From contig JAKAMG010000007.1 in assembly GCA_021812985.1 (NCBI GenBank), positions 55,936 to 119,935 of the forward strand: a stretch of 64,000 nt of DNA. The letters run 5' to 3'. The stretch's first letter is position 1. Every line of letters begins with the position of its first letter. The notes under the pieces are model-generated. The model saw nothing but the letters and a program-made list of their open reading frames with translations, was not told the origin of the DNA and did not search any database. Positions 1-64,000 of this stretch are shown in pieces. The DNA comes from Bacteroidota bacterium (GTDB lineage Bacteria > Bacteroidota > Ignavibacteria > Kryptoniales > JAKASW01). Both the position numbers and the translations under genes were made by a program.

Positions 1-1
1 A

Positions 2-1018
2 AGGAACGCGCTTACGGATCTGATGGCGCGAACCAAGCTTAGAGGGCTGATACTTGATTTGAGGAACAACCCGGGCGGTCTCCTGGAGGCTGCCGTCAAT
101 ATTGCAGAGCTCTTCGTCCCGAAGGGAAGCGTCATTGTCATGACGAAGGGGAGAGATCCATCGTCAGACAGGAAATATGTTTCAGATCAGGACCCGATCG
201 CCCCGAACGTCCCACTGGCCGTACTTGTGAACGGCAATACCGCCAGCGCCAGCGAGATCGTTTCCGGCGCCCTGCAGGATCTCGATAGGGGGGTAGTTGT
301 GGGCACGAACACATTCGGAAAGGGATTAGTACAAACAATTCTTCCGCTCGACTATAATGCGCAGCTGAAGATTACGACGGCGCGCTATTACACCCCAAGC
401 GGCCGTTGCATACAGAAGATTAACTACGACCGGCGGCGGGACGGCGAGAGCGCTATAATTCCAGATAGCCTGAGGAAGGAATTCAGAACGGCGGACGGAA
501 GAGGCGTCTACGAGGCGGGCGGCATCACGCCGGATTCGATCGTGGTCGGTGAACATCATTCGAATTTTGTCCTGCAGCTGATGAGAGGTGGCTACTTCTT
601 TAACTATGCCACAGATTTCCGTTCGAAGCATGACTCTATCCCAGCCCACTTCACAGCAGGCAAGGAGGTGCTTGAAGACTTCAGGGACTACGCCAACAAG
701 AACGGATTCACTTACATATCCCGGCTGAGTCAGCTTATGGATGACGCTGAACAGATAGCGTCGAGCTCGAACTACGCTCCTTCCGTCCAGAAGGATGTTC
801 ACGACCTTGCGGATAAGATTGCCACCGAGGAGCGCGGTCTGTTCGAGAAGCACTCAGAAGAAATTTCACAGCTATTGACCGCCGAGATAGAGGGACGTTT
901 CGGTGGAGACTCGGCGCAGGTGAGAGCCGCACTCCGCTACGACAACCAGGCAAAAGTGGCTAGGGCGATGCTTGAAGACTCCCCGCTGTATCTGAGGGTG
1001 CTCGGTCTGGCTCATTGA
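2..1018 (+). CDS. C-terminal processing protease (S41 family), 5' end cut off by window edge
   Basis: This is the catalytic and C-terminal part of a carboxy-terminal (tail-specific) protease, a periplasmic serine protease. The reading frame is open to the first bases of the window, so the PDZ region and signal peptide lie upstream; the ATG at 23 is internal, because the conserved LDLRNNPGG motif follows it at once. Counting from that ATG, the catalytic Ser is S75 (in TASASE) and the Lys is K100 (FGKG). They are 25 residues apart, as in the Ser-Lys dyad of the family. After the S41 domain come about 170 residues rich in charged helices, as in many FCB homologues. It ends 54 bp before citrate synthase. 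Confidence 0.9.
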   Translation, partial: RNALTDLMARTKLRGLILDLRNNPGGLLEAAVNIAELFVPKGSVIVMTKGRDPSSDRKYVSDQDPIAPNVPLAVLVNGNTASASEIVSGALQDLDRGVVVGTNTFGKGLVQTILPLDYNAQLKITTARYYTPSGRCIQKINYDRRRDGESAIIPDSLRKEFRTADGRGVYEAGGITPDSIVVGEHHSNFVLQLMRGGYFFNYATDFRSKHDSIPAHFTAGKEVLEDFRDYANKNGFTYISRLSQLMDDAEQIASSSNYAPSVQKDVHDLADKIATEERGLFEKHSEEISQLLTAEIEGRFGGDSAQVRAALRYDNQAKVARAMLEDSPLYLRVLGLAH

Positions 1019-1040
1019 TTATCCCTGCAGTATCGGTTAA

Positions 1041-1057
1041 ATTTGATGCAATCAAAT
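1041..1057. promoter_or_regulatory. Perfect inverted repeat upstream of citrate synthase
   Basis: ATTTGAT-GCA-ATCAAAT is a perfect 7-3-7 inverted repeat in the 54-bp gap before gltA. It lies 16 bp ahead of the start codon, so it would overlap either the transcription start or the leader. It could be a repressor operator; the regulator is unknown. Confidence 0.4.
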
Positions 1058-1072
1058 AAGGATTCGATTTAA

Positions 1073-2218
1073 ATGTCTAACGCACCAACTGACACACAGT
1101 CTTCATTTTCAAAAGGACTCGATGGTATTGTAGCAGGACAATCGTCGATTTGCTTTATCGATGGACACAAGGGTGAACTTGTATATCGTGGCATAAACAT
1201 AGATGAACTCGCGGTCAATGCCAGCTTTGAAGAGGTCGTTTATCTCCTATGGCACGGCTCGCTGCCTAAGAAGGAAGAGCTGATAAAGCTTCAAAAGGAT
1301 CTCTCGGCTAACAGGAGTCTGCCCGAACAGGTGATTGCGTTCCTGAAATCGGTGCCGAAGAACTCCAATCCCATGGACGTTCTGCGCACGGCAGTCTCTC
1401 TGCTTGGCCTCTATGACGAAGAGGCTGGGGATAACTCGTTGGAGGCAAACTGGCGGAAAGCTCTCCGCCTCGTCGCGAAGTTCCCAACAATCGTCGCCAA
1501 CTTTCAGACTCTCAGGACGAGCGGGGATTACATAAGGCCCGATCAGTCCTTGGGGCACTCTGCTAACTTTCTATACATGATAAACGGCGTCGAGCCGGGC
1601 GAGATGGCTTCCAGAACATTTGACTGCGCGCTGGTTCTCCACGCCGATCACGAGTTCAACGCATCGACTTTTTCTGCGAGGGTCACGGCGGCCACGCTCT
1701 CGGACATTTATTCCGCGATGACTTCGGCGGTGGGGACTTTGAAGGGGTCTCTGCACGGCGGCGCAAACGAGAACGTGATGCAGATGCTCCTTGAGATAAA
1801 GACGCTTAACAACGTGGATGCTTATTTGCAGAAGCTATTCGCCGCGAAGAAGAAAGTTCCGGGTTTTGGCCACAGGGTGTACAGGGTCGAAGATCCGAGA
1901 GCCAAACACCTCAGGCAATTCTCGAAGAAGCTGGGGGAGACCATCGGAAACCTGAAATGGTTTGAGATGTCGGAGAAGATTGAAGAGTTCGTGAAGAGGG
2001 AAAAGTCGCTCGTTCCGAACGTCGATTTCTATTCCGCCTCTACCTACCATTACCTCGGGATACCGACTGACCTATTTACGCCAATCTTTGCCGTGAGCAG
2101 AATCGCAGGCTGGACGGCGCATGTCATGGAACAGTATTCGGACAACAGGCTGATAAGGCCGGTTTCAGAGTACGTCGGCCCTTCGGAAATCCACTATGTA
2201 TCGATAGAGAAAAGGTAA
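1073..2218 (+). CDS. gltA: Citrate synthase
   Basis: It condenses oxaloacetate and acetyl-CoA to citrate in the cytoplasm, the entry step of the TCA cycle. At 381 aa it has the length of short bacterial/archaeal citrate synthases. The catalytic triad is visible as H228 (LHGGANE), H267 (GFGHRVY) and D318 (NVDFYSA), and the HADHEFNASTF block is intact. The ATG at 1073 follows an A-rich leader with AAGGA about 11 bases upstream. Isocitrate dehydrogenase and aconitase lie within 5 kb, so the block can supply 2-oxoglutarate to the neighbouring glutamine synthetase. 2-Methylcitrate synthase is the only realistic alternative, and no prp genes are nearby. Confidence 0.93.
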   Translation: MSNAPTDTQSSFSKGLDGIVAGQSSICFIDGHKGELVYRGINIDELAVNASFEEVVYLLWHGSLPKKEELIKLQKDLSANRSLPEQVIAFLKSVPKNSNPMDVLRTAVSLLGLYDEEAGDNSLEANWRKALRLVAKFPTIVANFQTLRTSGDYIRPDQSLGHSANFLYMINGVEPGEMASRTFDCALVLHADHEFNASTFSARVTAATLSDIYSAMTSAVGTLKGSLHGGANENVMQMLLEIKTLNNVDAYLQKLFAAKKKVPGFGHRVYRVEDPRAKHLRQFSKKLGETIGNLKWFEMSEKIEEFVKREKSLVPNVDFYSASTYHYLGIPTDLFTPIFAVSRIAGWTAHVMEQYSDNRLIRPVSEYVGPSEIHYVSIEKR

Positions 2219-2317
2219 CGTCAGGGTCCGATTTTCAGGTTGGCAACAAACTCCCAAATAACGTCTACGGCGGAAGGGGCCTTTTGAGCATCTTCCGCTT
2301 CAGTTTTTTCAGATAAC

Positions 2318-2761
2318 ATGCACAAGGATATCTGTCCGTTCTGCAGAATAGTGGCCGGGGAGGCGAGCGCCGAAATATTGTATGAAAGCGACTCTACCAT
2401 CTCGTTCCTAGATATCAATCCGATCAATTACGGTCACGCCTTAGTGGTGTCAAAGGGACACTTCAGGGATTTCAGCGATCTCCCTGATGATGTTCTCTTG
2501 GACGCGACGCGGTCTCTCAAGGTTGTGTCAAGGGCAATTCTTGAGTCGATCCGTCCCGCGGGTTTCAATATTTTTAACAACAACGGGGCAGCCGCGGGGC
2601 AATCAGTTTTCCATTTCCATATTCACATCGCTCCCCGTTTCGAGGGAGATGGCATGAAGATAAGACCGCAGTTGAAAATTTATGAATCCCCTGAGCACAT
2701 GTCAGAATACGCGAAGGTCATTCGCGAAAAGATAAAAGTGAACGATAAATCAGGAGAATGA
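2318..2761 (+). CDS. HIT family (histidine triad) nucleotide-binding protein
   Basis: This is a small (147 aa) cytoplasmic histidine-triad hydrolase acting on nucleoside phosphoramidates or dinucleoside polyphosphates. The signature H99-F-H101-I-H103-I is complete, and the N-terminus has [10 protein letters not shown], the usual start of HINT/Fhit-like proteins with a possible CxxC zinc pair. The stop overlaps the start of icd in an ATGA, so the two are translationally coupled. No Shine-Dalgarno is obvious before 2318, but homologues begin with a similar D-x-CPFC segment, which supports this start. The substrate cannot be told from sequence. Confidence 0.88.
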
Positions 2762-4020
2762 AAATGAATCCTTACGAAAGGCTGACACCTCCCGCAAAAG
2801 GGGAAAAGATTAAAGCCGTGGACGGGAAGCTTGTTGTTCCCGATAACCCAATAATACCTTTCATAGAAGGTGATGGCACAGGGCCGGATATCTGGCATGC
2901 GAGCAAGCTCGTTTTCGACGCGGCAGTCCAAAAAGCTTATGGCGGGAAGAGGAGCATAGAGTGGTTCGAAGTCTACGCGGGCGAAAAGGCGAACAAGGTT
3001 TACGGGAGGGACGTGTGGCTCCCCGATGATACGCTCAAGGCGATCAATGAATACATCGTTGCGATAAAGGGTCCGCTGACCACTCCGGTCGGAGGCGGGA
3101 TAAGGTCGTTGAACGTCGCGTTAAGGCAGATGCTCGATCTATACGTTTGCCTCCGGCCTGTCAGGTATTTCAGCGGGGTACCTTCTCCAGTGAAACATCC
3201 TGAGCTGATCGACATGGTGATTTTCAGAGAGAACACGGAAGACATATATGCCGGCATCGAATGGCGCGCGGGAACTGCCGAGGCAAAGAAAATCGTCAGC
3301 TGGCTGATCAACGAAATGGGAGTCAAGAAGGTGAGATTCCCTGAATCGTCAAGCATAGGCATCAAGCCCGTCTCGGAAGAGGGGACGAAGCGACTCGTTC
3401 GTGCCGCGATAAAATACGCGCTGGAGAGAAAAAGGAAGAGCGTCACGATCGTCCACAAAGGGAACATCATGAAGTACACTGAAGGCGGCTTCAGAGACTG
3501 GGGTTACGAAGTGGCGAAGTCGGAATTTCGGGACAGTGTTGTTACCTGGGATGAGGTCCAGCAGGGAGCCAAGGCAGACGGCAAGCTCCTGATAAAGGAT
3601 GCGATCGCCGATGCGTTCCTCCAGCAGATACTGACCAGGCCCGCCGAGTACGACGTCATCGCGACTCTAAATCTGAACGGAGATTATATTTCCGATGCGC
3701 TTGCCGCTCAGGTCGGCGGAATTGGAATAGCCCCCGGCGCGAACATCAACTACGCTAACGGGTACGCTGTATTCGAAGCGACGCATGGCACAGCTCCAAA
3801 GTACGCCAACCAGGACAAAGTCAATCCAGGTTCAGTCATACTGAGCGGTGTACTCATGTTTGAATACCTCGGTTGGAACGAGGTCGCGGACATGATCGTC
3901 GGAGGAATCGAGAAGGCTATCGGCTCGAAGGTCGTCACGTACGACTTCGCTCGGCTAATGGACGGCGCTAAGGAGGTCAAAACCTCCGAGTTCGGCTCGG
4001 CAATCGTGAAAAACATGTAA
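2758..4020 (+). CDS. icd: Isocitrate dehydrogenase, NADP-type
   Basis: It oxidatively decarboxylates isocitrate to 2-oxoglutarate. At 420 aa it matches the E. coli Icd class (416 aa). Visible are the nucleotide-site motif [10 protein letters not shown], the substrate-binding serine S117 (RSLNVALRQ, equivalent to E. coli Ser113 that AceK phosphorylates), [13 protein letters not shown], and [10 protein letters not shown]. No AceK kinase is seen in the window. The start overlaps the HIT gene by four bases, and a strong terminator follows about 40 bp after the stop. Coenzyme use as NADP is inferred from the overall class, not from a tested residue. Confidence 0.92.
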
Positions 4021-4059
4021 TTCGGCCGGTTGCGACGTAATACGGTAAGGAACCCACAG

Positions 4060-4087
4060 GGCGGCGGAAGCCGCCTTTTTTATTTTT
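4060..4087 (+). terminator. Rho-independent terminator after icd
   Basis: A 6-bp perfect GC stem (4060-4065 with 4070-4075) closes a GGAA tetraloop and is followed by TTTTTTATTTTT. It ends the gltA-HIT-icd transcript. Confidence 0.9.
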
Positions 4088-4091
4088 GCGC

Positions 4092-4148
4092 TTGACAAAT
4101 CGGTTTTAGTATTTTAACTTATTGCCATGAATTACTTAATTAAGTTAA
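4092..4148 (+). promoter_or_regulatory. Promoter and palindromic operator region of the Lrp-type gene
   Basis: TTGACA at 4092-4097 is a perfect -35. At 17 bp it is followed by a weak -10 (TAACTT, 4115-4120). Over and just downstream of it lie a perfect 12-bp palindrome ACTTAATTAAGT (4134-4145) and a longer inverted pair, TTAACTT (4114-4120) with AAGTTAA (4142-4148). A-T-rich palindromes of this kind are typical Lrp/AsnC sites, so autoregulation is likely. Confidence 0.6.
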
Positions 4149-4163
4149 ACTTAGGACGGCGAC

Positions 4164-4637
4164 ATGTTAATTGCTGAAAAGAAGCTCGACCCCATCGATC
4201 ACAGGCTTCTGGAGATACTGCAGAAAAACGCCAGGACTAAACTTAACGAGATGGCGCAGCAGCTTGGACTCACCATCCCGACTATATCGGAGCGAATTCA
4301 GAAACTCGAGGAAAGGGGATTTATAAAGGGGTACACCGCCATACTGGATGCGAAGCGTCTGGGCAAAGACATTACGGCCTTTATAACGGTGTCGATTGAT
4401 TCAAGTAAGCACTATCAGATGTTCATGGAGAGGGCGAGGGAAACCGAGGAGATACTCGAATGTCATTCCGTGACAGGGGAAGGGTCTCATCTCCTGAAGG
4501 TGCGCGCTGAAAATACCAATGCCCTGGAAAAACTCCTGTCGAGGATTCAGTCCTGGCCTGGAGTGCTCAGCACGAAGACTAGCGTCGTCCTTTCTACGAT
4601 TAAAGAGTCTACAATTTTGAAAACGCAACATAATTAA
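4164..4637 (+). CDS. Lrp/AsnC family transcriptional regulator
   Basis: This is a 157-aa DNA-binding regulator. The N-terminal winged helix-turn-helix is at about residues 7-60 (LDPIDHRLLEILQKNAR, then NEMAQQLGLTIPTISERI), followed by an effector-binding RAM/AsnC_ligand domain at about 70-150 (ITAFITVSID, CHSVTGEGSHLLKV). Such proteins form octamers and sense amino acids. It lies 15 bp upstream of glutamine synthetase in the same direction, so glnA is a likely target along with its own promoter. The ligand may be glutamine or another nitrogen signal; this is inference from context. Confidence 0.9.
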   Translation: MLIAEKKLDPIDHRLLEILQKNARTKLNEMAQQLGLTIPTISERIQKLEERGFIKGYTAILDAKRLGKDITAFITVSIDSSKHYQMFMERARETEEILECHSVTGEGSHLLKVRAENTNALEKLLSRIQSWPGVLSTKTSVVLSTIKESTILKTQHN

Positions 4638-4652
4638 TTCGAGGAGAAACAA

Positions 4653-6089
4653 ATGGCAAAAGGTGCCAGGTCAGCTTCTGAGATTGACAAGCTCCTGAAG
4701 TTCATCAAGGACAGCGGAGTTGAAATCGTTGATTTGAGATTTACCGATATTCCGGGACAATGGCAGCACTTCTCAATTCTTCCGGGCCAGTTGACGGCAG
4801 ATTCGTTTGATGAAGGTGTCGGCTTTGATGGCTCAAGCATTCGCGGATTCCAGGCGATTCAGGAAAGCGATATGGTACTGATCCCGGACGCGACGGAATA
4901 TTTCATAGACCCGTTCACTGCCCACAAGACCATCAACATTATTTGTGACGTGAAGGACCCCATAACCGGCGAACCTTACAGAAGAGACCCCCGTTACATC
5001 GCGCACAAGGCGGAAGCTTACGTGAAGTCCACGGGTCTGGCTGACGCAGCTTTCTTCGGACCTGAAGCGGAGTTCTTTATTTTTGACAACGTCCGTTTCA
5101 GTCAGACGATGAACAGTGGTTTTTACGAGGTCGATTCCGACGAAGGGATATGGAACAGCGCTAGCAACGATAAGAAGAACCTCGGTTACAGACCGCGCAG
5201 CAAAGAAGGCTACTTCCCGGTTGCCCCAGTCGACAGCCTCCAGGATATCCGTTCGGAGATGGTCCTCACGATGAAGCGTGTGGGCATAGACGTGGAAGTT
5301 CACCACCACGAGGTGGCGACGGCAGGACAGGCTGAAATCGACATGAGGTTTAACACGCTCACCAGGATGGCTGACAGTCTGATGACGTACAAGTACATCA
5401 CTAAGAACGTAGCGGCGAAGCATGGGAAGTCTGTGACATTCATGCCGAAGCCTCTCTTTGGTGATAACGGCTCCGGGATGCACGTCCACCAGAGTCTCTG
5501 GAAAGCCGGCAAGCCTCTCTTCTACGGAAACGGCTATGCCAACCTAAGCGAGATGGCGCTGTACTACATCGGCGGGCTCCTGAAGCACGCGGCCGCGCTC
5601 TGCGCGATCACCAACCCGACGACGAACTCCTACCACCGTCTGGTGCCTGGCTTCGAAGCACCGGTGAACCTCGCATACAGCCAGCGCAACAGGTCGGCTT
5701 CCGTAAGAATCCCGATGTACTCCAAGAGTCCGAAGGCGAAGCGCATTGAGTTCCGCGTTCCTGATCCTTCCACCAACCCGTACCTCGCGTTCCCGGCTCT
5801 CCTGATGGCAGGAATCGACGGTATCATCAACAAGATCGACCCGGGCGAGCCGCTAGATAAGGATATCTACGATCTCTCTCCGGAGGAACTGAGGAACGTT
5901 CCGTCGACTCCCGGCTCACTTGAAGAAGCACTCAAGGCGCTCGAGCGCGACCATGAGTTCCTCCTCCGTGGCGATGTTTTCAGTGAGGACCTTATCAACA
6001 CGTGGATAAAGTATAAGATGGCCAGCGAAGTGAAGCAGGTTGCCCTCAGGCCTCATCCTTACGAATTCATGCTTTACTACGATATCTGA
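4653..6089 (+). CDS. glnA: Glutamine synthetase, type I
   Basis: It makes glutamine from glutamate, ammonia and ATP; the enzyme is a cytoplasmic dodecamer. At 478 aa it is the GSI length. Visible are [13 protein letters not shown], the ATP-site [29 protein letters not shown], and [10 protein letters not shown]406 sits in DIYDLSPEE, matching the adenylylation loop (E. coli Tyr397 in NLYDLPPEE), so it is of the GSI-beta kind that GlnE can modify; no glnE is in the window. A GAGGAG ribosome site precedes the ATG. It is co-transcribed with, or just downstream of, the Lrp-type regulator and ends in a strong terminator. Confidence 0.95.
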
Positions 6090-6117
6090 TCAGTTCTGGA
6101 AATATCAGCAGATTTAG

Positions 6118-6143
6118 AAGCCGCCTTCGGGCGGCTTTTTTTT
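6118..6143 (+). terminator. Rho-independent terminator after glnA
   Basis: AAGCCGCC-TTCG-GGCGGCTT forms an 8-bp perfect stem (6118-6125 with 6130-6137) with a UUCG tetraloop and runs into a T tract to 6143. Confidence 0.93.
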
Positions 6144-6218
6144 CCTCTTCATTGAACGGATTGGCCCGTTTCATTAGATTCTACCGGTTTTTATCGCAAA
6201 AAAATCGGAGTGATTCCA

Positions 6219-8927
6219 ATGGCCGCTGCTTCAAACTCATTTGACACGAAAAGAGATCTCAAGACCCAAAACTCTTCTTTCAAGATTTTTCATCTCCCAT
6301 CACTGAAATACCAGAACTTCAGCGTTGAAAAACTTCCTTTCTCGATCAGAATACTCCTGGAGAACATTCTGAGGCATGAGGACGGCAGGATAGTCACCGC
6401 CTCTGACGTTGAAGCTCTCCTGAAGTGGGACGGGAAGCATCTCCCCGAAAAGGAGATAGCCTTCATGCCTGCGAGAGTACTTCTCCAGGATTTTACCGGA
6501 GTTCCAGCGGTTGTGGACCTTGCGGCAATGAGAAGCGAAGTCAAGCGCCGGAATCTCAACACGGAAAAAATCAATCCGCTTATACCTTCTGAGCTTGTCA
6601 TAGATCATTCGGTTCAGGTCGACAAGTTCGGTTCTGACGATGCCTTCTTGTTCAATGCGGACCTCGAGTTCAAGAGGAACGTTGAACGCTACACCCTCCT
6701 CAGATGGGGTCAGAAGGCTTTCCGAAACTTCAACGTCGTGCCCCCCGACACGGGAATCGTACACCAGGTTAACCTGGAGTATCTGGCTCGTGTTATAGAG
6801 ACGCGTAATCAGAATGGCGAACTCAGAGCCTTTCCGGATTCGCTGGTTGGCACTGACTCGCACACTACTATGGTGAATGGTCTTGGTGTGTTTGGTTGGG
6901 GCGTGGGCGGAATCGAGGCAGAGGCGGTGATGCTCGGCCAACCCTATTTCATGCTTACCCCGGAAGTAATTGGCGTCAAGCTGACGGGAAAACTCCCAGA
7001 AGGGGCGACGGCCACAGATCTCGTCCTTACCGTCACGCAGGTGCTTCGGAAGAAAGGCGTCGTCGGAAAGATCGTCGAGTACTACGGCGCTGGAATGGGT
7101 GAGCTCAGCCTTCCTGATCGTGCCACGCTTAGCAACATGTCACCGGAATACGGCGCTACAATGGGATTCTTCCCGGTCGACGAGGAGACTCTGAAATACC
7201 TGAGGCTGACGGGTCGCTCAGACGAACAGGTGGGAGTGGTCGAAGCTTACTGCAAGGAGCAGGGACTTTTCTGGACGAAGGGTACGCCGGATCCTGTATA
7301 CAGCGACGTTGTGGAAATTGACATGTCGAAGATAGAGCCGAGCGTGGCTGGACCAAAGCGCCCGCAGGACAGGGTAGCTTTGAAAGACGTGAAAGCCTCA
7401 TTCGCAAAGTCTCTCGTCGCGCCTACTGCCGAACGAGGTTTTGGAGTGAAGGGCGAAGACACGGAAAAGAAAGTCACCGTTCGAAAGGGCGGCGAGAGCT
7501 TCGAACTGCGGAACGGTTCAGTCGTCATCGCGGCAATAACAAGCTGTACTAACACTTCAAACCCGAGCGTACTCGTCGCGGCGGGACTTCTGGCGAAGAA
7601 GGCCGTCGAGAAGTACGGACTGAAGCCAAAGCCCTGGGTAAAGACAAGCCTTGCTCCCGGATCACAGGTTGTGATGGACTACCTTGGCGACGCCGGACTG
7701 TTGAAGCCGCTTGAGGAGCTCCGCTTCAATCTTGTCGGCTATGGCTGCACGACCTGCATCGGTAACAGTGGTCCGCTCGACGAGGAAATATCATCTGCAA
7801 TAGAAAAGGGTAGTCTTGTCGCCGCCGCGGTGCTGAGCGGAAACAGGAACTTCGAGGGAAGGATAAACCCCAACGCGAAAGCTAGCTATCTCGCATCTCC
7901 GCCTCTCGTCGTGGCGTACGCATTGGCCGGACGCGTGGATTTCGACCCGATGACAGACCCCATAGGCAATGGAAGAGATGGAAAGCCGGTTTACCTCAGG
8001 GATATCTGGCCGGATCAGAAAGAAGTTGATGAGGTGTTGCGCAAGTCAATCCGTCCGGAGATGTATCGTTCGCGCTATGCCGGCGTTTTCGATGGCGACC
8101 AGCGTTGGCAGGGCCTGAACGTTCCGCAGGGAAGCAGTTACAACTGGGATTCGACCTCAACTTACATACAGGAGCCTCCTTTCTTCCAGAATCTCCCGCT
8201 CGAACCGGCGCCGCTGAAAGATATCGAAGGGGCCAGAGTCCTCGCGCTTCTCGGAGATTCGGTGACGACCGATCACATTTCGCCCGCGGGATCAATACAG
8301 GCAAACAGTCCCGCCGGAAAGTATCTGGTTGAGCACGGCGTACAGCCGAAAGACTTCAACTCATACGGCGCACGCCGCGGAAATCACGAGGTCATGGTAC
8401 GCGGCACATTCGCGAATATCCGTCTCAAGAATCTCCTTCTTCCAGGCACCGAAGGAACCTGGACGCTTCATCTGCCGGATGGTGAGAAGATGTGGATCTA
8501 CGACGCTTCAATGAAGTACCAGGCTGAGAAGACGCCTCTTCTTGTTATTGCCGGAAAAGAATATGGGAGTGGAAGCTCTCGCGACTGGGCGGCCAAAGGT
8601 ACCCTTTTGCTCGGCATCAAGGTGGTCATAGCGGAGAGCTACGAGAGGATTCACCGCAGTAACCTGGTTGGGTTGGGCGTTCTCCCGCTTCAGTTCAAGG
8701 AAGGGGAAAACGCGACGACGCTCGGACTGACTGGAAAAGAGAAGTATGCAGTTTCAGGAATCGCTGACAGTCTGACACCTCACAAGAAGCTGACGGTTAC
8801 AGCGACCTCGGATTCAGGTAAAACGACACGTTTTGAGGCGATTGCGCGTCTCGATAGCCACGTGGATGTCGAGTACTATAAGAACGGCGGGATACTCCAG
8901 ACGGTCCTCCGCCAGATGTTGAAGTAA
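6219..8927 (+). CDS. acnA: Aconitate hydratase (AcnA type)
   Basis: This [4Fe-4S] enzyme isomerises citrate to isocitrate and links gltA and icd in this block. It is 902 aa, the length of bacterial AcnA/IRP1-type enzymes. Cluster ligands are C443 ([10 protein letters not shown]), C510 and C513 ([11 protein letters not shown]). [21 protein letters not shown] and the C-terminal swivel motif [16 protein letters not shown] are complete. A GTG at 6210 is in frame, but the ATG at 6219 has GGAGTGA eight bases upstream and is preferred. The gene stands alone between two terminators. As in other AcnA proteins, a moonlighting RNA-binding role of the apo form is possible but not visible. Confidence 0.94.
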
Positions 8928-8952
8928 CTGACCATTTCAAGTTTGAAAGCTG

Positions 8953-8991
8953 CCGCCTATGACGAAATTTGGAAGTTATAGGCGGTTTTTA
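8953..8991 (+). terminator. Terminator after acnA
   Basis: CCGCCTAT (8953-8960) pairs with ATAGGCGG (8978-8985) around a 17-nt loop and is followed by TTTTT. Confidence 0.8.
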
Positions 8992-9018
8992 TAGATTTAT
9001 TGCAGAACAGGAGAAAAA

Positions 9019-9240
9019 ATGAGAAGTGGAATTCATCCCAAATATCATAATGTGACAGTAACTTGCGTGTGTGGCAATACATTCCAGACGCGTTCAACCG
9101 AGCCTGGACAGTTTCTTAAAGTTGAAATTTGTTCAAGCTGTCACCCGTTTTTTACGGGAAAGCAGAAGCTGATCGATTCGGCGGGGCGAGTTGAGAAGTT
9201 CATGCAGAAATATGGAAAGAAGCAGAAGACAGGGGCGTAA
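9019..9240 (+). CDS. rpmE: 50S ribosomal protein L31
   Basis: This 73-aa ribosomal protein starts [16 protein letters not shown], typical of L31. It is the zinc-binding (C+) form, with cysteines in CVC near residue 16 and CSSC near residue 37. C+ L31 can be replaced by a C- paralogue under zinc starvation; none is seen here. An AGGAG ribosome site precedes the ATG at 9019. It is followed by an unusual structured intergenic segment rather than an immediate gene. Confidence 0.95.
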
Positions 9241-9259
9241 TACTCCCTTTTCTTAAACC

Positions 9260-9460
9260 GTAGTCCTTGGGTTACTGGTCCGGGGACGAGAGGTGCTTGG
9301 GTTTGTAACCTGGGGCCTCCATAACACCCGGGCCTCTTTCCAAATAGATTTCCGGCTGGCCACGTGCAAGCAGTTGATCTGATAAGGCCGCCGAAGCAAT
9401 GTTGTAGTACACCGGGCATGTAATTGCTTCGACGGAAGTAAGACCGCAGCAAACGAAAAT
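9260..9460 (+). ncRNA. Candidate structured RNA or leader between rpmE and rsmB
   Basis: The 235-bp gap has no credible protein but folds well on paper. Helix A is 9290-9293/9333-9336 plus 9296-9301/9327-9332 (two U-G pairs, one 2-nt bulge). Helix B is 9353-9356 and 9358-9361 with 9386-9389 and 9390-9393 (8 bp, one bulged T). Helix C is a perfect 9-bp pair, 9392-9400 with 9423-9431. The ends (GTTACTGGTC near 9271 and GACCGCAGCAAAC near 9442) could close the molecule. The layout of a long irregular rod would suit 6S RNA, but I see no decisive family motif. It could instead be a leader of rsmB. The strand is assumed. Confidence 0.35.
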
Positions 9461-9475
9461 TTAAGGGGTGCAGTG

Positions 9476-10864
9476 ATGGTACAACCTAAGAGGTTTAGGA
9501 ATTATCCGCGTGAGGAATCCGATATCGTGATTTATGAGACTGCCCGTGAGGTAGCAGTTAAAGTCCTCAATCGCGTCGAGCGAACCGATTCTTATCTGGA
9601 TAAACTCCTCGATTTTGAGCTGAAGAACGCCGAACTCAGCAGGCTTGACAAATCGTTCCTTACTGAGCTTGTCAATGGAACGATCAGATGGAAGATGCGG
9701 ATAGACTACGTCATCTCGCAGTTCTACCGAGGTGACTACTCAAAGCTCGACATCAATATAAAGAACGCGATCAGGATTGCCATGTACCAGATCATGTTCC
9801 TTGAGCGCGTACCACAATCGGCGGCGGTGAATGAGGCCGTCGAGTTCGTCAAAAAATTGAGAGGCCAATTCCTCGCAAATCTTGTCAACGCGATTTTGCG
9901 CACTTCGATCCGAAAACTTGACACAATAGAGTATCCATCGATCGAAGACGATCCCATTCGGTCGCTCTCAATTGTTCACTCGTTCCCTACGTGGCTTGTC
10001 CGTCGCTTCGTAGATCGGTTCGGTGTTTACGAGACGGAACAGCTTCTCGTCGCGTTGAACGAAAGGCCGAGATTATCGATAAGAGTCAACCCCGGGAAGA
10101 TAAGTGCCGAGGAACTCTCTAGGCAGTTCGAGGAAAAGGGGCTTAACGTCAGCCGAGGGCATTTCATACAGAACTTCCTCTATGTCGACGGGCTATCCCG
10201 CATCGGGGAGCTTGAGTCTTTCAGGGCGGGGCAGTTTGCCGTCCAGGACGAGAGCGCAGGGCTCGTTTCCATACTCCTCGACCCGAAGCCGGGGGAGAGA
10301 GTGCTGGATATGTGCTCGGCCCCGGGCGGCAAGACAACTCATATACTTGAACTCACGAGGGGCGAGGCCGACGTGACGGCGGTGGAAAAATACGAGAACA
10401 GGGCGAAACTCGTACAGGAAGCCGTCGAGAGAATGGGATATAACCATGCGAAGATTGTTGTCGCTGATGCAGCGAAATTTTCGGACGCCGTGCAGTATGA
10501 CAAAATACTCATTGACGCACCGTGCACAGGTTTCGGCGTGGTGAGGAAGAAACCTGATTCGAAATGGAAGCGCGAACCGGAGGACATTGCATTGCTTCAT
10601 GCAATTCAGACGGAGATCATAGAGAATGCAGGCAAACTTCTCAAGCCCGGCGGAGTGCTCGTCTACAGCACTTGCACGGTTGAGCCCGAAGAAAACCAGG
10701 AAGTGGTTCAGAACTTTCTCAGGAGGCATCCGGAATGTACGCTTGAATCCGCCGAAGCGTTCGTTGATCACTCCTTCGTCAGCAAGGAAGGTTTTATCGA
10801 GACGTTTCCGCACAGGCATGATATGGACGGGAGTTTCGCCGCGCGTATCCGAAAATCGAAATGA
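9476..10864 (+). CDS. rsmB: 16S rRNA (cytosine-C5-)-methyltransferase RsmB
   Basis: This SAM-dependent enzyme makes m5C967 in 16S rRNA. The N-terminal NusB-like RNA-binding domain (about residues 10-140, with FLTELVNGTIRWK) is followed by the Rossmann methyltransferase domain: SAM motif MCSAPGGKTTHI, then C350 (DAPCTGFG) and the nucleophile C400 (YSTCTVEPEEN). These are 50 residues apart, as in E. coli C325/C375. A GTG at 9473 is in frame, but the ATG at 9476 has the better spacing from AAGGGG. It follows the structured segment described at 9260-9460. Confidence 0.92.
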   Translation: MVQPKRFRNYPREESDIVIYETAREVAVKVLNRVERTDSYLDKLLDFELKNAELSRLDKSFLTELVNGTIRWKMRIDYVISQFYRGDYSKLDINIKNAIRIAMYQIMFLERVPQSAAVNEAVEFVKKLRGQFLANLVNAILRTSIRKLDTIEYPSIEDDPIRSLSIVHSFPTWLVRRFVDRFGVYETEQLLVALNERPRLSIRVNPGKISAEELSRQFEEKGLNVSRGHFIQNFLYVDGLSRIGELESFRAGQFAVQDESAGLVSILLDPKPGERVLDMCSAPGGKTTHILELTRGEADVTAVEKYENRAKLVQEAVERMGYNHAKIVVADAAKFSDAVQYDKILIDAPCTGFGVVRKKPDSKWKREPEDIALLHAIQTEIIENAGKLLKPGGVLVYSTCTVEPEENQEVVQNFLRRHPECTLESAEAFVDHSFVSKEGFIETFPHRHDMDGSFAARIRKSK

Positions 10865-10927
10865 GAATGTTGTATGCGATGCCCCCTTTTCATAACTTTC
10901 TAAGGAATACATTTGGAGGTTTAAATA

Positions 10928-12277
10928 ATGCTTAAGAACGTTGAAGAGTTAAAGAAAAGTTTGCAAGGAATTGTCGAGGTTGACGGATGGCAGAAGGCCA
11001 AAGTTGCCAACGCCGAAAAGCTCCGGAGCTCAGCTATAGACACGCTCGTTTACGAATCAGTCTTCAATCCTGACCAGGAAGTGAAGTCGAAGAGCCGCTG
11101 GCTCATAAGGGATTTAGCAAAGACGCTCGGATGTGGCTCGGCGTCAATTCAAGGGCTTTACGATGCCTTTGGGCGCGGCGAGGTTTCCGGATTTACCGTA
11201 CCGGCCGTTAACGTCAGAGGCATCACTTATGACTTTGCGCGCGCTATGTTCCGCGTCGCCAAGAAGAACAGCATCGGCCCCTTTGTCTTCGAAATAGCAA
11301 AGTCCGAAATGGGCTATACCGACCAGCGCCCGGATGAGTACTCGGCCTGCATTCTCGCTGCCGCAGTGAAGGAAAACTATTCCGGACCCGTCTTCATACA
11401 GGGCGACCATTTTCAGTTCAATGCGAAGAAGTTTACGCAGGACCCGGCGAAGGAGACGGAGTCGATTCGTGCGCTCATAAAAGAGGCTATCGCTGCCCAG
11501 TTCTACAACATTGACATTGATTCATCGACGCTAGTCGACCTGAGCAAGAAGACGACGGAGGAGCAGCAGCGGAACAACTTTGAGTTGGCCGCCGAGATGA
11601 CGGCGCTCATACGCGAGCTTGAACCTGCCGGCGTCACGATCTCGGTGGGTGGCGAAATTGGCGAAGTGGGTGGAAAGAATTCGACCCCTGATGAGTTCCG
11701 TGCGTACATGCAGGGTTATGTGAAATCCCTTGCCGCAAGGAAGGCCAGCGCCAAAACCATAAGCAAGATTAGCGTGCAGACAGGCTCGAGCCACGGTGGA
11801 GTACCGCTGCCAGATGGTTCAGTGGCACAGGTCAAGATCGACTTCGAAGTCCTGAGAGATATTTCCAACATCGCCAGAAAAGAGTACGGTATGGCGGGCG
11901 CGGTTCAGCACGGCGCTTCAACCCTTCCAGAGGAAATGTTCGACAAGTTCCCTGGCGTCGGAACGGCAGAGATTCACCTTGCGACCGGGTTCCAGAACCT
12001 TCTGTACGATCTTTTCCCGAAGGAGTTCCGGAACGAGGTCTATGAGTACCTCCGCAAGAATATGGCCGATGAAAAGAAGCCTGACATGACCGACGAACAG
12101 TTCATCTACAAGACCCGCAAGAAGGGATTCGGCCCGTTCAAGGAGCAGATGTGGAATCTCGGGAAGGACTGGTTCCAGATGGCGAATGCCGAACTCGAGA
12201 AGAGATTCGAGTTCCTCTTCCTTAAGCTCAACGCGCAGAACACGAAGTCCGTGGTGGACAAGTACGTCAAGTTCTGA
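10928..12277 (+). CDS. Class II (metal-dependent) fructose-bisphosphate aldolase
   Basis: This zinc-dependent aldolase most likely cleaves fructose-1,6-bisphosphate in glycolysis/gluconeogenesis. It is 449 aa, longer than the 340-360 aa E. coli type, with an extra N-terminal segment of about 90 residues. Metal and catalytic motifs are present: QGDHFQFN, DIDSSTLVDLS, GGEIGEVGGK, QTGSSHGG, and QHGAST. An ideal GGAGG site precedes the ATG at 10928. Tagatose-bisphosphate aldolase belongs to the same superfamily and cannot be excluded, but the lone position next to housekeeping genes favours the glycolytic role. Confidence 0.8.
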   Translation: MLKNVEELKKSLQGIVEVDGWQKAKVANAEKLRSSAIDTLVYESVFNPDQEVKSKSRWLIRDLAKTLGCGSASIQGLYDAFGRGEVSGFTVPAVNVRGITYDFARAMFRVAKKNSIGPFVFEIAKSEMGYTDQRPDEYSACILAAAVKENYSGPVFIQGDHFQFNAKKFTQDPAKETESIRALIKEAIAAQFYNIDIDSSTLVDLSKKTTEEQQRNNFELAAEMTALIRELEPAGVTISVGGEIGEVGGKNSTPDEFRAYMQGYVKSLAARKASAKTISKISVQTGSSHGGVPLPDGSVAQVKIDFEVLRDISNIARKEYGMAGAVQHGASTLPEEMFDKFPGVGTAEIHLATGFQNLLYDLFPKEFRNEVYEYLRKNMADEKKPDMTDEQFIYKTRKKGFGPFKEQMWNLGKDWFQMANAELEKRFEFLFLKLNAQNTKSVVDKYVKF

Positions 12278-12320
12278 CGGACACCGACAGACCCGTTGAG
12301 AGAAGGGAAGTTTTCCCGGA

Positions 12321-13712
12321 TTGACGAAATCATCGTCTCACGAAAAAATCTCGGCGGCAATGAGTTCGGTGGTTGCCGCCATCTTTCTTACCTCATTTAA
12401 GCTCGTAGTAGGTCTTTCGACGGGCAGCCTCGGAATTCTCAGCGAGGCTGCCCACTCAGGCCTTGACCTTATGGCTGCGGGCATGACTTTCTTCGCTGTC
12501 AAGGCCGCAGATAAGCCAGCCGACTCGGAGCACCATTACGGTCACGGCAAGTTTGAAAACATATCCGCCCTCTTTGAAACGATCCTTCTTCTCGTAACCT
12601 GTTTCCTTATCGCAAGAGAAGCGATAAGCAGGTTAATTATGAAGCATGTCGAGATCGAAGTAACGACGTGGAGTTTCATCGTGATGGCCACTTCGATCAT
12701 CGTAGATTTCACGCGTTCTCGAATCCTTTCTAAGGCAGCTAAGAAATACAATAGTCAGGCTTTAGAAGCGGATGCGCTTCATTTTTCGACAGACATTTTG
12801 AGCTCAAGCGTTGTCATCTTCGGCCTCATCGGCGCTCGTCTCGGATTTATGTTTGCTGACCCCGCCGCGGCTCTGGGGGTCTCAGCTATCGTGGTCATAA
12901 TCAGCCTCAGACTCGGCAAACGTTCATTGGACGTACTCGTCGACAGAAGTCCAGATCCGAACCTGGTCGCGAAGATACGTCACGCAGCACTCCAGGCATA
13001 CGAGCCGCTGGAGCTGCGGAAGTTGCGGGTACGCGATTCGGGTGGAAGATTGTTTGTGGACATGGTGGTTGGTCTCGACAGGCTCCTACCGTTCGAGCGT
13101 GCCCACAAGGCGATGGACGGTATTGAGCAACGCGTCCGCGCGATAAGGGATGGAATTGATGTGGTCGTGCACGCCGAGCCCATGGAAACCGGTACCGAAT
13201 CCATGCTCGACAAAATCCGCCTGGCTGCCGAACGATGCGAGAGCAAGATACACGCGGTGGAAGTTTATTCGACGGAACGAGGAGGCGTCGTCGACCTTCA
13301 CTTGGAGGTCTCTCAGGAGGCTTCCATAGAGAAAGCTCACGAGGAAGCGGACCTCCTAGAGAAGGCAATCCGTTCTCAGTTGAGCAACATCGATCAGATC
13401 TTCATCCACATCGACTCTACAGCGGATAAGCCCATAAAGGCTTCTTCTACTGGCACACGAGACGACAATCTTCCGCGGAGGCTGTTGGAATACATGGACT
13501 CGAGGGACGAAATCGTATCCTGCACCAATCTCAATTTCACTGAGAGCAGTTCAGGCATGAGAGTCGGGATGGCCTGTCAATTTAAGGAAACCTTCTCACT
13601 TGCTGAGACTGTTAGGATTGTAAATGAGCTTGAAGAACAAATCACAAGGGAATTCCCGCAGATATCCAAGGTTGTGATCCATCAGGAACCCGTTACCCGA
13701 GGGAATATGTGA
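12321..13712 (+). CDS. Cation diffusion facilitator (CDF) transporter with three tandem C-terminal domains
   Basis: This inner-membrane divalent metal/proton antiporter, probably for Zn2+, has six TM helices in residues 16-200. The metal-site residues are H45/D49 in TM2 (HSGLD) and H154/D158 in TM5 (HFSTD), the HD-HD pattern linked to zinc/cadmium, plus a HHYGHGKFE loop. The usual single cytoplasmic dimerisation domain is repeated three times: about 207-288, 295-366 and 385-457, each ending in a VVVHAEP/IFIHIDS/VVIHQEP strand. The start is TTG at 12321 by fit to the family; the ATG at 12360 would cut into TM1. It heads a run of overlapping genes. Confidence 0.85.
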   Translation: MTKSSSHEKISAAMSSVVAAIFLTSFKLVVGLSTGSLGILSEAAHSGLDLMAAGMTFFAVKAADKPADSEHHYGHGKFENISALFETILLLVTCFLIAREAISRLIMKHVEIEVTTWSFIVMATSIIVDFTRSRILSKAAKKYNSQALEADALHFSTDILSSSVVIFGLIGARLGFMFADPAAALGVSAIVVIISLRLGKRSLDVLVDRSPDPNLVAKIRHAALQAYEPLELRKLRVRDSGGRLFVDMVVGLDRLLPFERAHKAMDGIEQRVRAIRDGIDVVVHAEPMETGTESMLDKIRLAAERCESKIHAVEVYSTERGGVVDLHLEVSQEASIEKAHEEADLLEKAIRSQLSNIDQIFIHIDSTADKPIKASSTGTRDDNLPRRLLEYMDSRDEIVSCTNLNFTESSSGMRVGMACQFKETFSLAETVRIVNELEEQITREFPQISKVVIHQEPVTRGNM

Positions 13713-14893
13713 GACCTTATTATCTGGACCCATACACAAGAGAATTCACGGCGCGAATCGTAGAGGCGGTTCCTAAAGACAGTGGGGTGGCGCTACTCCT
13801 TGACGAGAGCTATTTCTATCCGACGTCAGGAGGGCAGGAACACGATGAAGGGGCCATAGACGGGATTCCGGTGACCGATGTTTACGAGGACAACGGCCAA
13901 GTGTACCATTTTGTCGAAAGAAAGCCCTCCAATGAGGTCGTCGCATGCACAATTGACTGGACGAGAAGATTCGGAAACATGCAGCAGCACACGGGGCAGC
14001 ATATGCTATCCGCGGCCTTCGACACACTGTTCGACGTTCAAACGGTTTCTTCCCGCCTCGGTGACTACGCTGGCTCAATAGATCTCTCGCGTACTCCAAC
14101 GGAAAGCGAAATTCAGGAAGCCGTCGGGGCCGTCAATTCGGTCATAGAAGAGGACAGACCCATTTCGGTACACTTTGCGGATCAGAATGATATAACCAAG
14201 TTCAACCTCCGGAAACCACCCAAGGTTGATGGCACGGTAAGGATAGTTGAGGTCAAAGGATTTGATATGTCTGCCTGCGGAGGGACGCACTGCACTCATA
14301 CCTCCGAGGTCGGAACTGTCATTACGGGCAATGTGGAGAGGGTAAAGGGCGCCCTGACGAGGATCGAATTCTATTGTGGTGGGAGAGCTCGAAGGAGGTA
14401 TTATGAGCTGCTGAGTGCAGCGCGGGACGCTTCGCGACTGTTGTCTTCCGGCATTAACGATCTCCCCCTCGCCGCAGCACGCGCAGTGAGTCAGCTTCAG
14501 GAACGTGATGCGAGGCTTAAGGCGCTTTCTGAGAGAATACTGGAACAGCTCTGCGAAAAACTGGCGGCCGAAATCGGGAGAGCGAACCCCGAAATGACTG
14601 TGACGGACCTCTCAACTCTTGTTCAGTCAACTGAAGAACTCAAGTTCGCAGCGAGTGGTGTCGCAAGAAAACATGTCGGTTCCTTTATCTTTTATCGCGT
14701 CGAGCAGAGCACGTGCTTCATGAACCTCAATCTTCAGTCGGACGAGGGAAGAGCGACATTGCTACTCAACGAGCTGAGATCTGTCTTCGGAGCCAAAGGC
14801 GGAGGAAGAAATGGGTTCTACTCGCTGACATTTGTCGCTGAGCAGCTTCCGGGAGTTATTGAGTCTATAAAAAGGAGTCTCTCTCATGCCTGA
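13709..14893 (+). CDS. AlaX-like alanyl-tRNA editing protein with DHHA1-type C-terminus
   Basis: This 394-aa protein is related to the editing half of alanyl-tRNA synthetase and removes mischarged Ser or Gly from tRNA-Ala in trans. The zinc/editing motifs are HTGQH (HxxxH) near residue 95 and CGGTHCTH near residue 190. The N-terminal YFYPTSGGQ segment is typical. The C-terminal ~150 residues resemble DHHA1, ending AKGGGRNGFYS-like, so this is the long AlaX form. The GTG start overlaps the CDF stop by four bases and the next gene begins eight bases before its end, so translation is coupled. No aminoacylation domain is present. Confidence 0.88.
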   Translation: MRPYYLDPYTREFTARIVEAVPKDSGVALLLDESYFYPTSGGQEHDEGAIDGIPVTDVYEDNGQVYHFVERKPSNEVVACTIDWTRRFGNMQQHTGQHMLSAAFDTLFDVQTVSSRLGDYAGSIDLSRTPTESEIQEAVGAVNSVIEEDRPISVHFADQNDITKFNLRKPPKVDGTVRIVEVKGFDMSACGGTHCTHTSEVGTVITGNVERVKGALTRIEFYCGGRARRRYYELLSAARDASRLLSSGINDLPLAAARAVSQLQERDARLKALSERILEQLCEKLAAEIGRANPEMTVTDLSTLVQSTEELKFAASGVARKHVGSFIFYRVEQSTCFMNLNLQSDEGRATLLLNELRSVFGAKGGGRNGFYSLTFVAEQLPGVIESIKRSLSHA

Positions 14894-15161
14894 AGCCAGG
14901 GCTCATCTCTTCATCGACGGTGTTGTCCAGGGAGTAGGCTACAGATACTTCGCCATGCACAAGGCTGCTGCGTTAAGCATCAGAGGCTTCGCGAAAAATC
15001 TGAGCGACGGGCGGGTCGAGGTTGTGGCCGAAGGGGAGCGCGGATTGGTCGAGGAGTTCATGAAGGAGCTTCGCAGGGGGCCGATGTCTGCACACGTCAC
15101 CGACGTGCGAGTGGAGTGGGAGGACCCCACCTTCGAATTCGAGGGCTTCAGGGGCTTATGA
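14886..15161 (+). CDS. acyP: Acylphosphatase
   Basis: A small (91 aa) enzyme that hydrolyses acyl phosphates. The active-site Arg lies in VQGVGYRYF (about residue 20) and the catalytic Asn in GFAKNLSDGRVEV (about residue 38), both intact. Its length is that of the family. It overlaps the upstream AlaX gene by eight bases and ispF by four (ATGA), so it is made from the same transcript. Nothing in the context suggests a specific substrate. Confidence 0.93.
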   Translation: MPEARAHLFIDGVVQGVGYRYFAMHKAAALSIRGFAKNLSDGRVEVVAEGERGLVEEFMKELRRGPMSAHVTDVRVEWEDPTFEFEGFRGL

Positions 15162-15625
15162 GAATAGGTTTCGGATTTGACGCGCATGAATTGGTTGAAG
15201 GAAAGCCGCTGAAGCTTGGCGGAGTGGCGGTCGATTTTCCGATGGGCCTCCGTGGGCATTCGGATGGAGACGTGGTCCTTCATGCCTTGAGCGATGCCAT
15301 ACTCGGTTCTTGCGCGGCCGGCGACATAGGGGTGTTTTTCCGAGACGATGACAAGAAGACGGAAGGCATAGACAGCAGAGTCATATTGGAGTTTTCTCTT
15401 GAAAGGGCGGCCGCGGCGGGCTTGAAATTGGCAAACCTCGATCTGGTGATTGTTGCAGACCGGCCAAAGCTCAGCGGATGGTACGAAACCATTCGGAAGG
15501 CGATCTCCTCCGACTGTTCGGTCCCTTCAGACAGAGTGTCGGTGAAGGCCAAGACAACAGAAGGAACACTAATCGGGAAGAATGCCATTGCGTGTTTTGC
15601 CACCGTGCTGATGGAAGAACCGTGA
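15158..15625 (+). CDS. ispF: 2-C-methyl-D-erythritol 2,4-cyclodiphosphate synthase
   Basis: It makes the cyclic diphosphate of the non-mevalonate isoprenoid pathway. It is 155 aa. The metal-binding D and H lie in GFDAHEL at the very N-terminus, the third ligand in GHSDGDVVLHALSDA, and the CDP site in KAKTTEG. The frame is open further upstream, but homologues begin MRIGFGFDAHE, so the ATG at 15158, in an ATGA overlap with acyP, is the true start. No other MEP gene is adjacent (ispD is not in the window). Confidence 0.95.
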   Translation: MRIGFGFDAHELVEGKPLKLGGVAVDFPMGLRGHSDGDVVLHALSDAILGSCAAGDIGVFFRDDDKKTEGIDSRVILEFSLERAAAAGLKLANLDLVIVADRPKLSGWYETIRKAISSDCSVPSDRVSVKAKTTEGTLIGKNAIACFATVLMEEP

Positions 15626-16233
15626 CCCACATAGACAGCCTGGTTGCAGCGCTCAACCACACTGACGCATCATATCTCTACTTTTCGCTTTTTTTCTTCG
15701 CGTTTCTGGAAAACCTGTTCCCCCCGACGCCGAGCGACTTGATAATTGCCTTTGGCGGCTCACTTGTGGGGGTTGGAAAACTGAGTCCGGTATCAGCAAT
15801 CCTTTTCACGACCCTCGGAAGCACAACGGGTTTCATCGTAATGTATTACGTCGGCTTCTTTCTCGGTAGAAAGCTTGTTGACGCGAGGCGACCGGGCTTC
15901 CTTCCGTTTGAGAAGATCGCGAAGGCCGAGGGGTGGTTTAAGAAGTACGGTTATGGAATTGTAGTCGCCAACCGCTTCTTATCAGGCACTCGAGCTATTA
16001 TCTCATTCTTTGCCGGCCTCTCAAAGCTTCCCGCATTTGTGACGATCTCGCTCTGCGCCGTAAGCGCCCTTTTGTGGAACACAATACTCGTCTACGGCGG
16101 TGCTACGCTTGGACATAATTGGAAAGCACTGGAAGGTTATCTCGACATTTATGGAACCGTGATCATCGCCCTCATCATCCTTGTAGTGGCGGCCTCACTT
16201 TTAAAGTTCTTCTGGAACCGCAGGCATGCTTAA
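15622..16233 (+). CDS. DedA family (SNARE-associated/VTT domain) membrane protein
   Basis: This 203-aa inner-membrane protein has a start GTG overlapping the ispF stop in GTGA. The DedA signature is clear: FLENLFPPTPSDLIIAFGG, a G-rich middle segment, and the R-containing NRFLSGTRAIISFFAGL. About five hydrophobic segments are visible, and the C-terminus ends in a basic FFWNRRHA. DedA proteins are tied to undecaprenyl-phosphate or phospholipid recycling and to membrane energetics. The place next to lnt and a membrane-anchored PHP protein fits an envelope role. The open frame reaching back to 15478 is only the shadow of ispF. Confidence 0.9.
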   Translation: MTHIDSLVAALNHTDASYLYFSLFFFAFLENLFPPTPSDLIIAFGGSLVGVGKLSPVSAILFTTLGSTTGFIVMYYVGFFLGRKLVDARRPGFLPFEKIAKAEGWFKKYGYGIVVANRFLSGTRAIISFFAGLSKLPAFVTISLCAVSALLWNTILVYGGATLGHNWKALEGYLDIYGTVIIALIILVVAASLLKFFWNRRHA

Positions 16234-17431
16234 GCGTGTGACAGTCACGGTCGGTCTCGTAATCGGCGGCATCATTGTGGTATCCATGTTTAACCCGTTT
16301 ATGGCGTATCACGTCAGCAGATATAGCCCGGTTCAGTTTGGCGATTACTACGAATATTCAGGTGTGGTCGATCTTCGAACCGCTTATTCGGATGGCGCCG
16401 CATCATATGAGAGGGTAGGGACTATTTGTGACTCGATGGGGCTCCACTTCGCCATCGTAACAGACCGTAATACGGTTGAGCCATTCAAAGATGGATGGAC
16501 CAAGCGTTGGGGAATGACACTGATGATACCTGCCGTCGAGCTCCGGCCGGATCAAGGAGACTTGCGGTATATTGTGCTTGGCGACAGCGTTCCACTTTTG
16601 CCTGGTCATGGCGTTACGCTCGATTCATCGCTTGAACGTGCGAAGAGACAGGGAAGCATGGTCGTTCTCAAGCCGGGTCATGAAATGCCTTCTGAGGCAG
16701 CCCAGAGCGGACCCTTTGTCGGGGGAATCGAGATTTATAACTTCAGCGATTCTTGGCGTGGAATGTTTGACCTCTTAAACATAAACAAGCTTTTCGGAGC
16801 TTACATAGGTTTCTCAATTGATCCTCGTGTCCTGAACTATTTAATAAAGTTTCCGGAAAAGCGTGTGAATGAATTTGACGCGATGAATAAAACGTCGCGC
16901 GTTGTAGCTCTGTCCGGCTTAGGCGCCACGGGCAGCGGCAAAGGTGAAGAAGATGACGTTGGAAAGTTTTTGACTTACGAAAGTCAGTTTAACTTACTTC
17001 ATACGGTCATAGTGTCGGCAGTTCCTTACAACGCGCAATACAATCACGACCGCGAGATAACTCTGGATGCGATCAGACGAGGACATTCCTACACGGCCTT
17101 TTCGGGCCTCGAGTCCGCCAGAGGATTTATATTTACTGCGACATCGGGCGGAAGAGTAGCATTGATGGGCGACTCTCTCCTATTGAGAGGAAGCGGTGAT
17201 ATCAATATAGTCCTCCCGGACAGCAATGACGTGGAGACTGAGCTGATCAGGAACGGCAGGATTGTTGGGGAGTTCAAAAAGCTTGGCACGATTAGAACCT
17301 CGCTTACGGAGCCAGGTGTCTATAGGGTTCAGGTATTTCAAAAGCGAGCGATGCTTCCTTTCTTTTTGAATCGTCTTTATCCATGGATACTCTCAAATCC
17401 AATCTACGTTTTCGCGAACCAGAACAAATGA
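16226..17431 (+). CDS. Membrane-anchored PHP-like protein with altered metal-site residues
   Basis: A 401-aa protein with one N-terminal TM helix (residues 5-25), so the rest is probably periplasmic. Residues 47-85 look like the start of a PHP phosphoesterase: VDLRTAYSDG followed 25 residues later by FAIVTDRN. True PHP enzymes carry DLHxH...SDG and TDHN, so the histidines that bind metal are replaced by R51, A53 and R81. The later RRGHSYTAFSG part also fits a CehA/PHP-associated region. It overlaps DedA by eight bases and lnt by four. I infer a binding or structural role rather than catalysis; no function is known to me. Confidence 0.65.
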   Translation: MLKRVTVTVGLVIGGIIVVSMFNPFMAYHVSRYSPVQFGDYYEYSGVVDLRTAYSDGAASYERVGTICDSMGLHFAIVTDRNTVEPFKDGWTKRWGMTLMIPAVELRPDQGDLRYIVLGDSVPLLPGHGVTLDSSLERAKRQGSMVVLKPGHEMPSEAAQSGPFVGGIEIYNFSDSWRGMFDLLNINKLFGAYIGFSIDPRVLNYLIKFPEKRVNEFDAMNKTSRVVALSGLGATGSGKGEEDDVGKFLTYESQFNLLHTVIVSAVPYNAQYNHDREITLDAIRRGHSYTAFSGLESARGFIFTATSGGRVALMGDSLLLRGSGDINIVLPDSNDVETELIRNGRIVGEFKKLGTIRTSLTEPGVYRVQVFQKRAMLPFFLNRLYPWILSNPIYVFANQNK

Positions 17432-19068
17432 TGTCGGGAAGTAAGAGCGCCTCAAAAATGGTTCTGGCGACGCTATCCGGCGTCCTCCTCGGTGCGGCGT
17501 TCCCGCCGTTTCATCTCGGGTTGCTGGCGTTCGTCGGCTTCGTGCCCTTTCTTCTCGCGCTCGAACACGTAGAAAGCCACAAGGAAGCGCTGAAGCTCTC
17601 GTATTTTGGATTTCTCGTGTTCAACATAATTGGGCTTTACTGGGTCGGTGGCTGGAGCAAGGAGGCCGACCCGTTCATGATGATAGCGGGGGCGGCTCTC
17701 GTGATCGGTCATCCGCTCTTCTTTGCCATTCCCGTTCTTGCGTATAGATTTATCAGGAAACGCTTTGGGCAGACGGCGGTGCTTATATTCCCGTTTATTT
17801 ATCTCTCATTCGAGTACCTTCACTCGATCACTCAGGTCGCCTTTCCATGGCTTACGATCGGCTATTCTCAGTGCTATAATTTACCAGATATCCAGCTTGC
17901 TTCTTTTACGGGCCTATTTGGGATCTCTCTTCAGATACTCATTGTCAATGCCGTCATCGCCTTCGCATTGATGAAGTTCATCGATGACTTTCGAGCAAAC
18001 AGATGGTCTGTCATAGGCTCTGTTTTGTTCGCACTTCTTTTAATTATCGCGCCGGAAATCTACGGCATGATAGTGCTCTCAACCGCGGGGGAGAAGAGGC
18101 CGGCGCAGACGTTAAGGGTTACTATTATTCAACCAAACATCGACCCTTACGCAAAATGGGTTGGGAGTCCTTCCGAGATTCTTCGCTCATATGAAAAAGA
18201 GACTTACAAAGCTCTGAATCATCAGGCAGATTTAGTCGTCTGGCCGGAGACCGCGATTCCATTTTACCTTCTTCTCCCTCAATTCAGTTTTTACCGGAAT
18301 GAGTTGCAGACCTTCGTGGACACCACCGGAATCTCACTTCTAAGCGGGCTTCCCCTAGCGCGCTATTACAAGGATAGCAGTGATGCCAGGCCGAGCAGTC
18401 ACTACGACGATTTTGTGCACGAATACTATGATGCCTACAACGGCGCAGCTCTCTTCCTCCCTGGCTCTACGACTTACCAAACCTATGGAAAAGTTATCCT
18501 GGTTCCGTTTGCGGAAAGGCTTCCATATGCGGATCACCTTCCGTTCCTGATTAAGCCGTTGAAATGGGGGGTAGGCATCAGCAACTGGGCTCGTGGCACG
18601 GATACCACGATATTTGAACTGCCAAAAGGAGGAAAGTTCTCGACAGTTATATGCTATGAGAGTATTTTCCCGGGATTCGTGAGAGAATTTTCGAAAAAGG
18701 GGGCTGACTTTCTCGTTATAATTACAAACGACGGCTGGTACGGGAATACTTCAGGGCCGTACCAGCATGCGGCTTATGCGATAATGCGTGCCGTTGAGAA
18801 TAGGCGTTCAGTGGTCCGATCCGCCAATACGGGTATCTCCGAGTTTATCGACCCCTATGGCAGATATATCGGCAGGCCAACTCAATATGGTGAGGTGGCC
18901 GCTGTCACAGAAAACATCCCGATCGACAGGGATATAACTTTTTACGCCGCTCACGGCAACTGGATCCCGCACTTGGCGGAAATAATTTCGGCAGCGTCAA
19001 TTCTTATCGCACTTTTTCTTAAATTAAAAATCAGAGAAAAGAGGAGTTATTCCAACGGACTACATTGA
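17428..19068 (+). CDS. lnt: Apolipoprotein N-acyltransferase
   Basis: It adds the third acyl chain to the N-terminal cysteine of lipoproteins in the inner membrane. It is 547 aa with about six N-terminal TM helices (residues 10-225) followed by a periplasmic nitrilase-like domain. The catalytic triad is E274 (WPETAIPF), K355 (YGKVILVPF) and C409 (VICYESIFP), matching E. coli E267/K335/C387 in order and spacing. The ATG at 17428 overlaps the previous stop in ATGA; a frame extending to 17383 lacks support. It ends in a final TM helix and overlaps the proposed start of the next gene by 14 bases. Confidence 0.94.
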
Positions 19069-20086
19069 TTTAAGAAGTGACACCGTCACCCGGCCGACCA
19101 AGGAAATGCGAAAGGCGATGGCAGATGCGGAGGTCGGCGATGACGTGTTCGGTGAGGACCCGACTGTCAATCGGCTTCAGGAGACTGTGGCGGGTTTGCT
19201 GGGAAAAGAGAGCGCCCTTTACGTACCGAGCGGCGTTATGTCCAACCAGCTCGCTCTCAAGACCCATACATCTCCTGGCGATGAAGTCATAGTCGAAAAG
19301 GATTCCCACATTTTCAACTACGAGACGGGCGCACCGGCCCTTCTGTCCGGGATTCAACTCAATCCAGTGCCGGGCGTTCGAGGTGTGATGAACACCATGG
19401 ATGTGGAAGCTGCCATCAGGCCAAATGTTTACTACATGATGCCGACCCGTCTCGTCTGCCTTGAAAACACGCACAACCGGGGCGGCGGCAGTATCTATCC
19501 GCTGAACGTCATCGACGAGATAAGAGATGTCGTTTCTAGGAACGGTTTGGCGTACCACCTTGATGGGGCCAGGCTGTGGAACGCTTCGGTGGCGACCGGA
19601 ATCAAAGTTTCAGAATATGCCCGCAGATTTGACTCTGTCTCGGTCTGCTTGTCGAAAGGGCTTGGCGCTCCGGTGGGATCTGTTCTTTCCGGCACGAAAG
19701 AGTACATCGGGCGCGCGAAGAGGTTCCGGAAGATCTTTGGCGGCGGCATGCGTCAGGCAGGAGTCCTCGCTGCAGCCGGACTCTATGCTTTGGAGCATAA
19801 TTTCCAAAGACTCGCCGAAGACCATGAGAAGGCGAGGACGTTTGCCTCCATGCTCGCCCAATCTTCACGTTTCGAGATCAACGTCGCACATGTCGAGACT
19901 AACATCGTTATCTTCGGCGTGTCGGGAGTGAAGGATGTGGATAAGTTCATCGCTGACGCCAAATCGATGGGAATACTCCTATCGGCTGGAAGCGCCGGCA
20001 AGATAAGGGCTGTGACACATCTTGATGTCACGCTTGAGCAGGTAAAGAAGGCCGCTGAGATTCTGACGACCCATAAGTTCAGCTGA
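19055..20086 (+). CDS. Low-specificity L-threonine aldolase, apparent ACG start
   Basis: This PLP enzyme cleaves threonine/allo-threonine to glycine and acetaldehyde. The N-terminal family motif [13 protein letters not shown] is encoded from 19061, but the first ATG in frame is at 19106, after that motif. In frame upstream there is no ATG, GTG or TTG. A GAGGAG site at 19041-19046 sits eight bases before an ACG at 19055, which would give 343 aa. The PLP lysine is K201 ([11 protein letters not shown]), and [11 protein letters not shown] is intact. Either a non-AUG start coupled to lnt or an ATG-to-ACG change or error explains this. The enzyme call is firm, the start is not. Confidence 0.85.
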
Positions 20087-20098
20087 AATTCCCATCAG

Positions 20099-21592
20099 AT
20101 GCCCCCTACCACGGAACGAATCCCCAGCCTGAATGAGCTGAAGGCCGCAAGGTCGGCAGGGTACACGCACTATCCTGTAGTCCTCGAGACACTGGAAGAC
20201 ATATACACTCCAGTCGGCCTTTATATGAAAATCAGGACGCTGGGGAAGAGAAGCTTCCTTCTCGAGAGCGCTGAAGGGGGCGAAAACATCGGTCGGTATT
20301 CCTTTATGGGGGTCAATCCGTTTTCGACATTCAAGGTGGAAAATGGCAGGGTGACTATCGACGGACGTCAGCTCCATGATGGATCGAACCCGGTAGCAGA
20401 GCTAAGAAACTACTTTTCCAAAGTCAAAGTGTTTCCAGTCAGGAACTTGCCGAGACTTGCGGGGGGTGCAGTTGGATATTTTGGATATGACTTCGTGAAA
20501 TACGTCGAGGCCGTTCCTATACGCGAAGCCGCCAAATCAGCTCCGGACGTACTTCTTGATTTCTACGACACCATCATCGCTGTCGACAACCTCAAACGGA
20601 GGATAGTCCTCGTGACGCTCCTCCCGCTCGAAGGGGAAGCGTCTAAGTTGTCGACTTTACTAGAAGAGCGCGTGCAATACCTCAACAACATTATCCGCAT
20701 TGCTGAAGAGGATGGGAACACATCCCAGGCGGAAAAGTGCATCGTAGGCGAACCGTCTTTCAATATGACTAAAGAGCGGTATAAGGAAATCGTGTCGCGC
20801 GCGAAGGATTACATAGTCGACGGGGATATCTTCCAGGTCGTCCTCTCACAGCGTGCTGAGTTTCAGCTAAAGGGGGATCCATTCCTTTTGTACCGCAGTG
20901 TCCGCGGCCTGAATCCGTCTCCGTACATGTTTTACCTGCAATGTGGCGGGGAACGGGAGGATATCGCGGTCATAGGTTCGTCGCCTGAAATGTTTGTGCG
21001 AAAAGACGGCGAGAAGATCGAGATGAGGCCGATCGCAGGGACGAGTCCTCGTGGGTCGACGATGGAGGAGGACGAGGTACTCACGGCCAGGCTTCTCAAG
21101 GACGAGAAGGAAAAAGCGGAGCACATAATGCTCGTCGATCTTGGAAGAAACGATATTGGCCGCGTCGCCGCCACCGGCACAGTCAGGGTTGAGAATTTCA
21201 TGCACGTCGAAAAGTTCTCACATGTCATGCATATAGTTTCGGACGTGGTGGGAAGCATAGACGTTGGAAAAGACGCGGTCGAAACGCTTGCCGCATGTTT
21301 TCCGGCAGGGACGCTGAGCGGAGCGCCAAAGGTTCGGGCCATGGAAATAATCTCGGAGCTTGAGGAAACGCCCCGCGGCATCTATGGTGGCGCGGTCGGC
21401 TATATCGACTTCAACAACAACATGGACACTTGCATTGCGATACGAACCTATGTGGTCCAGGGTGATACCGCGTACCTTCAGGCGGGGGCCGGTATTGTCT
21501 ACGACTCCAACCCGGCTCGCGAATTCGATGAGACCCTGAACAAGATGAAGGCTAACCTGGAAGCCTTGAAGATCCTCAGGGATTTCAAATGA
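20099..21592 (+). CDS. trpE: Anthranilate synthase component I
   Basis: This is the chorismate-binding subunit that makes anthranilate for tryptophan. At 497 aa it carries the full chorismate-binding block: FQVVLSQRAEF, IGSSPEMFVR, RPIAGTSPRG, HIMLVDLGRNDIGRVA, and FPAGTLSGAPKVRAMEII. The N-terminal ESAEGGENIGRYSFMG segment holds the usual tryptophan-feedback region (LLES). It starts 12 bp after the threonine aldolase and overlaps trpG by four bases. No trpDCFBA follows, so the pathway is split in this genome. Para-aminobenzoate synthase is the alternative, but the length and N-terminus fit TrpE. Confidence 0.92.
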   Translation: MPPTTERIPSLNELKAARSAGYTHYPVVLETLEDIYTPVGLYMKIRTLGKRSFLLESAEGGENIGRYSFMGVNPFSTFKVENGRVTIDGRQLHDGSNPVAELRNYFSKVKVFPVRNLPRLAGGAVGYFGYDFVKYVEAVPIREAAKSAPDVLLDFYDTIIAVDNLKRRIVLVTLLPLEGEASKLSTLLEERVQYLNNIIRIAEEDGNTSQAEKCIVGEPSFNMTKERYKEIVSRAKDYIVDGDIFQVVLSQRAEFQLKGDPFLLYRSVRGLNPSPYMFYLQCGGEREDIAVIGSSPEMFVRKDGEKIEMRPIAGTSPRGSTMEEDEVLTARLLKDEKEKAEHIMLVDLGRNDIGRVAATGTVRVENFMHVEKFSHVMHIVSDVVGSIDVGKDAVETLAACFPAGTLSGAPKVRAMEIISELEETPRGIYGGAVGYIDFNNNMDTCIAIRTYVVQGDTAYLQAGAGIVYDSNPAREFDETLNKMKANLEALKILRDFK

Positions 21593-22158
21593 TCCTTCTG
21601 ATAGACAACTACGATTCGTTCACTTACAATCTGTACCAGTATCTTTCAGAACTGGGCGCGGAGGTCGTCGTGACCCGGAATGATAAGATATCGGTCGGTG
21701 ACATTCGCGGGAAGAAGCCGGAAGCAATTGTGATTTCTCCAGGCCCCAAAACCCCTTCCGAAGCCGGGGTATCGGAGGAGGTCATACGCGAGTTCCATAA
21801 GACCGTTCCGATACTCGGGGTCTGTCTCGGTCATCAGGCGATCGGAGAAGTGTTTGGTGGACGAATCGTCAAGGCCCCGGTTCCAATGCACGGTAAGATT
21901 TCACAAATACTCCACAACGGAAGATCTATCTTCACTTCTCTTCCGATTCCGTTTCCGGCCACCAGGTACCACTCCCTGATAGTATCTCGTGATGATTTCC
22001 CCACAAGTCTCGAGGCAATCGCATGGACCGAAGACGATCTGGTCATGGGTCTTAGGCACAGGGATTATCCCACTGTCGGGGTACAGTTCCATCCTGAGTC
22101 GGTAATGACGGAACATGGTAAGGCGCTTCTCAAGAACTTTTTGGACGGAAGGATTTAA
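21589..22158 (+). CDS. trpG: Anthranilate synthase component II (glutamine amidotransferase)
   Basis: The 189-aa class I glutaminase subunit delivers ammonia to TrpE. The triad is C79 (GVCLGHQAIG), H168 and E170 (QFHPESVMTEHG). MILLIDNYDSFTYNLYQYL is the standard N-terminus. Coupled to trpE by an ATGA overlap. Such subunits are often shared with PabB; with no pabB nearby an amphibolic role is possible. Confidence 0.93.
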   Translation: MILLIDNYDSFTYNLYQYLSELGAEVVVTRNDKISVGDIRGKKPEAIVISPGPKTPSEAGVSEEVIREFHKTVPILGVCLGHQAIGEVFGGRIVKAPVPMHGKISQILHNGRSIFTSLPIPFPATRYHSLIVSRDDFPTSLEAIAWTEDDLVMGLRHRDYPTVGVQFHPESVMTEHGKALLKNFLDGRI

Positions 22159-22863
22159 ATGAGCACTATAATAAACAACGCGCAGAACGGCGACAGGTTG
22201 TCTCTACTTGAGGCACGGCAACGCGACATCTGGCGCATATTCAAGATCATGTCGGAATTTGTGGACGGCTTTGACCTTCTGAGCAGGGCCGCCCCGGCGG
22301 TGTCGATATTCGGATCCGCAAGGATGAAGCCGGGCAGCAAGTATTATGAGATGACGCGCCAGGTCGCATTTGAGCTCTCAAAGACTGGATACGCCATAGT
22401 CAGTGGGGGAGGAGGCGGTCTAATGGAGGCCGCGAACCGCGGTGCCAAAGAAGCCGGAGGCGAATCGATTGGCCTCAATATTGAACTCCCGTTCGAACAG
22501 AAATCGAACGACTTCATTGATCCAGACAAGCTTATGACGTTTCAGCACTTCTTCGTGCGTAAGGTCATGTTCGTCAAGTACGCTCAGGGGTTCGTCGTCA
22601 TGCCCGGAGGGTACGGCACTGTCGATGAGTTTTCTGAAGCCATAACCCTCATCCAGACCAAGAAGACTAAGAAGTTTCCTGTTGTGTTGATGGGAAGCTC
22701 GTATTGGAAGAAAATGCTCGAGTGGATGACTGAGACTGCCCTTGAAGAAGGATGTATTGCAAAGGAAGATCTCGACATCTTTCATGTTTGCGACGAGCCG
22801 AGTGAAGCAGTTGAGATAATAAAGGAGTTTGGAATCAGACATGGATACGTCACCAACTTCTAG
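22159..22863 (+). CDS. LOG family protein (TIGR00730-like nucleotide 5'-monophosphate phosphoribohydrolase)
   Basis: This is a 234-aa cytoplasmic Rossmann-fold protein of the 'lysine decarboxylase-like' LOG family. The diagnostic motifs are SGGGGGLMEAANRGA and PGGYGTVDEFSEAIT. Family members cleave AMP-type nucleotides to free base and ribose phosphate (cytokinin activation in plants); the older label lysine decarboxylase is wrong. It starts on the base after the trpG stop and overlaps the next gene by 23 bases. The substrate in this organism is unknown. Confidence 0.88.
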   Translation: MSTIINNAQNGDRLSLLEARQRDIWRIFKIMSEFVDGFDLLSRAAPAVSIFGSARMKPGSKYYEMTRQVAFELSKTGYAIVSGGGGGLMEAANRGAKEAGGESIGLNIELPFEQKSNDFIDPDKLMTFQHFFVRKVMFVKYAQGFVVMPGGYGTVDEFSEAITLIQTKKTKKFPVVLMGSSYWKKMLEWMTETALEEGCIAKEDLDIFHVCDEPSEAVEIIKEFGIRHGYVTNF

Positions 22864-23992
22864 GCGGTTCTGGCTTGTCGCCCTTCCTTTGTTAGCGTTC
22901 CTTGCGATTGGTCTCGGGATTGTCACCAGGGGTTTCGAACTCTACCCGACTCCCATGAAAATGTCGTCACCGTCGCCGCAGGTGAGTCGCCTGTCAGTTT
23001 ACAGAATACCGGATTCTCTCAATTTCTGCGGAGAAAGAATGCCTCTCGAGAAACCGGATGTCCGCGAGAGGATGGAGCAGGCCTTCTATGTGGAACTGTC
23101 GGACGCCCAGATTATTCTCGACCTCAAACGGAGTACGAAGTACTTTCCCTACATCGAGGAGAGGATTAGACAGAAGAATCTGCCTGAAGATCTCAAGTAC
23201 CTTCCCGTTGCCGAAAGCGCACTCAGAAACCTCGTATCGAGCCGTGGAGCTGCTGGGATTTGGCAGTTCACGGAGGCGACGGCGAAGAGATACGGCTTGC
23301 AGGTCAATCGGTACGTGGATGAAAGGTACAATTTTGAGAAGGCCACCAATGCCGCTCTCGATTACCTCAGCGACCTGCACAACTCTTTGGGAAGTTGGAC
23401 GCTCGCCGTGGCAGCGTATAACATGGGGAAGGGCGGACTTGAATCCACCGTAGATTATCAGATGTCCAGGGATTATTACCGGCTGTTCCTGAATGACGAG
23501 ACGTCCAGGTTCGTTTTTAGGATCGTCGCGCTGAAGGAGGTCATTTCTCATTATAAGAAATACGGGTTTGATCTGACTCCGAAGGATTTTTACACAATGC
23601 CGTCTACTCAGGATATTCCTGTCGAAACGGTATCAAACCTTGCTGAGTGGTCGAAGGAGCACGGTGTCAGCTACAAGGAAGTAAAGTATCTAAATCCGTG
23701 GATTCGGGAACGGGAGCTCCCTCGCGGCGAATGGGTCATTAAACTCCCTCAGAGCTCAACGTCAATACCAGTGATAACTGGGCTTCCTCAACATATCGAT
23801 TCGACCGAATCTGCTAACAAGAGCGTTGCATACAGAGTAAGGCCGGGAGATTCGCTCTCGAGGATTGCCAAACTATACCGCGTCTCAGTAAAAGACCTCG
23901 TTGAGTGGAATGGCATCGGCGAAACACGCTCAATTCGCGCCGGCCAGAAGATAAGCATCATTATCAACAACGCAGGTCGGAAGGTAAATTAA
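22841..23992 (+). CDS. Membrane-bound lytic transglycosylase with LysM domain (MltD-like)
   Basis: This 383-aa peptidoglycan-cleaving enzyme has an N-terminal TM/signal segment (residues 8-27), an SLT domain at about 105-235 with catalytic E125 (PVAESAL), GAAGIWQFTEATAKRYGL and AVAAYNMGKGG, and a C-terminal LysM domain at about 333-378 (YRVRPGDSLSRIAKLYRVS). The ATG at 22841 is preferred over an in-frame TTG at 22829, which touches the AAGGAG site. It is the last gene of the tightly packed run starting at 12321. It acts in the periplasm on murein. Confidence 0.9.
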   Translation: MDTSPTSRRFWLVALPLLAFLAIGLGIVTRGFELYPTPMKMSSPSPQVSRLSVYRIPDSLNFCGERMPLEKPDVRERMEQAFYVELSDAQIILDLKRSTKYFPYIEERIRQKNLPEDLKYLPVAESALRNLVSSRGAAGIWQFTEATAKRYGLQVNRYVDERYNFEKATNAALDYLSDLHNSLGSWTLAVAAYNMGKGGLESTVDYQMSRDYYRLFLNDETSRFVFRIVALKEVISHYKKYGFDLTPKDFYTMPSTQDIPVETVSNLAEWSKEHGVSYKEVKYLNPWIRERELPRGEWVIKLPQSSTSIPVITGLPQHIDSTESANKSVAYRVRPGDSLSRIAKLYRVSVKDLVEWNGIGETRSIRAGQKISIIINNAGRKVN

Positions 23993-23997
23993 CTGCG

Positions 23998-24498
23998 GTG
24001 AATTCCCCGCGTGGTGTCCATCATCCAGCGCGAGATCATCACATTCAGCTGAACGGATTGACGCAAACTCTTGCAAGATGCTTCCGAATAGATGATGCAT
24101 CACATTGCGATGCGGCAAATCTCGATACAACTGGCCTAATTAGCTACCAGATCTACTTTGTGGCGTTGCGTACCACAGTTGCTACGATTGGCCGTCTCGG
24201 CACGTACTTGTTTCCAGCCGGTCATTATGTCTACACGGGAAGCGCTAAAAGGAATATTATAGAGAGAGTCGCCAGGCACCTTTCAACTGTAAAGAGACTG
24301 CATTGGCACATAGATTATTTTCTCTCCGCTTGTGAACCGAAGCACGAAAGGATCGTCTTATCTGGAAGAGATGAGTGCTCCCTAAACGCAAGCACGGAAG
24401 GAGAAGTGATAGTCCCGGGCTTCGGATCAACCGATTGCCGGGCCGGATGCGGGAGCCACTTGAAACTACTGCGCCGCACGGAGGAAAGCCAATGTTGA
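23998..24498 (+). CDS. GIY-YIG nuclease-like protein, DUF123 type; start uncertain
   Basis: The conserved part runs from about 24136: Y-x-Y-F-V-A-L, then IGRLGTYLFPAGHYVYTGSAKRN, RHLSTVKRLHWHIDYFL, and near the end GFGSTDCRAGCGSHL. This is the DUF123 branch of the GIY-YIG fold, small proteins of unknown function in many bacteria and archaea. No ATG occurs in frame between the upstream stop and the domain except one inside the previous gene. GTG at 23998 and TTG at 24058 are the candidates, neither with a good ribosome site. The ~45 residues before the domain look non-conserved, so the start could be wrong or the gene decaying. Confidence 0.65.
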   Translation: MNSPRGVHHPARDHHIQLNGLTQTLARCFRIDDASHCDAANLDTTGLISYQIYFVALRTTVATIGRLGTYLFPAGHYVYTGSAKRNIIERVARHLSTVKRLHWHIDYFLSACEPKHERIVLSGRDECSLNASTEGEVIVPGFGSTDCRAGCGSHLKLLRRTEESQC

Positions 24499-24560
24499 GG
24501 GAGCGGGCGACAGAAATAACTTCGTCCAATATAGAGTGAAAACACATTGAGGAGGACCAA

Positions 24561-27500
24561 ATGACAAGTACCAGTAAATCCACAAGACTGTATGCTCTCA
24601 TAGGCATGATGGTCTTGTTTCCGCTTTGCGTCTTTGGATCGGCGAAAAATGATACGACGGACGTACTGCACAATATTAAGTTCAGGAACATCGGTCCGGC
24701 TGCGGCAGGCGGGAGGGTGAGCGCAGTAGTCGGAATTCCCGGTCAACCAAATATTTACTACGTAGGAGCGGCCGGCGGAGGAATCTTCAAGACCATAGAC
24801 GGAGGCATCTCCTGGAAACAGGTCTTCAAGCACGGCGCCACGTCGTCGATAGGCGCTATTGCGCTTGCGCCTTCCAATCCCAACTACGTCTGGGTCGGCA
24901 CCGGCGAGGCAAACCTCAGAAACGACATCATAACCGGCCGGGGGGTCTATTTTTCCCCTGACGCGGGAAAGTCATGGCAATTCATGGGACTAAGAGGCGT
25001 CGGTCAGATTTCACGAATCGTTGTGGACCCAACTGATCCGAATATTGTATTTGTTGCGGCGATCGGTCAGGCGTGGGCTCCAAACCCAGACAGAGGGGTC
25101 TTCAGGACAACCAACGGCGGCAAGACATGGGAGAAGGTACTCTTTGTGAACGATACGACAGGCGCATCATCTCTTGCAATGGACCCAGGCAACCCGAAGG
25201 TTCTGTTTGCAGGCATGTGGCAGGTGCGCCGATACCCGTGGATGCTCGACGACGGAGGAGACGGAAGCGGACTTTACAGGTCAACCGATGGCGGGACGAG
25301 CTGGAAGAAGCTCACGAAAGGACTTCCCACTGGAATGCTTGGGAGAATCGCCGTGGCGGCCGCGCCGAGCAACCCGGAACACGTTTACGCCCTGATCGAA
25401 TCCAAGAAAGGCATGCTTTGGGACTCCGGAGATTTAGGTGACCATTGGCATCTTGTCACCAACAATCATGATCTTGACGTCAGGCCGTTTTATTTTTCGA
25501 ATTTTATAGTGTCTCCTGACAATGATAACAAGCTTTTCTTCCTGTCCTTCCTGATCACCGAATCGACGGATGGCGGCAAGACAGTAAAGAATGTCAACGG
25601 CGATGTCCACGTTGACCACCACGCCATCTGGATCGATCCAGATAATGCGAACCGCATCATCATAGGCAACGATGGCGGTGCGTTTTTATCAGTCGATGGC
25701 GCCAAGACGTGGAGATTCCTAAACAATCTTCCGATAGAGCAGTTCTATCAGGTGGCCGTCGATAGCAGTAAGCCGTTCAATCTTGGGGGCGGTCTCCAGG
25801 ACAACAATGCGTGGTACGGCGTGTCATCAAACCTCAACGGCGGCGGAGTCACCGGTCAGAATTGGTTTGTCGTGGCTGGAGGTGACGGTGAGTACGTAGT
25901 ACCGGCGCCAAGCGACCCGAACATTGTCTATGCCGAATCACAGGACGGCTATCTGAAGCGTTTGGACTTGAAGACCGGTCTCTCAAGCTACATCAGACCT
26001 TATTATTACGATTCGCCCGACATGCCTCCGTCACAGCTGAAGTATCGCTTCAATTGGACTACTCCGATAGCTGTCTCCGCCACTGACGCGAACGAGGTGT
26101 TCGTAGGAGCCAATGTCCTCTTCAAGTCGTTCGACGGAGGACAACATTGGACGGTGATTAGCCCGGACCTCACTAGGAATGACAAGTCAAAGCAGCGTCC
26201 GAGCGGCGGTCCGATCAATCTGGACATAAGCGGTGCCGAGAATTATGATACTATTCTGTCCATTGCGATTTCTCCTCTCGATTCAAATATCATATGGGTT
26301 GGCACAGATGATGGCCTTGTGCAGCTGACCAAGGATGGTGGCCAGCACTGGGAAAATGTCGCGAAGACAATACCGCATCTTCCGGAATGGGGACGCGTGT
26401 ACCAAGTAGATCCGTCTCCGTTCGATCCGGCCTCATGCTATATCACGGTAGATCTCCACGAGATGAACAACAATAAGCCTTACGTCTTTAAGACAGATAA
26501 TTATGGGAAATCGTGGACTTCAATTGCAGCCGGATTACCTGACGACTACCCGGTGCACGTCGTTCGCGAGGACCCCAACACACGCGGATTCCTTGTCGCA
26601 GGAACGGATGCTGGGCTTTATTATTCGCGGAATGACGGAAAGAAATGGGAGCAGATCAAAAGCAACTTCCCAACGGCCTGTGTATACGACCTCAAGTTAG
26701 AGAAACATACACACGATCTGGTCGTGGCCACTCACGGCAACGGCATTTTCATACTCGACAACATCACGCCGCTCGAAGAGCTTGACAGTAAGGTGAGTTC
26801 CGAGCCGTTTCATCTGTTTAGCGCCTTGCCGGCGTACATGTACCATTTCAGATACAAGGATGCCTTCAACGATTTGAGCACTTACTCCGCGCCGAACGAG
26901 CCGAACGGCGTAATGCTCGACTACTATCTTCGCGACACTCTTGCGACTACACCTAAGATTGAGAAGGAACACAAGACTCCGATTCGCTTTGACATCAGTG
27001 ATGCGGCCGGCAATCATGTCGCAACCTTATATGGGCCTGACAAGAGAGGGATAAACAGGCTTGCATGGAACATGAGATATCAGAGCGCGGCACCGCTCAA
27101 AGTCGACGCGAAGATGGCGGCGAAGGCAAATCCGTTCTCGACCGGCGGGCCGATGGTCACGCCGGGAAAATACACGATTGTCGCCACGGTCGACGGAAAG
27201 ACGCAGACAGTTCAAACTCACGTCTACCCGGATCCAAGGTTCACAGTTCCATCTGATTACTTCACTTCGAACGCGACTACCGGTCTTCGGTCCCGTAATC
27301 AAGTATCGGCACTCAATCAGATGCTTAACCGGATTCGGAACATACAAGAACAAATCTCGACGATTAGGACATCTCTTTCCAATGATGAACCCGGAATGAA
27401 GGCCGGAAAGTATAAATCTATAATAGACGGGATGGATTCCGTCGAAAAGAAGCTGGTGGCCGTCAGAGATACAGTTTATTCGAAGGATGTCCAGCACGAC

Positions 27501-27761
27501 GTGGGTGAGGATGACATTCACGACTTCACGCATTTGACTTCACGCCTGACCGGAATGATGTATAATTTCACGTCTCCTTATTCCGGTCTACCGAGCGATG
27601 TGGTGATGCAGACATTTGCCGAATTGGGGAAGGAGCTGCACACCGAACTCGGCAGTTTCAACGGCATACTAGAGAAGGACATTCCTAGTTTTAACTCAGC
27701 CGCATTGAAAGTTGGCGCGCCGACAATCTTCGCCGGACCCGACATTCAGGTAGCGAAATGA
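24561..27761 (+). CDS. Secreted BNR/sortilin-like beta-propeller protein
   Basis: A 1066-aa exported protein. A signal peptide covers residues 1-27 (hydrophobic core MMVLFPLCVFG). At least nine Asp-box/BNR-like turns follow, e.g. GGISWKQV, AGKSWQFM, GGKTWEKV, GGTSWKKL, GAKTWRFL, GGQHWTVI, GGQHWENV, YGKSWTSI, and DGKKWEQI, over about residues 40-720. This gives one or two beta-propellers of the sortilin/VPS10 type. The last 300 residues have a beta-sandwich part and a helical tail. No sialidase catalytic set is evident, so glycosidase activity should not be assumed. An excellent GAGGAGG site precedes the ATG, and a terminator follows. Confidence 0.85.
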   Translation: MTSTSKSTRLYALIGMMVLFPLCVFGSAKNDTTDVLHNIKFRNIGPAAAGGRVSAVVGIPGQPNIYYVGAAGGGIFKTIDGGISWKQVFKHGATSSIGAIALAPSNPNYVWVGTGEANLRNDIITGRGVYFSPDAGKSWQFMGLRGVGQISRIVVDPTDPNIVFVAAIGQAWAPNPDRGVFRTTNGGKTWEKVLFVNDTTGASSLAMDPGNPKVLFAGMWQVRRYPWMLDDGGDGSGLYRSTDGGTSWKKLTKGLPTGMLGRIAVAAAPSNPEHVYALIESKKGMLWDSGDLGDHWHLVTNNHDLDVRPFYFSNFIVSPDNDNKLFFLSFLITESTDGGKTVKNVNGDVHVDHHAIWIDPDNANRIIIGNDGGAFLSVDGAKTWRFLNNLPIEQFYQVAVDSSKPFNLGGGLQDNNAWYGVSSNLNGGGVTGQNWFVVAGGDGEYVVPAPSDPNIVYAESQDGYLKRLDLKTGLSSYIRPYYYDSPDMPPSQLKYRFNWTTPIAVSATDANEVFVGANVLFKSFDGGQHWTVISPDLTRNDKSKQRPSGGPINLDISGAENYDTILSIAISPLDSNIIWVGTDDGLVQLTKDGGQHWENVAKTIPHLPEWGRVYQVDPSPFDPASCYITVDLHEMNNNKPYVFKTDNYGKSWTSIAAGLPDDYPVHVVREDPNTRGFLVAGTDAGLYYSRNDGKKWEQIKSNFPTACVYDLKLEKHTHDLVVATHGNGIFILDNITPLEELDSKVSSEPFHLFSALPAYMYHFRYKDAFNDLSTYSAPNEPNGVMLDYYLRDTLATTPKIEKEHKTPIRFDISDAAGNHVATLYGPDKRGINRLAWNMRYQSAAPLKVDAKMAAKANPFSTGGPMVTPGKYTIVATVDGKTQTVQTHVYPDPRFTVPSDYFTSNATTGLRSRNQVSALNQMLNRIRNIQEQISTIRTSLSNDEPGMKAGKYKSIIDGMDSVEKKLVAVRDTVYSKDVQHDVGEDDIHDFTHLTSRLTGMMYNFTSPYSGLPSDVVMQTFAELGKELHTELGSFNGILEKDIPSFNSAALKVGAPTIFAGPDIQVAK

Positions 27762-27802
27762 GAGAACGTAAGCCGCAGTAGACGAAGCGAAGCTGTAACT
27801 GT

Positions 27803-27838
27803 GGAGGAGATTCGGAACCCGTTTCTCCTCCTTTATTT
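27803..27838 (+). terminator. Terminator after the BNR gene
   Basis: GGAGGAGA (27803-27810) pairs perfectly with TCTCCTCC (27824-27831); TTTATTTT follows. Confidence 0.85.
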
Positions 27839-28073
27839 TAAGTATGCTGGTTATAGAATCGGTGTTATGTTACCTTACGTTTCGTCCATCACAGAAACGG
27901 TGTCATTTCCATCAAAATTACCTAATTCGCTGCTGACACCCCCTCTTCTCGGCGCTCTCGATGTCTCGGTTCCTCTTTTGATTCCGTCTATCCTGTTTGC
28001 GGTACGACGTCCCTTATTTTTTTTTGTGAGGAGGTTTTGAGGTTGCATTGTGGGTTCTGCGTCGCTAAATTGC
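27839..28073. other. Gene-free leader region upstream of the TPP riboswitch
   Basis: No credible coding region. It must hold the promoter of the thiamine operon. The only structure I see is a short hairpin, CGTTTC (27878-27883) with GAAACG (27894-27899). A TTGATT near 27977 might be a -35 but no convincing -10 follows. Confidence 0.4.
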
Positions 28074-28158
28074 ACCTGTCCGTTAGGGGTGCTATCCCTG
28101 CAAAGGATGGCTGAGATAAACCCTACGAACCTGATCTGGGTAATTCCAGCGGAGGAAA
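28074..28158 (+). promoter_or_regulatory. TPP (THI-box) riboswitch
   Basis: The conserved thi-box is clear: GTTAGGGGTGC near 28082, GGCTGAGAT near 28110, ACCC, and AACCTGATCTGGGTAATTCCAGCGG ending near 28152 (read here as three separate blocks with P4/P5 between). These are the pyrimidine- and pyrophosphate-sensor helices of the aptamer. P1 would pair CCTGTCCG (28075-28082) with CGGAGG (28150-28155). The operon it heads contains a TonB receptor, thiamine pyrophosphokinase and a symporter, which confirms the ligand as thiamine pyrophosphate. Confidence 0.95.
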
Positions 28159-28179
28159 ATGGACGCTACTTCTCTGAAG

Positions 28180-28242
28180 CCGTTTCTCTTTTCAGCTGTT
28201 GGTTTGCCTGTCAGCTGGACTAGGAAACGGTTTATTGATTTT
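28180..28242 (+). terminator. Terminator-like expression platform of the TPP riboswitch
   Basis: CCGTTT (28180-28185) pairs with AAACGG (28225-28230), and CAGCTG (28193-28198) with CAGCTG (28212-28217), with two further pairs on each side of a 3x3 internal loop. TTTATTGATTTT follows. It lies between aptamer and receptor start, where a TPP-controlled attenuator is expected. The T tract is interrupted, so termination strength is uncertain. Confidence 0.6.
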
Positions 28243-28252
28243 AGGAGAAGTT

Positions 28253-30793
28253 ATGAAGATTGGATTACTTGCGATATTATTCTCTTGCTTTTTGGTCGCT
28301 TCAGGAAGCTACGCCCAACAAGGCAAGCCCATATACGGTGTGGTACTCGACTCACTCGACGACGCCGGCATCCCGCACGCGACTGTCATAATTCCTGAGT
28401 CTGGAGACAGCGCAATCACCAAAGTCGATGGCTCATTCCAGCTTTCTTCTTCCCCCTCAGGTAATTATTACCTTAGGGTCAGTGCTCCTGGTTACGTCAG
28501 CGTTGTGAGATGGCTTCAATCGGCGTCATCCCCTGTTAAGATTCTTATGAGCAGAAAGGCTTTTCATCTGAGCCCTATAATAGTCACTGCCCAGATCGCT
28601 CAAGCACGCAAGTCTCCAGTAACGTTCGCCAATCTCTCGGGAAAGATAATAGGTGAGCAGTACTCGACGCAGGATATGCCCGTCCTTCTTTCTCAACTTC
28701 CCTCCATCATTCAATATTCGGAGAACGGTGAAGGAATGGGGTACTCATACATCACGATGCGCGGATTCGACCAGCGAAGAATATCGATAATGATCAATGG
28801 GATTCCGCAGAATGATCCCGAGGATCATAATGTTTACTGGATCGACGTGCCCGACCTGCAGTCGAGCACAGGGAGCATTCAGGTACAGCGCGGCGCCGGC
28901 AATGAGTTTTACGGCGCCCCGGCTATCGGCGGCTCAATTAATCTCGAGACGACCAACCTGGCCGACGAGAGAAAGCTGAGCTTCTCGTTCGGCGCGGGAT
29001 CCACTGGCGAGACGTTTGACGGCTCGCTCGCACACAGGTTGTTCGGGACCGGGATGACCAGGAAGTATGCGGCCACATTTAGTTCAGGTCTCGTCGACGG
29101 CAAGTACGCGATTTACGCTCACCTCGCCAAAAACACTACAGACGGCTACAGGCAGTCCTCCTGGGTGAATCTCAACAGCTACTTCGTGAGCGCCAGCAGG
29201 TACGACGAAGGGGTGACGACCACCGTAAACATCTATGGAGGGCCGATCTCTGACGGGCTCTCGTACCTCGGACTTCCCCGGTTCGCCGCTCTCGACAGAA
29301 ACCTGCGTACCTCCAACTGGGACGATTGGAATTCAGACAGCAACTGGGTAAACTACTCTCCAAACATGCGGAGATTTATTGGAGGCAATGATACGGTCTA
29401 CGCCGTGCCACGAAGGCCATCAGAAATTGAGAACTTTTCGCAGCCCCACTTCGAGCTGTTGAACGAGTGGAAGCTCTCCCCTTCTCTCACGCTGAACAAC
29501 TCTCTGTTCTTAGTCCTCGGCTCCGGGTTTTATGATTACGATGGCTCGTGGGCCGACACAAACTACTTCCGAATTACGTCCCAATATGGGTTCAATCCGG
29601 TGGCGAATCCGGGAGACGCCCTCATTCACGCTTACGTGGGTTTGAGTCAGTATGGCTGGATACCACGTTTGACGATCAATCACGAAGATGGGACGCTTGT
29701 GCTCGGAGCAGAGCTTGATCGGAACTTCTCCGATCACTGGGCTTCCATACGATGGGCTCAGGGCCTCCCGCCCGGTCTCCCGGCGAGCTACGTCTACAAC
29801 CAGTGGAAGGCGCGAACGGACGTCGCTGCGATTTACGGCCACGAGCTTTACGACCTCAATTCGCGGGCAACAGTGATGCTTGATCTAGAGTACCAGTTTA
29901 AGCAGTACGATCTCTACTATGAGAAGTTCGTAGGCAACCACTTTTACGTGCCATACCATTTCCTGAACCCGAGAGTCGGCATCAACTATAATCTGACGTC
30001 CACATCGAACGTGTACTTCAGCGTAAGCCGCACCTCTCGTGAGCCGCAGCTGACCAGCATCTACAATGCGGATGAATCGAGTGGCGGCGAGACTCCACAC
30101 TTCGCACTCAACCCGGATTCGACTTACAATTTCGGCGAGCCACTCGTTAAGCCAGAGACGCTAAATGATTTTGAACTCGGATACCGGTTCGGTGACGGTC
30201 GGTTCAGGGCCGGGGTCACGGCATACTGGATGGAATTTTACAACGAGCTGGTCTCAAACGGTCTACTGGATCAATACGGCCAGCCGATAACCGGCAACGC
30301 GAAAAGGACACGTCATATCGGCCTCGAGCTAGAGGGAAGCGCCGCCTTGTCTCACGCTTTCTCGCTCTACGGCAACCTCGCGCTGAGCAGGAACACTCTT
30401 ATTGATTACACGAGCTACACCGATTCACTTGGCAACGCGGTCCCCGCCGGCGTATCGCTTGACGGGAATAAGATATCGGGATCGCCTGAGATCATAGGAA
30501 ACTTAAGGCTCCTCTACGAGTTCGGTAATTTTACAGGCATGGTGCTCGGCCAATACGTCGGCCCGCAGTTTACGGATAACTTCAATATGGCATCGCGACG
30601 AGTCGACCCGTACTTCGTGGCCAACGCGTGGCTGTCATACAAATTCACCAATCTCATCCAACTTTCTTCAGTTGAACTCAGATTTAGCGTCAACAACCTG
30701 TTTAACAGGGTTTACGTTTCTCACGGTGAGGGAGTTTACTTCTTCCCTGCCGCCACGAGAACCTTCTTCCTTGGCTGCACAGTTAATCTCTGA
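28253..30793 (+). CDS. TonB-dependent outer-membrane receptor, predicted thiamine/TPP uptake
   Basis: An 846-aa outer-membrane transporter. The signal peptide is residues 1-20 (LLAILFSCFLVASGSYAQ). A carboxypeptidase-regulatory-like beta-sandwich (about 24-105) is followed by the plug (about 125-240, with MRGFDQRRISIMINGIPQND and IQVQRGAGNEFYGAPAIGG) and a beta-barrel ending in an aromatic TFFLGCTVNL strand. The ATG at 28253 has a GGAGAA site; an open frame to 28199 is not used because it would shift the signal peptide inward. Control by the TPP riboswitch and the next gene (thiamine pyrophosphokinase) make a thiamine-class substrate likely. Confidence 0.9.
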   Translation: MKIGLLAILFSCFLVASGSYAQQGKPIYGVVLDSLDDAGIPHATVIIPESGDSAITKVDGSFQLSSSPSGNYYLRVSAPGYVSVVRWLQSASSPVKILMSRKAFHLSPIIVTAQIAQARKSPVTFANLSGKIIGEQYSTQDMPVLLSQLPSIIQYSENGEGMGYSYITMRGFDQRRISIMINGIPQNDPEDHNVYWIDVPDLQSSTGSIQVQRGAGNEFYGAPAIGGSINLETTNLADERKLSFSFGAGSTGETFDGSLAHRLFGTGMTRKYAATFSSGLVDGKYAIYAHLAKNTTDGYRQSSWVNLNSYFVSASRYDEGVTTTVNIYGGPISDGLSYLGLPRFAALDRNLRTSNWDDWNSDSNWVNYSPNMRRFIGGNDTVYAVPRRPSEIENFSQPHFELLNEWKLSPSLTLNNSLFLVLGSGFYDYDGSWADTNYFRITSQYGFNPVANPGDALIHAYVGLSQYGWIPRLTINHEDGTLVLGAELDRNFSDHWASIRWAQGLPPGLPASYVYNQWKARTDVAAIYGHELYDLNSRATVMLDLEYQFKQYDLYYEKFVGNHFYVPYHFLNPRVGINYNLTSTSNVYFSVSRTSREPQLTSIYNADESSGGETPHFALNPDSTYNFGEPLVKPETLNDFELGYRFGDGRFRAGVTAYWMEFYNELVSNGLLDQYGQPITGNAKRTRHIGLELEGSAALSHAFSLYGNLALSRNTLIDYTSYTDSLGNAVPAGVSLDGNKISGSPEIIGNLRLLYEFGNFTGMVLGQYVGPQFTDNFNMASRRVDPYFVANAWLSYKFTNLIQLSSVELRFSVNNLFNRVYVSHGEGVYFFPAATRTFFLGCTVNL

Positions 30794-30797
30794 GGCC

Positions 30798-31424
30798 ATG
30801 ACTTTCGAAAACTACAATCTCCTGTTCTGCAACGGTGATCCGCCGCGTCGTGAACGTCTGGTCCGGCTGGTTCCCCATCCCGCATCCGTCGTCTGCGCTG
30901 ACGGAGGTGCACAGAAGGCCATCATCTGCGGCTACGAGCCGGATCTCATTGTCGGCGACCTTGATTCGCTCGACTCATCCGGGAATCATCTCGCCTCGGC
31001 CGAAATCGTCAGGATCGCCAATCAGGACAACACCGACATGGAGAAGACCCTGGACGTAATGTTGGAGCGCGGAATGAACAATATCGTGGTCGCCGCCTTT
31101 TCGGGCGGACGCATAGACCAGACCCTTGCGAATATTCAGATCGGCTTCGAATATTCCAGGAAGTGCCGGATAGTCCTGGCAGATGACGGCTACCTGATTT
31201 TTCCGGTGACGGACTCCTTTGTCGGATCATTTCCAACAGGCAACACTATTTCAATATTGCCGATGAACGACGACACCGAGGTATCAAGCGACGGTCTTCT
31301 CTACGAGCTCGATGGCGGACTTATGCAAAAAGGAGGTCACGGGGTCAGCAACAGAATCAATCGTGAGAACTTCAGCATAAGTGTGCACAGGGGCGGCATA
31401 CTCGTCATGATAAAAGACTCATGA
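30798..31424 (+). CDS. thiN: Thiamine pyrophosphokinase
   Basis: It transfers pyrophosphate from ATP to thiamine to give TPP directly, the salvage route. It is 208 aa. Family motifs are CADGGA (about residue 33), PDLIVGDLDSL, DNTDMEKTLD, and FSGGRIDQTLANI. The ATG at 30798 lies four bases past the receptor stop with GAGG just upstream; the longer frame begins inside the receptor gene and is rejected. It overlaps the symporter gene in ATGA. With the upstream riboswitch and receptor it converts imported thiamine to cofactor, which in turn shuts the operon. Confidence 0.93.
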   Translation: MTFENYNLLFCNGDPPRRERLVRLVPHPASVVCADGGAQKAIICGYEPDLIVGDLDSLDSSGNHLASAEIVRIANQDNTDMEKTLDVMLERGMNNIVVAAFSGGRIDQTLANIQIGFEYSRKCRIVLADDGYLIFPVTDSFVGSFPTGNTISILPMNDDTEVSSDGLLYELDGGLMQKGGHGVSNRINRENFSISVHRGGILVMIKDS

Positions 31425-32884
31425 CGGCGACGCTCTCGGTTGCGGACTGGCTTGTCATAGGTCTCTATTTCGGCGCCGTGGTTTTCGTCGGTTTTCGTGC
31501 CGCCAGAAAAGCGCGCACTCATATTGACGAGTATCTCGTGGCGGGCAGGAGCCTGACGTTGCCCATATTCGTCGCCACACTTGTTTCGACGTGGTACGGC
31601 GGAATACTCGGGGTCGGCGAATTCTCATACAGATACGGGATTTCCAACTGGTTCATATTCGGGGTGCCGTACTACTTCTTCGCCATACTCTTCGCGATCT
31701 TTCTAGCGCCAAGGGTTCACAGGGCAAGACTCCACACCATCCCGGACAAGCTGCGGGAGACTTACGGCGACGCGACCGCCGGCATGGGAGCCTTCCTGAC
31801 TCTCTTCATCGTCACTCCCGCCCCTTATGTTCTGATGGTTGGGATAATCGTGCAGATGATTTCCGGCTGGTCACTCCTAACGTCAGTCGTCTTTACGACC
31901 GTGCTGTCGATAGTCTATCTTTATTCCGGCGGCCTCCATTCGGACGTGAAGACGAACTCGCTGGAGTTCATACTGATGTATCTCGGGTTCGGCGTAATAC
32001 TGCCCTACTGTTATTTCAACTACGGCGGATTCTCCTTCATTGCCTCGAATGTTCCCCCGGGCCATCTTACTCTGACCGGCGGAAATTCTTGGCAATACAT
32101 CATAGCGTGGTTCTTCATAGCAAGCTGGACCCTGATCGACCCGGCTTTCCATCAGCGATGCTATGCCGCAAAATCCGGAAGCGTTGCGCGGTACGGCATT
32201 CTTGTCTCGGTCATATTCTGGCTTTTCTTTGACTTTATGACTTCCATGACAGGATTATACGCCCGTGCCATCATACCTCACCTGTCGCAGCCGGCGATGT
32301 CTTACCCGGCTTTGGCCGGCGTCGTCCTGCCCCCAGTCGTAAAGGGCCTATTCTACGTTGGCATGCTCGCAACAATTATGTCCAGCCTGGAGAGCCTTAC
32401 GTTCATATCTGCCGTTACGATTGGGAAGGATATCTTCTTCAGATTGTTCAGCCGTGACGACGACCCTGCCGCATCGTCTCACAAGATTCGTCACTATTCG
32501 CAGATCGGCATCCTCATTACTGCCATCATATCGATCGCGATCGCGATTCTAATCCCATCTGTGATTCAAATATGGTATGACCTGGGTACAGTATTCGTCC
32601 CCGGCCTATTGCTCCCGCTGGTGACGAGTTATTTCCCGGGACTATTGGTCGGGAGGAAGTACATATTTCTATCGATGACATTCGGGTGGTCCGTCTCGCT
32701 CTTATGGCTCTTGTCGGGGATATTCGCGTCCGGGACCATGAATCCTCAATACCTACTTGGCATTCAGCCTATGTATCCGGGGCTTCTTATGTCTGCTACT
32801 TTTTACGCGATTGGATTGTTGAGGCGCTCTGGGAAGGATAAGGCAGGAGGGGGAAGCGGAAATTCAGAATCTCAACCTAAATGA
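31421..32884 (+). CDS. Sodium:solute symporter (SSS) family protein, predicted thiamine transporter
   Basis: A 487-aa inner-membrane symporter with about 13 TM helices. SSS family features are YLVAGRSL in the first loop, YGGILGVGEFSYRYGISNW in TM2, and SSLESLTFISAVTIGKD near TM8-9. Translation is coupled to thiN by ATGA, and the whole operon lies under a TPP riboswitch. By position it should carry thiamine (or a precursor) across the inner membrane after the TonB receptor. An SSS protein, ThiV, has been predicted before as a thiamine-related transporter by regulon analysis; whether this is the same subfamily I cannot say. Confidence 0.85.
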   Translation: MTATLSVADWLVIGLYFGAVVFVGFRAARKARTHIDEYLVAGRSLTLPIFVATLVSTWYGGILGVGEFSYRYGISNWFIFGVPYYFFAILFAIFLAPRVHRARLHTIPDKLRETYGDATAGMGAFLTLFIVTPAPYVLMVGIIVQMISGWSLLTSVVFTTVLSIVYLYSGGLHSDVKTNSLEFILMYLGFGVILPYCYFNYGGFSFIASNVPPGHLTLTGGNSWQYIIAWFFIASWTLIDPAFHQRCYAAKSGSVARYGILVSVIFWLFFDFMTSMTGLYARAIIPHLSQPAMSYPALAGVVLPPVVKGLFYVGMLATIMSSLESLTFISAVTIGKDIFFRLFSRDDDPAASSHKIRHYSQIGILITAIISIAIAILIPSVIQIWYDLGTVFVPGLLLPLVTSYFPGLLVGRKYIFLSMTFGWSVSLLWLLSGIFASGTMNPQYLLGIQPMYPGLLMSATFYAIGLLRRSGKDKAGGGSGNSESQPK

Positions 32885-33478
32885 TATTGCGGGTGCCGGA
32901 TGAGGTGAATTAAAGGCCAAACCAGGAGAAACGTCGAACCCCGAGAGCTCCGCGTCGACATACGCGTCAAGCATCGAGAGTAAATAAGCTCCAGCTATAT
33001 ACCACGCGTAAGAGTCCCGTTGGTCAAGGTAAGAATCCCGGTAGTTCTTGTAGTTGACGTCACCGTAAGGATTTGATGGAGTTATCGAATTAGCGTAATC
33101 CGCTTTGTAAGATTTGTAATATCTGTTATTCGCGACCCACTGCGATATAAAGAAGGCCTGCACTCCCCATACGATGGGTACCTTCCAATAACTTCCATTG
33201 TAAATCTGTCCCCCTCCGGGAAAAATCGAAAAGGTAACCGCAAGAAATGGGGACTTTGTCGTTCCTCGAATGCCTGTTGTATCTCCCGCCGCAACTATTG
33301 TCCCCGTGTCAGCTAAGGATGTAGGGCCCTGAAGACCCAGCCTCGACGTAAGCGAGAGGGCGGATTCTCTTTCTCCGACTGTGACCTGTGCCCTCGTCAA
33401 CGCCGGGACGAAGAGAAGGACGGCCGTAGTGATTTTCAGAAGAGGAAAAATTAAATCCGAGCTGCTACCTGTGCGCAA
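32864..33478 (-). CDS. DUF5683-like exported membrane protein
   Basis: A 204-aa protein with an N-terminal signal/TM segment (KITTAVLLFVPALTRAQ), then the motif FPGGGQIYNGSYWKVPIVWG and a second hydrophobic stretch (WYIAGAYLLSMLDAYVDAEL), the pattern of DUF5683 proteins common in Bacteroidota-Chlorobiota. Function unknown; probably in the envelope. The only usable start is TTG at 33478, which overlaps the end of ridA by 14 bases. Its 3' end overlaps the symporter gene on the other strand by 21 bases, with no terminator between. Last gene of parA-parB-ridA. Confidence 0.7.
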   Translation of the reverse strand: MRTGSSSDLIFPLLKITTAVLLFVPALTRAQVTVGERESALSLTSRLGLQGPTSLADTGTIVAAGDTTGIRGTTKSPFLAVTFSIFPGGGQIYNGSYWKVPIVWGVQAFFISQWVANNRYYKSYKADYANSITPSNPYGDVNYKNYRDSYLDQRDSYAWYIAGAYLLSMLDAYVDAELSGFDVSPGLAFNSPHPAPAISFRLRF

Positions 33479-33836
33479 TTACTTCTATCTCGATCAGCGC
33501 GTCTTTGGGGAGGCCTGACACCCCCACGGTTGTTCTTGCGGGAGGGTTCTCCTTGAAATACTCAGCGTATATCTTATTGAACTCGCCGAAGTCGGAAATA
33601 TTCTTGATGTAGATTGTGGTCTTTACGATGTTAGCGAAGGAGCATCCAGCAGATTCCAGGACACCCTTGATGTTGCTTAATATCTGACGAGTCTGCTGTT
33701 CCAGCCCTTGTACCATCTCGCCTGTATCAGGTTTCAGTCCGATCTGGCCGGAAAGCAAAATGAGCCCGTCTACTTCCACCCCTTGGGAATAAGGACCGAT
33801 GGGCTGGGGAGCGCTCTTCGTGTAAAGAATATTCAT
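33465..33836 (-). CDS. ridA: RidA family reactive imine/enamine deaminase
   Basis: It hydrolyses the 2-aminoacrylate/imine intermediates made by PLP enzymes such as threonine dehydratase. At 123 aa it has the normal length and forms a trimer. Family motifs are APQPIGPYSQGV, LSGQIGLKP, and NPPARTTVGVSGLPKDALIEIEVIA, including the key arginine in ARTT. It starts four bases after the parB stop, an unusual partner for the partition genes; the grouping is probably transcriptional only. Confidence 0.95.
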   Translation of the reverse strand: MNILYTKSAPQPIGPYSQGVEVDGLILLSGQIGLKPDTGEMVQGLEQQTRQILSNIKGVLESAGCSFANIVKTTIYIKNISDFGEFNKIYAEYFKENPPARTTVGVSGLPKDALIEIEVIAHR

Positions 33837-33840
33837 TGGA

Positions 33841-34779
33841 TTACTCCTTCCTGTCCTGAAGGATCAGTTCAACAAGCCTGCTAAGGTCGTCATCGTTATA
33901 GAATTCGATCCGGATCTCGCCGCTTCGTGAATCTCCGTAGTTAATTTTTACCTTCGTCCCAAAATATCTTCTGAGCTTGTCTATCATGTCGAGGATGACG
34001 GGGTCAGTAGGGGCCTTTGAAGCCGCCTCTTTTGGCGTCACGCCCCTGGAAGTTTCCGATTTACTCGTTTCACGTCCGAGAATTATCCTGACTTCCTTTT
34101 CCACCTGGCGTACGCTCAAGTTGTGGCGCATTACTTTGGAGAAAAGTCGGAATCTTTCAGTAGGATCTTCAATCGCGAGGAGCGCTCGCGCATGACCGGA
34201 AGAAATGCTCCCCTCAATGAGTCCTCTCTGAATTTCCGCAGGGAGTCGAAGAAGCCTTAAGAAATTGGCCACAGTAGCGCGGTCCTTCCCTACGCGCTCA
34301 GCGACCTGCTCCTGGGTCAGGCTGCATTCATCGATGAGTCTCTGATATCCGGTCGCTACTTCGATAGCGTTAAGGTCCTCGCGTTGAAGGTTTTCGGTGA
34401 GGGCCAGCTCGAGCATCTTGGCGTCTGAGTCGACCTGGAGCACGTAAGCGGGCACTTCAGTGAACCCCAATTCCGAGACGGCACGAAACCTTCGCTCCCC
34501 CGATACGAGCTCAAAGAAGTCGCTCTCAACTCGCCTTACGGTAATTGGCTGAATGAGCCCGTTTTCTCTGATGGAACTCTTGAGCTCTTCAAGAGCCTCG
34601 CGTCCAAATTCCTTCCTCGGCTGGAGCTTGTTTGCGCGTATCCGGTTGACCGACACCTTGGATATTGAGCTGGCCGGCGCACGATGAGGTTGAGGTGGAG
34701 AGGCAACCTCCGGGATGACGTCAGAATCCTTCTTGAGGAGGGCATCCAAGCCTCTACCAAGCCTTACATTAGACTTCAT
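33841..34779 (-). CDS. parB: Chromosome-partitioning protein ParB
   Basis: A 312-aa CTPase and parS-binding protein. The N-terminus RLGRGLDALL is typical; the CTP/ParB domain has GERRFRA and TENLQREDLNAIEVA (about 90-150). The HTH part includes LTQEQVAERVGKDRATVANFLRLL (about 155-180), and the C-terminal dimerisation segment follows. Its start overlaps parA by four bases. It loads on parS near the origin and acts with ParA and SMC. I found no parS palindrome in the window, so the origin distance cannot be judged. Confidence 0.95.
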   Translation of the reverse strand: MKSNVRLGRGLDALLKKDSDVIPEVASPPQPHRAPASSISKVSVNRIRANKLQPRKEFGREALEELKSSIRENGLIQPITVRRVESDFFELVSGERRFRAVSELGFTEVPAYVLQVDSDAKMLELALTENLQREDLNAIEVATGYQRLIDECSLTQEQVAERVGKDRATVANFLRLLRLPAEIQRGLIEGSISSGHARALLAIEDPTERFRLFSKVMRHNLSVRQVEKEVRIILGRETSKSETSRGVTPKEAASKAPTDPVILDMIDKLRRYFGTKVKINYGDSRSGEIRIEFYNDDDLSRLVELILQDRKE

Positions 34780-35624
34780 AAATTCGCGTCTTCTCTACTA
34801 TTGTCGTGAACCGCGGTCTGGTCTGGCTTCACCCCTGAGCCTTCGTGGGCTGCGTTCTGGTTCGAATTTCTCTCAAGGAGTTCTCTTGCGAGCTCCATAT
34901 AATGCCTTGCTCCCAGTGACGCCGCGTCGTAAAGGATTATCGGTTTCCCGAAGCTCTGAGCTTCGCTCAGGCGAACATTTCTGCCAATGACGGTATTGAA
35001 GACCCGCTGCTCAAAATAGCGCCTGACTTCCTCCACCACCTGATTGGAAAGCTTCAACCTCGAGTCAAACATCGTCAGAAGCACCCCCTCGAGTTCAAGT
35101 GTTGAGTTGAGGTTTCGCTTGACTCGCGAGATGGTATTCAGAAGCTGGCCAAGTCCCTCGAGGGCGAAGTACTCAGTTTGGACGGGAACCAGAACGCTGT
35201 CTGCGGCCACTAGTGCGTTTACAGTCAGAAGACCCAGCGATGGGGGGCAGTCTATAAGAATGTACTCGAATTCGTCCCTGATGGCCGACAGAGCGTTGCG
35301 GAGGAGGAGTTCCCTGTTCTCCGCATCGACGAGCTCTATTTCAGCCCCCACCAGGTTAATATCCGACGGAACAAGCTTGAGATAGGAAAGCGAAGTGTCC
35401 CGTATCGCCGCCAATGCGGTAGAGGAACCTATGAGGATTTCGTAGGTGCTGGTATGTTCCTGGTTCTTGTCAAAGCCCAGGGAACTTGTGGCGTTCGACT
35501 GCGGGTCGATGTCCACAAGAAGTATCTTGTGTTCAAGCGCCGCTATACAGGCCGACAAATTGACGGTAGTAGTAGTCTTTCCGACGCCCCCCTTCTGGTT
35601 GGCTATGGCGACAATCTTTCCCAT
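34776..35624 (-). CDS. parA: Chromosome-partitioning ATPase ParA (Soj)
   Basis: A 282-aa Walker-type ATPase that moves ParB-parS complexes over the nucleoid. The deviant Walker A motif is KGGVGKTTTTVNL at residues 10-22; the Walker A' DIDPQSNATSS and the B motif (YILIDCPPSLGLL) are intact. The length and lack of an N-terminal HTH mark it as the chromosomal type. It is the first gene of parA-parB-ridA-DUF5683 and has a good promoter 50 bp upstream with an overlapping inverted repeat. Confidence 0.96.
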   Translation of the reverse strand: MGKIVAIANQKGGVGKTTTTVNLSACIAALEHKILLVDIDPQSNATSSLGFDKNQEHTSTYEILIGSSTALAAIRDTSLSYLKLVPSDINLVGAEIELVDAENRELLLRNALSAIRDEFEYILIDCPPSLGLLTVNALVAADSVLVPVQTEYFALEGLGQLLNTISRVKRNLNSTLELEGVLLTMFDSRLKLSNQVVEEVRRYFEQRVFNTVIGRNVRLSEAQSFGKPIILYDAASLGARHYMELARELLERNSNQNAAHEGSGVKPDQTAVHDNSREDANL

Positions 35625-35656
35625 CAGTAAGTCGATCCAAGGAACTTAGTAATCAA

Positions 35657-35699
35657 ATTCATTTGCAATGAATATAAATTCACTCTTCCTCAATTTCAA
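35657..35699 (-). promoter_or_regulatory. parAB promoter with overlapping inverted repeat
   Basis: On the minus strand TTGAAA (35699-35694), a 17-bp spacer and TATATT (35676-35671) form a good sigma-70-type promoter. The perfect inverted repeat ATTCATT-TGC-AATGAAT (35657-35673) overlaps the -10 and start point, a position suited to a repressor. Confidence 0.65.
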
Positions 35700-36101
35700 T
35701 AAAACTGACTCTAAATTGACCGTTACGCGCCTGCTTGAGAGGTGCTTTTAGTGTGTCGATTGGGCATCTCGGAATCCATGGCATCCTGTGAGGCACCAGC
35801 TTCGTCCTTGACCATGCCAGAGCACTATTTCGACTCCGGTAAACGAGGTGTGGCACGCCTGGAAATTCTGGCGTCGTTGCGCCTTCCTCTCCTTTGCGCC
35901 ACAAACCGTATAATAGCTGCCACGCAGCGCGCGGTATTGTCGACATTTAAAATAATTAGTCCGGTGATTCTAATCATAATTCTACCAGAATCATGGATCT
36001 TGATTAGAGTTTAAGTTGGGTCACCATATGATGGCTCACCTGTAAACGCTCGAGGACCATTCCCCCGGTCATATCGCAGTGGCCTGAAAGGAAAAGCTCA
36101 A
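35700..36101. other. Intergenic region with no gene seen
   Basis: About 400 bp between divergent promoters. Short open frames of 88-90 codons exist on both strands but have no ribosome sites, composition or motifs of real genes. No tRNA or strong hairpin was seen. Confidence 0.5.
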
Positions 36102-36130
36102 TTGATTGTATCTCCATGGCAGGATATATT
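36102..36130 (+). promoter_or_regulatory. Promoter of the Fe-S oxidoreductase gene
   Basis: TTGATT (36102-36107), a 17-bp spacer and TATATT (36125-36130) lie 21 bp before the start codon. Confidence 0.6.
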
Positions 36131-36151
36131 CATCAAAACTAGGTCGTGGCA

Positions 36152-38164
36152 ATGAGAACAATCATTTTCCTACTTATCCTAATTGGCGCTTTTGCCTTCT
36201 TCTTTCAAAATGTCAGAAGACTGGTCAGCTACTTAAGAATTGGCAAACCGGAAAACAGGAATGATGCTCCGTCTGCCCGGCTGAAGAATGTTCTGTCAAT
36301 AGCCTTTGGTCAGAAGAAGCTCCTTCGTGAGCCAGCCGCCGGTTGGATGCACTTCTTTATTTTCTGGGGCTTCGTTGTTCTGCTGACGGCAATTCTCGAG
36401 ACTTTCCTTCAGGGTTTCGGAGTCGATCTTTCGTTTGCATTCCTTGGACCTTTGTATGGGCCTTTGGTTTTCCTGCAGGACCTTCTGGGGTTGCTCGTCA
36501 TTCTCTCCGTCATCTACGCCTTGATCCGCCGGAACGTTGCGCATGTCAAACGTCTTCAGACGACAAGTCACGCCAGGAGGGACGCCAATCTCATACTCAG
36601 TCTGATCCTCCTAATCATGGTCTCGATGTTCCTGCAGAACGCGGCTCACATCGCGATTGAGAGAGCTACGGGCAAGGACACGCTTGACTCATCGGCAAGA
36701 TTTTTCTCTTCACTTCTAGCGCCTCTATTCTCGGGAATGTCAGCTGACGGGAAAGAAGCCTTCTTTCAGCTCTTCTGGTGGACGCACGTTTCCATCGTCC
36801 TCGGTTTCTTGAACTATCTTCCCTACTCTAAGCATCTCCACATAGGCTCTTCAATTTTCAACGTATATTTTTCTGGGCTTTCGCCGCGTGGAAGGTTGAC
36901 TCCCATCAATCTTGAAGCGGAGAATATTACGCGGTTCGGCGCGGGCGATGTTGAAGACTTCACATGGAAGCAGCTCCTCGACGGGTACACGTGCACCGAG
37001 TGCGGTCGCTGCGATTCGGTTTGTCCCGCTAACTTGACGGGCAAACCGCTGTCTCCGCGGAAGATCATCACTGACATAAGGCACCGCACGATGGAGAAGG
37101 CTCCGCTCACACTCGCCGGGAAAGACGGCGACGGTAAGTCACTCGTGGACGGTTACATCACGGAGGAGGAGCTGTGGTCATGCACTACGTGCAGGGCGTG
37201 CATGGAAGAGTGCCCGGTCACGATAGAGCACGTGGGCTCCATTGTCGAAATGCGCCGTTATCTGGTTCTGAACGAATCTAGATTCCCGCCGGAGCTGGCT
37301 GCCGCATACCGCAATCTGGAGAACAACTACACGGTGTGGGCGTTCAACTGGAGGGATAGGGCGAAGTGGGCGGAAGGATACGACGTCCCAATTGCCTCGT
37401 CCGTCAACGATGATTTCGACATCCTGTACTGGGTTGGATGTGCGGGTAGCTTCGACATGCGGTATCAGAAGGTGGCGCGAGCCTTCAGCCAGATCATGAA
37501 ATCAGCGGGGATAAAATTCGCCATACTCGGCAACGAGGAGAAATGTTCCGGCGATCCCGCCCGCCGCAGCGGAAACGAATACCTCGCGCAGACTCTGATG
37601 CGGGAAAATGTTGAAACCCTTAACAAACACAAGGTGAAAAAGATAGTTACAACCTGTCCCCACTGTTTTAATACGCTGAAGAACGAATATCCCGACTTCG
37701 GAGGCAACTATACCGTTATTCATCACACTGAGTTCATAAAGGAACTGATTTCTTCCGGAAGACTGGAGTTGACCTCCCCGCAAAAGTCTCGAATCACGTA
37801 CCATGACTCATGCTATATCGGAAGGTATAACGGCATATACGATGCTCCTCGTGAGATAATAAGCGAAACAGCGGGCGCTCCACCGGTCGAGATGAAGCGC
37901 TCTAAGGACAGGGGACTCTGCTGCGGCGCCGGCGGAGCAAGGATGTGGATGGAGGAAAAAACAGGCAAGAGAGTTAACATTGAGAGAATAGAGGAAGCCC
38001 TGTCTACCAAGCCTGACGTAGTCGCCTCGGCCTGCCCATTCTGTATGACGATGCTTACCGACGGAGTGAAGGCCAAGGAGGCAGAGTCGGTGCAGGTTAA
38101 GGACATAGCCGAGCTGGTACTCGAGGTTCTCTCTGACGGGAAGGATAAAGTTCAGGTAAACTAA
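36152..38164 (+). CDS. Membrane-bound Fe-S oxidoreductase (HdrD/CCG-domain type)
   Basis: A 670-aa fusion. An N-terminal membrane part with about six TM helices (residues 5-235) resembles the cytochrome b-like gamma subunit of nitrate reductase. A ferredoxin part follows with two 4Fe-4S motifs (CTECGRCDSVCP and CTTCRACMEECP, about 280-350), then two CCG domains (CSGDPARR..TTCPHCFNT; HDSCYIGRYNG..LCCGAGGARMWMEE..CPFCMTML). Proteins like this probably pass electrons between a soluble donor (ETF or another thiol/Fe-S carrier) and quinones. No etfAB is adjacent. The ATG at 36152 has better spacing than a GTG at 36146. Confidence 0.85.
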   Translation: MRTIIFLLILIGAFAFFFQNVRRLVSYLRIGKPENRNDAPSARLKNVLSIAFGQKKLLREPAAGWMHFFIFWGFVVLLTAILETFLQGFGVDLSFAFLGPLYGPLVFLQDLLGLLVILSVIYALIRRNVAHVKRLQTTSHARRDANLILSLILLIMVSMFLQNAAHIAIERATGKDTLDSSARFFSSLLAPLFSGMSADGKEAFFQLFWWTHVSIVLGFLNYLPYSKHLHIGSSIFNVYFSGLSPRGRLTPINLEAENITRFGAGDVEDFTWKQLLDGYTCTECGRCDSVCPANLTGKPLSPRKIITDIRHRTMEKAPLTLAGKDGDGKSLVDGYITEEELWSCTTCRACMEECPVTIEHVGSIVEMRRYLVLNESRFPPELAAAYRNLENNYTVWAFNWRDRAKWAEGYDVPIASSVNDDFDILYWVGCAGSFDMRYQKVARAFSQIMKSAGIKFAILGNEEKCSGDPARRSGNEYLAQTLMRENVETLNKHKVKKIVTTCPHCFNTLKNEYPDFGGNYTVIHHTEFIKELISSGRLELTSPQKSRITYHDSCYIGRYNGIYDAPREIISETAGAPPVEMKRSKDRGLCCGAGGARMWMEEKTGKRVNIERIEEALSTKPDVVASACPFCMTMLTDGVKAKEAESVQVKDIAELVLEVLSDGKDKVQVN

Positions 38165-38189
38165 TCATAAAAATCACATCGGAGGTAAA

Positions 38190-39011
38190 TTGAAATCCAT
38201 AGGGGCAATTTTGTTTACGGTTATGTTGATGAGCGCGACGGCGTTCGCCCAATACAAGCTTGAGTACAAAGCCTCTGGCTCGGTACCGCTCAAGTACAAG
38301 GCGCACACGACGTTGATGACAACAGAATCTATGATGGGTCACGAAGCAAAAGTATCAGTTGCGTCAGACCAGTCAATTTCCATGACAAGCGAGAAGTCAG
38401 GCGCCAACATCGCCTTTGACATCACAGTGGACTCAAGCAGCAATGTTGCCGTACTCCCGAATGGAGACACGAGCCGGACATCTTCCCCCGCTGTCGGCAA
38501 GACTAAACGAACGCTGGTGAGCGTGGACGGAGAAGAGATTTCCTCGACATGGCTCGACACAACATTTGCCAGAACGCAGGCCGGTGAGGCAAAGGAGTTT
38601 GGCAGCTTCTTCCTGAGTCTTCCTGAAAAGGAGGTCGCACCTGGCTCTACCTGGAACAAAACCAAGACAGATACGGTCGGCACCGGTGGCGGCGAAGGCA
38701 ACATTCGCGTCACCACGAACTCAGATTATAAGCTTGTCGACAAGGAAGAGGTTGGTGGCGTCTCCTGCGTGAAGATCGCGTTCACAGGCAAAGTCACGCT
38801 TCAGGGAAACACGCTTTATCAGGGAATTGAATTCGCGATCAACGGAACCGGGACGATAAGCGGAACGGCGCTCTTTGATTATCAGAACGGCAGGGTCGTC
38901 AGGATCGATGGCGCTTCGACGCAGGACCTCACCATGGCCTCATCGGGTCAGCCTCAAATGACTATCCCGATGAATCAGCAGACCAACTACGAACTCTCTC
39001 TGGAAAGATAG
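38190..39011 (+). CDS. Exported protein of unknown function (DUF6263-like)
   Basis: A 273-aa protein with a clear signal peptide (GAILFTVMLMSATAFAQ, cleaved near residue 20). The rest is beta-rich with repeated T/S/G residues and no cysteine pairs beyond one; the pattern PGSTWNKTKTDTV..YKLVDKEEVGGVSCVKIAFTGK resembles secreted DUF6263-type proteins. The start codon is TTG, fixed by an ideal CGGAGG site seven bases upstream and by the signal peptide. Its 3' end overlaps the convergent DUF4340 gene by 25 bases. Function unknown. Confidence 0.8.
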   Translation: MKSIGAILFTVMLMSATAFAQYKLEYKASGSVPLKYKAHTTLMTTESMMGHEAKVSVASDQSISMTSEKSGANIAFDITVDSSSNVAVLPNGDTSRTSSPAVGKTKRTLVSVDGEEISSTWLDTTFARTQAGEAKEFGSFFLSLPEKEVAPGSTWNKTKTDTVGTGGGEGNIRVTTNSDYKLVDKEEVGGVSCVKIAFTGKVTLQGNTLYQGIEFAINGTGTISGTALFDYQNGRVVRIDGASTQDLTMASSGQPQMTIPMNQQTNYELSLER

Positions 39012-39910
39012 GCCTTCTTGATGGCAAGGAGCTCGCGTACAAGATATTCCGGAAAAGTTGGCGCGATAGTATAAATCTGGTTGTTGGCCGAGTTCGAAAT
39101 ACACATCTCCCCGAATGAAAACTCGGACTCGGCCGACTTGAATATTTGTCCGGTCAGGTGTTCCCTGCTCAACAAAGTAATTCCGTAATCCAGCATCACT
39201 TTTGATGGGGAGAGCGTACTATCCACAAAGCCGGTCGCCATGGCTCCCACTATATCCCCTGCCAGTCCTTCTGCCTTTACCGACGGGATCGAAACACCAT
39301 TAACGTTCCAGCTCGTATCGTTTCTTGTGAAGTGAAAGAGTGTGTCTCCGAGGGCCAGGTCGAGAGAGGCTATGTCCGATACAGGAATATTGAAAATCCG
39401 TTTGTCCCTCCACCCCGTCAGGGATCGTCCGAAGAGCGGTCTCAGGTTGGTCGCGAGCTGAAACACTTCAGGCTCTCCTTCCATCGAGATATATGTGCCA
39501 TTGAGATCAGGGGTGGCGTTCCCGATCCTGAACGTCATTGACTTTCCGCTAGAAGTAGAGACTGATACGGAGCCTGCTCCGCCGCCCAGGCCATATGCCG
39601 AACTGTCAGAAAGATTGTCGGCCACGATGGAGGCTGAGGGGTTGGATGCCAATCTGGTAAGCACCATACTCATCTGACCAGGATCTGCAGGAAAGAGTAT
39701 GGGCGAGACCACATTCCAACTACCGGCAACTTTTTGGAGCCTGATGTCTTCGCCAAAGTTGACATTGAGCGCGGTGACCTTTGAAGTGTCAAGATCAGCG
39801 AAGGGCCTCGACGTCTGGGTTGTCGATGTCTTAGTCGTAAACTTTTGAATCGCGTAAACGCCCGCGAGGACTGCGACGATTGCAGAGAGTATCTTAGTCG
39901 TCCTGCTCAT
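38987..39910 (-). CDS. DUF4340 domain-containing protein
   Basis: A 307-aa protein with an N-terminal TM anchor (KILSAIVAVLAGVYAIQKF) and a periplasmic beta-rich repeat domain (e.g. SWNVVSPILFPADPGQMSMVLTRLASN) typical of DUF4340, which is usually found beside GldG-like ABC components, as here. Three starts are in frame: TTG 39934, ATG 39928 and ATG 39910. The last has AAGGGG nine bases upstream and is chosen. It overlaps the GldG-like gene by 17 bases. Probably an envelope accessory of the ABC system. Confidence 0.82.
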   Translation of the reverse strand: MSRTTKILSAIVAVLAGVYAIQKFTTKTSTTQTSRPFADLDTSKVTALNVNFGEDIRLQKVAGSWNVVSPILFPADPGQMSMVLTRLASNPSASIVADNLSDSSAYGLGGGAGSVSVSTSSGKSMTFRIGNATPDLNGTYISMEGEPEVFQLATNLRPLFGRSLTGWRDKRIFNIPVSDIASLDLALGDTLFHFTRNDTSWNVNGVSIPSVKAEGLAGDIVGAMATGFVDSTLSPSKVMLDYGITLLSREHLTGQIFKSAESEFSFGEMCISNSANNQIYTIAPTFPEYLVRELLAIKKAYLSRESS

Positions 39911-41480
39911 CAGTTCTTTCCCCTTCATGGACAAGTGAATCGCGGTACACGTTGCGACGCCGAACGGTGCGCCTCCAGTACAATAAACCTATCGCCAGAA
40001 CCATTAAAGGTGGAAGGGCTATTATGAGGTCTTTGGTTGTTATGCGCACCGCTTCCGAGACAGGCTCAAGCGGCGGCGGAAGGAATGTCTTAGAGCGTAT
40101 CGCGACGAGGCCAATGTCGTCTGTCAAATAGTCTACCGTGTTGAGAACGATTGACAGATTCTCTGGGTTGCTCATGAAGGCATCCTGGACAAAATCACCG
40201 CTCCCTATTACGACAATTCTCTCGCTCCCGCTTCCCCTCCTATTCGGGCTAAGAATTGCGAAGCGACCGGTGTCCGGAAGCACGGAACGAATCGGCCCTG
40301 TGATCGCAGCCCCGAGGAGCAAGGAGTGTTCATCAAACATCGAATTAGTGAATTGAACCGTCGGATCAAGGTTGTAAACGCCTTTCTGTATTCCGCTGCG
40401 CGTGCTCGAAACAGCAAATGAACGAACGCTAAGATGGAGCGCTTTCGAATAACTCGTATCGATCTCGCTTACGAACGGGAGTATGACCTGATGCAGATTC
40501 TGGGTGACGACGAATGACTTGTCGAGGTTTCCAATGATCGGGATGTAAGGATTGGGTATTTCCGTCTGCATCGTGAAGCCGGCCTCTCTCTGCATAACTG
40601 ACACGGAGGCGCAGACGGCGTCACGAACTAGATCTTTCTTCACGTCAAATCCGTATGAGCGGAAGAGCGGCGATAAATTCATAGAGAGGTCTGTCGCAAA
40701 CTGGCTCTGCATCGACGCGTTAACCATGCTCGTGAAGAAGGCCGCCCTCCCTCTGTCCATCATGTACTGATCAAGATTATACAGCTGTGAGTCAGCGAAC
40801 GCGGTTGTCGGCTGAATTACGAGTAGCGCACTCACGGAATCAGGCACAGGAGAAGAGAAGTCCACCGGTATTAAATTGTATCTGCCAGATAACGCGCGGT
40901 CAACCTGCTGAATCTCTCCGAACGAAGGTTCCCCGTTCCCTTGAGCTATCGCAATTGTTTTCTTGTTTGGATTGACAAGGCGTTCCACCCTCGAGGCGAC
41001 CTCATACTCAAAATTGGCCAGGCTTTCAATAACCGGAATTACCTGTTTCCTTGCCTGATATTCCATGACAAGCCCCATCATCGCACGCTTCACTTCAAGC
41101 TTGTCATTGTTCACGACCTGGACCTGGACCTGAGGTATACCCTCTGAAGTCCCTTTTTCCACCTCAGCGTCGTTTACAGGATCAATTACGTCATACTCGA
41201 GTTTGCCTCCCGACATACTCCTAAGTTCCTGGAGCATATCTGTCAAGGCAATTCTGTTGGCGCTGTAAGGGGACGGAAGGTCGGAATTGAAGTACACCCT
41301 GACCAGGAGACGATCCTTAAGCTGATGGAGAAGTTCTTCAGTGGCAGGAGAAAGTGTGTTGACCTTGTCTTTGGTCAGATCGAGTCTGAAAAACCAGCCG
41401 CTCGCGACTACGTTGACGAGAACCACGGCGGTGAGAACGAGGATAGCCTGAAAGGCCGTGTCACGAGTGGTTTTCTTCAT
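39894..41480 (-). CDS. GldG-like ABC transporter auxiliary protein
   Basis: A 528-aa protein with TM helices at each end (about 10-30 and 485-505) and a large periplasmic part of the ABC_transp_aux/GldG type: FRLDLTKDKVNTLSPATEELLHQLKDRLLVRVYFNSDLP near the N-terminus is characteristic. GldG acts with GldA and GldF; in gliding Bacteroidetes these were linked to motility, but the set is widespread in non-gliders. The start overlaps the permease stop by four bases. A C-terminal basic cytoplasmic tail follows the last helix. Confidence 0.85.
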   Translation of the reverse strand: MKKTTRDTAFQAILVLTAVVLVNVVASGWFFRLDLTKDKVNTLSPATEELLHQLKDRLLVRVYFNSDLPSPYSANRIALTDMLQELRSMSGGKLEYDVIDPVNDAEVEKGTSEGIPQVQVQVVNNDKLEVKRAMMGLVMEYQARKQVIPVIESLANFEYEVASRVERLVNPNKKTIAIAQGNGEPSFGEIQQVDRALSGRYNLIPVDFSSPVPDSVSALLVIQPTTAFADSQLYNLDQYMMDRGRAAFFTSMVNASMQSQFATDLSMNLSPLFRSYGFDVKKDLVRDAVCASVSVMQREAGFTMQTEIPNPYIPIIGNLDKSFVVTQNLHQVILPFVSEIDTSYSKALHLSVRSFAVSSTRSGIQKGVYNLDPTVQFTNSMFDEHSLLLGAAITGPIRSVLPDTGRFAILSPNRRGSGSERIVVIGSGDFVQDAFMSNPENLSIVLNTVDYLTDDIGLVAIRSKTFLPPPLEPVSEAVRITTKDLIIALPPLMVLAIGLLYWRRTVRRRNVYRDSLVHEGERTDEQDD

Positions 41481-42199
41481 TTGAATTTCAGCTCAAGCCA
41501 TTTTGATGTCATACTAGAAAAGAAGAATGTCACGCCGGCGAAGTATATGACGTCCCTTAGATCGATCGCTCCTTTGTAGAAGTTTGAAAGATGAAAATCG
41601 GAGCTGGCATACTGAAGGACGTAGGCCATGGAACCCGTCGTCAGAGCAGTGACTTTATCGGCGATGAAGAAGATGAAGAGAATGAACAGGGCGATGATGA
41701 ACGCGACCACCTGGTTTTGGGTTAGGCTCGAAGCGAACACGCCCGCCGAAACATAACCCGCAGATAGAAAGAGGAGGCCGATGTAACCGGCCATGGACGC
41801 GCCGAAATCTATGTTGCCGAGACTCGCGACGACGATGAAGTAGAACATGGTGGGGACGAGAGAGGCCACGACAATGAGATAGCTCGCCAGAAGCTTTGCC
41901 GCTATCAGTCTCGACCGGCTTACTGGGTGCGTAACGAGTAGCTCGAGCGTCCCACTTCTGAATTCCTCCGAGAATGAACGCATGGTCAGCGCCGGGATGA
42001 AAAACAGGAAGAGAATGCCGGTAAGCGAGAAGAAAGGACGGAGCGTGGCCACATTCGACAGATACAGTCCTTCCGCGAACATGTACCCCGATATGAGGAG
42101 AAATACAATAATCACAACGTAGGCGGAAGGAGTTTTCAATGAAATTAAAAGTTCCTTCCTGAGAAGGACCGAAAGACTGTTATTCTTGTCCTGCTTCAT
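41477..42199 (-). CDS. ABC-2 type transporter permease (GldF-like)
   Basis: A 240-aa inner-membrane protein with six TM helices (e.g. SAYVVIIVFLLISGYMFA, FFLFIPALTMRSFSEEFRSGTLELLVTHPVSRS). The EEFRSGTLELL-x-HP-SR loop is the family signature of the ABC-2 coupling region. It overlaps the ATPase gene by 20 bases and the GldG-like gene by four, so the three are co-translated. Substrate unknown. Confidence 0.9.
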   Translation of the reverse strand: MKQDKNNSLSVLLRKELLISLKTPSAYVVIIVFLLISGYMFAEGLYLSNVATLRPFFSLTGILFLFFIPALTMRSFSEEFRSGTLELLVTHPVSRSRLIAAKLLASYLIVVASLVPTMFYFIVVASLGNIDFGASMAGYIGLLFLSAGYVSAGVFASSLTQNQVVAFIIALFILFIFFIADKVTALTTGSMAYVLQYASSDFHLSNFYKGAIDLRDVIYFAGVTFFFSSMTSKWLELKFK

Positions 42200-43130
42200 T
42201 TGTTCCCAGCGTTAGTTCTCTGAAGACGTTTTCCAGATCGGAGGCGGAGTTGCTCATTTCCAGGAGCTTATACCCTCGGCTCACGCACAACTCAAAAACT
42301 CTCTCCCTGAATTCCTCCGTGTCTTTGGCCCGTATACGAAGGGATACAATCCCGCCTGATTTTTTCCCTGAGCAACCCGCGGGCGCCAAGCCTTTCATGA
42401 ATACGTCCGCGACTTCCTCCGCTCCCATGCCGGTTTTGACCGACACGTCGAGCACAGCGGTTTCCGAATGCTGCAACTGGTCAATCGTAGCATCGAGGAC
42501 CAGCTTACCTTTGTTGATGATGAGCACCCGGTCGCACAAGGCCTGCACCTCGGAGAGTATGTGCGTCGAAAGAATAACGAATTTTTCCTTTGCGAGTTCT
42601 GAAATCAGATCGCGGATCCCGACAACCTGGTTGGGGTCGAGGCCGGAGGTGGGTTCATCGAGTATCAGTATTTGGGGGTCATGTATTATGGCCTGGGCTA
42701 GACCTACGCGCTGTCTGTAACCCTTTGAAAGCCGGTAGATGGGGTCATAAAGAACATCCTTCAGGCCGCACCTTTCCACGACAAATTTGAGTCTCTCCCC
42801 TATTCGGGCGGGGTCCAGCCCGGAAAGCTCCGCTGCAAATTTCAGGTACTCGTGAACCTCAAGTTCTGTGTAAAGCGGATTGCTCTCCGGTAAGTACCCT
42901 ATCTTAGATTTCAGAGAAGTGTTGTCGATCCCGGCTTTTTCTCCATCGACGAGAATCTCGCCCATCGTAGGGGCCAGGAAGCCGGTGATCATGCGCATGG
43001 TAGTGGTCTTCCCCGCCCCATTCGGACCGAGAAACCCGACGACGCTCGGCACATCTAACCGGAACGTAAGGTTATCGACTGCCGTTGTAGAAACGAAAGA
43101 CTTAGTGACTCCTCTGATCTCTAAACCCAT
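42180..43130 (-). CDS. ABC transporter ATP-binding protein (GldA-like)
   Basis: A 316-aa ABC ATPase. Walker A is GPNGAGKTT (about residue 35), the signature is LSKGYRQRVGLAQA, and Walker B is LILDEPTSGLDPNQ; a C-terminal ~80-residue extension is usual for this group. The frame is open to 43169, but the TTG there is the -35 of its own promoter, so the ATG at 43130 (MGLEIRGVTKSF) is taken. It then lies only a few bases after the expected transcription start, with no Shine-Dalgarno. First gene of the ABC-GldG-DUF4340 operon. Confidence 0.9.
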   Translation of the reverse strand: MGLEIRGVTKSFVSTTAVDNLTFRLDVPSVVGFLGPNGAGKTTTMRMITGFLAPTMGEILVDGEKAGIDNTSLKSKIGYLPESNPLYTELEVHEYLKFAAELSGLDPARIGERLKFVVERCGLKDVLYDPIYRLSKGYRQRVGLAQAIIHDPQILILDEPTSGLDPNQVVGIRDLISELAKEKFVILSTHILSEVQALCDRVLIINKGKLVLDATIDQLQHSETAVLDVSVKTGMGAEEVADVFMKGLAPAGCSGKKSGGIVSLRIRAKDTEEFRERVFELCVSRGYKLLEMSNSASDLENVFRELTLGTNEAGQE

Positions 43131-43140
43131 AACGGTTGCA

Positions 43141-43169
43141 AATTTATCGGCCTTGAGCAAAATTGTCAA
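43141..43169 (-). promoter_or_regulatory. Promoter of the Gld-like ABC operon
   Basis: Minus-strand TTGACA (43169-43164), 17-bp spacer, TAAATT (43146-43141). The start codon at 43130 is only about 11 bp past the -10, so the message would be leaderless or nearly so. The region also separates the divergent ECF sigma gene. Confidence 0.65.
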
Positions 43170-43177
43170 TACAAAAC

Positions 43178-43822
43178 ATGGCTGAAAAACTGAACCGCAG
43201 CACCTCAGACTCGTCTATTCCACTGAAATCGAATGACAAGAGGACACAAGAAAAAGAGCTCATCGACCGGGCTTTACAGGACGACGAGGCGGCTTTCTCC
43301 GCTCTTATCGGCATGTACAAGGGCAAGGTCGCCGCGACTGTCTATTCAATTCTCGGAAGAGAATATGTCGAAGAGATATCTCACGAAGCTTTTATCCGGG
43401 CCTTCGGCTCGATCAAGCGATACCGGCGCGACTCTTCTTTCTACACTTACCTCATCAGGATTACCGTTAATCTGTGCAGAGATGAGATACGACGAAAACA
43501 GATCAAACGCATTTTCAACTTCACCGAAGTGTTCAGCAGGAGTGAAGAATCGGACGCGCAGGAACAGATCCAAACGGGCTCGGCCAGTGATCCGGTCAAC
43601 ATTTTTGATTCAGCGCAAAGCGTTGGGATTGTGAGAGAAGAGATGGAACGACTCCCCTCCATTCTCCGCGTCGCTGTTACAATGAGAGAGATAGACGAAT
43701 TGAGTTATGGCGAAATCGCAAAGCATCTGAAGATAAGCGTAGGCACTGCCAAGACCCGGGTCTTCAGGGCGAGGCAAATACTTCGTGAAAAACTAAATGC
43801 GAGGTTGAACCTTGAAAAATAA
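43178..43822 (+). CDS. ECF-type RNA polymerase sigma factor (RpoE-like)
   Basis: A 214-aa sigma-70 family factor. Region 2 (about 25-95) has DDEAAFSALIGMYKGKV and FIRAFGSIKRYRRDSSFYTYLIRITVNLCRD; region 4 (about 155-205) has LPSILRVAVTMREIDELSYGEIAKHLKISVGTAKTRVFRAR. An extra ~40-residue linker separates them. The ATG at 43178 is taken; a TTG at 43163 is in frame. The next gene overlaps by 11 bases and is a zinc-finger anti-sigma factor, so this is an envelope-stress type switch that probably controls the RND efflux genes behind it. Confidence 0.92.
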   Translation: MAEKLNRSTSDSSIPLKSNDKRTQEKELIDRALQDDEAAFSALIGMYKGKVAATVYSILGREYVEEISHEAFIRAFGSIKRYRRDSSFYTYLIRITVNLCRDEIRRKQIKRIFNFTEVFSRSEESDAQEQIQTGSASDPVNIFDSAQSVGIVREEMERLPSILRVAVTMREIDELSYGEIAKHLKISVGTAKTRVFRARQILREKLNARLNLEK

Positions 43823-44258
43823 TTGCTACTACATCCCTTACGTTGACAGCTACCTTCACGGTGAGCTTGATGAAGAGGCGCGCCTCGACTTCGAGCGGCA
43901 TCTTCCCACTTGCCAGGAGTGCGGGAGTGAAATCGAGTCACTCACGCAACTTAAGAGGCTGGTCACCGAGTCATATGACATCCGGCTCGACGAGCGTTTC
44001 AACTACAATGTTATCAGCGACCTTAGAAAGGCTAAGGGGGCGGGCGCCGTCAGGGAAATGGGCATTGCCCTCGAGGATATTCTCATAAGCCTTGCAACTC
44101 TCCTCGTCATCGCGGTGATAATCATCCAGGTACTCAAGAGACCAAGCGTCAGCTCTGCCGAGATGGTTGGTTCTTTGACAAAGATTGAGAGGAGTTCGCT
44201 TGAGCAGTCTAAGCTCTCAAACGATCAGGTTCTAGAACTCGTTGTGAGGAGGAAATAA
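43812..44258 (+). CDS. Anti-sigma factor with zinc finger (zf-HC2/ZAS type)
   Basis: A 148-aa membrane protein. The N-terminal zinc-binding anti-sigma motif is H30-x3-C34-x2-C37 (ERHLPTCQEC) with C5 as a possible fourth ligand. A TM helix spans about residues 94-114 (LISLATLLVIAVIIIQVL), leaving a short periplasmic tail of 35 residues. It would bind the sigma factor encoded just upstream. The start codon is TTG, inside the end of the sigma gene. Confidence 0.88.
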   Translation: MKNNCYYIPYVDSYLHGELDEEARLDFERHLPTCQECGSEIESLTQLKRLVTESYDIRLDERFNYNVISDLRKAKGAGAVREMGIALEDILISLATLLVIAVIIIQVLKRPSVSSAEMVGSLTKIERSSLEQSKLSNDQVLELVVRRK

Positions 44259-44618
44259 GTGATAACCCGTAAGACACTCTGGCTGGCCATCATAATTTCC
44301 CTCCTGATAGGCGGCGCGGCGGGATATGCTATCAACAGCATATATTTCCAGCCCGGCAACGGTCATTTTGGAAAAACGAGGTTCATCTCTTACATGACAG
44401 AGGAGCTCGATTTGTCAGCCCTGCAGCAGAGACAGCTCGATTCCATAATCACGTCCGTTCACCCGAAATTTCAGGCAATCAGAAGAACTTTTAACGCAAA
44501 CTTAAAAAATCAAATCGATTCGACTCAGAGAATGATCAGGGCGATCCTGACTCCGAAGCAGGCCGTAAAGCTGGATGCTCTGAACAAAAAGATGCAAAGC
44601 GACACAGATAACAAATAG
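44259..44618 (+). CDS. Small periplasmic CpxP/heavy-metal-sensor-like protein
   Basis: A 119-aa protein with an N-terminal TM anchor (residues 6-27) and a helical periplasmic domain containing LDLSALQQRQLDSII and, 50 residues later, ILTPKQAVKLDAL, which resembles the LTxxQ helices of CpxP/Spy/CnrR-like proteins. It begins with GTG on the base after the anti-sigma stop. In this place it may act as the periplasmic sensor or chaperone feeding the anti-sigma factor; this is inference. Confidence 0.7.
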   Translation: MITRKTLWLAIIISLLIGGAAGYAINSIYFQPGNGHFGKTRFISYMTEELDLSALQQRQLDSIITSVHPKFQAIRRTFNANLKNQIDSTQRMIRAILTPKQAVKLDALNKKMQSDTDNK

Positions 44619-44626
44619 GAAGTTGG

Positions 44627-45742
44627 ATGAGTAATAATCAGAGAAAGTTCTACGTGTTTTCGGCAGGAGTCGTCGTACTCCTGGCGCTTCTAGTTTATTT
44701 CAGAATAAAATCCAATGCAGATGAGGTTTCAAAGGCCAGGCGCCCGATCCCTTCGGTTCAGCTCTCTCATGCTCAGCGCGGTGAGATCGAGAGATCCCTT
44801 TCCTTCACCGGCGACGTCGACGCAATCCAGGCGGCGAGCATCTTCTCCAGGGTTAACGGAAATATAGAAGAAGAGTACGTCGATATTGGGAGCTTCGTAC
44901 AAAAGGGCCAGAAACTCGCCCTCGTCGATACGACCATCTATTCACAGAACGCGAGGCAGGCCCGGGCAACACTTCTTCAGGCGGAAGCAACCTATGGCAA
45001 CGCGAAGCTTAGCTACGAGCGGAACAGGAATCTCCTCAGTCAGAACCTCGTGGCGAAACAGGACGTGGATAATTCTGAGACCGCGTACAGGGTCGCGCTT
45101 GCCCAGGAGGAGGCCGCGGCGGCAAGCTATAAAAACGCATCCACCCAACTCGGCTACTGCACCATTACCGCGCCGTTCACCGGCTATGTAACGCGCCGCT
45201 TCTTCGACCCAGGCACGTACGTGACCGCCTCCACCAACGGACAGAGTTCGACGCTCTTCTACCTGGCGGATATCAGAAGAGTGAAAGTGCTCGTCAATAT
45301 TCCTGAAGAGGACATTCCCCTTCTATCGAAGGTTCAGGACGCCCAGCTCAAAGTGGATGCTTATCCCAACGCCGTGTTCCACGGAAGAATTACCAGGATA
45401 AGTCAGCAGCTCGATTTATCGACAAGAACAATGCCTGTTGAGGTTGACGTTGAAAATCCGCAAAACCTCCTTAAGCCGGGGATGTTCGCGAACATCAGCC
45501 TCATACTCGCCAGATCAACCAATGCCCTGCTCCTGCCAAGCCAGGTAGTGCTCAAGGACGACGCCGGAGACTTCGTTTACACTGTCGGCGGGGACAGTGT
45601 GGTGCACAAACTTTACGTGAAAATCGGGATCAGTCAGGGTAATCAGGACGAGATCGTCTCCGGAATCACGGATAACGACAAAATCGTGTTCATGGGACAG
45701 GACATCGTCGAGAACGGCATGAAAGTCAGGGTGGCGAGATAG
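44627..45742 (+). CDS. RND efflux periplasmic adaptor (membrane fusion protein)
   Basis: A 371-aa adaptor: N-terminal TM helix (residues 8-24), lipoyl-type half (SIFSRVNGNIEEEYVDIGSFVQKGQKLALVD), an alpha-hairpin (about 105-165), the second half (TITAPFTGYVTRRFFDPGTYV), and a beta-barrel/proximal domain (LKPGMFANISLIL). It joins the RND pump to an outer-membrane channel. The gap to the pump gene is four bases. Confidence 0.92.
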   Translation: MSNNQRKFYVFSAGVVVLLALLVYFRIKSNADEVSKARRPIPSVQLSHAQRGEIERSLSFTGDVDAIQAASIFSRVNGNIEEEYVDIGSFVQKGQKLALVDTTIYSQNARQARATLLQAEATYGNAKLSYERNRNLLSQNLVAKQDVDNSETAYRVALAQEEAAAASYKNASTQLGYCTITAPFTGYVTRRFFDPGTYVTASTNGQSSTLFYLADIRRVKVLVNIPEEDIPLLSKVQDAQLKVDAYPNAVFHGRITRISQQLDLSTRTMPVEVDVENPQNLLKPGMFANISLILARSTNALLLPSQVVLKDDAGDFVYTVGGDSVVHKLYVKIGISQGNQDEIVSGITDNDKIVFMGQDIVENGMKVRVAR

Positions 45743-45746
45743 CGAT

Positions 45747-48700
45747 ATGTGGTTAACAAGACTTGCACTGAAATATCCCATCTCGACGTTGATGGGATCG
45801 ATAGCAATATTTGTACTCGGTATGGTTTCCTTCCTGCAGCTTCCCATCGATATGCTGCCCAACATACAAATTCCGGTCGTATCCGTAATCACTTTTTACA
45901 ACGGCGCCGCGCCGACCGATATGGAACAGACAATAACAGTTCCGATGGAGCGCGCTGTCAGCAGCACGAACGACGTGAATTATGTCCAGTCACGCACTCG
46001 CGAGGGAGTCTCCCAGATATTCGTTTATTTCGATTGGGGGGCGAATACTGATGTCGGCCTCGTCGACATAATTCAAAAGGTCAATAGGGCCTTTAACCTC
46101 CTTCCGCAGGGAGTATCCCAGCCGATTGCGCTCAAGTTCGACCTGTCGAACATACCAGTCTGCACCGTCGTGCTGAGCAGCGACATGGATCCGAGGGCGC
46201 TTTACGATCTCGCTTACAACGTAATTGAACCTCAACTCGAGCATCTTCCGGGCGTTGCCCAGGCAGCAGTCGTCGGCGGCAGGATAAGGGAGATTCATGT
46301 GGTTGTCGACAGGAACAAGCTGGAGGCGCTCAAGATCCCTATAAGCGCGGTGACTCAGGCGGTCGCGAGTTCCAATCTCATCCTTCCCTCCGGCGATCTG
46401 AAGACAGGGGTCTACGATTATTCGCTGACGACGCAAAGCCTCTTCAGTGTCGTCCAGCCGATGGAGAACATAGTCGTCAGGGTTGTCAACGGAGTCCCTA
46501 TTCGAATAAAAGACATCGGCAAGGTCGAAGACTCCTACCAGGAACAGAGCGAGGTCCTGACCGTGAACGGCAAGAGTGGCGTGGTACTCAGGGTACAGAA
46601 ATCGCCGGACGCCAACACCGTGGACGTAGTCAATGCCGTTATGAAGGAACTCCCGAAGCTCGAAGGGGTTCCGAAGTCGGTCAAGTCTTCGATAGCATTC
46701 GACCAGAGCACTTATATTAAGCAGTCCATCAGCGGACTCGAGCGCGAAGCAGCCATGGGGGCTCTCCTCGCCGTGATCGTTATACTTCTCTTTCTGAGGA
46801 ACTTCAGGAGCGCGATAGTAATCTTCACGGCAATTCCTCTTTCGATACTGGTCGCTTTCATATACTTCAGGTTCAGCAACACGACGCTGAACATAATGAC
46901 CCTTGGGGGATTAGCACTAGGGGTCGGACGCCTTGTCGACGATTCGATCGTGGAGCTCGAAAACATTACTCGCCATTACAACATGATGGCCAGTTCAGGG
47001 ACAAGCCGCCTCCAGGCAACGCTTGACGCGGCGCTCGAAGTCGCAGGCCCGATTTTCATTTCCACACTCACGACCGTCATAGTGTTCCTCCCTGTCATAT
47101 TCCTCACAGGCATAGCGCAGCTCTTGTTTATGCCCCTCGTTCTTACGATCGCCGTGGCACTCTTCGCTTCCTTCTTCGTTTCCAGAACTGTAACCCCTCT
47201 CCTCTGTAACAGGATCATCAAACCTGAAGAGGAAGTTGACCCCAATTCGACGAGATTCCTGGACAGAGTTAAGCTGAGTTCAAAAGACTTCTTCGAGCGC
47301 CTCGACAGCAGATACGAGAAGACGATCGAACTCGCTCTGAGGCACAAGAAGGAGGTCATCTTCGGGGTTCTGGGATTTGCCGTCCTATCGTTCATGCTTT
47401 TCAAGTTCGTGGGAACTGAATTCTTCCCCAATAGCGACGAAGGCCAGTTTACAGTGAGCGTAAAGCTTCCGGTCGGAACCCGCATCGAAGAGACACAAAA
47501 GTACGTGACAAAGGTCGAAGGAATAATCAGGAAGTACGTCCCGGAGACGAAGACGATTATTTCAGACATAGGTGTTCCATCCGAGAAAAGTGGTAATCTC
47601 TTCAGCTCCAATCCAGGGACTTATGCAGGAAACATACAAGTTCAGCTTGTAGACGAGGACAAGAGAAGCAGGAGCGAGGATCAGATAATGAACGCGGTGC
47701 GTCCGCACCTGATGTCGCTCCCTGGCGCCAAGATATTCCTCTCACCTGGCGGATTTCTCCATTTTCTGCTCAACTTTGGATCCGCGGCTCCTATCGATGT
47801 GCAAATCATGGGGTACGACATCCCAACTGGCATGGCCCTGGCACACGAGGTCCTTGATATCGTCAGGACAACGCCTGGCGCGACCGATGCTCAGATAAGT
47901 ATGGACCCTAACCTGCCTCAACTGAAGGTTGTAGTAGACAGGGAGAAAGCGGGAGCCCTTGGCGTGAACGTCGCAGACGTTGCCAACACCGTTGCAACTG
48001 CAATCGACGGCGCGGTCGCGTCTCAGTTCACTGATCCGAAGACGGGCAACCAGTACAACATACTGGTACGCCTCGATGAGGCGGACCGGGACAAGGTAAG
48101 CGACCTCGATATGCTGACTGTGCCAAGCTCCTCGGGGCAGCTCGTAAAGCTGGGAAACATAGCTCAGATAGTCATGACCAACACGCCAGTGGAGATTGAC
48201 AGGAAATACCAGCAGCGAATTATAGACGTTACCGCAAACGTGACAGGACGGGATCTCGGGAGCGTCTCTTCAGACATACAGAAGAAACTCGATGGGCTGT
48301 CCGTGCCCACCGGCTTCCAGGTTGTTCAGAGCGGCAATATTGAGCAGCAGAGAGGCACCTTCAGGTCTCTCCTCCTTGCCCTCCTGTTAGCCATAGTCAT
48401 GGTGTATATGGTTATGGCGTCGCAGTTTCAGTCGCTTGTCGATCCCTTCATCATCATGTTTACCGTACCGCTTGGTGTTGCAGGTGTCGTCTGGGCATTG
48501 TTCCTGACAAACACTTCCCTTTCCGTAACCTCTTTTGAGGGAGTGATAGTGATGGTCGGAATCGTCGTGTCAAATGGAATCTTGCTGATCGATTACATCA
48601 ACAGGCTGAGAAAGAGGGGGATGTCACTCCACGAAGCGGTTACCGTTGGAGGGAGAACGAGACTCCGTCCGATACTCATGACCTCTCTCGCGACGGTTGT

Positions 48701-48890
48701 AGGCCTGATACCAATGGCCCTGGGCATGGGGGGCGACAATTCACAGGCCCCACTCGCCATCGCGGTCATAGGTGGACTTACCGCCTCCACGTTCCTGACT
48801 CTAATTTTCGTGCCGACCCTCTACACGATATTCGAAGAGAAGTTTAAGCGCGAATTGGCTCACGAGGACGACAATTCTGAGAGTCATTGA
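45747..48890 (+). CDS. RND family efflux pump, inner-membrane subunit (HAE1/AcrB-like)
   Basis: A 1047-aa proton-driven efflux pump. Twelve TM helices in two blocks flank two large periplasmic loops; the N-terminus LALKYPISTLMGSIAIFVLG and TM4 motif LGGLALGVGRLVDDSIVELENI, with the paired acidic residues used for proton transfer, are visible, as is the second-half SNGILLIDYINRLR. Length is standard. Substrates are probably hydrophobic drugs or solvents, but metal efflux cannot be excluded. No TolC-like gene follows, so the outer-membrane channel is encoded elsewhere. Confidence 0.93.
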   Translation: MWLTRLALKYPISTLMGSIAIFVLGMVSFLQLPIDMLPNIQIPVVSVITFYNGAAPTDMEQTITVPMERAVSSTNDVNYVQSRTREGVSQIFVYFDWGANTDVGLVDIIQKVNRAFNLLPQGVSQPIALKFDLSNIPVCTVVLSSDMDPRALYDLAYNVIEPQLEHLPGVAQAAVVGGRIREIHVVVDRNKLEALKIPISAVTQAVASSNLILPSGDLKTGVYDYSLTTQSLFSVVQPMENIVVRVVNGVPIRIKDIGKVEDSYQEQSEVLTVNGKSGVVLRVQKSPDANTVDVVNAVMKELPKLEGVPKSVKSSIAFDQSTYIKQSISGLEREAAMGALLAVIVILLFLRNFRSAIVIFTAIPLSILVAFIYFRFSNTTLNIMTLGGLALGVGRLVDDSIVELENITRHYNMMASSGTSRLQATLDAALEVAGPIFISTLTTVIVFLPVIFLTGIAQLLFMPLVLTIAVALFASFFVSRTVTPLLCNRIIKPEEEVDPNSTRFLDRVKLSSKDFFERLDSRYEKTIELALRHKKEVIFGVLGFAVLSFMLFKFVGTEFFPNSDEGQFTVSVKLPVGTRIEETQKYVTKVEGIIRKYVPETKTIISDIGVPSEKSGNLFSSNPGTYAGNIQVQLVDEDKRSRSEDQIMNAVRPHLMSLPGAKIFLSPGGFLHFLLNFGSAAPIDVQIMGYDIPTGMALAHEVLDIVRTTPGATDAQISMDPNLPQLKVVVDREKAGALGVNVADVANTVATAIDGAVASQFTDPKTGNQYNILVRLDEADRDKVSDLDMLTVPSSSGQLVKLGNIAQIVMTNTPVEIDRKYQQRIIDVTANVTGRDLGSVSSDIQKKLDGLSVPTGFQVVQSGNIEQQRGTFRSLLLALLLAIVMVYMVMASQFQSLVDPFIIMFTVPLGVAGVVWALFLTNTSLSVTSFEGVIVMVGIVVSNGILLIDYINRLRKRGMSLHEAVTVGGRTRLRPILMTSLATVVGLIPMALGMGGDNSQAPLAIAVIGGLTASTFLTLIFVPTLYTIFEEKFKRELAHEDDNSESH

Positions 48891-48922
48891 TCGCTTCGGG
48901 CAGGTTTAACATATCTGGTTGC

Positions 48923-48955
48923 CTCCGGGTCGGAAGTTACCTTTCCGATCCGGAG
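48923..48955 (+). other. Strong stem-loop downstream of the RND operon
   Basis: CTCCGGGTCGGA (48923-48934) pairs with TCCGATCCGGAG (48944-48955) over 12 bp with one G-U and a 9-nt loop. The following CTTCTCTGG is only partly T-rich, so it may be a weak terminator or a mRNA-stabilising end. The remaining stretch to 49188 holds no gene I can see. Confidence 0.6.
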
Positions 48956-49200
48956 CTTCTCTGGCTTCATACTCCACGTCGGAAGACACATCCTTGCACC
49001 AACAATCCTGGTCCATACTACGCAGCGTTAATTGATTTTTCGTCCCTCGAAGGCTAAACTGATGCATCGTTGCCGGACAACGGGAACGCGGCAGAGTACA
49101 ATTTCCCTCACCTTACAGAGGAAAGAGGGGCGGTTCACCAGAGTAAGCGGTGCTCAAGAACCACATGCGCTTGCCCGGGTTAAAAATTCAGGAGAAATCA

Positions 49201-50394
49201 ATGTACGGTAAATTCAGGGATCACCTCGCAGAACAAATTAAATCTATTCGAGAAGGCGGCCTCTACAAAGAGGAGCGGGTCATCGCGTCACAACAGGGCG
49301 CGGTAATCAAACTCGAAAGCGGCAAGGAAGTGCTGAACTTCTGTGCGAACAACTATCTTGGTCTTTCAAGCCATCCCAAAGTCGTCGAGGCAGCAAAGAA
49401 AGGGCTGGACCAACGTGGATACGGAATGTCTTCGGTTCGCTTCATTTGCGGAACTCAGGACATCCACAAGGAGCTTGAACGTAAGATTTCTCAGTTTCTT
49501 CACACGGAGGACACCATCCTCTACGTTGCGTGCTTTGACGCGAACGGCGGTGTGTTTGAACCTCTTCTCAGTGAGGAGGACGCCATAATATCGGATGAGT
49601 TAAACCATGCGAGCATTATCGATGGAATACGCGGCAGCAAGGCAAGCAGGTATCGCTACAAACACGCAGATATGTCCGACCTCGAAGAGAAACTGAAGGA
49701 GGCCGCCGGATCTCGCTACAAAATGATCGCCACTGACGGCGTGTTCTCAATGGACGGTGACATCGCAAAGCTTGATACGATATGCAACCTGGCAGAGAAG
49801 TATAACGCGCTTGTGATGGTTGACGATTCGCATGCCACCGGATTTGTTGGCAAGACCGGCCGCGGAAGCATCGAGCATAATAACGTCATGGGCCGAGTCG
49901 ATCTCATAACAAGCACCCTCGGTAAAGCCGCAGGCGGGGCCGCAGGCGGCTTCACAAGCGGGAGAAGAGAGATTATTGAGTTTCTAAGACAGAGATCGAG
50001 ACCATATCTTTTCTCAAACACACTCCCGCCCCCCATCGTTAGCGCGGCAATCGCTGTATTTGACCTCCTCGAGTCTACCACTGAACTTCGCGACAAGCTG
50101 GAGCAGAACACTCAATATTTCAGGAAGGAAATGTCCGGTCGTGGATTTGAGATCAGACCGGGGCAGCACCCGATCGTACCCATCATGCTGTACGACGCAA
50201 AACTGGCTACCGATTTCGCCAATGAACTTCTGGATGAGGGGATATATGTAATTGGCTTTTCGTATCCGGTGGTGCCAAAGGGTCAGGCACGGATAAGGGT
50301 ACAGCTCTCGGCGGCCCACACGAAGGAACACCTCGACAGGGCCATTAACGCTTTCGAGAAAATCGGGCGCAAGCTGGGTGTGTTGAAAGGCTGA
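49201..50394 (+). CDS. kbl: Glycine C-acetyltransferase (2-amino-3-ketobutyrate CoA ligase)
   Basis: A 397-aa PLP enzyme that splits 2-amino-3-ketobutyrate with CoA into glycine and acetyl-CoA, the second step of threonine breakdown. It matches E. coli Kbl in length. Motifs: [46 protein letters not shown], and the PLP-lysine site [13 protein letters not shown]. The AGGAG site at 49190 fixes the ATG at 49201; a frame open to 49150 is ignored. Threonine dehydrogenase (tdh) is not adjacent. Serine palmitoyltransferase and KAPA synthase are relatives, but the motifs favour Kbl. Confidence 0.9.
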
Positions 50395-50419
50395 GTCTTT
50401 TTCTGAAACTCGTTTAGCC

Positions 50420-50467
50420 GGCGCGTGCTGCGGATTGAAATCGCAATTAGTCTGTCACGCGCCTTTT
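50420..50467 (+). terminator. Terminator after kbl
   Basis: GGCGCGTG (50420-50427) pairs perfectly with CACGCGCC (50456-50463), with an inner small hairpin in the loop, followed by TTTT. It reaches into the end of the convergent nfo gene and may serve only the plus strand. Confidence 0.8.
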
Positions 50468-51345
50468 CTGTTTACCGCCAAGGAGCGGAGAATTGCCAGA
50501 TTCTCTAAGTCCATAGAATAGCCGTCGTCTCCCTTCGGAGTCTCGAGCACCTTCGGGACGGAGGCGAGCCTCTCATCCTTCATGATAAATCCGAACGCCT
50601 CCTTCCCTATTTCACCCTTCCCCACATGTTCATGTCTATCGACACGCGAGTTCAGCGGCTTCTTCGCATCATTGACGTGGATCGCCTTGAGCTTTGATAA
50701 GCCTACGAGCTCATCGAACCTGAGCATAGTATCTTCGTACCCTTTCTCGGTTCGGATATCGTACCCAGCGGCGAAAATGTGGCAGGTGTCGATGCACACT
50801 CCAGCACGCTCCGTGTTCTTAATAATCGACATCATCTCCGCGATCTCCTCGAAGCTGGAACCCACGGTTGTACCCTGCCCCGCGGTAGTCTCAATCAGGC
50901 TAACGACATCTGTGTCCGAGGTGATCTCGTGACAATAATTTATGGATTCTCCGACAAGCCTTACGGCATAGTCCCTCTCGAGCGTCGTATGGGCGCCTGG
51001 ATGGAATACTATGTATTTGACACCGAGCGCAGCGCATCGTCTGATCTCATTAACGAAGGCTTTTCTCGATCTATTCAGGAGATCCGTCGTGGCAGCGCAT
51101 AGGTTTATGAGATACGAATCGTGGGACAAGACAGTCCTTACTTTTGATTTATTCCCGGCCTCGCGGTATTTTTTTACGTCTTCCTCAGTCAATTCGGGAT
51201 CTGCCCATTGATTGGAGTTTTTCGTGAATATCTGCAGAGTTGTGCATCCGACTCTATCCGCTCTTTCAAACGCGGTGTAGAGCCCTCCGGCGACAGACAT
51301 GTGTGCGCCGATAAGAGGGTCTTGTTCTTCTCGTGTTTTTTTCAT
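50455..51345 (-). CDS. nfo: Deoxyribonuclease IV (apurinic/apyrimidinic endonuclease)
   Basis: A 296-aa zinc enzyme of base-excision repair that cuts 5' of abasic sites. Zinc-ligand motifs are IGAHMSVAGG, FHPGAH, LIETTAGQG, VCIDTCHIFAAGYD, and HVNDAKKPLNSRVDRHEHVGKGEIG. The ATG at 51345 (MKKTREEQD) is preferred; the longer frame from 51375 would overlap the divergent anmK start. No Shine-Dalgarno is seen before 51345. Only about 29 bp separate it from anmK. Confidence 0.94.
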   Translation of the reverse strand: MKKTREEQDPLIGAHMSVAGGLYTAFERADRVGCTTLQIFTKNSNQWADPELTEEDVKKYREAGNKSKVRTVLSHDSYLINLCAATTDLLNRSRKAFVNEIRRCAALGVKYIVFHPGAHTTLERDYAVRLVGESINYCHEITSDTDVVSLIETTAGQGTTVGSSFEEIAEMMSIIKNTERAGVCIDTCHIFAAGYDIRTEKGYEDTMLRFDELVGLSKLKAIHVNDAKKPLNSRVDRHEHVGKGEIGKEAFGFIMKDERLASVPKVLETPKGDDGYSMDLENLAILRSLAVNRKGA

Positions 51346-51374
51346 GGTGAAATTTACTTTAAACGCTGGCGACA

Positions 51375-52556
51375 ATGAAACGACTTGAAGAAGTTCTCAA
51401 GAAAGAAAACCGGCTGGTCATTGGACTAATGAGTGGTACGAGCCTCGACGGGATCGACACGGCCCTGGTGGAAATAACCGGGAGCGGACGTGGCACGCAG
51501 CTGAGACAACTGGCCTTCAACACTACTCCCTTCCCGAAGGGGTTTAAGGAATTCGCCCTGAGAAATTCGCAAACAGGGACATCAGACGTGGCTGATATCG
51601 CCCGCCTTAACTTTCTAATCGCCCAGTTCTACGCCGACGCCGTCGATGACTTATGCACGAGGTCGGGAGTAAGGAAGGAGGACGTGGATCTTATTGGCTC
51701 CCACGGACAAACTATCCACCATCTTCCCCAGAGGACTGATATGTTCGGCAAGAGCGTAGCGGCGACGCTGCAGATCGGTGATCCGTCGGTCCTGGCCAAA
51801 CTGTCAGGAGTTCTTACTGTCGGTGATTTTCGGGTAGGGGACGTCGCGCTCGGGGGACAAGGCGCTCCGCTGGTTCCATACTTCGATTATGTAATGTTCA
51901 GGTCAGAAGGCGCGACAAGGGGGCTATTGAATATCGGCGGGATAGCTAACATCACCTATCTGCCAAAGGGATGCGGGCCAGATGATGTTTTTGCCTTTGA
52001 TACGGGTCCTGGTAACATGATCATAGACCAGTTAATGGTGCGCTTCTTTGGCAAAGATTTCGATCAAGACGGTGAAATTGCCTCTGCAGGCAGTATCAGA
52101 AATGATGTGCTTGAATATCTCATGAAGGACGAATTCGTCCATATCCGTCCCCCGAAGTCTACGGGTCGTGAACTGTACGGCGAGCATTTTGTCTCGGCTC
52201 TACTGAGGAAGTTTGAAGGGATCACGGCCGAGGATGCAATTGCCTCTGTCACCGAATTTACCTCGCTGGCGGTTTACGAGAATTACTCGTCATTTTTGGC
52301 TGTGAAGGGCAATGTTGATGAGCTTATAGTGAGCGGAGGCGGGGCTCACAATGAGTTTTTGATGGAATCGCTAAGAAGACATTTTTACCGAGCTTCGGTG
52401 AAGCCTGCTGAGGAGATTGGCATTTCTTCTGACGCTAAAGAGGCTATCTGTTTCGCCCTCCTGGCAAACGAAACTATTTCCGGGAACCCGGCGAACCTTA
52501 AAACCGTCACCGGGGCTTCAAGAAACACGATTCTTGGAAAGATCTGCCTTCCTTAG
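51375..52556 (+). CDS. anmK: Anhydro-N-acetylmuramic acid kinase
   Basis: It phosphorylates and opens 1,6-anhydro-MurNAc to MurNAc-6-P in cell-wall recycling. A 393-aa ASKHA-fold kinase with IGLMSGTSLDGIDTALVEI at the N-terminus, GSHGQTIHHLP, NIGGIANITYLP, FDTGPGNMIIDQ, and SGGGAHN. It fits with the lytic transglycosylase at 22.8 kb, which generates anhydromuropeptides. The stop codon lies in the stem of its terminator. Confidence 0.95.
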   Translation: MKRLEEVLKKENRLVIGLMSGTSLDGIDTALVEITGSGRGTQLRQLAFNTTPFPKGFKEFALRNSQTGTSDVADIARLNFLIAQFYADAVDDLCTRSGVRKEDVDLIGSHGQTIHHLPQRTDMFGKSVAATLQIGDPSVLAKLSGVLTVGDFRVGDVALGGQGAPLVPYFDYVMFRSEGATRGLLNIGGIANITYLPKGCGPDDVFAFDTGPGNMIIDQLMVRFFGKDFDQDGEIASAGSIRNDVLEYLMKDEFVHIRPPKSTGRELYGEHFVSALLRKFEGITAEDAIASVTEFTSLAVYENYSSFLAVKGNVDELIVSGGGAHNEFLMESLRRHFYRASVKPAEEIGISSDAKEAICFALLANETISGNPANLKTVTGASRNTILGKICLP

Positions 52557-52592
52557 GAGCGGAAGGAAGCCTGGCTTCCAACCGCTCCTTTT
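52556..52592 (+). terminator. Terminator after anmK
   Basis: GGAGCGG (52556-52562) pairs with CCGCTCC (52582-52588) and GGAAG with CTTCC inside, separated by matched AA/AA loops; TTTT follows. The stem is symmetrical and may also stop the convergent yceI transcript. Confidence 0.85.
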
Positions 52593-52617
52593 GGAACGTG
52601 TCAGTGCGCCCTCTCTG

Positions 52618-53163
52618 TCAGGCAGCTTTCTTTGCTTCTTCGCTTCGGCTGAACTCAGCATCGATTTCTATTCTGACTTCATCGCTCACAACGACGCCGC
52701 CCGCCTCGGTCAACGCGTTCCATTGGAGACCGTATTCGAAGCGGTTGAGCTTTCCCTTTATTGAGAAGCCAATCACCTCTGTGCCTCCAAATCCTTTGAC
52801 CATGCCGTTATATTCTGCCGCGAGCTTCACTTCCTTTTTGGTACCTCTGATTGTAAGATCACCGACAATTTCATACTCATTGTCCGATTTCTTACTGACT
52901 GCTTTTGAAACAAAGGTGATCTTCGGGTTATTTGCAGCGTCGAAGAAATCAGCAGACTTCAGGTGTCCGTCTCTCTGTTCGTTTTTTGTGTTTATGCTGT
53001 TAACATCCGCTTCAAATTGTATCTTCGCATCCGTGAAATCAGATTTCTCAGATGTAACAGTCGCATCGAATGTTTCGAACTGTCCCGTCACGTTGGAGAC
53101 AACTAAATGTCTCACTTTGAATTTAACTTCAGAGTGCACAGGGTCGATTTTCCATGTAGCCAT
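52618..53163 (-). CDS. YceI family protein (lipid-binding lipocalin-like)
   Basis: A 181-aa protein of the YceI/TT1927b fold, an extended lipocalin-like barrel that binds polyisoprenoid-type lipids. Motifs: MATWKIDPVHSEVKFKVRHLVVSNVTGQF, NEQRDGHLKSADFFD, and VGDLTIRGTKKEV. There is no signal peptide with the chosen start (ATG 53163, as in homologues), so it is cytoplasmic. Last gene of a MarR - FMN reductase - YceI operon; such groups often answer to oxidants or organic stress. Confidence 0.92.
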   Translation of the reverse strand: MATWKIDPVHSEVKFKVRHLVVSNVTGQFETFDATVTSEKSDFTDAKIQFEADVNSINTKNEQRDGHLKSADFFDAANNPKITFVSKAVSKKSDNEYEIVGDLTIRGTKKEVKLAAEYNGMVKGFGGTEVIGFSIKGKLNRFEYGLQWNALTEAGGVVVSDEVRIEIDAEFSRSEEAKKAA

Positions 53164-53186
53164 GATAACTTTACCTTTCAAGTTGT

Positions 53187-53798
53187 TTATGAGTTTATTA
53201 AATGTTCTTCTTCCTTAAGCTTTCTGCTATTGACGACTAGAGTTTTAAGCGCTCTCAACTGTCTCCTGATGAGGGCCTCAGTCGTCTCGTCTCGTAAATG
53301 GCCGCTTTCGTCGAATTTGTCCGCAGCTTCGGCCACCAGGACTTCAGGCTTGTTGACGGGGGTCATGTCCAGACACTGGAACACCGGCCTGAAGGCGAGC
53401 TGCATTCTGGCAGTCCCCCACTTCCCCATTGTTGCGCCCATCAGAGCGACCGCCTTCCCAAAGATGGGAGAGTCTTTTCCGCGTGAAGCCCAGTCAATGG
53501 CGTTCTTCAGCGTACCGGGGATCGAATAGTTATATTCCGGGGATACGAGAACGAGCGCGTCCGCGCGGCCGAGCGACTCGCGGAACTTCAGGACTGACAG
53601 TGGCAGACTGTCCCCCTCCAGATCAGAATTGTAAAGGGGAAGAGTTCCAATCTCCACAATCTCCATTTCTGTGTTTTCCGGGAGCAGCCTTGAGGCCGAG
53701 CGAAGGAGTTTCGTGTTTAGTGAACCCGCTCTAAGGCTCCCGGATATTCCGGCGAATCTGATCTTCTCTGTTTGCAGATTATCAACTTCAGTGTCCAT
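53187..53798 (-). CDS. NAD(P)H-dependent FMN reductase
   Basis: A 203-aa flavodoxin-fold reductase. The FMN phosphate loop is GSLRAGSLNTKLLR (about residue 20), and SPEYNYSIPGTLKNAIDWASR (about 88-108) is the family signature. Members reduce FMN, quinones, chromate or azo dyes. It lies five bases beyond the MarR stop and 23 bp before yceI. The first ~12 residues are extra relative to the fold; the ATG at 53798 is the only one before it. Confidence 0.92.
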   Translation of the reverse strand: MDTEVDNLQTEKIRFAGISGSLRAGSLNTKLLRSASRLLPENTEMEIVEIGTLPLYNSDLEGDSLPLSVLKFRESLGRADALVLVSPEYNYSIPGTLKNAIDWASRGKDSPIFGKAVALMGATMGKWGTARMQLAFRPVFQCLDMTPVNKPEVLVAEAADKFDESGHLRDETTEALIRRQLRALKTLVVNSRKLKEEEHLINS

Positions 53799-53802
53799 TT
53801 CA

Positions 53803-54264
53803 TCAAAGCCTTTCTTTCAATGACAGTCCAAGCTTCTTAAGAAGCGTCGACAGTTGTGCTATCTCATCGTCAGTCAGCGCATTGTCAATCAAACCTGTGA
53901 CGTACTTCGCGTGAAGGATGAATATGTCGTCAAACAGCTTCTTCCCTTTTTCAGTAAGCTTCACTATGTAAGCACGCCTGTCGTCGAGCGATTGCATCCG
54001 CTCCACAAGACCGTCCCGAACAAGGTTATCCACAACAACAGTCATGTTCCCGCCAGAAGACAGATTCTTCGCGCATAATTCCCCCACCTTCATGGGGCCG
54101 AGGTGCCCAAGCGCCTCGATCACGCCGAATTGAGACTCGGTCAGGCCGTGGCTCGATATGTCTCTTAGGGTTAGCGTGGACATGGTGTTAGCTGCCCTGG
54201 CCAATTTCACCCAGAGAGTCAAAGCCTGATCGATTTTCCTGCCGTATTTTCTCGTCGTCTTCAT
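53803..54264 (-). CDS. MarR family transcriptional regulator
   Basis: A 153-aa winged-helix repressor. The DNA-binding part spans about residues 45-110 (TESQFGVIEALGHLGPMKVGELCAKNLSSGGNMTVVVDNLVRDGLVERM then DDRRAYIVKLTEKGKKLF). It heads the operon with the FMN reductase and YceI genes. Its promoter carries a palindrome in the spacer, so autorepression relieved by a small phenolic or oxidant is the likely mode. No cysteine is in an obvious redox position of the OhrR type in the N-terminus. Confidence 0.92.
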   Translation of the reverse strand: MKTTRKYGRKIDQALTLWVKLARAANTMSTLTLRDISSHGLTESQFGVIEALGHLGPMKVGELCAKNLSSGGNMTVVVDNLVRDGLVERMQSLDDRRAYIVKLTEKGKKLFDDIFILHAKYVTGLIDNALTDDEIAQLSTLLKKLGLSLKERL

Positions 54265-54294
54265 GCTGCTTCCAATTCTTATCTTACGAATTGA

Positions 54295-54323
54295 TATATA
54301 ACTAATTAGTACTATAATGTCAA
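54295..54323 (-). promoter_or_regulatory. Promoter/operator of the MarR operon
   Basis: Minus-strand TTGACA (54323-54318), exactly 17 bp, then TATATA (54300-54295): near consensus. The spacer holds the perfect palindrome ACTAATTAGT (54301-54310), a natural MarR site that would block polymerase. Confidence 0.8.
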
Positions 54324-54603
54324 GTGCCTTTTTCGTCCCTTTTGTTTCTCCTCGACTGCCCGTTTTCCGTCTTCCAGCGAACTTTGCGCCGCGAAGCCAT
54401 TGAAATTGAATCGGATTGGATGCATATTGTCGCCGGAAACAAGCGGTTCAGGAGTCGCGTGTTCTTTTGAGAATTGACGGTCTATCGATGCGAGTAATTC
54501 AGCACCAGCCATTGGCGGGACAGAGTTCGAATACCAGCCCATCGTAATGGCTGGGTATCGAGAATCTTTCTTTGATTTCCTTGGTAACTTGACAAGTTTT
54601 TCT
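54324..54603. other. Gene-free stretch between the MarR promoter and tRNA-Gly, with a tRNA-like fragment
   Basis: No credible protein. GCGAGTAATTCAG at 54490-54502 repeats exactly the acceptor/D-arm start of the downstream tRNA-Gly (54606-54618), and GAGTTCGAATACC near 54523 resembles a T-arm. It does not fold as a full tRNA, so it may be a degenerate copy. Confidence 0.4.
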
Positions 54604-54675
<72 letters not shown>

Positions 54676-54687
54676 CTCCTTCCAACC

Positions 54688-54762
54688 GGGCAGTTAGCTC
54701 AGCCGGTTCAGAGCACATGCCTTACACGCATGGGGTCGGGGGTTCGAATCCCTCACTGCCCA
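54688..54762 (+). tRNA. tRNA-Val (anticodon TAC)
   Basis: Acceptor GGGCAGT with ACTGCCC, D-arm GCTC/GAGC, anticodon stem CATGC/GCATG with loop CTTACAC giving TAC, and a T-loop TTCGAAT. The 3' CCA is not encoded. It lies 12 bp after tRNA-Gly, so they form one transcript. Confidence 0.95.
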
Positions 54763-54875
54763 CGAATAATGTACGCATATTGAATCAAGAGCCTTCCTCC
54801 AGGCAGATGCTGTACCCCAAGCACCTCCTATTCACCGAAGGCTAAATCACCACAAATCTTGCTGGGCAGAGTAAA

Positions 54876-56186
54876 CTATTTCAGCAGCAAAAGCTTCTGG
54901 ATCGAGACAAACCTTCTCCCATTGTCTCCCTCTGCTACAAGCCGGCAGAGGTAAACGCCACTCGCCATTCTGCTTCCATCAAAGCTCAACGCATATATCC
55001 CAGGATATTGCCTCTTGTCTAAGAGAGTTCTCACTTCTCTTCCGAGAATGTCGTAAACCTCCAGGGTCACGTGACTGACTGCAGACAGCTGATATCTGAT
55101 GGTCGTCGTGGGATTGAATGGGTTTGGGAAGGCACTGAGTCTAAGTCTATCGGGTTGACTTCCATATCTTGATTCTATTCCGGCGACCCCCATGAATGCG
55201 TCCAGCGCAGCGGTCGGTTCTTTAGTTGTCGGATCCCATGCTCCGAGCTGATACCCCATCCAATCGTAACTCTCCGGCTCCCAATAAAACACGCCGAGGC
55301 CTCCGGCCGATTTTGTCTTAGTTATGAGGTCAAGCAAAAAATGATTGGCATTGACCGGATCACTCTCTATGTAGCCAGTTTCTACTATCATCACCTTTGT
55401 GCCGTATCTGCTAACCATGTCTTTCATTGTCACGAGAGCAAGACTGTCTTCCACCTCCCATGGCAAGTTCGACCAGTAGGGATACACGGACATTCCGATT
55501 ATATCCCACCTCCCACCATACTTCTTCAGGCCATCAAACATCCACCGGTACATTTCATCGTCGTTAGCACTTGAAAGGTGGACTATGACCTGAGATGTAC
55601 TGTCCACCGCCTTGACTGCAGCATATCCGGTATCTATCATCTTCGAAAAATTGTCCATATGGTCCGTCGCCATTCCATCAGGCCAGAGCATTCCGTTGTC
55701 TGTCTCGTTCCCAATTTGGACCCAATCTGGCACAACACCAATCGACTTGAGCGTATCAAGGACGCCGTAAACGTGGTTGTACAAGTCCGCAAGGAGTCGC
55801 GGAAGCGAATCGTTGGCCCACGCGGCGGGTTTGGTCTGGTGCGATGGGTCGGCCCACGTATCACTGCAATGAAAGTCCAGGAGTATCTTGAACCCCATGC
55901 TGTCGGCTCGGTGAGCCATGTAAGCCACATCCTTCTTCCCGCAATATCCGTCCGAAGGGTTTACCCAAACTCTCAATCTAATAGCGCTTACCCCCTCCTC
56001 TTTCAGGATATCCAGGCAGTCTCGCTGAATCCCAGAACGGTCTTTGAAGACGTAACCATTCGCTTCCATCCGAGAAAGCCATCCCACGTCAGCACCGTAT
56101 ACGAACTGCGCGGTTGCCCCACCAGCGGAAAGCAAGATAAGCGCGAGGAGTAAGATTACCTGAAACACCGTCCGAGAATACTCCAG
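54876..56186 (-). CDS. Secreted arabinogalactan endo-beta-1,4-galactanase (GH53) with C-terminal sorting domain
   Basis: It cuts beta-1,4-galactan side chains of pectin outside the cell. GH53 features: FVYGADVGWLSRME, the acid/base Glu in QIGNETDNGMLW, and the nucleophile in MIVETGY, 108 residues apart. After the barrel comes a ~80-residue NPFNPTTTIRYQL..YDILGREV..SGVYLCRL domain of the type IX secretion/FCB kind. An ATG at 56261 is in frame, but AAGGAGG at 56202-56196 and a classical signal peptide (EYSRTVFQVILLLALILLSAGGATA) point to a CTG start at 56186, giving 436 aa. The enzyme is certain, the start is not. Confidence 0.88.
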   Translation of the reverse strand: MEYSRTVFQVILLLALILLSAGGATAQFVYGADVGWLSRMEANGYVFKDRSGIQRDCLDILKEEGVSAIRLRVWVNPSDGYCGKKDVAYMAHRADSMGFKILLDFHCSDTWADPSHQTKPAAWANDSLPRLLADLYNHVYGVLDTLKSIGVVPDWVQIGNETDNGMLWPDGMATDHMDNFSKMIDTGYAAVKAVDSTSQVIVHLSSANDDEMYRWMFDGLKKYGGRWDIIGMSVYPYWSNLPWEVEDSLALVTMKDMVSRYGTKVMIVETGYIESDPVNANHFLLDLITKTKSAGGLGVFYWEPESYDWMGYQLGAWDPTTKEPTAALDAFMGVAGIESRYGSQPDRLRLSAFPNPFNPTTTIRYQLSAVSHVTLEVYDILGREVRTLLDKRQYPGIYALSFDGSRMASGVYLCRLVAEGDNGRRFVSIQKLLLLK

Positions 56187-56213
56187 ATGACTTAACCTCC
56201 TTGACTGTAAGCG

Positions 56214-56226
56214 TTTGTTTAACAAA
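56214..56226. promoter_or_regulatory. Operator-like inverted repeat upstream of the galactanase
   Basis: TTTGTT-T-AACAAA is a perfect 13-bp inverted repeat, next to TGTAAGCG on one side. With the CTG start it falls in the leader of the GH53 gene. It shares TTAARCAAAC (minus strand) with a site before the symporter gene, so it may bind the LacI-type regulator of this locus. Confidence 0.5.
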
Positions 56227-56261
56227 TCAGTAGCCGCCTTAATTCTTTTGAATTGCGCCAC

Positions 56262-56522
56262 TTATAACCGTAACGCAATTTGACAAGCGTACCAGGACTG
56301 CCACGCAATTCCAGTGTCTTCATTCATCTAACCGATCCGGGTGAGAGGCTCCCTTCCCCTCGCCTTCATAGTGTCCGCGACGATCGCTCGGAAGACGTCG
56401 CTCCTGAAGGCCGGGCCTATCGCGGATCTGTCCAACTTACTTCTATCCCCAGTCTTTGAGGTTCGATCAGACTAAGGAGTCTAAAGCCGAGATGAAGGTA
56501 GCCAGCGCAGGGATGACCTGAA
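56262..56522. other. Intergenic region between galM and the galactanase
   Basis: No gene seen in about 260 bp on either strand; no clear terminator. It should contain the promoter of the GH53 gene. Confidence 0.4.
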
Positions 56523-57581
56523 CTATTTCTTCACGCTGAACTTAAAGACTGTTGTGGAAAGATACTTCTCTCCTGGCCTGAGTACCGTCGAAGGGAAGTG
56601 CGGCCTATTAGGCGAGTCCGGATAATGCTGTGTTTCGAGGCAAAGAGCGGTACGAAACTGATATGCCGCCCCCTTCTTCCCGACCTGAGAACCGTCGAGG
56701 AAATTGCCGCTGTAGAACTGAAGCCCGGGCTGATCGGTTAGGACTTCAAGGACTCTTCCACTGGCAGGGTCGTAGAGCTCGGCGGCGGGGCTGACCTTCC
56801 CATCGCGCTGGGCGAGCACCCAATTCAGGTCGTAACCACGGCCGATCTTCAGTTGCTCGTTATCGGCGTTTATCCTCTCTCCGATTGTCGTGGGCCTTCT
56901 GAAATCCATCGGGGTTCCGCCTACCGGCGCGATTTCGCCCGTGGGAATCTGTACGGAGCTCACCGGCGTATAGCTGTCAGCGTTTATCATTAGCTCATTG
57001 TCCAGTATGGTCTTTCCGGCATCGCCGCTCAAATTGAAATAGCTGTGGTTCGTCAGGTTGACGATGGTAGGCTTGTCGCTTTCAGCTTCGTAGCGAATTT
57101 CTAGTGAGTTGTCATCGTGGAGCATGAACGTTACGGTAGCAATCAACTCTCCTGGGTATCCTTCTTCGCCGTCTCTGCTAACGTAAATACACCTGAGCGA
57201 AGGGGCCACCTTGGACTCCTTGGGCTCGACTCTCCACAATTGTCTGTAGAAACCGGCCGGCCCGCCGTGCAAACTGTTTCTTCCGTAGTTTTGCGCCAGA
57301 TGGTAGACTTTTCCGTCGAGGACAAACTCTCCGCCAGCGATACGGTTAGCGTATCTCCCTATCGTTCCTCCGATGAACTGGGTACCGTTGAAATAGCCTT
57401 CCGCGCTGTCGTAACCGAATGTCACGTCCGACACTACGCCATTTCTATCGGGCACAACCATGGACACAATGCTCGCACCGATGTCCGTCACAGTCACGGT
57501 CATCCCTGCGCGGTTTTGGAGCGTGTAGAGATGGGCCTCTCTTCCGTCCGGCAATCTACCGAAGAATTCACTTTGCATCAT
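56523..57581 (-). CDS. galM: Aldose 1-epimerase (galactose mutarotase)
   Basis: It interconverts alpha- and beta-galactose so that GalK can use it. A 352-aa beta-sandwich enzyme with RYANRIAGGEF, NSLHGGPAGFYRQLW, the catalytic His in VNLTNHSYFNLSG, and the C-terminal Glu region CLETQHYPDSPNRPHFPSTVLRPGEKY. No signal peptide, so it is cytoplasmic. It is the last galactose gene before the galactanase. Confidence 0.94.
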   Translation of the reverse strand: MMQSEFFGRLPDGREAHLYTLQNRAGMTVTVTDIGASIVSMVVPDRNGVVSDVTFGYDSAEGYFNGTQFIGGTIGRYANRIAGGEFVLDGKVYHLAQNYGRNSLHGGPAGFYRQLWRVEPKESKVAPSLRCIYVSRDGEEGYPGELIATVTFMLHDDNSLEIRYEAESDKPTIVNLTNHSYFNLSGDAGKTILDNELMINADSYTPVSSVQIPTGEIAPVGGTPMDFRRPTTIGERINADNEQLKIGRGYDLNWVLAQRDGKVSPAAELYDPASGRVLEVLTDQPGLQFYSGNFLDGSQVGKKGAAYQFRTALCLETQHYPDSPNRPHFPSTVLRPGEKYLSTTVFKFSVKK

Positions 57582-57710
57582 TTCTCAAGTCTCGATGTAA
57601 TGTGCATAAGACGCGGTGCTTGCATCGTCAAAACTTTGTCAAGTTCCTTTTGACTTCCATAAATACACTTCATCCGTCAGTAAACGGCGAACGGAACTCG
57701 CTCAATTGTA

Positions 57711-57938
57711 TCACGGGTTCTTTCTTTTCCATGGTCTGAACACCCAGAAATAAACAAATCCAATTGCGGTCAGGAGTATTCCCCACCACACTCCAAAGTT
57801 TAGGTTGCTGAGGACGGTTTCGCGTCCTACAAAAGGATGGTACACGTCATACACGCTGGCCGTGGTGATTATGATTCCGTACAGGGTAAGAAGCATCCCT
57901 ATGAAAAACCAAATGGAAATTCTGCTTCCTTCTGTCAT
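57711..57938 (-). CDS. Small two-helix membrane protein next to the sugar symporter
   Basis: A 75-aa protein with two TM helices (about 8-27 and 50-68) joined by a ~20-residue loop (DVYHPFVGRETVLSNLNFG) and ending in basic RPWKRKNP. It starts 12 bp after the symporter stop with an AGGAGGTA site, so it is a real, co-expressed gene. The name is unknown to me. It may be an accessory subunit of the symporter, as small partners exist for some SSS transporters; this is inference. Confidence 0.75.
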   Translation of the reverse strand: MTEGSRISIWFFIGMLLTLYGIIITTASVYDVYHPFVGRETVLSNLNFGVWWGILLTAIGFVYFWVFRPWKRKNP

Positions 57939-57950
57939 GTGAGATACCTC

Positions 57951-59684
57951 CTACCAAAAGATTACGTTTAGTACTATGAACACTGCAAAAACGACGCCTG
58001 CCCAGAATATAGGCCGCTTGAATAGAGGAAGATGGCCCTCCGAAGGGATCTCAGTACATCCCCGTACGAGTCCGACCAGTTCGGTCTCAGCTCTCGGCGC
58101 CGTCATCATGCTGACAACCACTGTAACAATGACGGTTATTAGCCACGACCATAATGCTCTATACATATCATCGGCCATCGGCTTCGCGTAATGAGATAAC
58201 GCAATTATCCCGAGGGCGTTGTGATCGACCTTGACCCAGACGTACATCCCTATGGACGAAAGCGTACCAGCGAGAAGGCCCCAGAATCCGCCGGCACCGG
58301 TCGCGCGCTTCCAAAGCATACCCAGTATTACAGTTCCGAAAAGAGGGGCAATGAAAAAGCTGAACAGAGCCTGAACATAATCCATTATACTCGCGAATTG
58401 CTGTACGAGATACGCCGTTCCGATGCTTATTATGACGCCCACGATCGTCGACCATCTCCCCATCTTAACGTAATACTGGTCAGAGCGCTCATTCTTCGTC
58501 AGCTTCACGTGGAGCGGTCTGTAAATGTCGTAGGTCCATACGGTCGAAAATGCGGTGACGTTCCCGGCCATGCCAGACATGAAACCCGCGATCAGGGCGG
58601 TTACTCCGAGCCCGAGCATTCCGGGTCCGGCGTAACGCGCGAGCATCAGCGGCAAGACTTCATTGTAGCTGTGTGCTCCGGTCGCCATCGCCTGCTGCTG
58701 TCCGACGAGCCCTGGAATGACTGCAAGCCCGAGGAGACCTGGAAGGATCACAATGAAAGGCACAAGCATCTTGAAGCTGGCTCCGATAATCGGCGCCATC
58801 TTAGCCGAGCGGAGGTCCTTTGCGGAAAGGACTCTCTGTACCACGAGAAAATCTGTCGTCCAGTATCCGAACGAAATTATGAAGCCGAGTCCGAAGACTA
58901 TTCCAGTCCAGTGGATCCCCATTGGATTGTCCTTGAAGGAGCCAAGTGTGCTCCAAAGATGGGTGTAGTCCCCCGCCGGGAAGTTCTGGTGCACTCTCGC
59001 GACCAGTCCGGTCCAGCCTCCGGTCTCAACCAGACCAAGTATTGGAATGATCAGCGCGCCGAGCCAGATCAGCATGAACTGCAATACTTCATTGAAGATT
59101 GCGGAGAGGAGTCCCCCCAGGACGACGTACACCATGACCGTTATCGAAGAAACCCATATGCTGAAGTCGATGCTCCAACCGAGGATCACCTTCATGACGA
59201 GGGCCATAGCAAACATATTGATGCCGCTCATGAGAACGGTCATGAAGGCAAATGAGACTGCGGAGAGCATGCTTGCCTGTTCACCATAACGGAGCTTCAA
59301 GTATCCCGGCACGGAATGGGTCTTGCTGATGTAATAGAAAGGCATCATCACTATTGCGAGGAAGAGCATCGCGGGAATTGCGCCTATCCAGTACCAGTGT
59401 GTGGCGAGTATCCCGTACTGATATGCGGAGGCTGCCCACCCCATTAGCTCCAGCGAGCCGAGATTAGCTGCGACGAACGAGAGGCCGGCTACCCACGAGC
59501 TCATCTTCCTCCCGGCAAGGAAGAAATCCTCCCCCGTTTTAGTGAACCTCAGGAGATAATAGCCGATTCCCAGGACGAAGACGAAGTAAAGCCCGATCAC
59601 AAGCGAATCCACCCAGCTGAGCTTCAACAGGGAACCGGAATCGAACAGGAGCATCAGGCCGTTCAGAGCAGTGCCGTTTTGCAT
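57951..59684 (-). CDS. SSS family sodium:sugar symporter (SGLT-like), predicted galactose uptake
   Basis: A 577-aa symporter with about 14 TM helices. The N-terminal LSWVDSLVIGLYFVFVLGIGYYLLR, the loop DFFLAGRKMSSWVAG, TM2 GSLELMGWAASAYQYGI, and SFGYWTTDFLVVQRVLSAKDLR place it with vSGLT-type sugar transporters. Neighbours galM, galK and galT make galactose the likely substrate; galacto-oligosaccharides from the galactanase are less likely as SSS carriers take monosaccharides. An AAGGAGAAAC site precedes the ATG. Confidence 0.9.
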   Translation of the reverse strand: MQNGTALNGLMLLFDSGSLLKLSWVDSLVIGLYFVFVLGIGYYLLRFTKTGEDFFLAGRKMSSWVAGLSFVAANLGSLELMGWAASAYQYGILATHWYWIGAIPAMLFLAIVMMPFYYISKTHSVPGYLKLRYGEQASMLSAVSFAFMTVLMSGINMFAMALVMKVILGWSIDFSIWVSSITVMVYVVLGGLLSAIFNEVLQFMLIWLGALIIPILGLVETGGWTGLVARVHQNFPAGDYTHLWSTLGSFKDNPMGIHWTGIVFGLGFIISFGYWTTDFLVVQRVLSAKDLRSAKMAPIIGASFKMLVPFIVILPGLLGLAVIPGLVGQQQAMATGAHSYNEVLPLMLARYAGPGMLGLGVTALIAGFMSGMAGNVTAFSTVWTYDIYRPLHVKLTKNERSDQYYVKMGRWSTIVGVIISIGTAYLVQQFASIMDYVQALFSFFIAPLFGTVILGMLWKRATGAGGFWGLLAGTLSSIGMYVWVKVDHNALGIIALSHYAKPMADDMYRALWSWLITVIVTVVVSMMTAPRAETELVGLVRGCTEIPSEGHLPLFKRPIFWAGVVFAVFIVLNVIFW

Positions 59685-59714
59685 GTTTCTCCTTCTATTT
59701 ATCTTTGAATCACG

Positions 59715-59726
59715 GTTTGCTTAAAC
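59715..59726. promoter_or_regulatory. Operator-like palindrome upstream of the sugar symporter
   Basis: GTTTGCTTAAAC (minus strand GTTTAAGCAAAC) has GTTT/AAAC arms and lies 30 bp before the symporter start. Its TTAAGCAAAC core is matched, with one change, upstream of the galactanase. Confidence 0.5.
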
Positions 59727-59922
59727 TGGAGGAATGCCATGTGGATGGCGCCTCGCAGCAAAACAAGTGTTTCATGCTTCTATAATAAGTCTTCGTCGAT
59801 CGAATTCGGAGAGGTGCGCCAATATGCGGGATGGTACGTCTCCGCCTCTTCCATGCAAAGGAATAAGTCCTGACAATTTCATCCCAATATAACAGCGTGT
59901 TTCAACAGAAGCATTCTTCCCG

Positions 59923-60969
59923 TCAACGTTGCCTGAAATGCCTTCCCGAGAGGGCGCGTAGTCTCTCTGCCGCCAATTCAGGCGTGAAATCCCTCTGGGG
60001 ATTAGCCAGCATTTCGTAGCCAACCATGAACTTTCTCACCGACGCGGAGCGGAGCAGCGGCGGATAAAAGTGCATGTGAAAATGAAAGCTTCCGTCTTGC
60101 ACACCATCGGTTGGAGACTGATGAATGCCTGATGAGTATGGAAACGACACTTCGAACAAATTATCATACCTCACGGTTACCTCCCTGAGGATGTCGGCGA
60201 ATTGCTCAACGCCTTCGGCTCCGAGAAATGAGATGTCGGGCATATGATTCTTGGGAAGTACCATGACCTCGAATGGCCACACCGCCCAGAAGGGGACAAG
60301 CGCAACGAAGAGACGGTTTTTGTAGACGACTCGCTCCCCATTCTTCATCTCGACATCTACGTATGAGCAGAGTAGACATTTCCCTCTTTCTCTCCGGAAG
60401 CCGTCAAACTGCCCGAGCTCCTTGGATGGCTCGACGGGTATGGATTTCTGTGCCCAGACCTGACAATGCGGATGAGGGTTGCTGCATCCCATAAGCTCCC
60501 CTTTATTTTCAAAGATCTGGACGTAACTAACATCATTCAGGGCCGCGAGTGATTTATATTCTTCCTGCCACACCCGCACCACATCTGATATAGCTCGTGT
60601 ATTCATCTCCGCCAGAGTGAGGTCGTGCCGCGGAGAGAAACAGATGACTCTGCAGACTCCCTGTTCAGTCTGCGCGCGCAGTATGCCCTCTGAATCGAAC
60701 GACATTTCAGCCGTATCGTGGGCAAGGCTGCTGAAATCGTTGTCGAAGACAAACGTGGAGGCATACGAGGGGTTCCGTTCGCCGCTCGCCCGCGTGTTCC
60801 CAGGGCATAAGTAGCATGACGGGTCATATTCAGGAAGAGAAGGAGAAGGAACGCGTTCGACCCTCCCCTGCCACGGCCGCTTGAGTCTACCTGGGGCCAC
60901 AAGTACCCACTCCCCCGTCAATAGGTTGAATCGTCTGTGAGTCAAACTGAATATCTTGTTCTCCATCAT
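59923..60969 (-). CDS. galT: Galactose-1-phosphate uridylyltransferase
   Basis: It swaps UMP between UDP-glucose and galactose-1-P in the Leloir pathway. A 348-aa HIT-superfamily protein. The zinc pair is CYLCPGN (about residue 52), and the active-site triad is NPHPHCQVW, with the nucleophilic His in HPH. DPSCYLCPGNTRASGERNP and the late HFHMHFYPPLLRS are typical. A 94-bp gap lies between it and galK upstream and a 238-bp gap to the symporter downstream. No galE is in the window. Confidence 0.94.
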   Translation of the reverse strand: MMENKIFSLTHRRFNLLTGEWVLVAPGRLKRPWQGRVERVPSPSLPEYDPSCYLCPGNTRASGERNPSYASTFVFDNDFSSLAHDTAEMSFDSEGILRAQTEQGVCRVICFSPRHDLTLAEMNTRAISDVVRVWQEEYKSLAALNDVSYVQIFENKGELMGCSNPHPHCQVWAQKSIPVEPSKELGQFDGFRRERGKCLLCSYVDVEMKNGERVVYKNRLFVALVPFWAVWPFEVMVLPKNHMPDISFLGAEGVEQFADILREVTVRYDNLFEVSFPYSSGIHQSPTDGVQDGSFHFHMHFYPPLLRSASVRKFMVGYEMLANPQRDFTPELAAERLRALSGRHFRQR

Positions 60970-61063
60970 CGGCCGACCTGGAACAGGAGAGAAAATCTGC
61001 GCAGGATGAAAATCATTCTACCTGCTGCACCATGGAGCTTATCGCACCTGTTTACCATTTCAG

Positions 61064-62257
61064 TCAATCCAGCTCCCGCAAAGACTGATTGTTCAGTATC
61101 TCCGTGCCCGGCATCAGCCTGCATTCATATATACGCGGAGTCGTCCCAATCTTATCGTACGCCAGCATGATGCGTTCGTTGAACTCGGACAGGCCGTCTT
61201 CGTGGACAAGGTTTAAGGTGCAGCCGCCAAACCCGCCTCCCATCATCCTCGCCCCCACGACTGCTTCGATCTCGGACGCTGCATCTACGAGGGTGTTCAG
61301 TTCGTCGCAGCTGACCTCAAATTTGTCCCTGAGTCCTGCGTGGGACATGAAGAGAAGTTCACCAAGAGCCTTGAAGTCGTCGGACCTGAGAGCACTGGCC
61401 GCAGACTCCACGCGCGCGTTCTCTTCCAGCACATACAGCGCCCGCTTGTATGCCGTGCCGTCGAGCTCCATCCTGTGTGCCTCGAGCATTTCAAGAGTGG
61501 CGTCACGCAGACTCTCAATGTGGCTGGAGCTCTGCCTCAGCACGTTGACCGCCCGCTCGCACTCCTGCCTCCTGAGGTTATACTCAGATGAAGCGAGGCT
61601 GTGCTTCACCCCCGTGTCGCACAGGACAAACCTGATATCCGGGGCTTTGAAGGGAATCAGATCGTATTCGAGGCTCCTGCAATCAAGATTCAGTACGGAA
61701 CTCCCCTCGCTCAGCAGGCTCGCAAACTGGTCCATGATGCCACATTTCACCCCGACGAAGTTGTTCTCTGCCCGCTGGGCGATAGCAGCGAGTTCCGTAC
61801 GTCCGATCTGTAGCTCGAATGCCGTATTTAATGCGAAAGCGAGACCGGCTTCGACTGCTGCGGAAGACGAGAGGCCTGCGCCAATCGGAATATCGCCCGC
61901 AAAAACGCAGTCAAACCCGCCGATCGAATACCCCCCCTTTTTCAGCTCGTCTACCACCCCAACCAGGTAATTCGCCCAGGCCTTCGGAGATTTAACGGGA
62001 TGCTTCACGTCAAAGGAATGACTCTCCTGGAAATCGATTGAATGTAGGTTACCTTCTGAGTCGAGGCGCGGCGAGAGTCCGATGTAGATTGCCCTGTCTA
62101 TGGCTGAAGGCATCACGAAGCCGTCGTTGTAATCTGTGTGTTCGCCTATGACATTCAATCGCCCGGGTGATCGCACCACGAGCGCCGATGAAGAACCGGA
62201 GGTACGCCTTTCGAGTTCAGATTTGACGAGGCTTACTAATTGGTTCTGTGGCTTCAT
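61064..62257 (-). CDS. galK: Galactokinase
   Basis: It phosphorylates alpha-galactose at C1. A 397-aa GHMP kinase: the galactokinase signature RSPGRLNVIGEHTDYNDGFV, the ATP loop GAGLSSSAAVEAGLAFAL, the catalytic-Asp region KCGIMDQFASLL, and GARMMGGGFGGCTLNLV are all complete. It is the first gene on the minus strand of the locus and is divergent from a LacI-type regulator with a putative operator in between. Confidence 0.96.
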   Translation of the reverse strand: MKPQNQLVSLVKSELERRTSGSSSALVVRSPGRLNVIGEHTDYNDGFVMPSAIDRAIYIGLSPRLDSEGNLHSIDFQESHSFDVKHPVKSPKAWANYLVGVVDELKKGGYSIGGFDCVFAGDIPIGAGLSSSAAVEAGLAFALNTAFELQIGRTELAAIAQRAENNFVGVKCGIMDQFASLLSEGSSVLNLDCRSLEYDLIPFKAPDIRFVLCDTGVKHSLASSEYNLRRQECERAVNVLRQSSSHIESLRDATLEMLEAHRMELDGTAYKRALYVLEENARVESAASALRSDDFKALGELLFMSHAGLRDKFEVSCDELNTLVDAASEIEAVVGARMMGGGFGGCTLNLVHEDGLSEFNERIMLAYDKIGTTPRIYECRLMPGTEILNNQSLRELD

Positions 62258-62375
62258 TTCGCTCTGTATTTTCAGGTCAGGAACTCAGATTGATTCGGCG
62301 AAGGTCCGGAGAAATGTTCCGGCGGTCCGAACGGCGCGGCGTTAGATAAGCACCGCGCGCATATGCTGATTTCTA

Positions 62376-62389
62376 TGTTAGCGCAACCA
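62376..62389. promoter_or_regulatory. LacI-type operator candidate between galK and its regulator
   Basis: TGTTAGCGCAACCA is an imperfect palindrome around a central GCGC (5 of 7 pairs), the usual shape of LacI/GalR operators with a central CG. It lies in the divergent region, 119 bp from galK and 149 bp from the regulator. The rest of 62258-62537 shows no gene. Confidence 0.5.
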
Positions 62390-62537
62390 TGGCAGACATG
62401 CAACTTCTTTTTGATGGACGGAGATCGACGAAGCTTATTAGGCCTCCCCTCGGAATTACGACCGATGATTAATGAACCCTGGATGTTATTTTACGGCTGA
62501 ACGTGCAACGAGTCTTGCAAACCAGCTGGAGACAAAA

Positions 62538-63584
62538 ATGGCAGGTAAGAAGAATACACCCAATACTTCCGGTCGCACAACGGTACAATTAATAGCGCAG
62601 AAGCTGGGGGTGTCCGCGATGACAGTTTCACGGGCGTTAAACGGCAAGCCCAATGTTGATCCAAAGACACGGGACCGCGTGCTAGCAGCCGCGAGAAAGT
62701 CCGGATACACACCCAATCATATCGCCCGGAGCCTTGCCCTGAGAAGGACCGAAACCATCGGTGTCGTGGTGCCAGAAATTAGTCACTCATTCTTTCCTGA
62801 GGTGATAAGAGGCATTGAAGATGCGGCCTATTCAGCTGGCTATCACATCGTCCTCACGCATTCAGCGGAGGACGATTGTCGCGAACGCGACGCGATAAAC
62901 ACACTCAAGTCCAAGAGGGTCGATGGCATTCTAATTTCAACTGCGCAATCGGTCACCGACATCTCCACTTATCGCGACGCTATACGCCAGGGAGTTCCAT
63001 TCGTATTCTTTGACAGAGTAGTCCAGGGTGTTGGCGCCACCTGTGTAAGCATAGATGACGGAGACTGCTGCGCACGCATCACCGAACATCTAATCGGACA
63101 CGGCTACAGGGCCATCGCGCACTTAAGCGGTCCGACGACAGTCTCAATTGGGAAAGGGAGATTGAATGGGTATAAGGAGGCTTTGAACAGACATGGGCTG
63201 AAGCTAAGACCGGAACTGATCGTCGAATCAGGCTTTCATGAGAAGGGGGGATATTCGGCGATGGAGGAGCTACTCAGGCTCCCTGCCCGAGAAAGACCGG
63301 ATGCTGTAGTCGCCGTAAACGATCCGGCTGCGTTCGGTGCGATGAAAGCTTTGCAGGAGCACAAACTCCGCATTCCGCAGGATATGGCGATCGTCGGAAT
63401 GTCAGACGACGTCAGGGCCGAGCTCGCCATTTGCCCTCTAACCACCATGAGACAGCCGGCGTTCGAGATAGGAAAGACAGCCGCGTCTGCGTTGATAGCA
63501 GAAATTGAAGGGAGGGATAAACCTGGCCGCAAGCTTATAGTCGAAACCGAACTGACCGTCAGGAAGTCTTGCGGTTGCGTGTAG
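62538..63584 (+). CDS. LacI/GalR family transcriptional regulator
   Basis: A 348-aa repressor. The HTH and hinge lie in residues 12-65 (TVQLIAQKLGVSAMTVSRALNGKPNVDPKTRDRVLAAARKSGYTPNHIARSL), followed by a periplasmic-binding-like sugar domain (TIGVVVPEISHSFFPEVIRGIEDAA, FDRVVQG, VNDPAAFGAMKAL). An in-frame ATG at 62472 would add 22 residues ahead of the HTH; the ATG at 62538 has GGAG seven bases upstream and is preferred. It is divergent from galK, so it very probably controls the galactose/galactan genes. Confidence 0.92.
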   Translation: MAGKKNTPNTSGRTTVQLIAQKLGVSAMTVSRALNGKPNVDPKTRDRVLAAARKSGYTPNHIARSLALRRTETIGVVVPEISHSFFPEVIRGIEDAAYSAGYHIVLTHSAEDDCRERDAINTLKSKRVDGILISTAQSVTDISTYRDAIRQGVPFVFFDRVVQGVGATCVSIDDGDCCARITEHLIGHGYRAIAHLSGPTTVSIGKGRLNGYKEALNRHGLKLRPELIVESGFHEKGGYSAMEELLRLPARERPDAVVAVNDPAAFGAMKALQEHKLRIPQDMAIVGMSDDVRAELAICPLTTMRQPAFEIGKTAASALIAEIEGRDKPGRKLIVETELTVRKSCGCV

Positions 63585-63597
63585 CGCCGGACTGGAC

Positions 63598-63611
63598 GAG
63601 AATGCATTCTC
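63598..63611. repeat. Perfect palindrome downstream of the LacI-type gene
   Basis: GAGAATGCATTCTC is a perfect 14-bp palindrome 14 bp after the stop. No T tract follows, so it is not a standard terminator. Confidence 0.4.
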
Positions 63612-63756
63612 CCGAGTCTGATCCATCCACTCCGGTTCCGAGCGAACCCGAATTCATTCCAAGCATCATGGTACAAGCCGAATCGCTGTTAATTGGGTAA
63701 GGTAAATGCCGCGCCATTGTTCGATCTAGATTCGGATTATTTGGGACCGCGCTTCT

Positions 63757-64000
63757 TCACTCCTCGATTGCCTCTCTTCCAAGTCGCCTGAGTTCTTCAA
63801 GATGGTCCTTCATGTCTTTGAGCTCCCCAGAAGAGTGACCGCGCCATCCCGTGACCTCGCCCATTACGAGAAGCGGATCTTGAGAGCGATATGAGTTTGT
63901 CGGATTCCCGGGATACTTTTTGTCGGTCAAATTGGGGTCGTCTTCGATTGGCACCATAGGCTCCACCGTATAATTCTTCTGGCACCGAACGTGTCTGCGG
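63757..64000 (-). CDS. Hypothetical protein, probably truncated by the window edge
   Basis: The frame is open from the right edge of the window to a stop at 63757, at least 80 codons. A GTG at 63966 could start a 69-aa protein. The sequence has a polar, proline-rich part (VPIEDDPNLTDKKYPGNPTNSYRSQDPLL) and an amphipathic helix at the end (LKDMKDHLEELRRLGREAIEE). The biased composition suggests a real protein, but no family is recognised and the upstream part is unseen. Confidence 0.4.
   Translation of the reverse strand, partial: RRHVRCQKNYTVEPMVPIEDDPNLTDKKYPGNPTNSYRSQDPLLVMGEVTGWRGHSSGELKDMKDHLEELRRLGREAIEE

Follow-up and report, generated by a model that had tools for sequence, protein, structure and literature searches.

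A TPP-riboswitch operon pairing thiN with a predicted Na+-coupled thiamine permease of the sodium:solute symporter superfamily

The operon and its leader

Our analysis of the window, the whole 64,000-nucleotide stretch of DNA studied here, centred on a TPP riboswitch aptamer (THI element, 28075–28174) and the three intact open reading frames that follow it on the forward strand. The Rfam scan scored the aptamer at 67.8 bits (RF00059, E 3.5e-11, gathering score 54.3), bearing out the THI box claimed in the initial annotation; the match begins 1 base after the feature start at 28074. The first gene (28253–30793, with its ATG at 28253 and its stop at 30793) encodes a TonB-dependent outer-membrane receptor of 846 residues with CarboxypepD_reg (PF13620/PF13715), Plug (PF07715) and barrel (PF00593) domains, a predicted thiamine receptor by its domains and position. 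The second, thiN (30798–31424), encodes a thiamine pyrophosphokinase of 208 residues that scores 140.6 bits against TIGR01378 (cut-off 76.4) and also matches PF04263 and PF04265. The third (31421–32884) encodes a sodium:solute symporter (SSS) of 487 residues, which matches PF00474 at 92.1 bits (cut-off 22.8) and is predicted to be a Na+-coupled thiamine permease. A gap of 4 bp (30794–30797) separates the receptor gene from thiN, and thiN overlaps the symporter gene by the ATGA at 31421–31424; coordinates and domain matches agree with the arrangement first annotated. Because the genes next 3' of the symporter lie on the opposite strand and the upstream gene (24561–27761) stops 313 bp short of the aptamer, the operon consists, most simply, of receptor, thiN and symporter.

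The leader offers a candidate means of control. In the minimum-energy fold, P1 of the aptamer is directly followed by a hairpin (z −3.14), the outer arm of which (28168–28175), a putative anti-Shine-Dalgarno arm directly 3' of P1, pairs with the Shine-Dalgarno stretch GGAGAAGT at 28244–28251, 5' of the receptor ATG. A like fold occurs in two relatives of the same genus group (L103, z −6.69; L106, z −7.41), with one outer-arm pair being A-U here, G-U in L103 and G-C in L106; the comparison draws on these two relatives, and the aligned stretches of L104 and L105 stop before the aligned start codon. A pattern scan found no terminator-like site between 28075 and 28253, and a transcription terminator was set aside in favour of the better-fitting Shine-Dalgarno hairpin. 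Given this hairpin in three leaders and no terminator-like site, control of translation, off with TPP, is the likely mode. When TPP is plentiful, the riboswitch would close, the receptor's Shine-Dalgarno stretch would stay masked in the hairpin behind the aptamer, and translation of the receptor gene would fall.

Thiamine supply and the company of the symporter

What would such an operon supply? A cell without thiamine synthesis must import thiamine, and ThiN converts thiamine to TPP. The source genome (3.5 Mb, 98.95% complete) encodes three transketolase-type pyrimidine-binding domains of TPP enzymes, a single ThiN match and a single TPP riboswitch. Neither thiC nor thiE has a match in it, with models that match in 13 and 11 of 14 named genomes, respectively, and thiamine biosynthesis was rejected on this ground. 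Among carriers, the search covered PnuC/PnuT (PF04973) and ThiT, neither of which has a match in the source genome. With no match to thiC, thiE, ThiT or PnuC, and with one ThiN and one TPP riboswitch, the source organism is probably a thiamine auxotroph and the operon its thiamine route; the missing thiC and thiE matches make intact thiamine the likely cargo. We regard it as highly probable that this is a TPP-riboswitch operon in which the SSS protein serves as a Na+-coupled inner-membrane thiamine permease, together with the predicted thiamine receptor and ThiN. The receptor would take thiamine across the outer membrane, the symporter would carry it across the inner membrane coupled to Na+, and ThiN would convert the imported thiamine to TPP inside the cell.

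Within the class, symporter matches at E ≤ 1e-10 occur in 233 of 294 genomes, and RF00059, surveyed in the same 294 genomes under stricter filters, matches in 283 (over cut-off in 253), once per matching genome except in 13. The positions of symporter and riboswitch were comparable in 73 genomes among the matches listed; in 49 of these, spanning ten family groups, the symporter follows the riboswitch at 2.9–4.3 kb on the same strand, and in the other 24 it is not behind it. All 30 best-scoring loci (L002–L031, our own included) have thiN upstream of the symporter. Where the linkage is broken, the pieces of the operon mostly persist in the genomes examined. In family group f7, the ThiN–symporter pair stands away from the riboswitch in five genomes examined, with one riboswitch found in each, and riboswitch and TonB receptor were seen together in all four of them in which the riboswitch stretch was examined. 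One f3 genome keeps riboswitch, TonB receptor and ThiN together, with the symporter elsewhere, and in three f19 genomes examined the symporter lies beside unrelated genes and adjoins no thiN, riboswitch and TonB receptor being present elsewhere in two of the three.

The association extends beyond the class. For the named-genome scan we used the best 80 of 538 confirmed stretches, counting a locus as evaluable for a feature if it had enough upstream sequence or if the feature was found, and scored riboswitches with a model built from 22 class riboswitches. Among these best 80 of 538, 62 of 77 evaluable loci have ThiN no more than 0.8 kb upstream of the symporter (15 do not), a TonB receptor lies upstream in 48 of 67, and a riboswitch in 45 of 62 (none in 17), a 46th riboswitch match, at L159, being on the other strand; 39 of the 80 have all three features. 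With Rfam's own model, 21 of 22 genomes of named loci show a TPP riboswitch, 19 of them over cut-off; the KSB1 matches, in the genomes of L139 and L142, are both under the Rfam cut-off. Three Armatimonadota loci (L143, L150 and L166) combine the riboswitch with ThiN and the symporter and lack a TonB receptor. The record titles name Kryptoniota, Ignavibacteria, Bacteroidetes, KSB1, Armatimonadetes, Acidobacteriota, Calditrichota, Neomarinimicrobiota, Zixibacteria, Eisenbacteria and others, phyla being taken from the titles as given, some of which look wrong; L165, for instance, is titled Ectothiorhodospiraceae, and the phylum sample of its genome repeats genomes of the source's class. An apparent ThiN–symporter fusion in L119 was dropped for an ambiguous base at the junction. 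The initial annotation read the locus as thiamine salvage and held that a symporter found without riboswitch or thiN in relatives would speak against this; in most cases thiN accompanies the symporter, and often the riboswitch does too, and this linkage, together with the missing thiC and thiE matches in the genome, supports the salvage reading.

Exchange with PnuC provides a further line of evidence. From the 294 class genomes we chose 80 to span families, after the symporter and riboswitch tables were made and before the PnuC and thiE data. With family members defined by a match at E 1e-60 or better, the symporter is present in 65 of the 80; the weakest match counted was that of G037 (2.8e-77), and G004 (1.1e-15) was scored as lacking the symporter. 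PnuC (PF04973) occurs in seven of the 80, all of them among the 15 genomes without the symporter and none among the 65 with it. thiE is over cut-off in 12 of the 80, eight without and four with the symporter (the latter being G038, G065, G085 and G121); at E ≤ 0.001 it is found in 19, the additional seven comprising G028, just under cut-off, and six at ≤26 bits, including G277. All 15 symporter-less genomes thus carry either PnuC (7) or thiE over cut-off (8), so that PnuC or thiE over cut-off marks 15 of 15 genomes without the symporter versus 4 of 65 with it (Fisher: 2.0e-6 for PnuC, 5.8e-13 for PnuC or thiE, shared ancestry ignored). In G277 and G115 the order is TPP riboswitch, TonB receptor, ThiN, PnuC: here PnuC fills the symporter's slot of an otherwise identical operon. 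The other five PnuC genomes have no ThiN or riboswitch within 7.5–8 kb around PnuC, which may therefore be a nicotinamide riboside carrier in them. In G014 and G218, which have thiE and lack the symporter, the riboswitch precedes thiC operons. Because family groups f8 and f17 each hold genomes with and genomes without the symporter, the data suggest that the exchange happened more than once. Since both families occupy the same slot of an otherwise identical operon in related genomes, one has likely replaced the other non-orthologously, the symporter taking the place of PnuT or the reverse.

The nature of the cargo deserves separate consideration, as SSS proteins tied to this riboswitch have been linked to a precursor. 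SAR11 cells take up HMP, and their ThiV, a member of the SSS family, is encoded downstream of a TPP riboswitch (PMC11452348); by analogy, the symporter described here could carry HMP or thiazole, as proposed for ThiV, and G038, G065, G085 and G121 combine it with thiE over cut-off and no thiC match. We nevertheless judge precursor import very unlikely: the source genome has no thiE or thiC match, so that known enzymes could not join precursors to thiamine in it, and ThiN, which acts on thiamine itself, is the near upstream neighbour in most of the named loci counted above. Use of precursors is possible in the four genomes with thiE over cut-off.

Kinship, fold and binding-site residues of the symporter

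Is the symporter a close relative of well-known carriers? In a tree of 60 symporters, built by a quick method without bootstrap and containing several long branches, PanF and ActP among them, the 28 family rows fall on one side of a branch of length 1.25 with SH-aLRT 100, and E. coli PutP, PanF and ActP, nine other symporters of the same genome and plasmid-borne symporters fall outside. The clade that holds the symporter is thus well supported and excludes PutP, PanF and ActP, and the clustering with proline or acetate carriers that had been named as evidence against a thiamine role does not occur. On the same grounds we rejected proline, acetate and pantothenate carriers as identities for the symporter, the tree holding no named sugar carriers; the panF equivalog model speaks against pantothenate as well (80.3 bits, cut-off 328.05). 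In a sample centred on G305 that appears to be the source's own phylum, 86 of 296 genomes hold a family member scoring at least 339 bits, and the next match scores 166 bits. The stretches around 29 loci of other symporters yielded no TPP riboswitch, and the 11 of 40 matching plasmid records that were examined hold only symporters of other kinds; their stretches, too, yielded no riboswitch.

PF00474 is the only family reported for the symporter protein, which has no PF04973 (PnuT/PnuC) match. Its AlphaFold model (pLDDT 91.5) has an SLC5/LeuT-type fold, and the first 39 Foldseek matches of the model are SSS/SLC5-type structures (SGLT, CHT, SiaT, NIS, SMCT, vSGLT and DUR3). Residues S321 and S322 align with the S-T pair of E. 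coli PutP, which we take to be the Na2-site hydroxyl residues; of 120 family rows, 109 have S at position 321 and 119 have S or T at 322. The symporter carries these hydroxyl residues, and its Na+ coupling is predicted.

Among solved structures, 9rws ranks first against the family profile (E 3.7e-30); it is labelled a high-affinity choline transporter, and SGLT, vSGLT, CHT1, SMCT, SMVT, NIS and SiaT follow it in the ranking. The residue numbering of 9rws fits sfCHT, the prokaryotic CHT of PMC13220886. W58, Y84 and W385 of the symporter align opposite W99, Y126 and W445 of 9rws, equated there with W62, Y91 and W406 of human CHT1; alanine at these positions is described as abolishing choline uptake (PMC13220886). 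Three of the five aromatics of the CHT choline cage thus have conserved residues of the family opposite them in the alignment. W or F stands at position 58 in all 120 family rows versus 4 of 32 other symporters, Y at position 84 in 117 of 120 versus 4 of 32, and W at position 385 in 117 of 120 versus 2 of 32. Position 58 is Y in PanF and ActP, and so is aromatic there too. The other two cage residues, W141 and W254 of CHT1, have no tryptophan counterpart here, T132 standing opposite one and the other falling in a gap beside D240-P241. We infer by analogy that the thiazolium of thiamine would fit an aromatic cage made for a quaternary nitrogen.

It is conceivable that the symporter is a passenger in the operon with another cargo, such as choline or another quaternary amine, given the diversity of cargos in the SSS superfamily and a choline-transporter homologue as its best solved relative. 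The linkage to thiN and the riboswitch across many families, the lack of any co-occurrence with PnuC in the 80 genomes together with the PnuC exchange at the locus, and the absence of two of the five choline-cage tryptophans make this the remotest of the readings considered here. Environmental vitamin B1 may be phosphorylated, and, the cargo of the receptor being a prediction, the symporter might instead import TMP or TPP. This we consider very unlikely, for a cell importing TPP would have no need of ThiN, which is nevertheless the usual partner gene, and the residues of CHT that align here have a small organic cation as their ligand. A Na+-coupled permease for thiamine itself is the reading that we prefer.

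Known systems and implications

The same four parts have been described before. The locus Cabys_3975–3977 of Caldithrix abyssi, reported in 2017, comprises a TPP riboswitch, a TonB receptor, a sodium-solute symporter and a thiamin pyrophosphokinase; its authors considered the receptor probably involved in thiamine transport and mentioned candidate thiamine transporters (PMC5317091). The initial annotation had proposed that the combination with this SSS type may define an uncharacterised thiamine transporter; the transporter reading gains support, and the operon type has this precedent. That account concerns a single species, and in the accessible portion of that report the symporter is named as part of the locus, with no family, exchange or clade analysis seen (PMC5317091). 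Bacteroides has an OMthi-pnuT-tnr3 operon that shares the TPP riboswitch, the TonB receptor, a pyrophosphokinase homologue and one inner-membrane permease (PMC5613172). There the permease is PnuT, of the PnuC family, which is quoted as shown to carry thiamine (PMC5613172), whereas here it is an SSS protein in a genome without a PnuC match. The receptor has the OMthi-type layout, with TonB domains behind a TPP riboswitch and thiN alongside, and is likened to OMthi (BT2390-type) by its domains and gene setting.

SSS carriers for thiamine or HMP are likewise in print. ThiV/SSSP, found in SAR11, Methylobacillus and algae, resembles the symporter as an SSS protein tied to a TPP riboswitch (PMC4260697, PMC11452348), with HMP the cargo proposed in SAR11 (PMC11452348). 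The signature published for HMP/thiamin consists of a Tyr (SiaT 78), an Asp (SiaT 139) and a Phe followed by His or a polar residue (SiaT 254) (PMC11452348). Set against that description in its own numbering, the symporter has Y84/Y85 in the presumed second core helix and F243-H244 in the presumed sixth, and no acidic residue at 118–150 for the helix-3 Asp. In fungi, DUR31 of Candida has been described as transporting thiamin under the control of a TPP riboswitch (PMC5997356), and the PF00474 group SSSQ contains a Neurospora transporter with such a riboswitch (PMC4260697), likely the DUR31 orthologue; both are likened to our symporter by description and differ in being fungal, with a splicing-type riboswitch (PMC5997356, PMC4260697). 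CHT/SLC5A7 (9rws, 8j74; PMC13220886) is the best solved relative and shares the three aligned aromatics, but the gene setting here points to thiamine, not choline. A survey of TPP regulons (PMC3766115) has no ThiV, PnuT or symporter in its main text. Among the matches listed in the open literature, by titles and abstract openings, we found no paper treating this symporter clade as a PnuT replacement, nor, for Kryptonia and thiamin, any paper with the word Kryptonia. Already in print, then, are the gene set in one species and the SSS carriers ThiV and DUR31; we did not find there the breadth of the family, the way it and PnuC exclude each other, the swap of permeases at a single locus or the residues shared with CHT.

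A broader reading would hold that the symporter founds an undescribed clade of Na+-coupled thiamine permeases, separate from ThiV, that has exchanged with PnuT more than once within a single conserved riboswitch operon and uses a CHT-like cage for the thiazolium. As a whole we put this forward tentatively, and with the same reserve for its scope, namely the source's class and records titled Armatimonadota, Calditrichota, KSB1, Zixibacteria and others. The finding would give a specific function to an SSS clade annotated only as sodium:solute symporter in the source names examined, and would explain the vitamin supply of many probably thiamine-auxotrophic lineages without PnuT. The locus would also constitute a natural experiment in permease exchange, in which a single operon has come to hold one or the other of two unrelated families. 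Should the aromatic-cage reading be true, it links the recognition of thiamine and choline in the SLC5 superfamily.

A second symporter and the downstream genes of the window

The window encodes a second sodium:solute symporter on the reverse strand (58266-59525; PF00474, 183 bits), which the symporter tree places outside the thiamine-linked clade, and no TPP riboswitch was found in L201, the stretch surrounding this gene. Downstream of the operon, a DUF5683 gene (32864-33478, reverse strand) lies convergent with the thiamine-linked symporter gene, overlapping its 3' end by 21 bp. Next on the same strand comes a RidA-type gene (33465-33836), followed, also on the reverse strand, by genes identified by eye as ParB- and ParA-like (33841-35624).

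Gene order and records in relatives

In one f7 genome, the ThiN–symporter pair is followed by a gene for a patatin-Omp85 protein (L091, 7149-9896), and genes of similar length stand after the pair in L092-L094. Two f15 genomes carry a gene for a small SET-domain protein (L062, 4082-4582; L063, 3547-4074), in both cases immediately downstream of the riboswitch-led TonB gene. At another locus, L119, a single open frame (5266-7401) covers both ThiN and the symporter; because the junction holds an ambiguous base, the apparent fusion of the two may not be real. The record for L165, whose source genome is G305, is titled Ectothiorhodospiraceae. This title looks wrong, since the phylum sample around G305 contains genomes already present in the sample of the window's class.

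Symporter-bearing genomes with thiE

Four genomes possessing the thiamine-linked symporter (G038, G065, G085 and G121) also have a thiE match above the cut-off, and the genome search returned no thiC match in any of them. Judging from gene content, these bacteria may possibly combine partial precursor salvage with thiamine uptake.
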